Source: a virus. Taken from it: a stretch of DNA of 35,156 nt. The notes beneath the pieces were generated by a model, which worked only from the letters and a program-made list of their open reading frames with translations, searched no databases and was not told the origin of the DNA. Shown here in pieces: positions 1 to 35,156 of this stretch. The DNA lies in the IMG/VR virus record IMGVR_UViG_3300046836_000506, positions 1 to 35,156 of that record, one strand, 5' to 3'. Within the stretch, counting starts at the first letter, position 1; each line of letters begins with the position of its first letter. The position numbers and the translations under genes are program-made.

Positions 1-316
1 GTCCTTCCCAGTCGATCATGATAGGGCCACGAAGATGCCCAACCACCCGGATCAGGTTATCCAGCTGTGCCTGGACCGGGTCGTCTGTGAGGAAGTGATA
101 AGGTACGACCAGCCGCGTCGTACCAAGCGCCCCGCCGAGATTCGCTTGGAATCGAGGATCGACGTTGCTTACGCCCTGCGTTGCCTTAACCATCACCATC
201 ACAATCGAGGCTGGTACTTCGCGCCAGTTAATTGGACCGTTCCAGTGCGACACGTCGATGACACCGCCGAAGGTCGCTGTCGGGGACCAGACTAGCTTTC
301 CGGGCGCAAGGTACAT
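1..316 (-). CDS. GH25 muramidase endolysin, 3' end cut off by window edge
   Basis: Begins at ATG 316 and runs off the left edge after 105 codons. The N-terminal half matches glycosyl hydrolase family 25, which cleaves the beta-1,4 bond between N-acetylmuramic acid and N-acetylglucosamine in peptidoglycan. Visible signatures are GVIDVSHWNG (residues 18-27, with D21 of the active site), VKATQGVSNVDPRF (43-56), VPYHF (71-75) and MIDWEG with the D102-x-E104 pair typical of the family. It has no signal peptide, so release would depend on a holin; two hydrophobic small proteins lie just upstream. The start is preceded by AAGGTG in the end of the neighbouring 36-codon gene. Most likely the lysis enzyme; the missing C-terminus may hold a wall-binding part. 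Confidence 0.9.
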   Translation of the reverse strand, partial: MYLAPGKLVWSPTATFGGVIDVSHWNGPINWREVPASIVMVMVKATQGVSNVDPRFQANLGGALGTTRLVVPYHFLTDDPVQAQLDNLIRVVGHLRGPIMIDWEG

Positions 317-320
317 CAGA

Positions 321-431
321 TCACCTTAACAAGAACACAAAGAGGAGCACCCAAAGAACGGGATTCCCAAGGCGGCATATCAGGAACGCCGCCTGAAAAG
401 CATTGAATAGCAAGTTCACCGCAAGGGCCAT
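321..431 (-). CDS. 36-residue hydrophobic lysis-cassette peptide
   Basis: A very short gene. Its ATG (431-429) shares one base with the TGA of the upstream holin-like gene (TGATG), and its stop lies 4 nt before the endolysin ATG. The peptide starts MALAVNLLFNAFQAAFLI and is hydrophobic through most of its length, with one central break (CRLGNP) followed by VLWVLLFVFLL, so it could span the membrane once or form a short hairpin. Tight coupling inside a lysis cassette is the main argument that it is real. A small holin or spanin-like role is inference. Confidence 0.55.
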   Translation of the reverse strand: MALAVNLLFNAFQAAFLICRLGNPVLWVLLFVFLLR

Positions 432-751
432 CAGCTAGCTTCTCCACCACTCACGTTCCTTTTCTCCTCTGCAACGCCTTCTGCTTTTCCAGCTTCCCGC
501 GCCAAAATCTCAAGGCGGTGTGACATGCCGTTAGTCTGCATCTTGACTTCCTCTATAGTGGTTGCCACGCCGTCGAGCTTGTCCGCTGTTACAAGTGCTA
601 TGGCGTGCGCGTTCTGCGTCGTGACAGCTAAAACCTTGACAGCATGAGCAGTCCGACGACTCGAAATGAATTGCTGAATGAGCCCCCACAAGACACCGAT
701 GGCTATGATGCCGGACGGAGAAATCCACTCGTAGATCAGCTTCGCTGTCAT
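431..751 (-). CDS. holin-like membrane protein
   Basis: 106 residues. A single hydrophobic segment lies near the N-terminus (about residues 11-29, SPSGIIAIGVLWGLIQQFI), followed by a charged, heptad-like soluble tail (about 55-100: KLDGVATTIEEVKMQ onward) that could form a coiled coil. This layout is common among small phage holins and other lysis membrane proteins encoded next to endolysins. The ATG overlaps the stop of the previous gene by 4 nt, and its stop overlaps the start of the 36-residue peptide, so the lysis genes are translationally coupled. Direct homology is not recognised; the role comes from topology and position upstream of the GH25 endolysin. Confidence 0.6.
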   Translation of the reverse strand: MTAKLIYEWISPSGIIAIGVLWGLIQQFISSRRTAHAVKVLAVTTQNAHAIALVTADKLDGVATTIEEVKMQTNGMSHRLEILAREAGKAEGVAEEKRNVSGGEAS

Positions 752-942
752 TGCCCCAACAGCGTCTTTCTCTGCACGGCGTTCTGGTCAGGAGCTCCAA
801 ACGGCGACGTGAGAATGGTCGAGCCAAGCCCGCCGTATATGCTTGGCATCTGCGATGATGGCCCTGCCATCGTTCCCGCGAAGGTAGGCGGGTTCGGTGG
901 CGGAGGCGGCGGTGCAGGGGGTTTCGGCGCTCCGAACATCAC
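748..942 (-). CDS. proline-rich small phage protein
   Basis: About 64 residues. It has an N-terminal poly-proline stretch (PPAPPPPPPNPP), a middle STILTSPFGAPD and the C-terminal KTLLGQ. Small proteins of this shape, poly-Pro followed by a S-T-I/L-T segment and ending K-x-LLG, recur in podovirus structural regions; the function is not known to me. The start is GTG at 942, overlapping the upstream stop as GTGA, or ATG at 939 sharing one base with it. It overlaps the holin-like gene by 4 nt. Probably a minor virion or assembly protein by position. Confidence 0.7.
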   Translation of the reverse strand: MMFGAPKPPAPPPPPPNPPTFAGTMAGPSSQMPSIYGGLGSTILTSPFGAPDQNAVQRKTLLGQ

Positions 943-1145
943 GGCAGCCCATTCTCGCCGTTAATCTTGCCTGTCATCTGTGGCCGTTCTGAAGCCTCCT
1001 GCCGCTTCGACTGATCGCCACTGTAACGCTGCATCGCGCCGCCGAGGGGCGATACGCACCCACGCGCGTTGGCGTCGCCCCTCGCCTCGGTCGTGTGGAC
1101 GGTGTGAGCTTGTCCGCCGCGCGTATGTGAACTGTTACCTGCCAT
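939..1145 (-). CDS. small hydrophilic protein of unknown function
   Basis: 68 residues, polar and low in hydrophobic residues, unlikely to be membrane bound. Function not recognised. It is supported by a near-perfect ribosome binding site (AGGAGG, 5 nt before ATG 1145) and by the overlap of its stop with the next start. It begins a coupled set of small genes running into the lysis cassette, after a 26-nt gap from the tail spike gene. Confidence 0.6.
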   Translation of the reverse strand: MAGNSSHTRGGQAHTVHTTEARGDANARGCVSPLGGAMQRYSGDQSKRQEASERPQMTGKINGENGLP

Positions 1146-1171
1146 ATTATCCTCCTAGAAGCTCGATTTAT

Positions 1172-3802
1172 CTACAGCCGCGCGTCCGCTGTGGCGTGGA
1201 TACAATAGTTGGAAGCGATGACGGGGGCTGTGGTGATCTCGCCGATTGGCACGCCCGTCGTGCCCTTAGCGACCGGAATATCGACGCTGACTGTTGCGTC
1301 TGCTGCGCCCGTCACGTTGCGCCAGTTGGCGTTGCCGGCGCTCGGATTGTAGGTCACGATCGTCGGCGACGCGCGCATCTCGACCGGGAAGCGCCATTCG
1401 ACGCCGAGGGTCGCTATCGTCGTGCTCTCGCCCACCGTACACAGCGAGCCGGCCAAGCCGCCGGTCTGCGCCACCGCCGTCCCCTGCGGAAAGGTCTTGG
1501 CGTAGTAGCGGCTCGCGATCTCGATCTCGTCCTTGTATTGCAGGGGGATGAACGGCGTCGGGACCGGGGATACCTCCAGTTTGACGTTGCCCATCTGGAA
1601 GGTCGCCGCCGAGGTCGTCGTCAGCGCGGTCTGCGCCGAGCTGCACTCTATATCCGAGGCGGCCCATGTGGCAGCCGTTCCTTGGAATGTGGACCCGCAT
1701 TCTAGCAACACTCGTACACCGGCTCCTGCCGCTACTCCAGTCTGAATCCATGTGCCAGCGGTATCACCCGGAATGACAATGACACACTTCGTCCACGTCG
1801 CTGCTGTCAGAGCGCAGTTCTGGAAATACGCACGGGTTGCGGCGGCGTTGATGAGAGCTACCCCATAGGTGCCTGTAACCGAGGATTTCATCCACGCGCT
1901 GAAGGTAAGAGTGTTGGCCCCGGCCGCACCAAAGGCCCAGTTGCGGATGTTGTTGGCCTCAATCTTCTGCCAAAAGAAGGTGCGCTGCCCGGCTGTCGGC
2001 GCGCTCCCGCCCGTTCCCACGGTGTATTTGATGCTGTGCTGCGCGCCTGGGGGAGCGTCGGCTGAGCGTGTCGTGGTGGGCGATCCGGTGGCGCTGGTCT
2101 GACTGCCAATAATCCACCCGTCGAGCGTGTTCGTGTTGCCGCCCGTTGGCGTCGCGTAGGGCCGCGTTGCATCCAGGCTCTCGTTGACCTGATCGACCTC
2201 CGCCCCGCCGTTGAGGAGGACGCTTGGAGCCGGCGTCTGCTTGAAGTCGATCGCCGACCAGTTCATCGTCGTCGAGGTGAACTCGCCCGAGGGCGTCCCG
2301 ATAAGCTGGTTGCCGGAATAGGCGACGCTCAGCGCCGCGCTGCCGACGTTGAGGACCGTTCCGCCAGCCGTGCCGTTGTTGTCCCACACGTTCCCGGTGA
2401 TCGAGTATCCGGTGCCGTCCAGGAGGTTGAGCACCGATCCGCTGGAGACCGAATCGTTGTGGGCATTACCAGTGTAAGTGATATTACGGACCCATTTCGA
2501 TGCGGTGTTCGGGGTGCCGATTCCCACATAGAGCCCGTTGCTCAATACCGGCTGCGCCGCGATGGACGACATCTGATTGCCGGTGATGATGACGTTGCCG
2601 TACTCGACCCCGGAGATCGCCTGGATGACGCCGATAGGGGAGATACGGTTTTCTTCGAGCGAGTCGGCGGAAATCCTCACGGTGCCGGTCGGCCCGGTTG
2701 TCATGTTGGCAAGAAATCCGAAGCCGTTTCCAATGAGCTTTGAGCCAACGATGGCGATGTCGCCGCCGGCACGGAACTCGAACCCGGCGGTGTTCCCGTA
2801 CCAGTAGGTCGGCGTGCCCCCGCCCGCGCTCGATGCGTTCGCGTTGGTGTCGGCGGTGATCGTGAAGGTGTTGGCGTCTACGACCGTGACGGGGTAGTAG
2901 CCGTGGATCGTGATGTTGTTGAAGACGGTCGCGCCGTACCAGATGGCGATCTGTCCGGTGGACATGCCGTGCGCGGTGTGCGCCACCGTGACGGTCGGCG
3001 TCGTGTTGACCGTCGTGAAGGCGTTGTTGCCCTCGGTGCCGGTCGTGCAGCGATTAAGGCAACGGAGCCGGGTTGCAGTGTAGGCGTCCTCGCCACCGTC
3101 CTTGACGATGGTGTTTATCTTCAAGATACCGTCGTGCCCGTGATTTATCGACTCGAAGTTATTCGTCTTGAACGCATAGGCGGAATCGAGGCGAATACCG
3201 TCCCAGGCGTTCGAGCAAATGACGCTATCGACGTAGCTCCGCTCGTTGTACGTTGAGCCTCCGGTGCCGGTGTAGCTAAGACAGGCTCCGGATGTCTTTG
3301 GAGTATCGCTGTCGATGTAGAGATCGCGGATGGTTACGGCACCCAGCGAGGCGACGGCAAACACGTCACCCGTCGTGCGTGTGTCTCGGATGACCGTGCC
3401 GCCGGTATTGCCTGTCCCCTGGTTGGACCCTTTCCCCGCGCCGACGATGCTTATCCCGCTCGTGATGTTGATCGTGCCGCTGACGTGGCACAATCCGGCC
3501 GGGAGCACCAAAACCCCGCCACCATTTCCGGTCGCCGGGAAAGCCAACGCCCGCGCTAGATTTACGGCGGCCTGGAGCGCCGATGTGTTGTCGAAAACAT
3601 TGTCGCAGATCATGCCGCTGTTGGCACCGTAGACGTAGGTCTTGCCGATGCCGAAATTGTTGAGCACGTCGGGCAGCGTCGCGTTGGAGCCGTCGGTATT
3701 TAATTTACCCGCAGCAACAGCGGTAGAATTTTCATCGTGAACTACCTGCGCAAACGCACTTCCGTAGAATAAAATAACCGCTATTGCAGTGAGATATTTC
3801 AT
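1172..3802 (-). CDS. beta-helix tail spike with signal peptide
   Basis: 876 residues from ATG 3802, chosen because it overlaps the upstream stop by 4 nt and begins a clear signal peptide (MKYLTAIAVILFYGSAFAQ); the frame stays open upstream. Residues about 50-500 have the repeated short strands and turns of a right-handed parallel beta-helix with a pectate-lyase-like entry (DNTSALQAAVNLA, GGGVLVLPAGL, GISIVGAGKG). A jelly-roll-like part follows (NGGAEVDQVN, DGWIIGSQ). The C-terminal module has ASRYYAKTFPQGT and PVEMRASPTIVTYNP, a pattern I know from phage receptor-binding spike ends. Likely role: receptor binding and depolymerisation of surface polysaccharide. The signal peptide is odd for a virion protein assembled in the cytoplasm. 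Confidence 0.85.
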   Translation of the reverse strand: MKYLTAIAVILFYGSAFAQVVHDENSTAVAAGKLNTDGSNATLPDVLNNFGIGKTYVYGANSGMICDNVFDNTSALQAAVNLARALAFPATGNGGGVLVLPAGLCHVSGTINITSGISIVGAGKGSNQGTGNTGGTVIRDTRTTGDVFAVASLGAVTIRDLYIDSDTPKTSGACLSYTGTGGSTYNERSYVDSVICSNAWDGIRLDSAYAFKTNNFESINHGHDGILKINTIVKDGGEDAYTATRLRCLNRCTTGTEGNNAFTTVNTTPTVTVAHTAHGMSTGQIAIWYGATVFNNITIHGYYPVTVVDANTFTITADTNANASSAGGGTPTYWYGNTAGFEFRAGGDIAIVGSKLIGNGFGFLANMTTGPTGTVRISADSLEENRISPIGVIQAISGVEYGNVIITGNQMSSIAAQPVLSNGLYVGIGTPNTASKWVRNITYTGNAHNDSVSSGSVLNLLDGTGYSITGNVWDNNGTAGGTVLNVGSAALSVAYSGNQLIGTPSGEFTSTTMNWSAIDFKQTPAPSVLLNGGAEVDQVNESLDATRPYATPTGGNTNTLDGWIIGSQTSATGSPTTTRSADAPPGAQHSIKYTVGTGGSAPTAGQRTFFWQKIEANNIRNWAFGAAGANTLTFSAWMKSSVTGTYGVALINAAATRAYFQNCALTAATWTKCVIVIPGDTAGTWIQTGVAAGAGVRVLLECGSTFQGTAATWAASDIECSSAQTALTTTSAATFQMGNVKLEVSPVPTPFIPLQYKDEIEIASRYYAKTFPQGTAVAQTGGLAGSLCTVGESTTIATLGVEWRFPVEMRASPTIVTYNPSAGNANWRNVTGAADATVSVDIPVAKGTTGVPIGEITTAPVIASNYCIHATADARL

Positions 3803-4248
3803 AGTGCTTGCCCCATGAACTTGGCGGTCGCTGACGCTGTAAGAGTATCGCACCCCGTCGTTGAAAACGCTGCAACGATTCCAACAGGTGAGGTTGTTGC
3901 TCTTATAGGCGCTTCCCACTGCGCAGCGACGGCACCTTTGGTACCGTCAGAAGAAACTGGCCAGCACCAAAGCGGTGTCACCGCCCCATTCGCGGGTATT
4001 GCCGTCGCATTAAACACCATCACGTAGCCACTCGTCGCACCAATTTTGACTGAGAGACTATACAGAGATAGAGCGTTTCCGGTTGTCCCTCCAGCCGGCT
4101 TGAAAACGTAGTTACTGACTGAATCAGCACTTGCCTGTTGCTGGATACTGCCGATAGGTGGTCCCCCTGGTGAGGGCTGCGCACCGGCTGCGACAGCCCA
4201 TAACAGAGCTGTCCCCACTAAAGCGAGTTGCTTTGACATCTTAATCAT
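3799..4248 (-). CDS. small tail-module protein with signal peptide
   Basis: 149 residues. A hydrophobic N-terminus (KQLALVGTALLWAVAAGAQ) ends in a good signal peptidase I site. The rest is beta-rich (SGYVMVFNATAIPANGAV, FSTTGCDTLTAS), a pattern seen in small phage proteins encoded beside tail fibers. Its stop overlaps the tail spike start by 4 nt, so the two are probably made together. It may cap or decorate the fiber; there is no enzymatic motif. The second ATG (4239) is an alternative start. Confidence 0.7.
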   Translation of the reverse strand: MIKMSKQLALVGTALLWAVAAGAQPSPGGPPIGSIQQQASADSVSNYVFKPAGGTTGNALSLYSLSVKIGATSGYVMVFNATAIPANGAVTPLWCWPVSSDGTKGAVAAQWEAPIRATTSPVGIVAAFSTTGCDTLTASATAKFMGQAL

Positions 4249-4262
4249 GGCGTTTATCCAGG

Positions 4263-5879
4263 TCAGAATACTACGAAGCCGATCTTGACGGTGCCGTTGA
4301 GGGCGCTCGTCGCGTGCGTGTTCACGATGTTGACAGTGATCGTGCCGGAGCCGGGCACGCAGGAAGCGATCCAGGGATAGCCATTAGTGACCAGCGTACC
4401 ACTGTACCCAAGGTCGGTGCACTGGATAACGTCCGTGGCGGCGACTGAGGAGTCGTTGATGACATAGGCAGTTGCGGCGGTCGCGCCCGCTGTGGTCAGG
4501 GTACCTGTGGTGGCAACGCCACGCTGACCGTTGCAGGTAACGGGCGTTGCGCCGGTGACTGTGCAGGTCGCCCCGCCAAGACGGACGTTGCCGGTGCCAG
4601 CTGCCGCGACGGAGAGGTCGCGGTTGGCGTCCGCGCCAGAACCGCCCAACGTCAGGGACGGCGCTGCACCTGTCGCCGACGGTGTGGCGATCAGGTGGTT
4701 AACGATGGTGCCCGTGGGGTTCACGACCTCGAAGGCTGCGTTGGCGTTGGCGGCCCCGCCGACGAAAACGCTGGCCACGCCTTTAGTCTGTAGGGCCAGC
4801 CCTACGTTGGTGTCGGTGCCTGTCCCTATGATAGACGGGTAGGCTGGATTGGCAGTCGCCGCACCGTTCAAGGACAGAAAATCGACCGCCGACGCGACCG
4901 TATTGGCCTGTACCGACGAGTTCGCCACGGTGGTACCGCCCAAGGCCACCGTGCTGGTGCCCTTGGGAAAGAGGCCGATGGGAATGGTGGCTCCGGAGCC
5001 GGTTGTGGTGATGGGTACCACGTTGGTTGAGGTAGAGCCGGTCACGTTCAGGTTGTTGACTGCGGAGGCGGTACGTAGGACAGAGAACTGAACCGCCGTA
5101 TCGTCGGTCAGGAATCGAAGGTTGCCGGTTCCCTTTGTGCCGAAGTCCATCGCCTCGGCGGCGTCACCAGACGCCCCGCCCGCCTTGACAGACGGTACGC
5201 TGCCGGTCGCCGCACCAGTCACGACGACTTGATTGACGCCGCTAGAGACGTTTGGTGCGAGGAGCGCTGTCGTGAACAGCGGGTCGGCTGAGGAGCCGGC
5301 CGATACGAGTGCTGCGCCGACCGTGGCGGACGGTCCAGCGAAACCAACGGCCGAGGTGCCCTCACCGATTAGTACGCTACGCGCTGTCAGGGTTGTCTGG
5401 CCGGTCCCACCACTAGGTACCGTACCTGCACCAACGCCGGCCGCTACGGTATTCTGACAGAGGTAGTTGGTACCGTCCGAATACGCTATCACGCCGGTGT
5501 TCTGCGTAAGGGCAAGCGTTGCCGCTCCGCAGATTGTGCTGGTTGTCGGCGTGATGGTAGCTGTGCCCGCGCCGATGTTCTGGAAGATGAATTTGCGGCC
5601 GGGCGAGAAGCCCGGCGTTCCTGCCTTTGGCAGCGTCACCGCCACCGGCGAGCCGTTCGAGAACGACACGAGCTTACCCGAATCGTTTGGGATGACCGTA
5701 TAGGTCGTTCCGGTTTGGGCGTTGGGAACGCCTGCGTATGAGTCCGCACCCTCCCACACCTTCCCAAGCGTGGGTCCGAGGAAATATTCGGTGCCGGGCG
5801 CGCGGGTCTGTGCGTCGGCAGTAGCGACGAGGGCGAGGACGGCACCAACGGCCGCCGCCAGAATCTGGTTAATACGCAT
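4263..5879 (-). CDS. tail fiber-like repeat protein with signal peptide
   Basis: 538 residues, rich in Gly, Ala, Thr, Ser and Val. It starts with a signal peptide (MRINQILAAAVGAVLALVA, cleavage near ADA-Q). A segment GGTGQTTLTARSVLIGEG (from about residue 157) is the phage fiber motif that occurs as a GGTGxTT-x-vLxGnG repeat in many tail fibers. Further repeats alternate short strands with GTGNLRFL- and GTGNVRLG-like blocks. The C-terminus (GYPWIASCVPGSGTITV onward) is a compact beta domain. AGGGGAAG lies 6 nt before ATG 5879. It is probably the shaft or proximal part of the receptor-binding apparatus that works with the spike at 1172-3802. Confidence 0.8.
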   Translation of the reverse strand: MRINQILAAAVGAVLALVATADAQTRAPGTEYFLGPTLGKVWEGADSYAGVPNAQTGTTYTVIPNDSGKLVSFSNGSPVAVTLPKAGTPGFSPGRKFIFQNIGAGTATITPTTSTICGAATLALTQNTGVIAYSDGTNYLCQNTVAAGVGAGTVPSGGTGQTTLTARSVLIGEGTSAVGFAGPSATVGAALVSAGSSADPLFTTALLAPNVSSGVNQVVVTGAATGSVPSVKAGGASGDAAEAMDFGTKGTGNLRFLTDDTAVQFSVLRTASAVNNLNVTGSTSTNVVPITTTGSGATIPIGLFPKGTSTVALGGTTVANSSVQANTVASAVDFLSLNGAATANPAYPSIIGTGTDTNVGLALQTKGVASVFVGGAANANAAFEVVNPTGTIVNHLIATPSATGAAPSLTLGGSGADANRDLSVAAAGTGNVRLGGATCTVTGATPVTCNGQRGVATTGTLTTAGATAATAYVINDSSVAATDVIQCTDLGYSGTLVTNGYPWIASCVPGSGTITVNIVNTHATSALNGTVKIGFVVF

Positions 5880-5982
5880 TGGACTTCCCCTTGGGCTTGC
5901 GCTTTGCAGCGGGTTTCGCTTTCTCGGCGGGCTTCCGCTTGGAGGCGTCGGCGAGGTTGAGTGTGTTGACGTTGGATTTCAT
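5869..5982 (-). CDS. 37-residue lysine-rich peptide
   Basis: Strongly basic, with AKPAAKRKPKGK-type repeats, so probably disordered and able to bind nucleic acid or negatively charged protein. ATG 5982 overlaps the upstream stop by 4 nt and has GAAGGA at good distance; its stop TAA falls inside the start of the fiber gene (11-nt overlap). Function unknown. Confidence 0.55.
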   Translation of the reverse strand: MKSNVNTLNLADASKRKPAEKAKPAAKRKPKGKSNAY

Positions 5983-6239
5983 GCCGATTCCTTCTCAGGC
6001 CCGCTTAGTCCTGGCCGCGGGTCAGCCTCTGTGCGGTGCATTTCTTGTGCAACGTCAGCGTGAAGTTTTATAGCCGCCATTGATAAGCCGCCAAGATCAA
6101 TACCACTTGTCCACGCTGTGCGCCAACGGCCATCAACTCGTACTACAGCGACGATCGCATCGAGATCGTCCCTTGCCGCAATCTGTGCTAAAAGCACGGG
6201 CACGCTGACGCTCTTGTTGTTTAAGGGCTCGACGCTCAT
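5979..6239 (-). CDS. conserved small protein downstream of terL
   Basis: 86 residues: DDLDAIVAVVRVDGRWRTAW, then SGIDLGGLSMAAIKLHADVA. This is a small alpha/beta fold of a type found near terminase and tail genes in several phages; its function is not known to me. It is coupled by 4-nt overlaps to terL before it and to the Lys-rich peptide after it, so it is expressed with the late genes. Confidence 0.65.
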   Translation of the reverse strand: MSVEPLNNKSVSVPVLLAQIAARDDLDAIVAVVRVDGRWRTAWTSGIDLGGLSMAAIKLHADVAQEMHRTEADPRPGLSGPEKESA

Positions 6240-7834
6240 GCCGCAGCCCTCATAGGGGTAAAAGCAATCATGAGCTGTTTTCGTCGGCTGTTCGACTGCC
6301 GCACTATGTCGATTATGGCAGCAAGAACTGTTACCACCACGCGTGCAGCAAGACGATCTGTACTAAACGGATCGTAGTCAAACTCTATGAGAGGACGGCG
6401 TATGCCTTCGTGCCCCGCGTCGAGGTTCGGCATCACCGGAAAGGCGAAGGTCAGCGCGAGTGCATCAGCCCAGTCGGGCGATGCCACACCGCGCCGCTTC
6501 ATGTCCTCCTTACGTTCGAGCTGTATCTCGTCTCGCGCATTGAACCCGTAGGTCGGCGCGACCAGTTGTTCGGCAAGAGTGTCGTCGTCCTCGATAGCGC
6601 CACCGGCGTCTAGCCACGCCCGCGCAGCCCCCCATATTTCGGCGCGCTTGTTAGCGTAGCTCTCGCCCTGCGAGAGCAGGTCGCCGCGCGACGCCTTACC
6701 GCCGAACTGCACATCGTACACAGAAAGACGAAGCTGTCGGCAACGGTCCACAACACCTCCACCAACACCACCGCCATCAATAAAGATAGCATCGGCGTGG
6801 AGGTGTTGAGACAACTCCACGACTCTTGCGGCGACGGACATGGTATCAAGTCCCCGCAGCCGCACAGCGGGAGTAGTGCGGGCATCGCGGCCCTTCCGCA
6901 CCACGAGGACAGTTTCATCATCACCGAACCTCGCCACGTCAACGCCGATGATTAGGGGGTCGAAGCGCTGCGCAACGGCTTCGCGCTGGCGGGCCTCCGC
7001 CACGGCGTACGCAGATATAAACTCGAGTGCGCCAACCCTGGGAAATACACCCTTGACACGTACTCGGAAAAAGTCCGAGTCATCGCCGTACGCATCTGCC
7101 CAAGCGGCAATCTGCGACTTGTTCGTGAATGATACCTCACGTGCATCGACCTGCGTGGTGTACCATCGCGCGTCGTCGAATGTAGAACGGAAACGACCCG
7201 ACGACCTCGTCGGATTGCCACAAACGAGCCATACCCTCTCAGTGTTCTCATCGGTCAGGAATCCTTCCGAGGTTTCCCATATCACGTCGGGGATGGAGGA
7301 CGCCTCGTCGTAGATCATAAACACGCGGCGGCCCTGATTGTGCAGGCCGGCGAACGCCTCAGGGTTGCGTTCGGACCACGCTACCATATCGACCCGCCAC
7401 GTCTTGGTATGCTCTGGATCGACGGAGAAGATGGAAGTGGCTTCGAGTTTGAAGAGGTCTCGGCCGACGAAGAGGCGGTGCCACTTCGCGAGTTCGGCCC
7501 AGGTCTTAGTTTTTAATTGGGTCTCGGTGTTGGCGGTGACCACGCCCCGAGTGTCAGTCGCAGTGGACAGGGCCCACAAGATGATCCAAGAGACCAGAGC
7601 TGATTTCCCGACACCGTGGCCTGAGGCAACAGCCTCCAGCACAGCCTGTGATGGGGACAGTCCGTTTCCAATGCGAGTGAGGAGATCGGCTTGCCACTGT
7701 TCGGGTCCGCTTCGCGAAGTGAGTTCACCTTGCCCCCACGGGAAAACGGCGCGGACGAACCCGAGTGGGTCCGATGCGAAGGTTGCGAGGAACTCTATGA
7801 GTTCATCGAGGGTGCGGTCGTCGATGTCGATCAT
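6236..7834 (-). CDS. terL: terminase large subunit (packaging ATPase-nuclease)
   Basis: 532 residues from ATG 7834. The frame stays open to 8050, but the upstream part is low-complexity, and ATG 7834 has AGGGG 8 nt before it and overlaps the previous stop as ATGA. ATPase: Walker A SGHGVGKSAL (71-80), Walker B VFMIYDEAS, and a coupling-type motif VCGNPTRSSG. RNase H-like nuclease: IIGVDVARFGDDETV, IFIDGGGVGGGVVDRC and DWADALALTF carry the acidic residues. The enzyme pumps DNA into the prohead and cuts concatemers. A short Arg/Ala-rich tail follows the nuclease. The hairpin at 7842-7881 would hide its ribosome binding site. Confidence 0.95.
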   Translation of the reverse strand: MIDIDDRTLDELIEFLATFASDPLGFVRAVFPWGQGELTSRSGPEQWQADLLTRIGNGLSPSQAVLEAVASGHGVGKSALVSWIILWALSTATDTRGVVTANTETQLKTKTWAELAKWHRLFVGRDLFKLEATSIFSVDPEHTKTWRVDMVAWSERNPEAFAGLHNQGRRVFMIYDEASSIPDVIWETSEGFLTDENTERVWLVCGNPTRSSGRFRSTFDDARWYTTQVDAREVSFTNKSQIAAWADAYGDDSDFFRVRVKGVFPRVGALEFISAYAVAEARQREAVAQRFDPLIIGVDVARFGDDETVLVVRKGRDARTTPAVRLRGLDTMSVAARVVELSQHLHADAIFIDGGGVGGGVVDRCRQLRLSVYDVQFGGKASRGDLLSQGESYANKRAEIWGAARAWLDAGGAIEDDDTLAEQLVAPTYGFNARDEIQLERKEDMKRRGVASPDWADALALTFAFPVMPNLDAGHEGIRRPLIEFDYDPFSTDRLAARVVVTVLAAIIDIVRQSNSRRKQLMIAFTPMRAAA

Positions 7835-8118
7835 GGGTGCTGCCCCTGGGGAAGGGCGAAGGGGAGAGCTTCCCCAGGGGCACCCAGCGCCGGGCTTGCG
7901 TCTGCTCGCTCTTGCGTGCGTGCTGCGTGCCAGCGCACCCGTCGTATCCCCGGTAAGGGGACGGTGGGCAGCGCTGCCGCGCCACCTCGGGCCCTCGCCG
8001 ATCCCGTCGCTGTCGAACCCTGCAGCCTCCCGATCAGGGAGCTCTCCCACGCCTCATTCAGTCGTGGTACGATAGCTGCGTAAGGGCCGGTGCTTGTGGA
8101 CCAGCTCAGCTCGTTCAA
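7831..8118 (-). CDS. possible leader ORF spanning the terS-terL gap
   Basis: 95 codons from TTG 8118, which overlaps the stop of the 58-residue gene (TTGA), to a TGA that overlaps terL ATG 7834. So it fits the interval exactly. The first part (TSTGPYAAIVPRLNEAWESS) reads like natural protein; the rest is Ala/Arg/Pro-rich and could be chance in G+C-rich DNA. A second frame, in phase with terL, is also open from 8050. The true coding state is unclear, but translation here would run through the terL hairpin. Confidence 0.4.
   Translation of the reverse strand: MNELSWSTSTGPYAAIVPRLNEAWESSLIGRLQGSTATGSARARGGAAALPTVPLPGIRRVRWHAARTQERADASPALGAPGEALPFALPQGQHP
7842..7881 (-). promoter_or_regulatory. 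hairpin masking the terL ribosome binding site
   Basis: A perfect 13-bp inverted repeat, GCCCCTGGGGAAG (7842-7854) against CTTCCCCAGGGGC (7869-7881), with a 14-nt loop. In the leftward mRNA, the 3' arm contains the AGGGG that serves as Shine-Dalgarno for terL ATG 7834. Ribosomes translating an upstream frame through this site could open it. There is no U-tract, so it is not a standard terminator. Confidence 0.6.
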
Positions 8119-8291
8119 CGAAGTTGCTCCAGCAACAGTTCGGCAAGACGCCGCGCCACGTCGTACACATCGACCTCGGAGAGGTCGTCGGGGATCGCCA
8201 TTTGGGCGAGCTTGAACTGCGGTCCGTCGGGAATGCGCTGGAACGAGACCGGCGGGTCGATGGTGTCGTAGATGATGGTGAGCTGGGCCAT
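8115..8291 (-). CDS. 58-residue protein between the terminase genes
   Basis: Starts MAQLTIIYDTIDPPVSFQR and continues with a polar alpha/beta stretch ending RRLAELLLEQLR. The composition is protein-like and the C-terminus forms an amphipathic helix. Its TGA overlaps a TTG of the next frame. Function unknown. Strand and spacing place it in the leftward late operon. Confidence 0.65.
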   Translation of the reverse strand: MAQLTIIYDTIDPPVSFQRIPDGPQFKLAQMAIPDDLSEVDVYDVARRLAELLLEQLR

Positions 8292-8300
8292 CAACGCGAC

Positions 8301-8528
8301 CTAGTTCAACTGCCCAAGGAAAGGCTTGACTCTAAACACTTCACTGTTCTCCTCTTTCGCCCAGCATTCGGATGCCGAATTGAGTTTCCGAACTTCGGCG
8401 CAAACTTCCTGAGACGGCATAGCAATATATGTCTTGTCGTATCTCGCTTGGAAACCTGGAAAAATTCCAGGGTCTCCTGCGCAGTTGTTGCAAGCTGTCA
8501 TAACGAGAAACCAGACGATTGGTGCCAT
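8301..8528 (-). CDS. small protein with hydrophobic N-terminus
   Basis: 75 residues. The N-terminus (MAPIVWFLVMTACNNCAG) is hydrophobic and could be a short signal or anchor; no clear lipobox is visible, though Cys13 and Cys16 follow the hydrophobic run. A Cys-containing body (EVCAEV, SECWAKEE) follows, so a disulfide in the periplasm is possible. Starts one base after the stop of the neighbouring 72-residue gene. It might be a lysis accessory or an exported protein; not recognised. Confidence 0.6.
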   Translation of the reverse strand: MAPIVWFLVMTACNNCAGDPGIFPGFQARYDKTYIAMPSQEVCAEVRKLNSASECWAKEENSEVFRVKPFLGQLN

Positions 8529-8529
8529 C

Positions 8530-8748
8530 TCAGTGCGCCCGTGCTATTCCGGCGATCGCAAGCTGCGTGGCGGCCTGCCGCACGCCCGCGAGCGAGTTCT
8601 CAACGTGGAGCCACGCCGGCTGCTCACGGTAGAACGCCAGCTGTTTGGCCGCGCTTTCGGCCACTTTGATCGCTTCGAGGAAGTTTGTGAACGCCTCGGC
8701 GTCGGAGTAGGCGGCCCGCCCCAAGATGCCGTCGTGCTGTGCCATCAC
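8530..8748 (-). CDS. small helical protein of unknown function
   Basis: 72 residues, mostly alpha helical (FTNFLEAIKVAESAAKQLAF, GVRQAATQLAIAGIA). Its ATG overlaps the stop of the membrane protein gene at 8745-9167. No motif recognised. Confidence 0.65.
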   Translation of the reverse strand: MMAQHDGILGRAAYSDAEAFTNFLEAIKVAESAAKQLAFYREQPAWLHVENSLAGVRQAATQLAIAGIARAH

Positions 8749-9167
8749 TTCTTCTCCTGGTGGAGAGTGTGGTACTCGGCCTCCGAAGGCCGCGACCGGC
8801 CCTCGATCAGCTCGATGCGGCGTGTCAGCCGATCCTCTAGCGAGGTCATTATGTTCATTGTTCGGGCGCTCTGATCGTGCCGCGCCGTGTCCTGCTTGTC
8901 GATCTCCGCCAACATCTCCCGGCGGATGTCAAGGCAGCGGCTATCGAACTCCACCCTCGTGACCCCGCTTCCTACCACCTGCAGCCGTAGGCCATCGAGA
9001 CACTCGTCGAGGTGGTCAAGACGTTTGTGCACGCCCGCGAACTCATTGAGGCGGGTGTTCTTCGCGTGCGCCACGTAGAAAAGGACGACCGGCACGAGAA
9101 TGCCGTTAGCGACGAGAAGCGTGATCGAAGCGACCTCATAGTTGCTGAGGCCGCTCACGGTGTTCAT
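8745..9167 (-). CDS. membrane-anchored coiled-coil protein
   Basis: 140 residues from ATG 9167. One membrane segment (about residues 13-33, ITLLVANGILVPVVLFYVAHA) is followed by a long heptad-like region (HKRLDHLDECLDGLRLQ, then SLEDRLTRRIELIEG). This topology resembles phage holin-like and spanin-like proteins, and also the protein at 431-751; the role is uncertain. ATG 9167 overlaps the stop of an 11-codon mini-ORF that has the strong ribosome binding site, so translation is probably coupled. A TTG at 9179 is a weaker alternative. Confidence 0.65.
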   Translation of the reverse strand: MNTVSGLSNYEVASITLLVANGILVPVVLFYVAHAKNTRLNEFAGVHKRLDHLDECLDGLRLQVVGSGVTRVEFDSRCLDIRREMLAEIDKQDTARHDQSARTMNIMTSLEDRLTRRIELIEGRSRPSEAEYHTLHQEKK

Positions 9168-9199
9168 AGGCACGTCCAAGACCGAGCGGTGCTCACCAT
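9164..9199 (-). CDS. 11-codon coupling mini-ORF
   Basis: ATG 9199 with AGGAGG 5 nt before it encodes MVSTARSWTCL, and its TGA overlaps the next ATG (9167) as ATGA. The larger gene has no good ribosome binding site of its own. The Shine-Dalgarno begins at the terS stop, so this looks like a re-initiation leader between terS and the membrane protein. Peptide function is not expected. Confidence 0.45.
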   Translation of the reverse strand: MVSTARSWTCL

Positions 9200-9209
9200 C
9201 TGATCCTCC

Positions 9210-9695
9210 TCAGGCCGCCTCATCTTTCCGCCGGCGAGCCGCGTCGAGCCGCTCGCCGATGTTCAGGTTCATGTTCTTGTTGACGGAGCGCTGGACCGGC
9301 GCGAACCCGGCCCGATCCGCGAACGTCTTGAATATCTCGTTCAGCAGCGCCGGTGACTCGATCTCGTCGTCCTGCACCATCTCATGAATCCGCTGCGCCG
9401 CATCTTGCGCGACCAGCTGCATCTTCGCCTCGAACTCCTGCGCCACCGCGTCGGCGTTCCGTCGGTAGAACTCCCGGAGTTCCTGAAACGCCGGATCCGC
9501 CTGCAACGTCGAAATCCGCGACGGAGAGTACCCCGTCTGCAACGACACCTGAAACGGCGTGAGCCCGTGCGCCAGGAGCCGCGCAACGGCGTGATGGCTG
9601 TCCCGGAGCCGCTTCAGCGTCGGCGCGCGTGCTACCCCTCGCTCGCCCTCGGCAAGTTCGCGGATCGGGCCGGCAATTTCCAAATCCAACGTCAT
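9210..9695 (-). CDS. terS: terminase small subunit-like DNA-binding protein
   Basis: 161 residues from ATG 9695; GTG 9710 is possible. Residues about 25-65 hold a helix-turn-helix-like segment (RDSHHAVARLLAHGLTPFQ, VSLQTGYSPSRISTLQADPA), as in small terminase subunits that bind the packaging site. After that come a long helix with acidic and basic residues and a basic C-terminus (GERLDAARRRKDE). Position as the first gene of the leftward operon, 1.4 kb upstream of terL with small genes between, supports the call. The alternative is a general DNA-binding regulator. Confidence 0.75.
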   Translation of the reverse strand: MTLDLEIAGPIRELAEGERGVARAPTLKRLRDSHHAVARLLAHGLTPFQVSLQTGYSPSRISTLQADPAFQELREFYRRNADAVAQEFEAKMQLVAQDAAQRIHEMVQDDEIESPALLNEIFKTFADRAGFAPVQRSVNKNMNLNIGERLDAARRRKDEAA

Positions 9696-9700
9696 GCGCC

Positions 9701-9729
9701 ACGATGGCACATCCGCCGCAGCGTGTCAA
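9701..9729 (-). promoter_or_regulatory. candidate leftward promoter for terS
   Basis: TTGACA (9729-9724), 17 nt, then CATCGT (9706-9701). The -35 is consensus; the -10 is weak. The position just upstream of the first leftward gene makes it plausible, perhaps needing an activator. Confidence 0.35.
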
Positions 9730-9978
9730 GGAAAATCGTCTCGGGGCGTCGGAGGGTGCAACGCGAAAGGCGCGGAGGGGGATGTACAATTTGTTTGCAG
9801 AGTTCATGTTTGCTGAGGGGGGTATGCCCACGACCGAGGGGGGCGTCTCGACGGCGGTACCCCGGCTAGGCGGCGTTTTTGCATGGCACCCATGCAAAAC
9901 AAAGGATGTACACCAGCCGGGGCGCTGTGCGATGATGATGATGTTGCGAATGGCAACGTCAAACCTGGGACGAAGCAA
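9711..9978. promoter_or_regulatory. divergent control region between late-left and early-right genes
   Basis: About 270 bp between terS and the first rightward gene. It holds the TTGACA above, a perfect 10-bp inverted repeat at 9877-9899 and two copies of GGATGTACA (near 9779 and 9904). A plus-strand frame is open through it (from ATG 9704), with residues that look partly natural (LFAEFMFAEGG), but it runs on as a shadow of the next gene, so I do not call it a gene. Confidence 0.5.
9877..9899. promoter_or_regulatory. palindromic operator-like site
   Basis: TTTTGCATGG, spacer CAC, CCATGCAAAA: a perfect 10-bp inverted repeat in the divergent region. The short 3-nt spacer and A/T ends fit a dimeric repressor site better than an RNA terminator, although the right arm ending in AAAA could also terminate leftward transcription. 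Confidence 0.45.
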
Positions 9979-10497
9979 ATGGATATGGGTAACAGAACGG
10001 TGCCGCTGGGCCGCAACGCCAAGTACGGCACGATGGAAGTGGACACGAGCAAGTTCGCCGATCACGTTCACGATCACGTGTACGACTACGGCTTGCGCCA
10101 AATCCTTAACGACGCGATCGCCGACAAGACGGATGACCATGGCGCGCCACTCTCGGACGGCGATCTGTACGCCAAAGCCCAAAAGCGGCTCGACACGTTG
10201 TATAGTGGCGAATTGCGGGTGCGGCGCGAAAGCGCCGAGCCGATTGATCCCGTCGACGCCGAAGTGTGGCGGATGGCGAAGAAGGCCATCACCACGGCGA
10301 TGAAAGGTGCACCCGAATACGCCAAGACCAAGGGCGAAAAGGATCGCGTCCTGGCCACCATCGTGGCGCGTGGCCGGGCGGCCACGTGGGAAGAAGCCAT
10401 TGCTATCCACGAAGCGGCCAATCCCAAGTTGCGGCCGGCCGCTACCCGTATCGTGAAGGAACGGGCCGCGACGGGCGTGGTTGACGTTGACCTCTAA
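9979..10497 (+). CDS. conserved phage protein, first rightward gene
   Basis: 172 residues from ATG 9979; the frame is open back to ATG 9883, and the start is not settled. Soluble, with HVHDHVYDYGLRQ, then AQKRLDTLYSGELRVRRE and EPIDPVDAEVWRMAKKAI. The pattern is known to me from uncharacterised early phage proteins. No catalytic motif is evident, and the C-terminus is helical and basic. It stands alone between the divergent control region and the A/T-rich intergenic stretch. Confidence 0.7.
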   Translation: MDMGNRTVPLGRNAKYGTMEVDTSKFADHVHDHVYDYGLRQILNDAIADKTDDHGAPLSDGDLYAKAQKRLDTLYSGELRVRRESAEPIDPVDAEVWRMAKKAITTAMKGAPEYAKTKGEKDRVLATIVARGRAATWEEAIAIHEAANPKLRPAATRIVKERAATGVVDVDL

Positions 10498-10510
10498 CAT
10501 GGAAAGGGGC

Positions 10511-10526
10511 GGGGGCGCAAGCCCCC
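10511..10526 (+). terminator. GNRA-capped hairpin after first rightward gene
   Basis: GGGGGC-GCAA-GCCCCC, 6-bp G/C stem with a GNRA tetraloop, 14 nt after the stop. There is no T-tract, so it may be an RNA stabiliser or a weak terminator. It is nearly the same design as 21481-21502. Confidence 0.45.
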
Positions 10527-10528
10527 GT

Positions 10529-10550
10529 GTCCATCAATGGACGGTCCATT
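10529..10550. repeat. palindrome ATGGAC-G-GTCCAT with flanking half-site
   Basis: GTCCAT (10529-10534), CA, ATGGAC (10537-10542), G, GTCCAT (10544-10549). The same 13-bp palindrome with a C centre occurs at 22062-22074, inside the ParB-methyltransferase gene. Confidence 0.7.
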
Positions 10551-10725
10551 GGTGTACACGGCCCTGGTTGTTCTGCTTCCCCCAATTTGCTGGTTGAAAA
10601 ACCACCCCCCCATTTCCCATATAGAGAGATTGTTTAATTTTTTTTTTTTTTAAAGTAACTGAAAAAAAATGTACATGCCTCACATCCCCCCATTCACAAG
10701 CAACACATTGGGGGATACAGATCAC

Positions 10726-10755
10726 TTGACAAACACCACCACAATATGTCACAAT
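10726..10755 (+). promoter_or_regulatory. candidate promoter for the 10786 operon
   Basis: TTGACA (10726-10731) and CACAAT (10750-10755), 18-nt spacing, 30 nt before the ATG at 10786. The -35 is consensus and the -10 matches four of six. Confidence 0.5.
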
Positions 10756-10785
10756 TGATCGAATTTACCAACCAGGACACCAGCC

Positions 10786-11310
10786 ATGGCCAGAGGTCGC
10801 CCCCGTGTAGGTCACTCATCATACACCGACGTATCCCCCCTCATGAACAACGCGCTCGCAATGCGCCCGGAACAACTCCCCATCCAAATTCGCTGCGCAA
10901 GCGAGTCAGTCGCTATCCGGTCAATTCACAGAATGAACCAATACCGCATCCTCTGCCGACAAGAGAACCCCGAACTCAAATCAGTCTACGACCCGTACGT
11001 CTTTCGCCGTAAAGGTGACTGGCTTGAGATAGACATTCGTGGCCGGCTCGACATATTGCAGATGTTCGACGGCCAGGGCAACCCCCTCAACATAGACACA
11101 ATGCAAGCGCGCGCGCCAACGCCTGAAGAGGCGCAAACCTTAATCGACAAGTCCGAGAAGGCACCCATCACGCCCGAAATCCAGGCCCAACTCGACATCG
11201 TGAAGCGCGACTTCGACGAATACCAAGACATGCTCAAGCACGGCCCCCACCGCCTCGACCCTGACAAACCTCTCATCGACGACGAGGAGCCAACCAATGC
11301 CGAATCATAA
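10786..11310 (+). CDS. early phage protein of unknown function
   Basis: 174 residues, soluble. A central part (NQYRILCRQENPELKS, then RRKGDWLEIDIRGRLDILQM) is followed by an acidic C-terminus (DKPLIDDEEPTNAES). No known motif is visible. The gene opens the operon behind the candidate promoter at 10726 and overlaps the next gene by 14 nt. Confidence 0.65.
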   Translation: MARGRPRVGHSSYTDVSPLMNNALAMRPEQLPIQIRCASESVAIRSIHRMNQYRILCRQENPELKSVYDPYVFRRKGDWLEIDIRGRLDILQMFDGQGNPLNIDTMQARAPTPEEAQTLIDKSEKAPITPEIQAQLDIVKRDFDEYQDMLKHGPHRLDPDKPLIDDEEPTNAES

Positions 11311-11566
11311 CCTCTTCGCGGTCAGGGAGGCCGTAACAGGAACAGCCGACTTGCAGCCCCAATTCACGGAAATGGAGAGTGCGATGGACGACGCGAAGGA
11401 TATGTACGAGTCGCAGCCGAGCCTGCGCCTGCGCAACACCGAGGCCAGGTTGGCCCGGCTGATCCAGGCGGTGGAGAGGACGGTAGAGTATATGCACGCA
11501 TGCGGCTGGCACTCCATTGATCTCGACGATCTGCTCGCCGCCGTTGAGGAGGCGAAGAAGCCGTGA
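11297..11566 (+). CDS. small helical early protein
   Basis: 89 residues with helical stretches (RNTEARLARLIQAVERTVEY, DLDDLLAAVEEAKK). Function not recognised. It ends just before a new promoter, so it probably closes the first short early operon. Confidence 0.6.
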   Translation: MPNHNLFAVREAVTGTADLQPQFTEMESAMDDAKDMYESQPSLRLRNTEARLARLIQAVERTVEYMHACGWHSIDLDDLLAAVEEAKKP

Positions 11567-11595
11567 AGGAGGCCCAATGTATGTTCACAGTTGTG

Positions 11596-11633
11596 TTGAC
11601 GTGTGCCCCGAAATGTGATAACGTCGTGACGTT
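11596..11633 (+). promoter_or_regulatory. promoter with palindromic operator
   Basis: TTGACG (11596-11601), 17 nt, TAACGT (11619-11624). A perfect palindrome AACGTC-GT-GACGTT (11620-11633) covers the -10 box. This looks like a repressible promoter for the long coupled gene train starting at 11658. Confidence 0.6.
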
Positions 11634-11657
11634 GGTTACACGAGAGGAAACCTGGGA

Positions 11658-11834
11658 ATGAAAATATACATCCGGCAATACAGCGGCCCATTTGCCACAG
11701 CACCGTGGCGGGTTCACATTTGGACCCTCCAAAAGACGGGCCGCTACACGTTCCTTGGCTTCAATGCCGAGTCTTTGGCAGAAGCCAAAATCATCATCGC
11801 CCGAGAGAAGTCAAGAGGGGCATCCAGCCGATGA
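11658..11834 (+). CDS. 58-residue protein heading the early gene train
   Basis: MKIYIRQYSGPFATAPWRVH onward, with a C-terminal helix AESLAEAKIIIAREK. A compact beta-alpha fold is likely; function unknown. GAGAGGAAACCTGGGA upstream supplies a ribosome binding site. Its TGA overlaps the next ATG (ATGA). Confidence 0.7.
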   Translation: MKIYIRQYSGPFATAPWRVHIWTLQKTGRYTFLGFNAESLAEAKIIIAREKSRGASSR

Positions 11835-12019
11835 AATTAGACGTCGAAACACTCAAACGGGCGCGGCCCGATGTCTGGGATAAGTGGCGCGAACTCTTTC
11901 CCAAATCGAAACTGTCGCGCGATACTCTCTATCGCCTCTGTGTGGAGGCGATAGAGAAAAGGCCGGATAAAATCCTAACCGGCATCTTTCCATACCTTGA
12001 CGGGGGATCAACCTTATGA
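11831..12019 (+). CDS. 62-residue early protein
   Basis: Basic helical N-terminus (LKRARPDVWDKWRELFPK), then LYRLCVEAIEKRPDKIL. ATG 11831 is preferred over the longer open frame because it overlaps the previous stop by 4 nt. Function unknown; could be a small DNA- or protein-binding helix bundle. Confidence 0.65.
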   Translation: MKLDVETLKRARPDVWDKWRELFPKSKLSRDTLYRLCVEAIEKRPDKILTGIFPYLDGGSTL

Positions 12020-12342
12020 CAACCGAACATACCGACCGCGTTGAAATCGAATTCCTCACCGAGCTCCGCAAGCTCCACACCAAGATGGATTGGCCGCGCT
12101 ACAAGCGGACCAGTCTCATCCTCGAAGTCGACTTCTCGTTGGAAGACCCCAAAATCACGCTCACCTGGTCAGGTGAATACGGCGACGGCAGCGTGAAAAA
12201 CGCCGAACTTGGCCCTCTCATGGACGAGGTATATCGGCGGCTTGGCTACGACGATCGTGCCGAAGCGGCGATCTCGTCCAAGACCCGGCGGCTGGCCCCG
12301 CCGCCAAGCCCAGAAACAGCCGACTCAAACACCGCCGTCTAA
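12016..12342 (+). CDS. 108-residue early protein
   Basis: A beta-rich centre (RTSLILEVDFSLEDPKITLT) lies between helices, with a disordered Pro/Ser/Thr tail. It is coupled to the previous gene by ATGA. An 80-bp gap follows. Function not recognised. Confidence 0.65.
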   Translation: MTTEHTDRVEIEFLTELRKLHTKMDWPRYKRTSLILEVDFSLEDPKITLTWSGEYGDGSVKNAELGPLMDEVYRRLGYDDRAEAAISSKTRRLAPPPSPETADSNTAV

Positions 12343-12422
12343 GCCGAAACGCGCGCAAGCGCGTCCACCCGTAGGCCGCGTATCTGGTGCTGATGAGGCT
12401 CCGCGGTAAAGGAACCTGGGAC

Positions 12423-12632
12423 ATGTCACCAACAGTCATCTTCACAAGCCGGCTCGGCCGCCGTAACGTGATCCAAAACCTCGACGTGTGGTCCGGCCAG
12501 CATATCGACTTCTTCGACGACGCAGACTACCACGATACCTTCGTCGCACCTGACCCCGACGAATATCACGGCCTCGAAATGCGCGACTCACAGCCGCGCC
12601 GGCGGCGCTTTGCACGATGGAGCAGCCAATGA
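12423..12632 (+). CDS. 69-residue early protein
   Basis: Starts at ATG 12423 (CCTGGGAC before it). Contains NLDVWSGQHIDFFDDADY and an Arg-rich end (QPRRRRFARW). The acidic middle and basic tail give it a split charge. Function unknown. Confidence 0.6.
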   Translation: MSPTVIFTSRLGRRNVIQNLDVWSGQHIDFFDDADYHDTFVAPDPDEYHGLEMRDSQPRRRRFARWSSQ

Positions 12633-12862
12633 CCTATGATCCAACAGGCCCCGGCACTCCAGCATGGGAAGCATCTGAACGCGCAATAAACCACGGACAG
12701 ATGGGCCGCCCAAATGAGTTCCAAGCTGCCATTGACGAAATGACGAGAGAACTACTCGCCAACGGCGCTTCAGCTCAAACAATTCGTGAGTGGGAAACTC
12801 ACATCATGGAGAGGATTATCTTGAAAGAGCCTGAATACGACGATGGCGGAGATATGACATGA
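12629..12862 (+). CDS. 77-residue early protein
   Basis: ATG 12629 overlaps the previous stop; the ATG at 12617 is less likely. Mostly helical (NEFQAAIDEMTRELLANGAS, QTIREWETHIMERII) with an acidic end. Unknown function. Confidence 0.6.
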   Translation: MTYDPTGPGTPAWEASERAINHGQMGRPNEFQAAIDEMTRELLANGASAQTIREWETHIMERIILKEPEYDDGGDMT

Positions 12863-13065
12863 CCCGCCTCAAACTCTCTCCAGCAGCCCTTGCCGCCCTC
12901 AACCAATACAACCTCGAGACAACCGGACACGGTATCGCCGGCTCCGGCCATATCACTAACCCAGAAACCATCGCCCGTCTCCAGCTTTTAGCCCTCCCTG
13001 ATGAAAATCTCAATGACACTATCATTCGGCTCTGCAACAACCCTTCCTTGGCGAGGCCTCAATGA
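12859..13065 (+). CDS. 68-residue early protein
   Basis: LKLSPAALAALNQYNLETTG at the start and PETIARLQLLALPDENLNDT later suggest a small helical protein. 4-nt overlaps on both sides. Unknown function. Confidence 0.6.
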   Translation: MTRLKLSPAALAALNQYNLETTGHGIAGSGHITNPETIARLQLLALPDENLNDTIIRLCNNPSLARPQ

Positions 13066-13202
13066 CCAGCTATCACATCTATCGCCGCCTCGTTCGATCG
13101 GCGCGCCGCTTGCGCCCGTCACATTGGCGTTACCTAACCCCTCGCCGCCGCTATAGCGGCGCATGTTGGGAGACCGATCTGGTACGGAGGATGGCGCTGT
13201 GA
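13062..13202 (+). CDS. 46-residue arginine-rich peptide
   Basis: MTSYHIYRRLVRSARRLRP onward, strongly basic, about one quarter Arg. Start and stop overlap both neighbours (ATGA and GTGA), the main reason to believe it. It could bind nucleic acid. Confidence 0.5.
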   Translation: MTSYHIYRRLVRSARRLRPSHWRYLTPRRRYSGACWETDLVRRMAL

Positions 13203-13540
13203 GCGTCGCCCCCGCATGGGCCGTCACCGCTTGGTTCGACGGAGAAAAATTCATCGTCGAACAGGCCGGCCAAACCTTCCACTTCGATCCATGCGAACCT
13301 GCACGGATCACCGCCTTCCTCAAGACCCTCCACGCGCGCGGCGCCACGCTACGCACGTCATACGATGCGGAGGCGGAAGCGCGGCTGCGCTTCGCCGCAT
13401 CGTGGCAGGAGAAGGGCGCTGAAATTCGTGCTCGCGAAGATGCGCGCAAAGCACGGGAACATGAGGCGCTTTTGCGCCGCGCCTCCAAAGTACAGAAGCG
13501 AAGGGACGCGATTAAGCTATTAGCGGAGGTCGGGCTGTGA
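13199..13540 (+). CDS. 113-residue protein with charged coiled coil
   Basis: The GTG start at 13199 overlaps the previous stop; the frame is also open upstream. The N-terminal part is beta-rich (VTAWFDGEKFIVEQAGQTFH), and the rest is a long charged helix (EKGAEIRAREDARKAREHEA). Function unknown. Confidence 0.65.
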   Translation: MSVAPAWAVTAWFDGEKFIVEQAGQTFHFDPCEPARITAFLKTLHARGATLRTSYDAEAEARLRFAASWQEKGAEIRAREDARKAREHEALLRRASKVQKRRDAIKLLAEVGL

Positions 13541-13791
13541 AAACCGATACTAGAGGAAAACCTTACGCCTCTCTGGCGCAAACCAAAGCGGGTGATTTCC
13601 TACAGGCAGATAGTGACTTCTACTCAGACCGAGCAGATGGTACCGACTTCCACTGCATAAGACCCGGACGCATCTGCAGGGTTGAATACCATGAGGCTGG
13701 CCTTTATGTTACCTGTGCTAAAGGTAAACATTTCTTGTCGGGCCAACTTCACGAGGACGACGACTCCCTTATAGGATTTTATTCGCCGTGA
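13537..13791 (+). CDS. 84-residue small beta protein
   Basis: GTG start overlapping the previous stop. GKPYASLAQTKAGDFLQADS and LYVTCAKGKHFLSGQLHEDD suggest a small beta-barrel-like protein of a type seen in phage early regions. No motif for function. Confidence 0.65.
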   Translation: MKTDTRGKPYASLAQTKAGDFLQADSDFYSDRADGTDFHCIRPGRICRVEYHEAGLYVTCAKGKHFLSGQLHEDDDSLIGFYSP

Positions 13792-14189
13792 ACCGCGCTG
13801 CCACATTCACTCTCGCAGCCCTCATCGCAGGGGGTTCGGCCTTCGCCCTCGTTGCCCGCGAAGATTTCCCTGACCCGACTCTCACGCCGGGTCAGGTCGC
13901 CTCTACCAACATCCATGAGATATGCGCTTGGGGCTATTCTCAGGCGCATCGCGGCCCCTCACAGCGCAGCGCGGTCTTGCGCCGATACGGAATCACAGGC
14001 GTTTTCTACGGAGAAATCGACCATCGTATTCCGCTTTGCCTCGGCGGCGCGGATACCTTGGAGAACCTGTGGCCCCAATCAGACTTCAAAACAAAGGACC
14101 GTCTTGAATGGGCAACGTGCCGGGCCGTCTGCCAGGGCAGACTGGACCTGGGCAAGGCACAACAGCTTTTTATGGGAGATTGGAGATGA
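13788..14189 (+). CDS. HNH-like nuclease with signal peptide
   Basis: 133 residues. A hydrophobic N-terminus (NRAATFTLAALIAGGSAFA) looks like a signal peptide or anchor. The core is YGEIDHRIPLCLGGADTLEN (74-93) followed by LWPQ and KDRLE, a pattern of HNH/His-Me finger nucleases (E/D-H-x-I-P-x-x-L-G-G, then N-L-W-P-Q), with D78-H79 as the likely metal and catalytic site. Two Cys (C111, C115) lie near the end. If exported it would act in the periplasm, perhaps on incoming DNA of other phages or on host DNA released in lysis. It overlaps both neighbours by 4 nt. Confidence 0.75.
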   Translation: MNRAATFTLAALIAGGSAFALVAREDFPDPTLTPGQVASTNIHEICAWGYSQAHRGPSQRSAVLRRYGITGVFYGEIDHRIPLCLGGADTLENLWPQSDFKTKDRLEWATCRAVCQGRLDLGKAQQLFMGDWR

Positions 14190-14923
14190 ACGTCAACGAA
14201 ATCTGGAAATTCAAGCTACGCAGGGGCAACAGCGCGAATCCGCGCGAGGGGGCTTGCCTCTTGGATGCGGTCTCGTGGCTGGAATATGGCAGGCTGGGGG
14301 ACCATCCGGCTTGCGTCTGTCCGGTATTCGCGGCCTTTGGGCGCGACATCAACGACGCGATGAGCGACGCGGGGCGACAGCGGCTCAAGCTGTTCATTCC
14401 GCGCCTGGTGGGGACGGTGGACCCGGCGCATGAGCAGGAGCGGGCCGAGTATCTGGCGTGGCAGGCAATCCGCGTCTTTGTGCCTCTGGCGTTGGAGGCT
14501 GTCGGCCAACACAAACACGCCGCGATCCTGCGCGGCTTCACCGGCTCGCTTGTGGAGGCGGCGTGGGCGGCGTCGGCAGCAGGGCGGGCGGCAGAGGCGA
14601 CAGGGTCGGCAGCAGGGTGGGCGGCAGAGGCGGCAGGGTGGGCGGCGTCGGCAGCAAGGGCGGCGGCGAAGGTGGAGAAGGCGGAGAAGGCGGCGAGAGC
14701 GACATGGTTGGCAACGTCGGCAGCGAGGGCGGCGAAGGCAGCGGACTGGGTAGCGTGGGAGGCGGTAAAGGTGGAGAAGGCGGCGAGAGCGAGGGCGGCG
14801 GGGGCGGAAGATGCCATGATCGCCGCGTTTGAAGGCGTCCTTGCCATTGGTAGGCAAGCCGAGATCATCGAACCGGCGCGCTTTGACGCAGCTATCAAGC
14901 TGTTCGAGGAGGTGCGCAGCTGA
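14186..14923 (+). CDS. alanine-tryptophan repeat protein
   Basis: 245 residues from ATG 14186, which overlaps the previous stop. The N-terminal 110 residues are ordered (CLLDAVSWLEYGRLGDHP, RLKLFIPRLVGTVDP). The region after about residue 130 is a low-complexity helix with repeats of the type AAWAASAAGRAAEA and AAGWAAEAAGWAAS, with Trp spaced along one face and Lys/Glu breaks. Such repeats are known to me from uncharacterised phage and bacterial proteins. The coding strand is a run of G-rich quasi-repeats at 14555-14810, so copy number may vary. Unknown function. Confidence 0.7.
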   Translation: MNVNEIWKFKLRRGNSANPREGACLLDAVSWLEYGRLGDHPACVCPVFAAFGRDINDAMSDAGRQRLKLFIPRLVGTVDPAHEQERAEYLAWQAIRVFVPLALEAVGQHKHAAILRGFTGSLVEAAWAASAAGRAAEATGSAAGWAAEAAGWAASAARAAAKVEKAEKAARATWLATSAARAAKAADWVAWEAVKVEKAARARAAGAEDAMIAAFEGVLAIGRQAEIIEPARFDAAIKLFEEVRS

Positions 14924-15144
14924 TGACTCCCGACGAACAGGAGGCCCTCTCCCGCGCCCTCTCCAACGACATCATCATCACGTTGCTGCTCTCCAGCGGC
15001 AACATCGCTGTTTTCAACAGCGCCCGCGCGCTATGCGGCATTGTAGCCGATTGGCGACAAGTGAGGCTGGTGTGGTATGCGCCGCCCAGGAACAGCCGAA
15101 CTGCAGCCGAACATCGTCCGACTTTAGAGGAGCTTGGCTTATGA
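14923..15144 (+). CDS. 73-residue protein ending in RPTLEELGL
   Basis: TGATG coupling with the previous gene. The body is NDIIITLLLSSGNIAVFNSA and then basic. The last 13 codons or so, with the next gene's ribosome binding site, are repeated at 15370-15399. Function unknown. Confidence 0.6.
   Translation: MTPDEQEALSRALSNDIIITLLLSSGNIAVFNSARALCGIVADWRQVRLVWYAPPRNSRTAAEHRPTLEELGL
15108..15137 (+). repeat. 30-bp direct repeat, copy 1
   Basis: Encodes the C-terminal tail EHRPTLEELG and contains GAGGAG, the ribosome binding site of the gene at 15141. Identical to 15370-15399, 262 bp away. Confidence 0.85.
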
Positions 15145-15368
15145 CCGCCCAGGTTGTCAGGCTTGAAAATCCGGTTGACATCGTGGCGATGCTGCGAGGG
15201 GCGGCCGATCGGATCGAGGCTGGAAAGTATCCCGATCTGCAATTCATCACCGCTGTTTTTGTCAATCGAGACAGCAGCTTTATCACTTACGGGTGGGGCC
15301 AGGTGTCCACTTTGGAAGCGATCGGCTCGCTGGCTCTAGCAATTCGGAGCGATCTGGTAGACGAATGA
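15141..15368 (+). CDS. 75-residue phage protein
   Basis: ATG 15141 (ATGA overlap), inside a longer open frame. ENPVDIVAMLRGAADRIEAG, then FITYGWGQVSTLEAIGSLAL: an alpha/beta fold like small phage early proteins. Function unknown. Ends ATGA-coupled to the mini-ORF. Confidence 0.65.
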   Translation: MTAQVVRLENPVDIVAMLRGAADRIEAGKYPDLQFITAVFVNRDSSFITYGWGQVSTLEAIGSLALAIRSDLVDE

Positions 15369-15406
15369 GCGAACATCGTCCGACTTTAGAGGAGCTTGGA
15401 CTATGA
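15365..15406 (+). CDS. 13-codon repeat mini-ORF
   Basis: Encodes MSEHRPTLEELGL, overlapping the stop before it and the ATG after it by 4 nt. It is a copy of the tail of the 73-residue protein plus its ribosome binding site. Probably a coupling element between 15141-15368 and 15403-15630. Confidence 0.4.
   Translation: MSEHRPTLEELGL
15370..15399 (+). repeat. 30-bp direct repeat, copy 2
   Basis: Identical in all 30 bases to 15108-15137; supplies GAGGAG for ATG 15403. Confidence 0.85.
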
Positions 15407-15630
15407 CTTACAACAGCACTGACGCTTGGGCCTACGGAATGCTTGAGCTTATCGGAACTTTCATTGCTCGATCCGATCTAGACTCAGCGGGATGGGAACG
15501 CCTGAAAGAGCTTATTCCACGTTACTGCAGCGGGGAGCGCGCAACCGAAGCAGCAATAACCCAGTTTATGGCGCAACTGGAACACATCAACGAAGAGCTG
15601 TTTAGGCACAGTGGAGGACCTTGCAGATGA
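15403..15630 (+). CDS. 75-residue helical protein
   Basis: GMLELIGTFIARSDLDSAGW, LKELIPRYCSGERATEAAI and FMAQLEHINEELFRH form helices. Unknown function. Coupled to the helicase gene by a 4-nt overlap. Confidence 0.6.
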   Translation: MTYNSTDAWAYGMLELIGTFIARSDLDSAGWERLKELIPRYCSGERATEAAITQFMAQLEHINEELFRHSGGPCR

Positions 15631-17078
15631 GCCGTGACCCAACCCCCGAACAGGCGGCGATCCTCGCCGCCTCCGTCGGCACCGCCGACAACCTCCTCGT
15701 CAACGCCCTTGCGGGCACCGGCAAAACCTCCACCATCGAGATGGTCTGCGCCGCCATCACAGGCGTGCCCATCCTCTACCTCGCCTTCAACAAACGCATC
15801 GTAGACGAGGCCATCAAACGAATGCCCTCTCACGTCGAGTGTCGCACACAGAACTCCGTCGGCCACCGAGTCTGGGGCCAAGCGACTGGGCGCCGGCTTG
15901 TCGTTGCAGCTGACAAGATGCGAACCATCGTCCGTGCCCTCATCAGCGAAATGCCGAAGGCTCATCAAGGCGCCTACTGGGATAATTTCTCCGACATCTT
16001 GAAGTGGCTTCAGCGGGCCAAACGAGACGGGTACGTGCCAGGCCGATGGGTCGGCCCCTGCCAGCCAGTCATGGACTGGGAGGAGTTCACCGACAGATAC
16101 GACGACGATATGCCGCATCGTGGCATCTTGGACGACGCTCTCATGCGATCCATCAGCGCCGCTTACGAGGGCGGCATCGACTACGATGACCAGATCTACA
16201 TGCCCGTCATCTTCGGCGGTCCCTGGCCCAAATTCCCGCTCGTTATCGTCGATGAGGCCCAAGACCTATCACCCCTCAACCATGCGATGCTCGAGAAGCT
16301 CGTCGCGAAACGCCTCATCGCCGTCGGCGATCCATGGCAGTCCATCTACGCTTTTCGCGGCGCTGTCTGTAACGGTATGTCAGCCCTGCACGAGCGCTTC
16401 TCCATGACCGACCTTCCTCTCTCCGTCACCTTCCGCGTTCCCAAGACAGGAGTCGAGCGTGCCCGATCCAGAGTACCGCATTTCGTTGCGGCCTTGGCTA
16501 ATCCGATCGGCGAGGTCACGACCCTCACCGAGTGGTCCGCCGCCGACGTACCCGCCGAAGCCGCCATCATCTGCAGAAACAACGCCCCCCTCATCTCCTT
16601 GGCGTTCAAACTTCTGCGCAGCGGTCGCGCTATTAAGTTGGTGGGAATGGATATTGGTGCTGGCTTGGTCCGCACTTTGCGCAAGCTCGGCCCTCTCGAT
16701 CTTCACGGTGTGGCGCTGACCACCGCCATCGACGACTGGACTGAGCACGAACTTCGCACTGCACGGCGTTCAACCGGCGCGGTCTACGACCGCCAGGAAT
16801 GTCTCCACGCTCTCTGTGAGGGCCGCTCTTCACTTGGCGACGCCATCGCCAACGCAGAGGACTTGTTCCGCCGTGAAGGTCCAATACAGCTTCTCTCCGG
16901 CCACAAATCCAAGGGTCTTGAGTGGCCTGTCGTATTCCACCTCGATCCGTGGCGAATCCCCTCGAAATTCGCGCGCGCTGGCGAGGCGCTGGAACAGGAG
17001 TTGAACGTGAAATATGTGATCGAGACGCGGTTCAAAGAACGTCTGATACTAGTTGATCTAGAGGGGTGGCGAGCATGA
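15627..17078 (+). CDS. UvrD/Rep-like superfamily 1 helicase
   Basis: 483 residues from ATG 15627. Q-motif TPEQ near residue 6; Walker A ALAGTGKTSTIE (28-39); motif Ia LYLAFNKRIVDEA; Walker B FPLVIVDEAQDLS; motif III IAVGDPWQSIYAFRG; motif V LSGHKSKGLEWPVVF; motif VI LNVKYVIETRFKERL, in which R of ETR is the arginine finger region. It is shorter than UvrD (about 700), so it lacks large accessory subdomains, like other phage-encoded forms. The likely job is 3'-5' unwinding in replication or recombination, with the nuclease at 19101 and Sak4-like ATPase at 20175 in the same operon. Confidence 0.88.
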   Translation: MSRDPTPEQAAILAASVGTADNLLVNALAGTGKTSTIEMVCAAITGVPILYLAFNKRIVDEAIKRMPSHVECRTQNSVGHRVWGQATGRRLVVAADKMRTIVRALISEMPKAHQGAYWDNFSDILKWLQRAKRDGYVPGRWVGPCQPVMDWEEFTDRYDDDMPHRGILDDALMRSISAAYEGGIDYDDQIYMPVIFGGPWPKFPLVIVDEAQDLSPLNHAMLEKLVAKRLIAVGDPWQSIYAFRGAVCNGMSALHERFSMTDLPLSVTFRVPKTGVERARSRVPHFVAALANPIGEVTTLTEWSAADVPAEAAIICRNNAPLISLAFKLLRSGRAIKLVGMDIGAGLVRTLRKLGPLDLHGVALTTAIDDWTEHELRTARRSTGAVYDRQECLHALCEGRSSLGDAIANAEDLFRREGPIQLLSGHKSKGLEWPVVFHLDPWRIPSKFARAGEALEQELNVKYVIETRFKERLILVDLEGWRA

Positions 17079-17347
17079 GAGTAGTCATGAAATATCCTGT
17101 GGATGGACCTCCTGAAGAAGTAGATGAGGACATGAATCTTGCCCAGCTTCAAGCTTACGTCGGGGGCTACATAGAGATGCTACCGACTACTGTAGTCCGA
17201 AGAAGGTTAATCGTAAACGAGGACGGCATCTTTATGGACCTTGCTCCTAACCATCAGGCAACTGCTGTTGCCGCTCCGCAGCTGCTGATGAAAGATGGAG
17301 TAGTTCGCGGCAACGCGCTGTTGGTGAGACATGACGATTTTTGTTGA
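17075..17347 (+). CDS. DUF3846 family protein
   Basis: 90 residues from ATG 17075 (ATGA with the helicase stop). LAQLQAYVGGYIEML (about 23-37), LIVNEDGIFMDLAPN and VRGNALLV match the DUF3846 pattern (LQ-x-x-VGGYIE, NEDG, N-x-x-AT, G-x-x-L/V) found in phages and mobile elements. Function unknown; often encoded with replication or recombination genes. Confidence 0.7.
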   Translation: MRVVMKYPVDGPPEEVDEDMNLAQLQAYVGGYIEMLPTTVVRRRLIVNEDGIFMDLAPNHQATAVAAPQLLMKDGVVRGNALLVRHDDFC

Positions 17348-17372
17348 CAACGTGTACACATTCGGGCATCAT
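17344..17372 (+). promoter_or_regulatory. promoter before 17407
   Basis: TTGACA (17344-17349), 17 nt, CATCAT (17367-17372). A GTTGACAAC palindrome overlaps the -35 and GTGTACAC (17352-17359) lies in the spacer; GTGTACAC is also present at 10552-10559. Confidence 0.5.
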
Positions 17373-17406
17373 GTACCGGATGACAACATCGTACAGAGGA
17401 CATCAG

Positions 17407-17907
17407 ATGACCGCAATTACTATCCAGGGCTACAAGTTCGAGGTTCCCGAAGGCGTGATCGCTTCCATCGTCGTCGGCTATACCCTTCAGGAAGAAGGTG
17501 AGGTCCACGCGCTGCGCCAGACGAAGCTCGAAAACCTCCGCAATAACTTCGCGGCGAAGGTCAAGGCGAAGCTGAACGGCGCCGAGACTCTTCCCGACGA
17601 CGATCTCGCTGCGCTCCAGTCCGAGTTCGGCGAATACGCGACCGCGTATAAATTCGGCCTCCGTGCTCCTGGCGAAGCCCGTCAGAAGCTCGATCCGGTC
17701 ACCCGCGAGATGCTCAAGCTCGCGAAGGACGATTTCGCCAAGGCGTACTACGCCAAGTTCGGCGAGAAGGCCGACAAGGAACTCGTGGCTGCTCGTGGCG
17801 AGGAGCTGATGGACAAGCGGCGTGACGATTACCAGAAGCGCGCGCGCGCCATCCTGCGCCAACGCGAGCAGGTCGCGACGGACACTCTGGAGACCCTTGG
17901 TCTCTAG
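17407..17907 (+). CDS. abundant-looking 166-residue early protein
   Basis: Starts at ATG 17407 with GAGGACATCAG before it. The N-terminus is MTAITIQGYKFEVPEGV; the rest is mostly charged helix (RQTKLENLRNNFAAKVKAKL, then KLAKDDFAKAYYAKFGEKAD). Its own promoter, strong ribosome binding site and following hairpins suggest high expression. No known domain. Ends with TLETLGL, like three other proteins here. Confidence 0.65.
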   Translation: MTAITIQGYKFEVPEGVIASIVVGYTLQEEGEVHALRQTKLENLRNNFAAKVKAKLNGAETLPDDDLAALQSEFGEYATAYKFGLRAPGEARQKLDPVTREMLKLAKDDFAKAYYAKFGEKADKELVAARGEELMDKRRDDYQKRARAILRQREQVATDTLETLGL

Positions 17908-17915
17908 GGTTCGGC

Positions 17916-17973
17916 GGGGGTTTCCCCCAGGTTAACCCGTCGAGGGGCCAAGGCCCAACCCGGCCTTGGCCCC
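17916..17973 (+). terminator. two hairpins after 17907
   Basis: GGGGG-TTT-CCCCC (17916-17928), then GGGGCCAAGGCC (17944-17955), loop of 6, GGCCTTGGCCCC (17962-17973), a perfect 12-bp stem. No T-tract, so termination may be incomplete and the following genes may be read through. Confidence 0.5.
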
Positions 17974-17987
17974 TAACGGAGGTTCAC

Positions 17988-18146
17988 ATGCCATCCAAAT
18001 CTCCTAAGCAAGCCCGCCTTATGGCTGCTGCTGCCCACAATCCGTCCTTCGCCAAGAAAGTTGGCGTCCCCGCCAAAGTGGCGAAAGAGTTCAACCAGGC
18101 CGACAAGGGCACCGGCATCCTGCGCAAGAAGCGCAAGCGTGGCTAA
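17988..18146 (+). CDS. 52-residue basic phage protein (MPSKSPKQ type)
   Basis: MPSKSPKQARLMAAAAHNPS, then KKVGVPAKVAKEFNQADKG and a KKRKRG end. This is a widespread tiny phage protein; its function is not known to me. Rich in Lys, likely to bind nucleic acid or a partner. The ribosome binding site is GGAGG. Confidence 0.8.
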   Translation: MPSKSPKQARLMAAAAHNPSFAKKVGVPAKVAKEFNQADKGTGILRKKRKRG

Positions 18147-18372
18147 ACGCGGCCGTCCCCCAAAGGGCTTTACCGTTGACACTGACCTACCGGAGCTTCT
18201 TGAGATATGGAACCGCGCCACTGCCTCACCATCCGGCATCGCCATCCAATCCGCGCGGCCAAACCGCCTCGCACAGAAGCTGTACTACGCCCGGCGAGAG
18301 TGTGGCCACAACGCCTACGACAGCTGGACGATAGTTGAACAGGAGGATGAGGTATGGATACAACCGCGCTGA
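18139..18372 (+). CDS. 77-residue early protein
   Basis: GTG 18139 overlaps the end of the previous gene by 8 nt. It begins MAKRGRPPKGF, an AT-hook-like patch (RGRPPKG), then NRLAQKLYYARRECGHNAYD. Possible DNA-binding protein; otherwise unknown. Confidence 0.6.
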   Translation: MAKRGRPPKGFTVDTDLPELLEIWNRATASPSGIAIQSARPNRLAQKLYYARRECGHNAYDSWTIVEQEDEVWIQPR

Positions 18373-18382
18373 GGACTCCCTA

Positions 18383-18547
18383 ATGGAACGCCTATCCCAC
18401 CATCACATTCTCCTCTACCACGGCGACTTCGACCGCCTCTCCGAAATCTACCACATCAAGAAGCCCACAGTAGTTATCCGTGACCTCGTGCGTAAGCACA
18501 TCGAGGCGGTTGAGGCAAGGCTCGCCGAGCGCGAAAATGCCGGCTGA
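18383..18547 (+). CDS. ribbon-helix-helix-like 54-residue protein
   Basis: ATG 18383 with GAGG 8 nt upstream. HILLYHGDFDRLSEIYHIKK then PTVVIRDLVRKHIEAVEARL fits a beta strand followed by two helices, as in Arc/MetJ-type regulators. Could regulate the nearby early promoters. The frame is open upstream to 18335. Confidence 0.55.
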   Translation: MERLSHHHILLYHGDFDRLSEIYHIKKPTVVIRDLVRKHIEAVEARLAERENAG

Positions 18548-18809
18548 ACTACCTTATCCGTGGGAGATAATCCGGCGGAACTTTCGCCGTGAGGTAGACA
18601 TAATCGTGCGCGGAAGTCTCATTGCAGTGTACCCTCCCCGTAAGCACCCGCAGAAGGCTATCATAGGCCGTCACTATAGGAGACCGCCATGCCCGACGAA
18701 GTATCCACCATTGCCGAACTCTACGCTCGCGACCCCTTTGAACTCTCAGCCCTCGACATCGACCGCCTCATCGAGTACTACAAGGCTCGCCGGAAAGAGT
18801 TCGCGCTGA
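18537..18809 (+). CDS. possible overlapping early protein
   Basis: ATG 18537 overlaps the end of the previous gene. The first 50 residues (ELPYPWEIIRRNFRREVDII, IVRGSLIAVYPPRKHPQK) look protein-like and fill a gap with no other gene. The last 40 overlap the gene at 18689 and look like shadow. It may be a real protein with an overlapping or decayed end. Confidence 0.4.
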   Translation: MPAELPYPWEIIRRNFRREVDIIVRGSLIAVYPPRKHPQKAIIGRHYRRPPCPTKYPPLPNSTLATPLNSQPSTSTASSSTTRLAGKSSR

Positions 18810-18871
18810 CCGGGAAGAGTGGTCCGCGGATCGAGAAGCCGAAAGCATCGCTCGATGATCTTGGCCTCTAG
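18689..18871 (+). CDS. 60-residue helical early protein
   Basis: STIAELYARDPFELSALDID and RLIEYYKARRKEFALTGKSG, ending SLDDLGL. The pattern of a DP-x-x-L-x-x-x-D-I-x-x-x-I-x-x-Y segment plus a tail of this form is familiar from phage early proteins of unknown function. Ribosome binding site AGGAGA. Confidence 0.7.
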   Translation: MPDEVSTIAELYARDPFELSALDIDRLIEYYKARRKEFALTGKSGPRIEKPKASLDDLGL

Positions 18872-18886
18872 AAGGAGAACCCCGAC

Positions 18887-19108
18887 ATGGCTGATGACCT
18901 GCTTACAGAACTAATCAAGTTCGATTACTCCGAGATTCCAGAAGAGCGCCGACCCCAATTAGGAAATCATTGGCGCTGCAACGCTTGCGGGAAGTGTGCC
19001 GCAGATAAATATGGCATTATCGGGCCACATTCTTCTATGTGGGACGAAAGTTGCACGATGCACGCAGACGAAGTACCGCATCCCATAGGAGAACCCCGAC
19101 GTGGCTGA
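18887..19108 (+). CDS. 73-residue putative zinc-binding protein
   Basis: WRCNACGKCAADKYG contains C-x2-C-x2-C, and SCTMHADEVPH adds Cys and His. One metal site is plausible. AAGGAG upstream. Overlaps the next gene by 8 nt. Confidence 0.6.
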   Translation: MADDLLTELIKFDYSEIPEERRPQLGNHWRCNACGKCAADKYGIIGPHSSMWDESCTMHADEVPHPIGEPRRG

Positions 19109-19985
19109 ATCCCCCTATCTCCCCGACGGCCGCCAGTGGGCATGGTCCGCATCCCACCTATCCCTCGCGAAAGACTGCTGGCGCAAATACTTCTACGCAA
19201 CGCGGCTGAACCTGCAGCGCCGCGACCTATCGGTCGATCTGATCTTTGGCAAGCACTACGCGAAGGCGCTGGAGACGTACCACAAGCTACGCCTGATTGA
19301 AGGGCTCGATCATGATGACGCCCTCTACAACGTCGTTTTCAGGGCTCTGTGCGACACCGCCGGCTGGCAGCCCGAACACAACTTCAAGACCCGCGAGAAC
19401 CTAATCCGATCCATCATTTGGTACCTCGAACAGTTCAAAGATGACCCATGCAAAACCGTGGTCTTGGCGGACGGTCGGCCCGCCGTCGAACTCCCCTTTC
19501 GCTTTCAGCTCACCGAGGATTACGTCTTGTGCGGGCATCTCGACCGTATCGTGGAGTATGCGGGTGGCTTATACGTCCAGGATCAGAAAACAACTGGCGC
19601 TACGTTGGGTGGGTATTACTTCAAACGCTACAATCCCGACGTACAAATGTCGCTCTACTCCGTAGCTGCGAAAGTAGTCTGGCACACCCCCGTACAAGGC
19701 GTTATGATCGACGCGGCTCAAATCGCTGTTGGTTTTACCCGATTCGAGCGCGGATTTTCTTACCGCACCGACGAACAACTCGACGAGTGGACAGCTGACA
19801 CGTTGTACGTGATCGAGGATCAGGAACGCGCCCGCGACGCCGGATGGCCTATGAACGATGCAGCGTGCCAGAAGTATGGCGGCTGCCAGTTCCTCGAAGT
19901 GTGCTCGAAATCGCCGCAGGTCCGGAAGGACTTCCTGGCGACCGGGTTCGAAGAGAACGACTACTCACCATTGGAGGCCCGCTGA
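19101..19985 (+). CDS. PD-(D/E)XK (Cas4/RecB-like) nuclease
   Basis: 294 residues from GTG 19101. WSASHLSLAKDCWRKYFY (15-32) is the usual start of RecB/Cas4-type nucleases; E130 lies in VELPFRF, D148 in LCGHLDRI and D161-x-K163 in YVQDQKTT, forming the metal and catalytic site. C26 with C256-x5-C262-x5-C268 could hold a [4Fe-4S] cluster, as in Cas4 and AddB. It probably trims DNA ends for recombination, together with the Sak4-like ATPase and SSB-like protein just downstream. Confidence 0.82.
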   Translation: MAESPYLPDGRQWAWSASHLSLAKDCWRKYFYATRLNLQRRDLSVDLIFGKHYAKALETYHKLRLIEGLDHDDALYNVVFRALCDTAGWQPEHNFKTRENLIRSIIWYLEQFKDDPCKTVVLADGRPAVELPFRFQLTEDYVLCGHLDRIVEYAGGLYVQDQKTTGATLGGYYFKRYNPDVQMSLYSVAAKVVWHTPVQGVMIDAAQIAVGFTRFERGFSYRTDEQLDEWTADTLYVIEDQERARDAGWPMNDAACQKYGGCQFLEVCSKSPQVRKDFLATGFEENDYSPLEAR

Positions 19986-19986
19986 T

Positions 19987-20175
19987 ATGCAAAAGATAGA
20001 AATTGGTGATGGAGTCTCTATCGAGTTATTCTTTGACGGGGACGGAAAACGGGTGATTGGTAACTTCGTAGGTATTATCTGGACCCCTCCAGAAGGAGGC
20101 CGATCTTGGTTGAAAGTAAACGGGGACTGCGGTGATTGTGCTACCGACGAAGAAGCACTTGCGGAGTTACGCTAA
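19987..20175 (+). CDS. 62-residue small beta protein
   Basis: ATG 19987. EIGDGVSIELFFDGDGKRVI then WLKVNGDCGDCATDEEAL suggests a small beta fold with two nearby Cys. Shares one base with the next gene (TAATG). Unknown function. Confidence 0.6.
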   Translation: MQKIEIGDGVSIELFFDGDGKRVIGNFVGIIWTPPEGGRSWLKVNGDCGDCATDEEALAELR

Positions 20176-20969
20176 TGCCCTCTGCCGCCGATCACCAATC
20201 CGCCCACCTCCACAAAATCCTTTACATAGGAGATTCGGGCACCGGCAAAACCACCAGCCTCTTCTCCCTTCTCGCCCTCGACTACCAACTCCGCATCTTC
20301 GATTTCGACAACCTTCTCGACCCTCTCATCGCCCTCACACGCTCTCGCGCCCCAGAGCGCCTGAATCAAATCCAGTTCATGTCCTTCCGCGACAGCATGA
20401 AGGCGACCCCGATGGGGCCTATCATCGATGGGCAGCCCAAAGCCTTCATCGGCTCCTTGCAAGCCCTCGACAAGTGGGAGGACGGAACCAACCCCCAGGA
20501 TTGGGGACCGAAACATGTCGCCGTGATTGACTCTCACACCACGCAAGCGCGCGCCGCCTACTTCTGGGCCCGTGGGATGCAGGGTGCGGCCGGGCTCCCC
20601 GAAGGCATCTCCTCCAAGGGAGTCGAGCCCCGCGCTATCTTCTTCACCGCCCAACAGGCCGTCATGAATTGCATCGCACTCCTGACCGGCGCGCAGTTCA
20701 ATACCAACGTCATTGTGATAGCTCACATCAAGTACCTTGAGCACGGCGGGAACACGAAGGGCTATCCGCTGTCGGTTGGGACGGCGATCTCGCCTGAAAT
20801 CCCGACCTACTTTCCATCGGTCGCCTTGGCGACGAAGTCCGCCTCCGGCAACCGTGTAATCCGCACGCGCTCTACCCTGATGATCGACCTCAAAGACCCC
20901 AAAACCTTCGATCCGACCTACGCAGATGAGCTGCCGATGGATACCGGCTTAGCGGAGATTTTCAAATAA
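20175..20969 (+). CDS. Sak4-like RecA-fold ATPase
   Basis: 264 residues from ATG 20175. Walker A ILYIGDSGTGKTTSLF (15-30), Walker B VAVIDSHTT, a sensor-like strand TNVIVIAHIKYLE. The size and order match the phage AAA/Sak4 single-strand annealing or RecA-like recombinase group. A close DUF669-like SSB partner follows, as in many phage genomes where sak4-type and SSB genes are adjacent. Role: promoting recombination-dependent replication or repair. Without profile search, other P-loop phage ATPases (AAA_24) cannot be told apart. Confidence 0.78.
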   Translation: MPSAADHQSAHLHKILYIGDSGTGKTTSLFSLLALDYQLRIFDFDNLLDPLIALTRSRAPERLNQIQFMSFRDSMKATPMGPIIDGQPKAFIGSLQALDKWEDGTNPQDWGPKHVAVIDSHTTQARAAYFWARGMQGAAGLPEGISSKGVEPRAIFFTAQQAVMNCIALLTGAQFNTNVIVIAHIKYLEHGGNTKGYPLSVGTAISPEIPTYFPSVALATKSASGNRVIRTRSTLMIDLKDPKTFDPTYADELPMDTGLAEIFK

Positions 20970-21013
20970 GAAACCCCCGGCAACGCCGGTCCCTCTCACC
21001 AACGGAGTTTTCC

Positions 21014-21472
21014 ATGCCCACCTTTGAAGAAATCGCCAACATGCCTGCGGCTGACATCAAGCCCCCGCCGCTCCTTCCTCCCGGTACCTACCTCGTCGGC
21101 ATCATCGGTATCCCCGAACTCGTCAAATCCACCCAGAAACAGACCGATGGTGTCGCGTTCAAACTGAAGTTCTTTCAGGCCCGCGACGACGTGGACCGCA
21201 CGGCCCTTGCCGCTACCCTCGAAGGAGGCGGGCGCGCCCTTACCGACTGCGAAATGACCGACACGTTTTGGGTCACTGACAAGTCGGCCTTCATGCTCAA
21301 GAACTTCCTCGTCGATGCAGTCGGAATCGACGACGGCAAGGGCAAGAAGCCGCTGAAGCAGATGTGGACGGAAGCAGCCGGACAGCAGTTCCTGGCCCAC
21401 ATCCGGCACCGCCCACGCACCGACGGCACCGGCCTGTACGCCGAAATCGACAGCCGCGCCAAGGCGGTTTAA
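21014..21472 (+). CDS. DUF669-like single-strand DNA-binding protein
   Basis: 152 residues. PPGTYLVGIIGIPELVKSTQ, GVAFKLKFFQARDDVD and FLVDAVGIDDGKGKKPLKQM, then a GQQFLAHIRHRP segment, match the beta-barrel SSB-like proteins found next to phage Sak4 ATPases. It would coat single-stranded DNA and load the partner. A hairpin CCGGC-AAC-GCCGG lies between it and the ATPase gene. Confidence 0.65.
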   Translation: MPTFEEIANMPAADIKPPPLLPPGTYLVGIIGIPELVKSTQKQTDGVAFKLKFFQARDDVDRTALAATLEGGGRALTDCEMTDTFWVTDKSAFMLKNFLVDAVGIDDGKGKKPLKQMWTEAAGQQFLAHIRHRPRTDGTGLYAEIDSRAKAV

Positions 21473-21480
21473 CACCAACG

Positions 21481-21502
21481 GTAGGGGGCGAAAGCCCCCT
21501 AC
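21481..21502 (+). terminator. GAAA-capped hairpin
   Basis: GTAGGGGGC-GAAA-GCCCCCTAC, a perfect 9-bp stem with GNRA loop and no T-tract, 8 nt after the SSB-like gene. Same core as the hairpin at 10511-10526. Confidence 0.5.
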
Positions 21503-21514
21503 CAGGGAGGTTCC

Positions 21515-22801
21515 ATGCCTAGCGGCACCTTTTCATCCTGCCCTCTTGACTTCATCGCCATCCCGCCCCGACAGCGCCAACGGCCCAACCTCTTGGCCGG
21601 CCTCGACCGGCTCGCCGACTCCATATCCCGTCTCGGCCTTCTCCACCCCATCGTCATAACCCGCGAGCACGTCCTAATCGCCGGCGAGCGCCGTCTCGAA
21701 GCGTGCCGCTCTCTTGGCTGGACCAACATCCCGTTTCAGTACGCCGACGAAACCGATCCGCGACTGCTGAAGTGTATGGAACTCGAAGAGAACACGCGTC
21801 GCAAAGACCTCACATGGCAAGAGATCAACGACGCGATGGCCGAGGCATACGCGATCTACAAGGAACTCGAGCCCGAGGCGACGCAGACGCAAATCGCCGA
21901 GCGGATGGGGGAGGATCAAGGGAACCTGTCAGCTCACTTACTGGTGAAGGAGGAGCGAGCGCGCAATCCTGCACTCTCGCGCGAGGATACCTTTCGGACG
22001 GCGCGCGATCGTTCACAGGCAGCTGTGAAGCGGCGGGCCGCCGATGAGGATATGAACATTAATGGACCGTCCATGAATGGATATACACCCTCTGTGCTTT
22101 GCGAAAATTTTTTTAGCTGGGCTCCACAGTACAGCGGCCCAAAATTCAACCTCCTTCATTGCGATTTCCCCTACGGCATTGACTCCCAAAATTCGGCCCA
22201 AAACCCTTCCGGCTACGACGACAGCATGACGGTTTATATGGAACTCATGAAGTGCCTTGCCGTCAATCTAGACAACTTCTGCGCACCATCAGCCCATATG
22301 ATTTTCTGGTTTTCGCCCGGCCGTTACTCCCTGGTATGGGAGAACCTTAAGCTCCTTGATGGCTTCGTTTGGGATGAAGTTCCGCTCGTTTGGTTCAAAT
22401 CAGATAACGCTGGCATAATCCCCGATCTTCGACACCGACCACGCCGCGTGTACGAGACCGCCTTCTTTGGTTGGCGTGGAGGACGCGAACTCTTGCGCGT
22501 GCGCGCCAACATCTTCGCCGCCCCAACCGAACGTCAGAGGCATCCCCATGAAAAATCCGAAACAGCCCTCCAACACTTCTTCTCCATGTGCGTTGATTCC
22601 ACAACAAGACTTCTCGATCCCACTTGCGGATCAGGTTCTGCGCTCCGTGCAGCGAAGAGTCTCGGGGCAAGCGCCGTCCTCGGACTCGAGCGAGACGCAG
22701 GTTATGCCGACGAGGCCCGTCGATCTCTCGTGGGCAGTGGGGGCGGACGATCGACTGGTGATGGTGAGGATTGGGGATCGGTCGAAGTGGATGACGCCTA
22801 A
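21515..22801 (+). CDS. ParB-DNA methyltransferase fusion
   Basis: 428 residues. N-terminal ParB/Srx-like domain (about 8-150: LADSISRLGLLHPIVITR, then IAGERRLEACRSLGW, GERR at 57-60) and an HTH-like segment (TQTQIAERMGEDQGNLSAHL). After a linker comes an amino-methyltransferase in permuted order: motif IV CDFPYG (D217-F-P-Y220), then motif I LLDPTCGSGSAL (D368 onward). Such fusions are known in phages and mobile elements and probably make N6-adenine or N4-cytosine marks. Motif IV here has Phe in place of the usual first Pro. The palindrome at 22062-22074 sits in the linker. Confidence 0.85.
   Translation: MPSGTFSSCPLDFIAIPPRQRQRPNLLAGLDRLADSISRLGLLHPIVITREHVLIAGERRLEACRSLGWTNIPFQYADETDPRLLKCMELEENTRRKDLTWQEINDAMAEAYAIYKELEPEATQTQIAERMGEDQGNLSAHLLVKEERARNPALSREDTFRTARDRSQAAVKRRAADEDMNINGPSMNGYTPSVLCENFFSWAPQYSGPKFNLLHCDFPYGIDSQNSAQNPSGYDDSMTVYMELMKCLAVNLDNFCAPSAHMIFWFSPGRYSLVWENLKLLDGFVWDEVPLVWFKSDNAGIIPDLRHRPRRVYETAFFGWRGGRELLRVRANIFAAPTERQRHPHEKSETALQHFFSMCVDSTTRLLDPTCGSGSALRAAKSLGASAVLGLERDAGYADEARRSLVGSGGGRSTGDGEDWGSVEVDDA
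22062..22074. repeat. palindrome ATGGAC-C-GTCCAT inside ParB-methyltransferase gene
   Basis: Matches 10537-10549 except for the centre base, and is followed by GA-ATGG, again a third half-like unit. It lies in the codons of the interdomain linker. Confidence 0.65.
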
Positions 22802-22856
22802 GGACGCAGTGCAGTTGGCGCACCGCATCCTCCGCGAAGCCGTCGTTATTCTGTGA
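22704..22856 (+). CDS. 50-residue protein nested over the methyltransferase 3' end
   Basis: MPTRPVDLSWAVGADDRLVM, then RSKWMTPKDAVQLAHRILRE: a natural-looking alpha/beta peptide known to me from phages as an uncharacterised small protein. It overlaps the end of the methyltransferase gene by 98 nt in another frame, and its TGA overlaps the GTG of the UDG gene, which supports it. Function unknown. Confidence 0.6.
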   Translation: MPTRPVDLSWAVGADDRLVMVRIGDRSKWMTPKDAVQLAHRILREAVVIL

Positions 22857-23908
22857 CCCGCATCGTCATCATCGGGGAAGCTTGGGGCCGTGATGAAGCG
22901 CCCCTGCGCCGCCCCTTCATCGGCGCATCAGGTCGCCTCCTCAACCAGCTTCTCGAAGAGGCCGGCCTTCTTCCCCTGGGCAGTGCCCGCCGCATTTCGC
23001 CCACTTACAGCAACTTCCTCCATCACGTCAGGGATGAAATCTATGACGCCGCAGGAATCTACCTTACGAACGTACTTAACCTCCATCCACCCGGAAACAA
23101 GATTGCCGATCTATGTGGTCCTCGATGGGGGAATCTTCCGCCTATCAGACCCGGCAAGTACCTACGTGAGGAATACACTCCTCACCTGGAAAGACTACAA
23201 TCCGAACTTCATACTCACCAGCCCAATCTTATTCTCGGACTTGGAGCAACTAGCGTCTGGTTTGGTCTCGGCACTTCGCAGATCGGGCGCTTTCGAGGAG
23301 CAATTGCTCCCTCGAGTTATGGAAAGTTTCTTCCAACATATCATCCAGCGTTCTTGCTTCGCGGAGCCTGGGACCTCCGACCCGTCGTAATCCAAGACCT
23401 CTTCAAGGCCGCCTACGAGGCCGATTTCCCCGAGGTCCGGCGTCCCGCCCGTACCATCTACGTCCCCGAGACCCTTGACGAGATAGAGTTCTGTCTGCGC
23501 GAGTGCGCGACCGGCGACCGTATCTCCATTGATGTAGAGACGGTCGCCGACCAAATAACCTCCATCTCCTTCGCATGGTCGCCCACAGTATGCTGCGTCA
23601 TTCCTATCTTCAAGGGCGGTTACTCGTATTGGCCTCATGATGAGCCCGCCGTCTGGCGTCTGATCGCGCGCTTTTGTGCGCTCCCTGCGCCGAAGGTCGG
23701 CCAGAACTTCATCTACGACATGCGGTTCTTATGGGAACGGTACGGTATCACGGTCTGTAACGTCGCCGACGATACAATGTTGTTGCACCACGCGCTGCAG
23801 CCTGAGCTCCAGAAAGGTCTAGCTTTCTTGGGCAGTATCTACACCAACGAACCTTCTTGGAAACCAAGCTACTCCAAGTCAGGGACGGTGAAACATGAAG
23901 ATACCTGA
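22853..23908 (+). CDS. uracil-DNA glycosylase-like domain fused to 5' part of polymerase exonuclease
   Basis: 351 residues from GTG 22853. Residues 1-190: UDG superfamily (family 4/5-like), with IIGEAWGRDE (6-15), PFIGASGRLLN (21-31) and PTYHPAFLLR (H164). Residues about 205-351: DnaQ-like 3'-5' exonuclease, Exo I SIDVETV (D227, E229) and Exo II GQNFIYDMRFL (N285, D289), then DDTMLLHHALQPELQKGLAF. The protein stops before Exo III, which is found at the start of the polymerase gene 829 nt downstream. Intact UDG-exonuclease-polymerase fusions are known in phages (SPO1 type), so this looks like the front half of a split gene. Confidence 0.82.
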   Translation: MTRIVIIGEAWGRDEAPLRRPFIGASGRLLNQLLEEAGLLPLGSARRISPTYSNFLHHVRDEIYDAAGIYLTNVLNLHPPGNKIADLCGPRWGNLPPIRPGKYLREEYTPHLERLQSELHTHQPNLILGLGATSVWFGLGTSQIGRFRGAIAPSSYGKFLPTYHPAFLLRGAWDLRPVVIQDLFKAAYEADFPEVRRPARTIYVPETLDEIEFCLRECATGDRISIDVETVADQITSISFAWSPTVCCVIPIFKGGYSYWPHDEPAVWRLIARFCALPAPKVGQNFIYDMRFLWERYGITVCNVADDTMLLHHALQPELQKGLAFLGSIYTNEPSWKPSYSKSGTVKHEDT

Positions 23909-24101
23909 CACATTCACCCTTCAGGGGTTGATGGATGCCGAAATATGGTGCCGGGATCCACTCAACCTTAATCATTGGCTCACCGTAGTCGGTAAGAGAA
24001 AGGCAGGTCGCCGTGTCGAATACACCCCTCGTGATAGTCGAGAGCCCCTACAGCGGGGACGTTCCACGGAACATGGAGTACCTCCGAAAGTGTCTCCGTG
24101 A
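23895..24101 (+). CDS. possible small ORF at the polymerase split
   Basis: 68 codons. ATG 23895 overlaps the UDG-exonuclease stop by 14 nt. The first 45 residues (IPDTFTLQGLMDAEIWCRDP, NHWLTVVGKRKAG) look real; the last part overlaps the next gene by 89 nt and is probably shadow. May be a shortened accessory gene. Confidence 0.4.
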   Translation: MKIPDTFTLQGLMDAEIWCRDPLNLNHWLTVVGKRKAGRRVEYTPRDSREPLQRGRSTEHGVPPKVSP

Positions 24102-24360
24102 CTGCATCATGCGAGGCGAGAGTCCTTACGCCTCACACGGCCTGATTCCCGGCGTCCTCGATGACGACATTCCCGCGGAACGTCAGCGCGGCATCGAAGC
24201 CGGCTACGCATGGTGGCAGGTCGCCGACAAGGTTGTGTTCTACACAGACCTCGGTTGGTCTCGGGGGATGACCGCCGCGATGGAGCGCCTCCAGCGCCAG
24301 CCGACCTTCATGCAGGACGGCTACCCGAAGCTACCGTTTGAGATAAGGAAGCTGCCATGA
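24013..24360 (+). CDS. NDT-like (DUF7768-type) protein
   Basis: 115 residues from GTG 24013. VIVESPYSGDVPRNMEYLRK, SHGLIPGVLDDDIPAERQRG and YTDLGWSRGM follow the nucleoside 2-deoxyribosyltransferase-like pattern (SPY-x-GD, N, LDD, P-x-E-R, G-x-S-x-GM). These phage proteins are assumed to bind nucleotides or nucleosides; the real substrate is unknown. It overlaps the Acb1-like gene by 4 nt, so the two are co-translated. Confidence 0.65.
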   Translation: MSNTPLVIVESPYSGDVPRNMEYLRKCLRDCIMRGESPYASHGLIPGVLDDDIPAERQRGIEAGYAWWQVADKVVFYTDLGWSRGMTAAMERLQRQPTFMQDGYPKLPFEIRKLP

Positions 24361-24740
24361 CCATCTATTACGTCGGAGTTGACATTGCACCAGAATCTCA
24401 GTTTAGACTGTGGCATCACTTCGGCTCCTCAATCCGACACCCACATATCACCTTGGCTTATTCAAGGAAATGGTTTGAATACAAACCGGGTAGGTTCTAT
24501 CCTTTAGTAATAGAACCTCCCTTCGAGCTAGAAATACTAAGGGACTTACAGGTACTACGCATGATCAACTCGCGTCTATCCGAGCGACATCTTGAGTTAC
24601 GGGACAGTGGGGCGACATGGGACTTTGACGACTTTCGTATGCATCTTTCAATTTCTCCTGCAGGCATGATACATACTTCACGCATCCCAAATTTCCCCAT
24701 AATAGCTATATCCGAATATTATCAGACTTGGCTCCCATGA
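24357..24740 (+). CDS. 2H phosphoesterase resembling anti-CBASS Acb1
   Basis: 127 residues. Two H-x-T/S motifs: H30-I-T32 in RHPHITLAYSRKW and H96-L-S98 in DFRMHLSIS, separated by 65 residues, with SERHLELRDSGATWDFDDF (75-93) before the second. Two H-x-T/S motifs at this spacing and the GATWDF block match my memory of the phage Acb1 family, which hydrolyses cyclic nucleotide signals of CBASS immunity (T4 Acb1 is 152 residues). An RNA ligase-like 2H enzyme is the alternative. It is A/T-richer than its neighbours and sits inside the split polymerase. Confidence 0.65.
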   Translation: MTIYYVGVDIAPESQFRLWHHFGSSIRHPHITLAYSRKWFEYKPGRFYPLVIEPPFELEILRDLQVLRMINSRLSERHLELRDSGATWDFDDFRMHLSISPAGMIHTSRIPNFPIIAISEYYQTWLP

Positions 24741-26281
24741 AAATCATCCAGACCTCCGACCTCACCCCTTCCCGCTATACCGCCCTCTGGCAGGAGTTCG
24801 ATGTCCGCAACGGCATCGACACGATGGTCACCTACGAAGTTCTCGAGGCTCTGCTCCCACAGCTAACCCCCGTTACGGCCGCGACCTACGCCTTCTCCCG
24901 TTCTTTGCAAGGCCCCATCCTCGAAATGAATATGCGCGGCCTCCGGGTTGATGAGGAGCGCCGCCAACAAGTTCTCCAAGAGTATCGTCTCGGCGTCGTC
25001 CGCCTCACCGATAACCTTAACCGCATCATCCGTGAGGGTATCGGCTGGCAGTTCGAGATAACCAAGAACCGCAAATACGGCTGGCCCTCCGATGACCAGC
25101 TCAAGACCCTGTTCTTCGACGTGCTCGGCATCCCCGAAATCCGCAAGCGCAACACGCAGGGCGAGATGACCCGTACGGTCGATCACGACGCCCTCGAAAA
25201 ACTGGAAGGGTACTTCTATGCAGAGACTATCGTTCGACATATCATCTCTCTCCGAGAACTCGGGAAGAAGATTTCCTTCCTTTCAACTTCAATCGACTCC
25301 GATGGACGACTACGCACGAGCTTTAATATTGCAGGCACTACTACGGGACGACTTGCTTCTTCGTTTTCGGATTTCGGAACAGGAACTAACCTACAGAACG
25401 TGGAAAATCTCCTCCGATCCATCTTCGTCGCCGACCCAGGATACAAATTCTGCAACATCGACCTCGAACAATCTGACGCCCGAGCCGTCGGTGCTATCCA
25501 TTGGAATCTGTTCCGCGATAGCCGCTATCTTGACGCTTGCGAATCAGGTGATCTTCACACTTCCACTGCCCGATCTGGATTTCCTGCGCTTAACTGGAGC
25601 GGCGATCGTCGCGCTGACCGGCAGCTTGCTGATACTAAGTTTTACCGTGAATTTAGCTATCGTGATGCTAGTAAGCGATTGGGTCATGGAACGAATTACC
25701 AAGGGCAACCCGACAAAATGGCCCGTGCCACCCACATCCCCCTCGCCAACATAGTTGCCTTTCAGCGTGCCTACCTCGCCCAGTTTCCTGCCTTCCCGTT
25801 GTGGTGGGAATGGGTAGAGCGTCAAGTCCGCGATGCCCGTCGCATCGTGTCGCTGACCGGCCGCCAGCGTTACTTCTTTGGACACCCGCGCGACCCCGAA
25901 ACGATCCGCAAAGCCGTCGCGTATGAGCCTCAATGCGTCACCGCTGACGTGATCGACCGCGGCCTCCTCGACGTGTGGCGCGGCAATTTCTGCCAGCTCC
26001 TCCTTCAGGTCCACGACTCCATCCTGTTTCAGTTTCCTGCCGACCGCGAGGACGAGATTGTCCCGAAGGCATTGGCGCTCGTGGAGCAGACGTTCCGCTT
26101 AAAAGACGGCCGCGACTTCGTGATACCCGCAGAGGCCAAAGTTGGATGGAATTGGTCAGATTTTCGGTCTGACCAACCAGACCCCGACGCACTAAGGAAA
26201 TTCAATGACACAGACAGACCGCGACTCCGCGCCAGAAAACCACAAAGTGTGCTTGACAGACTCGGAGCGTGCATTAGCTAA
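24737..26281 (+). CDS. polA: family A DNA polymerase carrying the Exo III residue
   Basis: 514 residues from ATG 24737 (ATGA with the Acb1-like stop; a TTG lies 9 nt upstream). Residues 14-45 (LWQEFDVRNGIDTMVTYEVL) contain D28, the Exo III aspartate; the usual Tyr four residues before it is Arg24. Polymerase: motif A NIDLEQSDARAVG (D242), motif B RDASKRLGHGTNYQG (R309, K313, Y321; His317 at the place of E. coli Phe762), motif C LLQVHDSILFQ (H426, D427, Ser in place of Glu883). It should form a working polymerase if it binds the exonuclease half. It overlaps the next gene by 77 nt. Confidence 0.9.
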   Translation: MKIIQTSDLTPSRYTALWQEFDVRNGIDTMVTYEVLEALLPQLTPVTAATYAFSRSLQGPILEMNMRGLRVDEERRQQVLQEYRLGVVRLTDNLNRIIREGIGWQFEITKNRKYGWPSDDQLKTLFFDVLGIPEIRKRNTQGEMTRTVDHDALEKLEGYFYAETIVRHIISLRELGKKISFLSTSIDSDGRLRTSFNIAGTTTGRLASSFSDFGTGTNLQNVENLLRSIFVADPGYKFCNIDLEQSDARAVGAIHWNLFRDSRYLDACESGDLHTSTARSGFPALNWSGDRRADRQLADTKFYREFSYRDASKRLGHGTNYQGQPDKMARATHIPLANIVAFQRAYLAQFPAFPLWWEWVERQVRDARRIVSLTGRQRYFFGHPRDPETIRKAVAYEPQCVTADVIDRGLLDVWRGNFCQLLLQVHDSILFQFPADREDEIVPKALALVEQTFRLKDGRDFVIPAEAKVGWNWSDFRSDQPDPDALRKFNDTDRPRLRARKPQSVLDRLGACIS

Positions 26282-26501
26282 ATTAGCTGCAGCCGTAATA
26301 AGTTGGCATGGCGGAGTAATGACCTTTGCCCAATATGACGAAGCTATGTATAAAATAATGTATTTTGCCCCGCTGAACTGGGTATACGGTTGGGGTAACA
26401 GTACACTCCATAAAATGAATAATGATAAGCTGTGTGTTTTTGCTGCGTGTGCGATGAATCTCGTCACTCAACGAGGTTTTGTATATAGAATTGTTGAATA
26501 A
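26205..26501 (+). CDS. 98-residue A/T-rich early protein
   Basis: ATG 26205 with AAGGAAATTC before it, overlapping the polymerase end by 77 nt in another frame. TDSERALAKLAAAVISWHGG, then AQYDEAMYKIMYFAPLNWVY. Base composition is clearly A/T-richer than its neighbours after 26281, suggesting a different origin. Unknown function. Confidence 0.6.
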   Translation: MTQTDRDSAPENHKVCLTDSERALAKLAAAVISWHGGVMTFAQYDEAMYKIMYFAPLNWVYGWGNSTLHKMNNDKLCVFAACAMNLVTQRGFVYRIVE

Positions 26502-26502
26502 A

Positions 26503-27723
26503 ATGTCGGTCTATGTGTTACCCGTCGCACGAGAAGGCCGGAAACTTAAGTCATGGATCGCTGGCTTTCTTGAACTGACCGAGCCCCTGTGGTCTACCGA
26601 ACCGTTCCGGTTGTGGGCCGCCATATCGGCGGTTGGCGGTGCGCTAGAGCGCAAGGTGTGGATACGGTCACAGGGTCGCAACATATTCCCTAACCTCTAC
26701 GTCTTTCTTGTCGGCCCTCCAGGCTCCGGAAAAACCCTCGCCGTAGACGTATGCTCTGATTTGTGGGCCATGCTGCCCGACCACAAGCTCGCCCCTGTTA
26801 GCCTTTCCAAAGCATCCTTGATGGACGAGGTAGCCGCCGCCAGCCGCATAGAACCACAGCTCGATCCATCCTCTTTCAACAGCCTTCTCGTCGCATCCAA
26901 GGAACTCGGTGCCCTAATCCCCAACTACGACTCCGACTTCTTGAACGCCCTTACATTCCTCTACGACTGTATCAAGTACGACGAGAAGCGGCGCGGCAAC
27001 AAAGAGTACCTCATCATCGAGCGCCCTCAGATAAATCTCATCGGATGCACAACACCGAGTTACCTCCTCGACACGATGCCTGCCGGTGCTTGGGATCAAG
27101 GCTTCTTAGCCCGCGTCATTCTCGTTTACAAAGACATCGTAGGGGAACGCAAGCTCAACCTTGACGAGGAAGAAACCCAAGTCAACTCCTCACTGATGCG
27201 CGCCCTTGAGCACGACATTCAAACGATCGGTAATCTAGTCGGCAAAATGAAGTTCACGTCTGAGGCAGCGCGGCGGATTAGTGACTGGGCTGATGACAAA
27301 GAGGGCCGTCCAGCTCACCCTCGTCTCCAGCACTATGTCACGCGCCGCCCCGTTCACGCTATCAAACTCTCGATAATCGCGTCAGCTGATCGCGGCAACG
27401 ATCTCCTCATCACAGTCGAGGACGTGAACGCCGCGATTGACTGGCTCACCGCCGCTGAGATCGAGATGCCAAACCTATTCCTGGCAATGAAAACTGGCGG
27501 TGACGCTAACGTGGTCGCCGAGCTTATGCACTACTGCATGAACCTTCACGTCCGCGCGGAACAGGGCGCAGTCCCGATGCACTATCTTTATGAGTTCTTG
27601 CAGAACCGCGTCCCGTCATACCGAGTAAATGCTATCATTGATATGATGGTAAGATCGGGCTCGATCAAGATAGATGTTGAGAAGGGTGTGTCGATGGTGA
27701 CACCAAGGCCGACGATCTACTGA
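26503..27723 (+). CDS. DUF3987-type P-loop ATPase (helicase or primase-helicase)
   Basis: 406 residues from ATG 26503. SWIAGFLELTEPLWSTEPFR (17-36) is the usual opening, Walker A FLVGPPGSGKTLAV (68-81), a Walker B-like segment SLLVASKELGALI, INLIGCTTPSYL (sensor-like), and an arginine in FLARVILVYKD. The order and length match DUF3987 proteins of phages and plasmids, linked to replicative helicase-primase function. The C-terminus has a winged-helix-like segment (MHYLYEFLQNRVPSYRVNAI). It closes the rightward operon and overlaps the convergent gene by 7 nt. Confidence 0.75.
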   Translation: MSVYVLPVAREGRKLKSWIAGFLELTEPLWSTEPFRLWAAISAVGGALERKVWIRSQGRNIFPNLYVFLVGPPGSGKTLAVDVCSDLWAMLPDHKLAPVSLSKASLMDEVAAASRIEPQLDPSSFNSLLVASKELGALIPNYDSDFLNALTFLYDCIKYDEKRRGNKEYLIIERPQINLIGCTTPSYLLDTMPAGAWDQGFLARVILVYKDIVGERKLNLDEEETQVNSSLMRALEHDIQTIGNLVGKMKFTSEAARRISDWADDKEGRPAHPRLQHYVTRRPVHAIKLSIIASADRGNDLLITVEDVNAAIDWLTAAEIEMPNLFLAMKTGGDANVVAELMHYCMNLHVRAEQGAVPMHYLYEFLQNRVPSYRVNAIIDMMVRSGSIKIDVEKGVSMVTPRPTIY

Positions 27724-30700
27724 AACGCCTGCTCTTTCAGCTTTACCGCTTTCGCCACTATATCGTTATCACTTCCGATGCTCTGCATCGCAATTTGCTT
27801 CCGCGTCGCGCTCCGCGCTTCTCCAATCAGACGATCAATTTCTTTAAGCTGCACGCCACGCGGTTGCCCCTGCAGTTGCTCCCGCACCGCATCAAGAAGC
27901 TGTTTCGATAACCGACCAGACTGTTGTTGCAGATCATGATACTGTAACTCTGTCAGCCTTACGCCCCATATAGAGCGATCAACTCTCCCCGGCCCCACTT
28001 GAATCCTATTCAACCACTGTGCTGTCGGGTCATTGTGCCAGCGAAGCTCTGGCATAAACCCGCCATAAATCCCACGCGATGGAATATCTTCTCCGAACAT
28101 ATCTACCCTGTTAGGTATGTCCCAACTCGCCACCGGAATCCTTGCCCGAATGTTATCGAAGATACCCTCGATTCCAGGCGATACATCTTTTGAGTATGGA
28201 TCAATAATGTGTCGATTAGTCTGTCCGAGAAATGAACTGTACGGAACAAAACCTGCCGCAAAGCCTGTGAGCCAGCGCGCTCCATGCCTTCCAGGGTCCG
28301 AGATAGCATCGTTAAGTGAGGTCATGTCAGTAAAGAACGATTCGTCCAGCGTTGCACGGGCAACCGCTTTTACGTAGCTCGCTGCTAAAGCAGCGCCGTC
28401 CTTTTCATCCCAATAATGATGCGTCTCAAAAAGATCCGCGCCGAACTGCAACAGCTTACCCGGAGGTCCAAGCCCCTGATAAGGCACCGACAAGTTACCT
28501 ATCGTGACACTATAGGGCTGGTGGGTTAACAACCAGCTACTTCGTGCTTTCGGATCGGTTGGACCATACCCAGTAGTAATCCCTGTCGCAGCAAACCCAA
28601 CGCCCGCACCGAGCAGACTCAACCCCAGTACCTGCTTCCCCGCCGCTTCATCGAACGCCGCGCCACCCTCCCGCATCAGCAGTTGTCCGCGAACCTCCGG
28701 ACTGAGCAACCCAAGCGGCGTCCGCTTCACAAAGGTCTCCCGTTGTATCTCTACCCCAATCTTAATGAATGGGAAGAACAGCTTCGCTAGTGGATAGTTG
28801 TCAGTCGCGCGGCTGATCGCCGCAAGTGGTCCTGTGAAGCTACTACGCCGCTGGAACATTTCAGTGTCGGCGCGGTCCGCCGCATTCTGCATCATCTCGT
28901 CGGGCGGACTCGAGATCAGCTTCGCGATGCGCCCAGTAAGTTCGTCGCCACTTAAACCCTCAGCCATCGCCTGCCGCGTGGCAAGCCGCCGCAGAAACTG
29001 TTCATAAAACACAACGCGTGAGAACTGATGAATCGCCGCCACACTACGGCCGGGCAGTCCTACAGCATTGTCTATAGCTGCGGGTATCAGTGGTTGGTAT
29101 GTTCCCCAAGGATTTGTATAGAGTTTCTGCCCTGGCAGAGGTAGCTGCTGACCAGCCTTAAAAGCATCTAACGCTGGGCGAAACGCTGCTGGTGTGCCGT
29201 ACATCAAGCCGTCTAACGAAGCTCCTACTTCCTTCCAGTAAACCCTATCAGGGTCTGTCATAACAAGACTACGCGCCGACCCAATCGCCGCCTGTGTAGC
29301 TGTTTCTACAGGCATAAGTGCCGATCGAAGCTGATTTCCGAGCACATAAACCGCATGTGTAAATGGCCCTGAGATAAGTGCATTGGTATAGTAATACACT
29401 AGCGCACGAGATATACGTTGGTTTTTAGTCGCTTGTACGAATCGACTAACCTGTGAGGGCGTCTGCAGATTCCTTCCCAGCGCCGCCATCTGCATCAGCT
29501 GGTCATACGACCGCCCCGTATTTTCCTTCAACAGTGTATTGAGCGCATCCACATCGGTCTCTTTCGAGACCTTGCTCAGCAGTTGAAAGGCGTGACCAGC
29601 ACGTCCCCACTCAGCCGTCGCTTGTGCCACTTTACCCTGAATCATTTCGTGTCGGGCGATAGCCTTTGCCAGCTCTACCACATCGCCACCCTCAGCGGCC
29701 GCCGCCATCATGTTCTTTACCTGCGAGGCACTCTCCACCAAAAGCATCCGAGCCGCCACAATTTCTTCCGCCGTGAACGCATCCCCTACCTTCTTTGCAT
29801 CGAGAAACGAGGCGTCAATCCCCAACGCGTCGGCCAAATCCAACAGCTGCCCATCGCTTACTACGCCGCGCCTCTCCGTTTGGTAGTCGCTGTTGTAGCG
29901 TGCGGCGTCCCTGATTGCTTGGTCAACGTCGGCGGGGGCGTCGAGGAGGTCGAGTCGGATATTCCCGGCCTTGTCGACGGCTCTTGAACCGCCATCAATG
30001 AACCCTTCGTTTGGTCCGCCGCTTGGCTTGCCTTCAGCCTTAAAAGTAGCTCCGCTTGGGACGATCTCTGTAGGTTGTGCAGCAGGTTCCTCTCCCACGG
30101 CGATACTGCTGGGTCCAGCGCCGCTTGACTTACCCACGCCAGCTCCTGCTTCACCGCTTGGAGTCTCTCCTCCGGACTTGGGCCGCCCAGCATTTCGGGA
30201 GGCTCTAGCTCTACGTCGGGCATTCTGAATCTCCATCGAAAGGATTTGACTTACCTGTTCCCGCTCCGCAGCAATCTCATCAGCCTTTGCCAGGGCGTCC
30301 TCGGGGCGCGCGGCGGCAAGGTCAGCCTCATGAACGTCAGCGAAGTTCTGTGCCACTTCTCGTTCCGGTGCGACAACTGTCTCTGAGCGCGGCGTTGCCA
30401 GAAGGCGATCATAGACGCCTCGTATCTCGTCGCTGATCGGCGCGCGCAGTCGCGCCACTGTCTGGTAGATAGACGTGAGCCAGTCACGGAACTTTGCGAA
30501 CACTCCCGCAAGGCGCGCTGTCGGCGCAACGCCTTCCATCATGTACCGCTCAAATCCACGTGCAAACAGTTCATGGTTCGCACGCGATGGCCGGTCGCCC
30601 CGAATTTGAAGCCACGCCTTCACGGCGTTCACGTCAGCAACCAGGTCGGCTGGAGCCTGTGGATGCTGTGCATCCCGCATAAACTCCTCGAACCAACCAT

Positions 30701-32111
30701 GTGCTGTCTCGTGTAGAAACGTCGAGGCATCAGCATCCTGCATCAGGCGCATCGTGTTCGTCGATAGCGTCAGCGCACCGCGATGAGCACCTTCTGCTGC
30801 CTGAATGGTCGGGGCGTCGCGATCATAGAGAGCGCGCGCACTACCAAGAGCACCCTGGAACCGCGCAGCACGCGCCTCATAATGGGCCTGTACCAGCGCC
30901 GCTGCGGCGCGCGCCTCTTCGGCAGGACGGCCCGCTGCCTGGAGGTCGCGTGCCACTTCGGCGGCGATGGTGGGACGACGCTGTAGAAGGTTGAGGACGT
31001 TGGGAGGCTCGGCTTCTGTTGTGGTAGCTGTCGGTGCCGATATAGGTTCGGATAGAGGTGCCGGCTCGAGAGCCGCTTGGGGCGGTTCCGGCATCGCCGC
31101 CCGTGCGTCACGGTACGCGGTGGACACGTCCGGTGCCATGTCACGCATCCGCGCATCCACCGCCATCATGTCGCGCCGTACGGCGGCCATTTCCGGGGTA
31201 TCCGGCCCGCGCATGAACGCATCCAGATCGCCTCGGATTTCATCGAGGCGACTCGCCGTGCGCTTCGTTAACCGACTTTCAACTCCATTCACCTTCCCTA
31301 AGATAGTGTCGATCTCCTGCTGTGCCGCTACAGCACGTGGATCATTAGCCTTTGCCGTCTCCAATTGCTGTCGAAACGCCTCTTTCTGCTGCACCAACGG
31401 ATCGTACTCAGCGAATACATCCGGTGCAATGCGCCGCGCCGCCTCATATACGTCTACAGGCGGCGGCAGTGGCGCAGCTAACTCTGGTGATGCAACTATC
31501 GGATCAGCTGTCTCAGCCGCAATCACGCGTTGTGTAGGAGATTCAACCTGCGTCGGTGTAAGACTTTGCCGTGCCGCCTCGTTAGGCGTCGGACCAGGAA
31601 TCCGCTCGTTTGTGATTCCGAAGTCATGAGCACGCTCGACGTGAGGTATTTGGATGGGCAGGCCTGTGAAGTGTCCAGCGGGAAAAGCCTCCATGCCGGC
31701 GGCGGCCACGCCGCCTATGACGGCCTCAGGTCCACCAGTCGCCGCCAGTCCTCGCGCGAGTGCATAAGGTGTCCGCATCAGGAAATCTGTCATGAGCGCG
31801 GTGCTGCGCATCAGTCCTTCATTGAACAGTCTGAACGGTTCCGTGATGGCGCTTTTGTACTGTGTTGTTTGCTGTGCGCTCAGCGCTTTCTCCAGTTCCG
31901 GCGACAGCTCACCGAGCGGCTTCGTCCCCCAGCCCTCCTTGAAACCCTGCCCGAACTGATCGAGCAGCTTGCCCTGCAGACCATGTTGCAGATAATCCTC
32001 ATAGAACTGCCCACCGATTTGCTGCGCCTCATTCAGCTCTTTTGGCCCAAGAATTTCTTCTATAGTCGGCTTCGTTGGCGGCGCGCCGAGTATGTCTTGA
32101 ACGTCAGCCAT
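27717..32111 (-). CDS. giant internal virion (ejection) protein with HExxH metallopeptidase
   Basis: 1464 residues. N-terminus MADVQDILGAPPTKPTIEEI. Residues about 440-530: TFLHETAHGWFEEFM with HETAH at 467-471 and HELFARGFERYM (E514), the zinc metallopeptidase-like module of large polyvalent proteins. A Gly/Ser/Pro linker follows about residue 640, then helical regions with SGPFTHAVYVLGNQLRSAL and FFPFIKIGVEIQRETFV, as in phage LPD-type proteins. By place and size it corresponds to T7 gp16, the DNA-ejection channel. Start ATG 32111 is coupled to the previous stop (TGATG). The metallopeptidase may process virion proteins or host targets on entry. Confidence 0.85.
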   Translation of the reverse strand: MADVQDILGAPPTKPTIEEILGPKELNEAQQIGGQFYEDYLQHGLQGKLLDQFGQGFKEGWGTKPLGELSPELEKALSAQQTTQYKSAITEPFRLFNEGLMRSTALMTDFLMRTPYALARGLAATGGPEAVIGGVAAAGMEAFPAGHFTGLPIQIPHVERAHDFGITNERIPGPTPNEAARQSLTPTQVESPTQRVIAAETADPIVASPELAAPLPPPVDVYEAARRIAPDVFAEYDPLVQQKEAFRQQLETAKANDPRAVAAQQEIDTILGKVNGVESRLTKRTASRLDEIRGDLDAFMRGPDTPEMAAVRRDMMAVDARMRDMAPDVSTAYRDARAAMPEPPQAALEPAPLSEPISAPTATTTEAEPPNVLNLLQRRPTIAAEVARDLQAAGRPAEEARAAAALVQAHYEARAARFQGALGSARALYDRDAPTIQAAEGAHRGALTLSTNTMRLMQDADASTFLHETAHGWFEEFMRDAQHPQAPADLVADVNAVKAWLQIRGDRPSRANHELFARGFERYMMEGVAPTARLAGVFAKFRDWLTSIYQTVARLRAPISDEIRGVYDRLLATPRSETVVAPEREVAQNFADVHEADLAAARPEDALAKADEIAAEREQVSQILSMEIQNARRRARASRNAGRPKSGGETPSGEAGAGVGKSSGAGPSSIAVGEEPAAQPTEIVPSGATFKAEGKPSGGPNEGFIDGGSRAVDKAGNIRLDLLDAPADVDQAIRDAARYNSDYQTERRGVVSDGQLLDLADALGIDASFLDAKKVGDAFTAEEIVAARMLLVESASQVKNMMAAAAEGGDVVELAKAIARHEMIQGKVAQATAEWGRAGHAFQLLSKVSKETDVDALNTLLKENTGRSYDQLMQMAALGRNLQTPSQVSRFVQATKNQRISRALVYYYTNALISGPFTHAVYVLGNQLRSALMPVETATQAAIGSARSLVMTDPDRVYWKEVGASLDGLMYGTPAAFRPALDAFKAGQQLPLPGQKLYTNPWGTYQPLIPAAIDNAVGLPGRSVAAIHQFSRVVFYEQFLRRLATRQAMAEGLSGDELTGRIAKLISSPPDEMMQNAADRADTEMFQRRSSFTGPLAAISRATDNYPLAKLFFPFIKIGVEIQRETFVKRTPLGLLSPEVRGQLLMREGGAAFDEAAGKQVLGLSLLGAGVGFAATGITTGYGPTDPKARSSWLLTHQPYSVTIGNLSVPYQGLGPPGKLLQFGADLFETHHYWDEKDGAALAASYVKAVARATLDESFFTDMTSLNDAISDPGRHGARWLTGFAAGFVPYSSFLGQTNRHIIDPYSKDVSPGIEGIFDNIRARIPVASWDIPNRVDMFGEDIPSRGIYGGFMPELRWHNDPTAQWLNRIQVGPGRVDRSIWGVRLTELQYHDLQQQSGRLSKQLLDAVREQLQGQPRGVQLKEIDRLIGEARSATRKQIAMQSIGSDNDIVAKAVKLKEQAFQ

Positions 32112-34501
32112 CAGCGCACCGGAGCCTGTACGGCAGGAGACTCACGTGTATCTGTATATCCGCGTCTCTTAAGTTCAGCAGCGGCCGCGTCGTAGGGTAC
32201 TTTCCCTGAACGAACATGCTGTGCCAGGTCGCTATCTGTCAATTTTGTAATATCTAGTCCTGTCGCCGCCGCCGCTTGCGGTTTAATCGGTGGCATAAAC
32301 TCCTTTAACGATTCAGGTCCACCTAAGAAATCGGGGCTTTTCGAGTTGAACAGATCGTTCGGATTCTTCCCCGCCTTCTGGTACTCGTCAATCTTTTCAT
32401 TCATATTCTGAATGAAGTTGTAAAGTCGGGTCTTACGCTGTGGATCAATCAGGCCTGCTGCTTGTCCGAAATCAGGCCCAAGTATCTGCGGCTCGAACAG
32501 CTTTACAAATTCCTTCTTCCGTTCCCCTAACGTTTCATTGCCAGCTGACCGCTGATCCCGAAACTGTTTTACAGCCCAGTCATGATCCGTTCGCGTTATT
32601 TGCTGTCCTACGTAGGCATCACGCAGAGGTTGTTCTGTAGTGATTTTGTCTGGTGACCCATCGGGTGCTGACATGCGCCTGTAGAGATCGACCACGTTGG
32701 CCTTAGACACCTGTGCTGCCGGGTCGGCTGCTCCCTCTCGGTTTAAGAACCCGACCATTGTACGCTTGGCTTGCGGTGTCATATAGGCATCTTTGAGAAT
32801 CTCCTCTGTAGTGGGCGGGTTTGGCGATCCCGGATACATACGCTGCATATAGTTATCTTCTTGCTTATCGCTCGCAGCTTTTTGGGCCTCATTATGCAGC
32901 CGCAACATACGCTGCTGATTTTGCCACAGTAAATTGTACTGTTTGCGTGCCTCCTTAACACCAAGCTGTCTCGTCACTAAATCATCGGCCGGGACAGTAT
33001 CCATGATATGTTGCAGCGCTTTCGCCATACCAGGTACCTGTTCATCAGGTGCCTCCCCCGGTTCCAGATCAGGCATTGGAAAGTTCACTTTTGGAAGGGG
33101 CTCGGGAGCTATTAACTGATCAGGACCAGCGGCGACTTGTATAGGGGTTACCGACGGCGATGGCCCTACCGCCTCTGGCGTACCCATCAGCTTCCTTGCC
33201 CAGGCAAGGTAGCCACGCCGCTGTCCGGGCGCATGTCCTTGATACCGCTCGAACCCTTCCGTAAGAGCATCCATAGCCTGCTCAGCATTATTTGTCTTAG
33301 TTATCCCCGGCAAATACTCCTCAGCACGCTTCATCAGATACCGCACTTGATCCACGGTTGCGTGACTATCTCCGAAGTCTTTCCTATAGCCGGGCAGTTC
33401 GCCGCCAACATTCATCTGCCAATGCCCATAACTTTCTTCTGGCGCTTCCGCTGTACCCCAAGCCTGTTGCCATTCCTTAGAGAATCCACCTTCAGCGAGC
33501 CCGTGCGCCATCGCGGCCTCTATGAAAGCCTGGCTAGCACCCTGTTTGTTAAACTCGGCTATAGCCACAGGCGCCAATGGTCCCCACTTACCACTACCAC
33601 GCGGCGAGCCATAAGGCTTACCTTCAAAATCACCGTTCGGCCCCGCAAGTCCCGCCGCTATCTTACCACGCTGTTCTGATGCCTGCGCCCGATAAGTACG
33701 ATAGAGTTGATTCGCCTCATCCCCTGTTAGAGCATCCACGTTCTTGTTGACGTATTCCAAGGCGGCGAAGGGATTTTTCTGCGCGATGTTCTCAGCCTTC
33801 ATCTTCACATAGTCGCCACGGATTTTCTGCTGCATTGCGTTGACTGCATCAGGGCTATTCTGCGTTCCTTTGAGACGCAGCTCTTCCACCCCGGCATCCA
33901 TCTGCTTAGCGATGTATGCGCTTTCGGCTGCCGAATCATCGGTTGCAATCGCTTGTGCAAGTCCTGTTGTGGCGTTCTGATATTTTGCCTTATTAGTCTC
34001 GCCCTGATATACTTTGAACTGTTGATCGTAATGCCTACCAGCCTCTTCCAGTGCAAAGGCGTGTAATCGTCGTGTTTCGGCGTCAAATTGTACCTTTTGC
34101 CGAGGGTTCTGTAGAGTGCTACGTATATCATCTCGTAACTTTGATAACGCAGTAGATACTTCAGGAAAAGCCTTTATGGCATCTTCTCCGCTTTTTCCCA
34201 TAAATCCGGTATCACCGGTTTCTGGATCGCCGGTAAATAGCTTGGTTTTGCCCTCCATATATTTATTAGATGCTACGTCCGACGCTACTTGGTTTGTAAG
34301 TTCCTGTCGGCGGATAACCTCCGCCGACAGCGTATCCGCCGCCGCCCCTACGGTGCGACCGAGTTGGCTCTCCGCCGTACCTATCTGCGCACCAAAGGCT
34401 TCAGGGCGCGCTTGAATATCCTGATACCTTGACGGAACTCCGACGTTGGGTTCTACAGACGGTATCGGGTTGTATGGGAGACTTCCAGCGAGTACGGGCA
34501 T
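32111..34501 (-). CDS. internal virion protein with tail lysozyme domain
   Basis: 796 residues from ATG 34501, which shares a base with the upstream stop (TGATG). The N-terminal half is long helices (LSAEVIRRQELTNQVASDVA and others). Residues about 310-440 hold a peptidoglycan-degrading domain like phage tail lysozymes: FIEAAMAHGLAEGGFSKEW with E337 as the likely catalytic acid, then ESYGHWQMNVGGELPGY. The C-terminus is helical with Gln/Pro-rich breaks. Corresponds in position to T7 gp15. It would open the cell wall during DNA ejection. Confidence 0.8.
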   Translation of the reverse strand: MPVLAGSLPYNPIPSVEPNVGVPSRYQDIQARPEAFGAQIGTAESQLGRTVGAAADTLSAEVIRRQELTNQVASDVASNKYMEGKTKLFTGDPETGDTGFMGKSGEDAIKAFPEVSTALSKLRDDIRSTLQNPRQKVQFDAETRRLHAFALEEAGRHYDQQFKVYQGETNKAKYQNATTGLAQAIATDDSAAESAYIAKQMDAGVEELRLKGTQNSPDAVNAMQQKIRGDYVKMKAENIAQKNPFAALEYVNKNVDALTGDEANQLYRTYRAQASEQRGKIAAGLAGPNGDFEGKPYGSPRGSGKWGPLAPVAIAEFNKQGASQAFIEAAMAHGLAEGGFSKEWQQAWGTAEAPEESYGHWQMNVGGELPGYRKDFGDSHATVDQVRYLMKRAEEYLPGITKTNNAEQAMDALTEGFERYQGHAPGQRRGYLAWARKLMGTPEAVGPSPSVTPIQVAAGPDQLIAPEPLPKVNFPMPDLEPGEAPDEQVPGMAKALQHIMDTVPADDLVTRQLGVKEARKQYNLLWQNQQRMLRLHNEAQKAASDKQEDNYMQRMYPGSPNPPTTEEILKDAYMTPQAKRTMVGFLNREGAADPAAQVSKANVVDLYRRMSAPDGSPDKITTEQPLRDAYVGQQITRTDHDWAVKQFRDQRSAGNETLGERKKEFVKLFEPQILGPDFGQAAGLIDPQRKTRLYNFIQNMNEKIDEYQKAGKNPNDLFNSKSPDFLGGPESLKEFMPPIKPQAAAATGLDITKLTDSDLAQHVRSGKVPYDAAAAELKRRGYTDTRESPAVQAPVR

Positions 34502-35040
34502 CAGAACACATTCACCCCTTCTGTCTGGTATCGCAGCCACTTATCCGAGAACGACGACGCGCCACCAAGCAGCGAACTGCCCGCCCCGAGCACCCCTGCT
34601 GTCGTAGCGTTCTTCGCTGTCATGGTATCAAGCTGCGATTGTGCCTCAAAGTTTGATGCCGCTGCTGTGTAGGATCGCGTCTGCGCGAGCGCGTTGGACA
34701 TCACCGTTTCGGTATCGAGTCGTCCAACGTTCGCAGCTCCTTCCCGCACCGTCACAGGCGATCCTACTCCTGTGTCGATCCCACTCGCCCCTTGCCCGGC
34801 CTCAATAGCGCCAAGAACCGCTTTGTTCTTCATATCCTGGCGTTGCGCACCCACGCCGCCAGCCGCCGCCGAGTATTGTGCGTTCTGTTGCGCGATTATC
34901 TCGTTATTGCGCGCAACGCCGGCCTGATACCGCGCCGCGTTGGATTGGGCTATCCCGGACGTAACAGCCCCAACAGCGCCCACTATGCCGCTTACAGCAG
35001 ACCCAACTAAACTCAGTGCGGGCGCAAATGCCATCCACAT
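34501..35040 (-). CDS. T7 gp14-like internal core/ejection protein
   Basis: 179 residues. N-terminal hydrophobic segment (LSLVGSAVSGIVGAVGAVTS), then ARYQAGVARNNEIIAQQNAQ, GIDTGVGSPVTVREGAANVG and ALAQTRSYTAAASNFEAQSQ: the Ala/Gln/Asn-rich helical layout typical of podovirus gp14-like proteins, which form a pore in the outer membrane in T7. ATG 35040 shares one base with the previous stop (TAATG), with TGGAG before it. Confidence 0.75.
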   Translation of the reverse strand: MWMAFAPALSLVGSAVSGIVGAVGAVTSGIAQSNAARYQAGVARNNEIIAQQNAQYSAAAGGVGAQRQDMKNKAVLGAIEAGQGASGIDTGVGSPVTVREGAANVGRLDTETVMSNALAQTRSYTAAASNFEAQSQLDTMTAKNATTAGVLGAGSSLLGGASSFSDKWLRYQTEGVNVF

Positions 35041-35156
35041 TACTCCAGATGAAACGTCATGAGCCCATCTTGCGGAGCATCAAGACTAAACCCAAGCCAC
35101 TCCAACCACCTAACTGAACACTCAAAATCTACCAACACGACCCCGTGCAGGCTCTT
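35040..35156 (-). CDS. GNAT-like (T7 gp13-like) protein, 5' end cut off by window edge
   Basis: Only the last 38 codons are present, ending TAA at 35042-35040. SVRWLEWLGFSLDAPQDG followed by MTFHLE resembles the C-terminus of phage GNAT-type proteins (the RWLxxLGF block) encoded before gp14-like genes in T7-like phages. The rest is outside the window, so the acetyl-CoA site cannot be checked. Confidence 0.6.
   Translation of the reverse strand, partial: KSLHGVVLVDFECSVRWLEWLGFSLDAPQDGLMTFHLE

Follow-up and report, generated by a model that had tools for sequence, protein, structure and literature searches.

The phage genome IMGVR_UViG_3300046836_000506, analysed here over its whole 35,156 nt (the window), carries a family A DNA polymerase (PolA) divided between two genes, A and B, with the cut inside the catalytic domain of its 3'-5' exonuclease. 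A combines a UDG-like domain with the Exo I and Exo II motifs; B begins with Exo III and continues through the whole polymerase domain. A and B are likely the two subunits of an ancient PolA, with the first helix of B completing the exonuclease site in trans; the gene would have been split once, in an ancestor of this phage clade, and the genes now between the halves would be passengers. Both proteins would then probably be needed for one working catalytic centre, as the sequence-only reading had suggested for this phage; conservation of the arrangement in 151 split pairs strengthens that suggestion.

Split position and catalytic residues

By profile alignment, the exonuclease segment of A corresponds to residues 339-449 of E. 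coli PolA, containing D355, E357, and D424, with D227, E229, and D289 of A at these positions; D28 of B aligns to D501. All four carboxylates of a DEDDy exonuclease (Exo I DxE, Exo II D, Exo III D) are present, but they are spread over two genes rather than contained in one polypeptide, with Exo I and II in A and Exo III in B for all split pairs. The ORFs, their coordinates (Table 1), and the motif residues, including N285 in Exo II, agree with those first read from the sequence.

Table 1. Features of the split polymerase locus, in window coordinates.
Feature	Position	Strand	Remarks
Gene A, UDG-like domain and N-terminal part of PolA 3'-5' exonuclease domain	22853..23908	+	351 aa, GTG start
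Exo I D227 and E229 codons	23531..23539	+	150/150 D, 150/150 E; E. coli D355/E357
Exo II D289 codon	23717..23719	+	151/151 D; E. coli D424; N285 also in Exo II
C-terminal tail of A, residues 338-351, after invariant W336-K337	23864..23905	+	ends K-x-E/D-D/E
Short ORF, overlaps end of A	23895..24101	+	68 aa; no Pfam or PHROG match
NDT-like gene (DUF7768)	24013..24360	+	DUF7768 8e-27; phrog_355 nucleoside 2-deoxyribosyltransferase
Acb1-like gene (anti-CBASS / 2H phosphoesterase-like)	24357..24740	+	Pfam Acb1 2.5e-11
Gene B, Exo III segment and complete PolA polymerase domain	24737..26281	+	514 aa, ATG start
N-terminal leader of B, M-x-x-I-x-T-x-x-L-x-P, ahead of Exo III helix	24737..24781	+	
Exo III motif R-N-G-I-D (R24...D28)	24806..24820	+	D28 150/150; aligned to E. 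coli Y497/D501

In A, Pfam matches to UDG (E 7e-16) and DNA_pol_A_exo1 (E 2e-6) are accompanied by a match to the DNA polymerase family phrog_17 (positions 550-788). The exonuclease match spans profile positions 5-129 of 173 and goes no further; as claimed earlier, the cut falls within the catalytic domain. As in SPO1-type enzymes, the UDG domain (residues 2-172) is N-terminal to the exonuclease part (206-332) in one chain. The AlphaFold model of A has a pLDDT of 88.8, and its UDG part resembles family 4 UDGs (Z 19). The best Foldseek match is 9qhs, the phiLo polymerase, with Klenow and phage G20c Pol I also listed; the VIA-align list is filled by UDG matches, leaving no exonuclease among those listed for the second half.

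B matches Pfam DNA_pol_A (E 5.5e-28), and the residues of polymerase motifs A (D242), B (K313), and C (D427) are invariant where present. Modelled alone it gives a confident Pol I fold (pLDDT 89.9; Z about 30 to Klenow, Bst, and Taq Pol I), with the Exo III motif at the start of helix 33-42 and helix 17-29 before it.

The A and B profiles match the single chain of an intact UDG-polymerase fusion, that of Microcystis phage Mel-JY34, end to end, except for two short segments at the cut. The tail of A stops 9-18 residues (median 14) past the invariant Trp-Lys in all 151 split pairs, with a Lys in its penultimate region in all those scored, and falls below pLDDT 50 in the model of A by itself. In the leader of B, T6 is conserved in 97%, I4 in 77%, and L9 in 69% of the 151 pairs. 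Neither has a counterpart in Mel-JY34, and the profile match of B starts at position 16.

Recurrence, relatives, and other split polymerases

The 151 distinct split pairs come from 150 viral or MAG contigs and the cultured Caulobacter phage Kuura. All are cut at the same loop, with A directly upstream of B at every locus with enough upstream sequence. D289 and D307 of A are invariant in all of them, as are D227 and E229 of A and D28 of B in each of the 150 pairs with sequence there, even where protein identity is down to about 40%; the Exo III Asp stands out against neighbouring leader residues of B, which vary. Four apparent exceptions (L120, L165, L178, L234), listed by an automatic scan as lacking Exo I or Exo III, were explained by truncation or over-strict patterns. 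The Tyr expected four residues before the Exo III Asp (E. coli Y497) is found in 147 of 150 scored pairs. This phage and its near-identical relatives L002 and L003 have Arg there instead, a detail missed by the sequence-only reading, so that this phage's own exonuclease may be weakened. Between this phage and L003, dN/dS is 0.11 for A and 0.045 for B, indicating purifying selection on both genes. Mutual information between the chains is highest for the N-terminal third of B against the exonuclease domain of A, but also against its UDG domain.

In the tree, a supported branch (SH-aLRT 99) separates the split enzymes from their sister families, which are fused. One-ORF homologues with the same modules (Mel-JY34, MW202489, L087, and most of L236-L315) supply the fused relatives that the sequence-only reading had mentioned. 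These and other SPO1-type enzymes, including phiLo (PDB 9qhs), share modules and order with A and B, but are single chains without the A tail, the B leader, or the gap. GTDB genomes searched with A yielded two short MAG contigs and nothing else, and a host is known for Kuura alone (Caulobacter). Kuura (OQ067476), a podovirus, groups with the split clade and has the same cut, with 687 nt between the stop of A and the match to B; its paper, in the passages located, names one DNA polymerase and mentions no split (PMC9959647).

Freely available journal papers describe split PolA and PolB enzymes with cuts at other places; none with this cut was found among them. Aeromonas phages 25 and 44RR likewise encode a T4-like replicative polymerase in two genes, 43A and 43B. 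The phage 25 products co-purify with polymerase activity (PMC2988022), a precedent for the arrangement proposed here. These are family B enzymes, in close relatives with a seg endonuclease or intercistronic untranslated sequence (PMC2988022). The marine OM43 phages MEP401 and MEP402, and most related genomes, carry PolA as two ORFs separated by a small one, but the exonuclease and N-terminal polymerase are reported in one and the C-terminal polymerase in the other, a cut outside the exonuclease (PMC10580990). In Pseudomonas phage LUZ24, the PolA pieces (gp25, exonuclease subunit; gp34, polymerase part II; and gp36) lie kilobases apart and are accompanied by HNH/endonuclease VII genes. Unlike A, gp25 has complete Exo I-III motifs (DLEGDG, NILDYD, YCLQDG), and the LUZ24 cut is therefore at a domain boundary.

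Intergenic genes and the origin of the split

A and B are separated by 828 nt containing three ORFs, all on the same strand and overlapping end to end; the ATG of B overlaps the stop of the Acb1-like gene (ATGA). The short ORF is 90-100% identical in L002 and L003, but in L003 an unrelated stretch of ~180 nt replaces the Acb1-like gene, yet B is 98% identical. Gap genes thus differ even among near-identical phages. An NDT-like gene is in the gap at 74 of 151 split loci, four times as often as an HNH gene (18 of 151). In nine relatives the gap measures -4 to 24 nt, with stop and start codons touching or often overlapping; gaps at other loci run from many dozens to thousands of nucleotides. An accessory cassette had been proposed to split the gene: the three ORFs are as then described, but a causal role is not supported. 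With gap contents variable, exchangeable, and sometimes absent, and the split ancient and clade-wide, the cassette does not hold the halves apart. The gap appears to be a site where insertions are tolerated, occupied in about half of cases by an NDT-like gene, and not what causes the break today; its genes would be passengers.

The first cut could have been made by insertion of a homing endonuclease, as in nrdA of Aeh1 and gene 60 of T4 (PMC2988022). An HNH gene in the loop would have made the split and later been replaced by NDT-like and other genes, a history compatible with a two-subunit enzyme and consistent with the HNH genes found in some gaps; we consider it plausible but somewhat doubtful. 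Most gaps have no HNH gene, and NDT-like genes, besides being commoner in the gap, lie just upstream of the fused polymerase in three relatives (L092, L259, L283), so a rearrangement without homing is also possible.

A proposed two-subunit polymerase

In the proposed enzyme, A would contribute the UDG-like domain together with the proofreading domain's beta-sheet core, which bears three of the four metal-binding carboxylates, and B the fourth (the Exo III Asp, on its first helices) and the complete polymerase. The N-terminal helices of B may dock into the exonuclease core of A in a way similar to the packing of this segment in Klenow, giving one holoenzyme whose exonuclease would be active only with the polymerase bound. 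Fused relatives lack the tail of A and the leader of B, two segments that probably give the junction its shape or hold it together. More speculatively, the split may be kept as useful: the phage could make an exonuclease-free polymerase and a UDG-exonuclease-polymerase holoenzyme in unequal quantities or at separate times, subunit binding would turn on proofreading, and the NDT-like protein would act in the same step, in nucleotide supply or base modification. This we regard as unlikely.

Another reading, which we consider improbable, is that the exonuclease does not assemble, A acting alone (mainly as a UDG or DNA binder) and B polymerizing without proofreading, with Exo III kept for the folding of B rather than for catalysis. 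B does model confidently alone, the UDG-like motifs of A are fairly conserved, and the Exo III Tyr of this phage is Arg; a dead exonuclease, however, would be expected to lose its metal-binding carboxylates, which are strictly invariant in both chains over deep divergence, the Exo III Asp among them while leader residues nearby vary.

Rejoining of the halves, whether by a group I or II intron, by trans-splicing of mRNAs, or by a split intein, is very improbable. Phage polymerase genes commonly carry introns and inteins, B of L034 has an intein-like in-frame insert, and in phage MIJ3 a putative split intein accompanies a split PolB (PMC6892783). However, Rfam models gave no match at gathering score over the whole window or in 13 relatives, and at a relaxed E-value only two chance-level matches at the junction; the near-zero gaps of nine relatives leave no intron; and the conserved, charged C-terminus of A ends too soon after the exonuclease core to leave room for an N-intein. 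Splicing, raised as an alternative in the sequence-only reading, is contradicted by these observations. Frameshifting from A to B would in principle be possible only for touching genes (e.g., L015), gaps elsewhere being too long. A sequencing or assembly error, as also raised there, or a decaying gene cut by a recent cassette might be read into the differing gaps of close relatives, but can be dismissed: the same cut in 151 distinct pairs from many metagenomes and a cultured phage is neither chance nor assembly error, both genes are under purifying selection, and B is equipped with a start codon and leader of its own.

A large family of bacterial viruses thus appears, from sequence, to make its DNA-copying enzyme as two proteins, with the proofreading site cut through. 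For annotators there is a warning in Kuura, where A is labelled a hypothetical protein. If the subunits assemble as proposed, this would be a natural, ancient, and widespread case of a proofreading site divided between two polypeptides with every catalytic residue kept, and would offer a ready system, including a cultured phage, in which to study the survival of split enzymes, the possible control of proofreading by subunit assembly, and the way accessory genes come to land in replication genes.

Position and conservation of the cut

The sequence-only reading had placed a break inside the 3'-5' exonuclease domain of a PolA enzyme, separating Exo II from Exo III, and accessory genes in the space it leaves. 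Its coordinates and motifs for the two genes, here A and B, are right, as are the intervening ORFs. Gene A has matches to UDG and to DNA_pol_A_exo1, the latter over its initial three quarters (profile positions 5-129 of 173), and gene B matches DNA_pol_A. On the PHROG profile phrog_17, A covers positions 550-788 and B 802-1232; the halves therefore tile the family, with next to nothing absent. Profiles were built, for A from 49 proteins and for B from 50, and aligned to intact chains. The exonuclease part of A corresponds to residues 339-449 of E. coli PolA and B aligns from 496 onward, with D227, E229 and D289 of A in the places of D355, E357 and D424, and D28 of B in that of D501. On the intact UDG-exonuclease-PolA fusion of Microcystis phage Mel-JY34 the A profile runs to residue 343 and that of B starts at 349, so that the cut sits in a five-residue loop.

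Coordinates of features in the window and in two related loci
Feature	Locus	Coordinates	Description
ParB-methyltransferase fusion	window	21515-22801	ParB-like and N6/N4-methyltransferase-like domains in one fusion, immediately upstream of A
Gene A	window (+)	22853-23908	UDG-like domain; exonuclease part with Exo I and Exo II
NDT-like gene	window	24013-24360	
Acb1-like gene	window	24357-24740	anti-CBASS family; without counterpart in near-identical L003
Gene B	window (+)	24737-26281	Exo III and complete polymerase
Arg codon	window, gene B	24806-24808	at Exo III Tyr position (3 of 150), adjoining otherwise invariant carboxylates
Intein-like insert	L034, gene B	about 6957-7805	in frame within polymerase motif B; CLTEDHEVLT at start, ITGN at end
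Another split PolA	L093 (MW202554)	1727-4364	cut past Exo III; complete exonuclease in first protein

Searches with A and B of the window, a 35,156-base IMG/VR virus record, returned hundreds of relatives. Those carrying both genes, with duplicates removed, make up 151 split loci, all cut at the same place; one further record, MW202554, whose cut falls after Exo III, was left out. The Asp and Glu of Exo I and the Asp of Exo III are unchanged in all 150 loci with sequence there, and the Exo II Asp and the next one, D307, in 151 of 151; four seeming exceptions are explained by truncation or overly strict patterns. The Exo III Tyr position holds Tyr in 147 loci and Arg in three (the window and two near relatives, L002 and L003). 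A contains an invariant Trp-Lys, stops 9-18 residues downstream of it (median 14), and has a tail ending Lys-(Lys/Arg)-(Glu/Asp)-(Asp/Glu); B starts with the leader M-x-x-I-x-T-x-x-L-x-P. By profile alignment, nothing in the Mel-JY34 protein corresponds to the tail or to the leader. The window's arrangement is also that of Kuura, a cultured Caulobacter phage, where A carries the annotation hypothetical protein. Comparison of the window with L003 gives dN/dS values of 0.11 (A) and 0.045 (B).

Gap contents and origin of the split

A and B appear, from sequence, not to be rejoined by intron or intein. No Rfam intron match was found in the window or 13 relatives, and loci where the genes touch contain no intron; the end of A leaves too little space for half of an intein. 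B has a conserved start and leader of its own.

Gaps range from -4 to 3,314 nt, with nine of 24 nt or less (L015, L108, L126, L205, L211, L221, L222, L224, L228), several showing start/stop overlap (e.g., TAATG in L015). NDT-superfamily genes (DUF7768 or DUF1937 types) are strongly associated with this slot, lying within it at 74 of 151 loci; HNH genes are found at 18, both at 12 and neither at 71. Three fused relatives carry an NDT-like gene immediately upstream of the polymerase. In L003 an unrelated short stretch replaces the Acb1-like gene, though B is 98% identical. Given this swap and the differing contents among loci, gap turnover is fast and the split itself stable. The Acb1-like gene is possibly a counter-defence gene in transit through the slot.

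Most of the 87 loci examined around fused relatives have a single ORF. A quickly searched, midpoint-rooted tree, in which L087 forms one long fused branch, compared 31 split with 32 fused enzymes. The split ones all fall on the same side of one branch (SH-aLRT 99), requiring one state change. Since fusion is the state of bacterial Pol I and of most sister phages, the simplest reading, including its inferred direction, is one split in the ancestor of the split clade. The split is old and general, not peculiar to the window phage.

Predicted assembly and known split polymerases

Modeled alone, A folds confidently (pLDDT 88.8) except for tail residues 336-351 (<50). Its UDG half resembles family 4 UDGs (Z about 19), and Foldseek matches listed for A include the UDG-containing phiLo PolA, phage G20c Pol I and Klenow. 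B alone gives a complete Pol I fold (pLDDT 89.9, Z about 30), with Exo III carried by N-terminal helices 17-29 and 33-42 at lower confidence (70-80). In these models A is without its final exonuclease helices and B supplies them, as would be expected of a complementing pair.

The first helices of B would insert into the exonuclease core of A to give an A:B holoenzyme, and the proofreading site would form only with both chains together. The two catalytic metals of Pol I are held by carboxylates from all three Exo motifs, and little activity is therefore expected of A by itself. The Exo III Tyr contributes less than the carboxylates; Arg at its position may lower exonuclease activity and proofreading in the window phage. 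Motif residues of the UDG-like domain are fairly conserved, and its activity is predicted.

Split phage polymerases are already known. In T4-like phages PolB is split as 43A/43B, and the two proteins purify together and are active as a polymerase (PMC2988022); MIJ3 has a PolB split with a putative split intein (PMC6892783); and in MEP401-type phages PolA is cut within the polymerase domain (PMC10580990). A second recurrent cut, which may correspond to the MEP401 type, was seen in the fused-exonuclease sister family, just past ...NLQNI(P/T) and ahead of palm motif A, in polymerase genes of L296, L302, L303, L304, L305, L307, L308, L311, L314 and L315, where the two parts range from overlapping to lying some 900 nt apart. 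The separate exonuclease subunit of LUZ24 is intact, whereas in the A/B family the exonuclease is cut through. In the literature searched, no split phage polymerase was described as having a conserved cut that passes through the active site of the exonuclease. For the A/B pair, physical assembly and activity are predicted.
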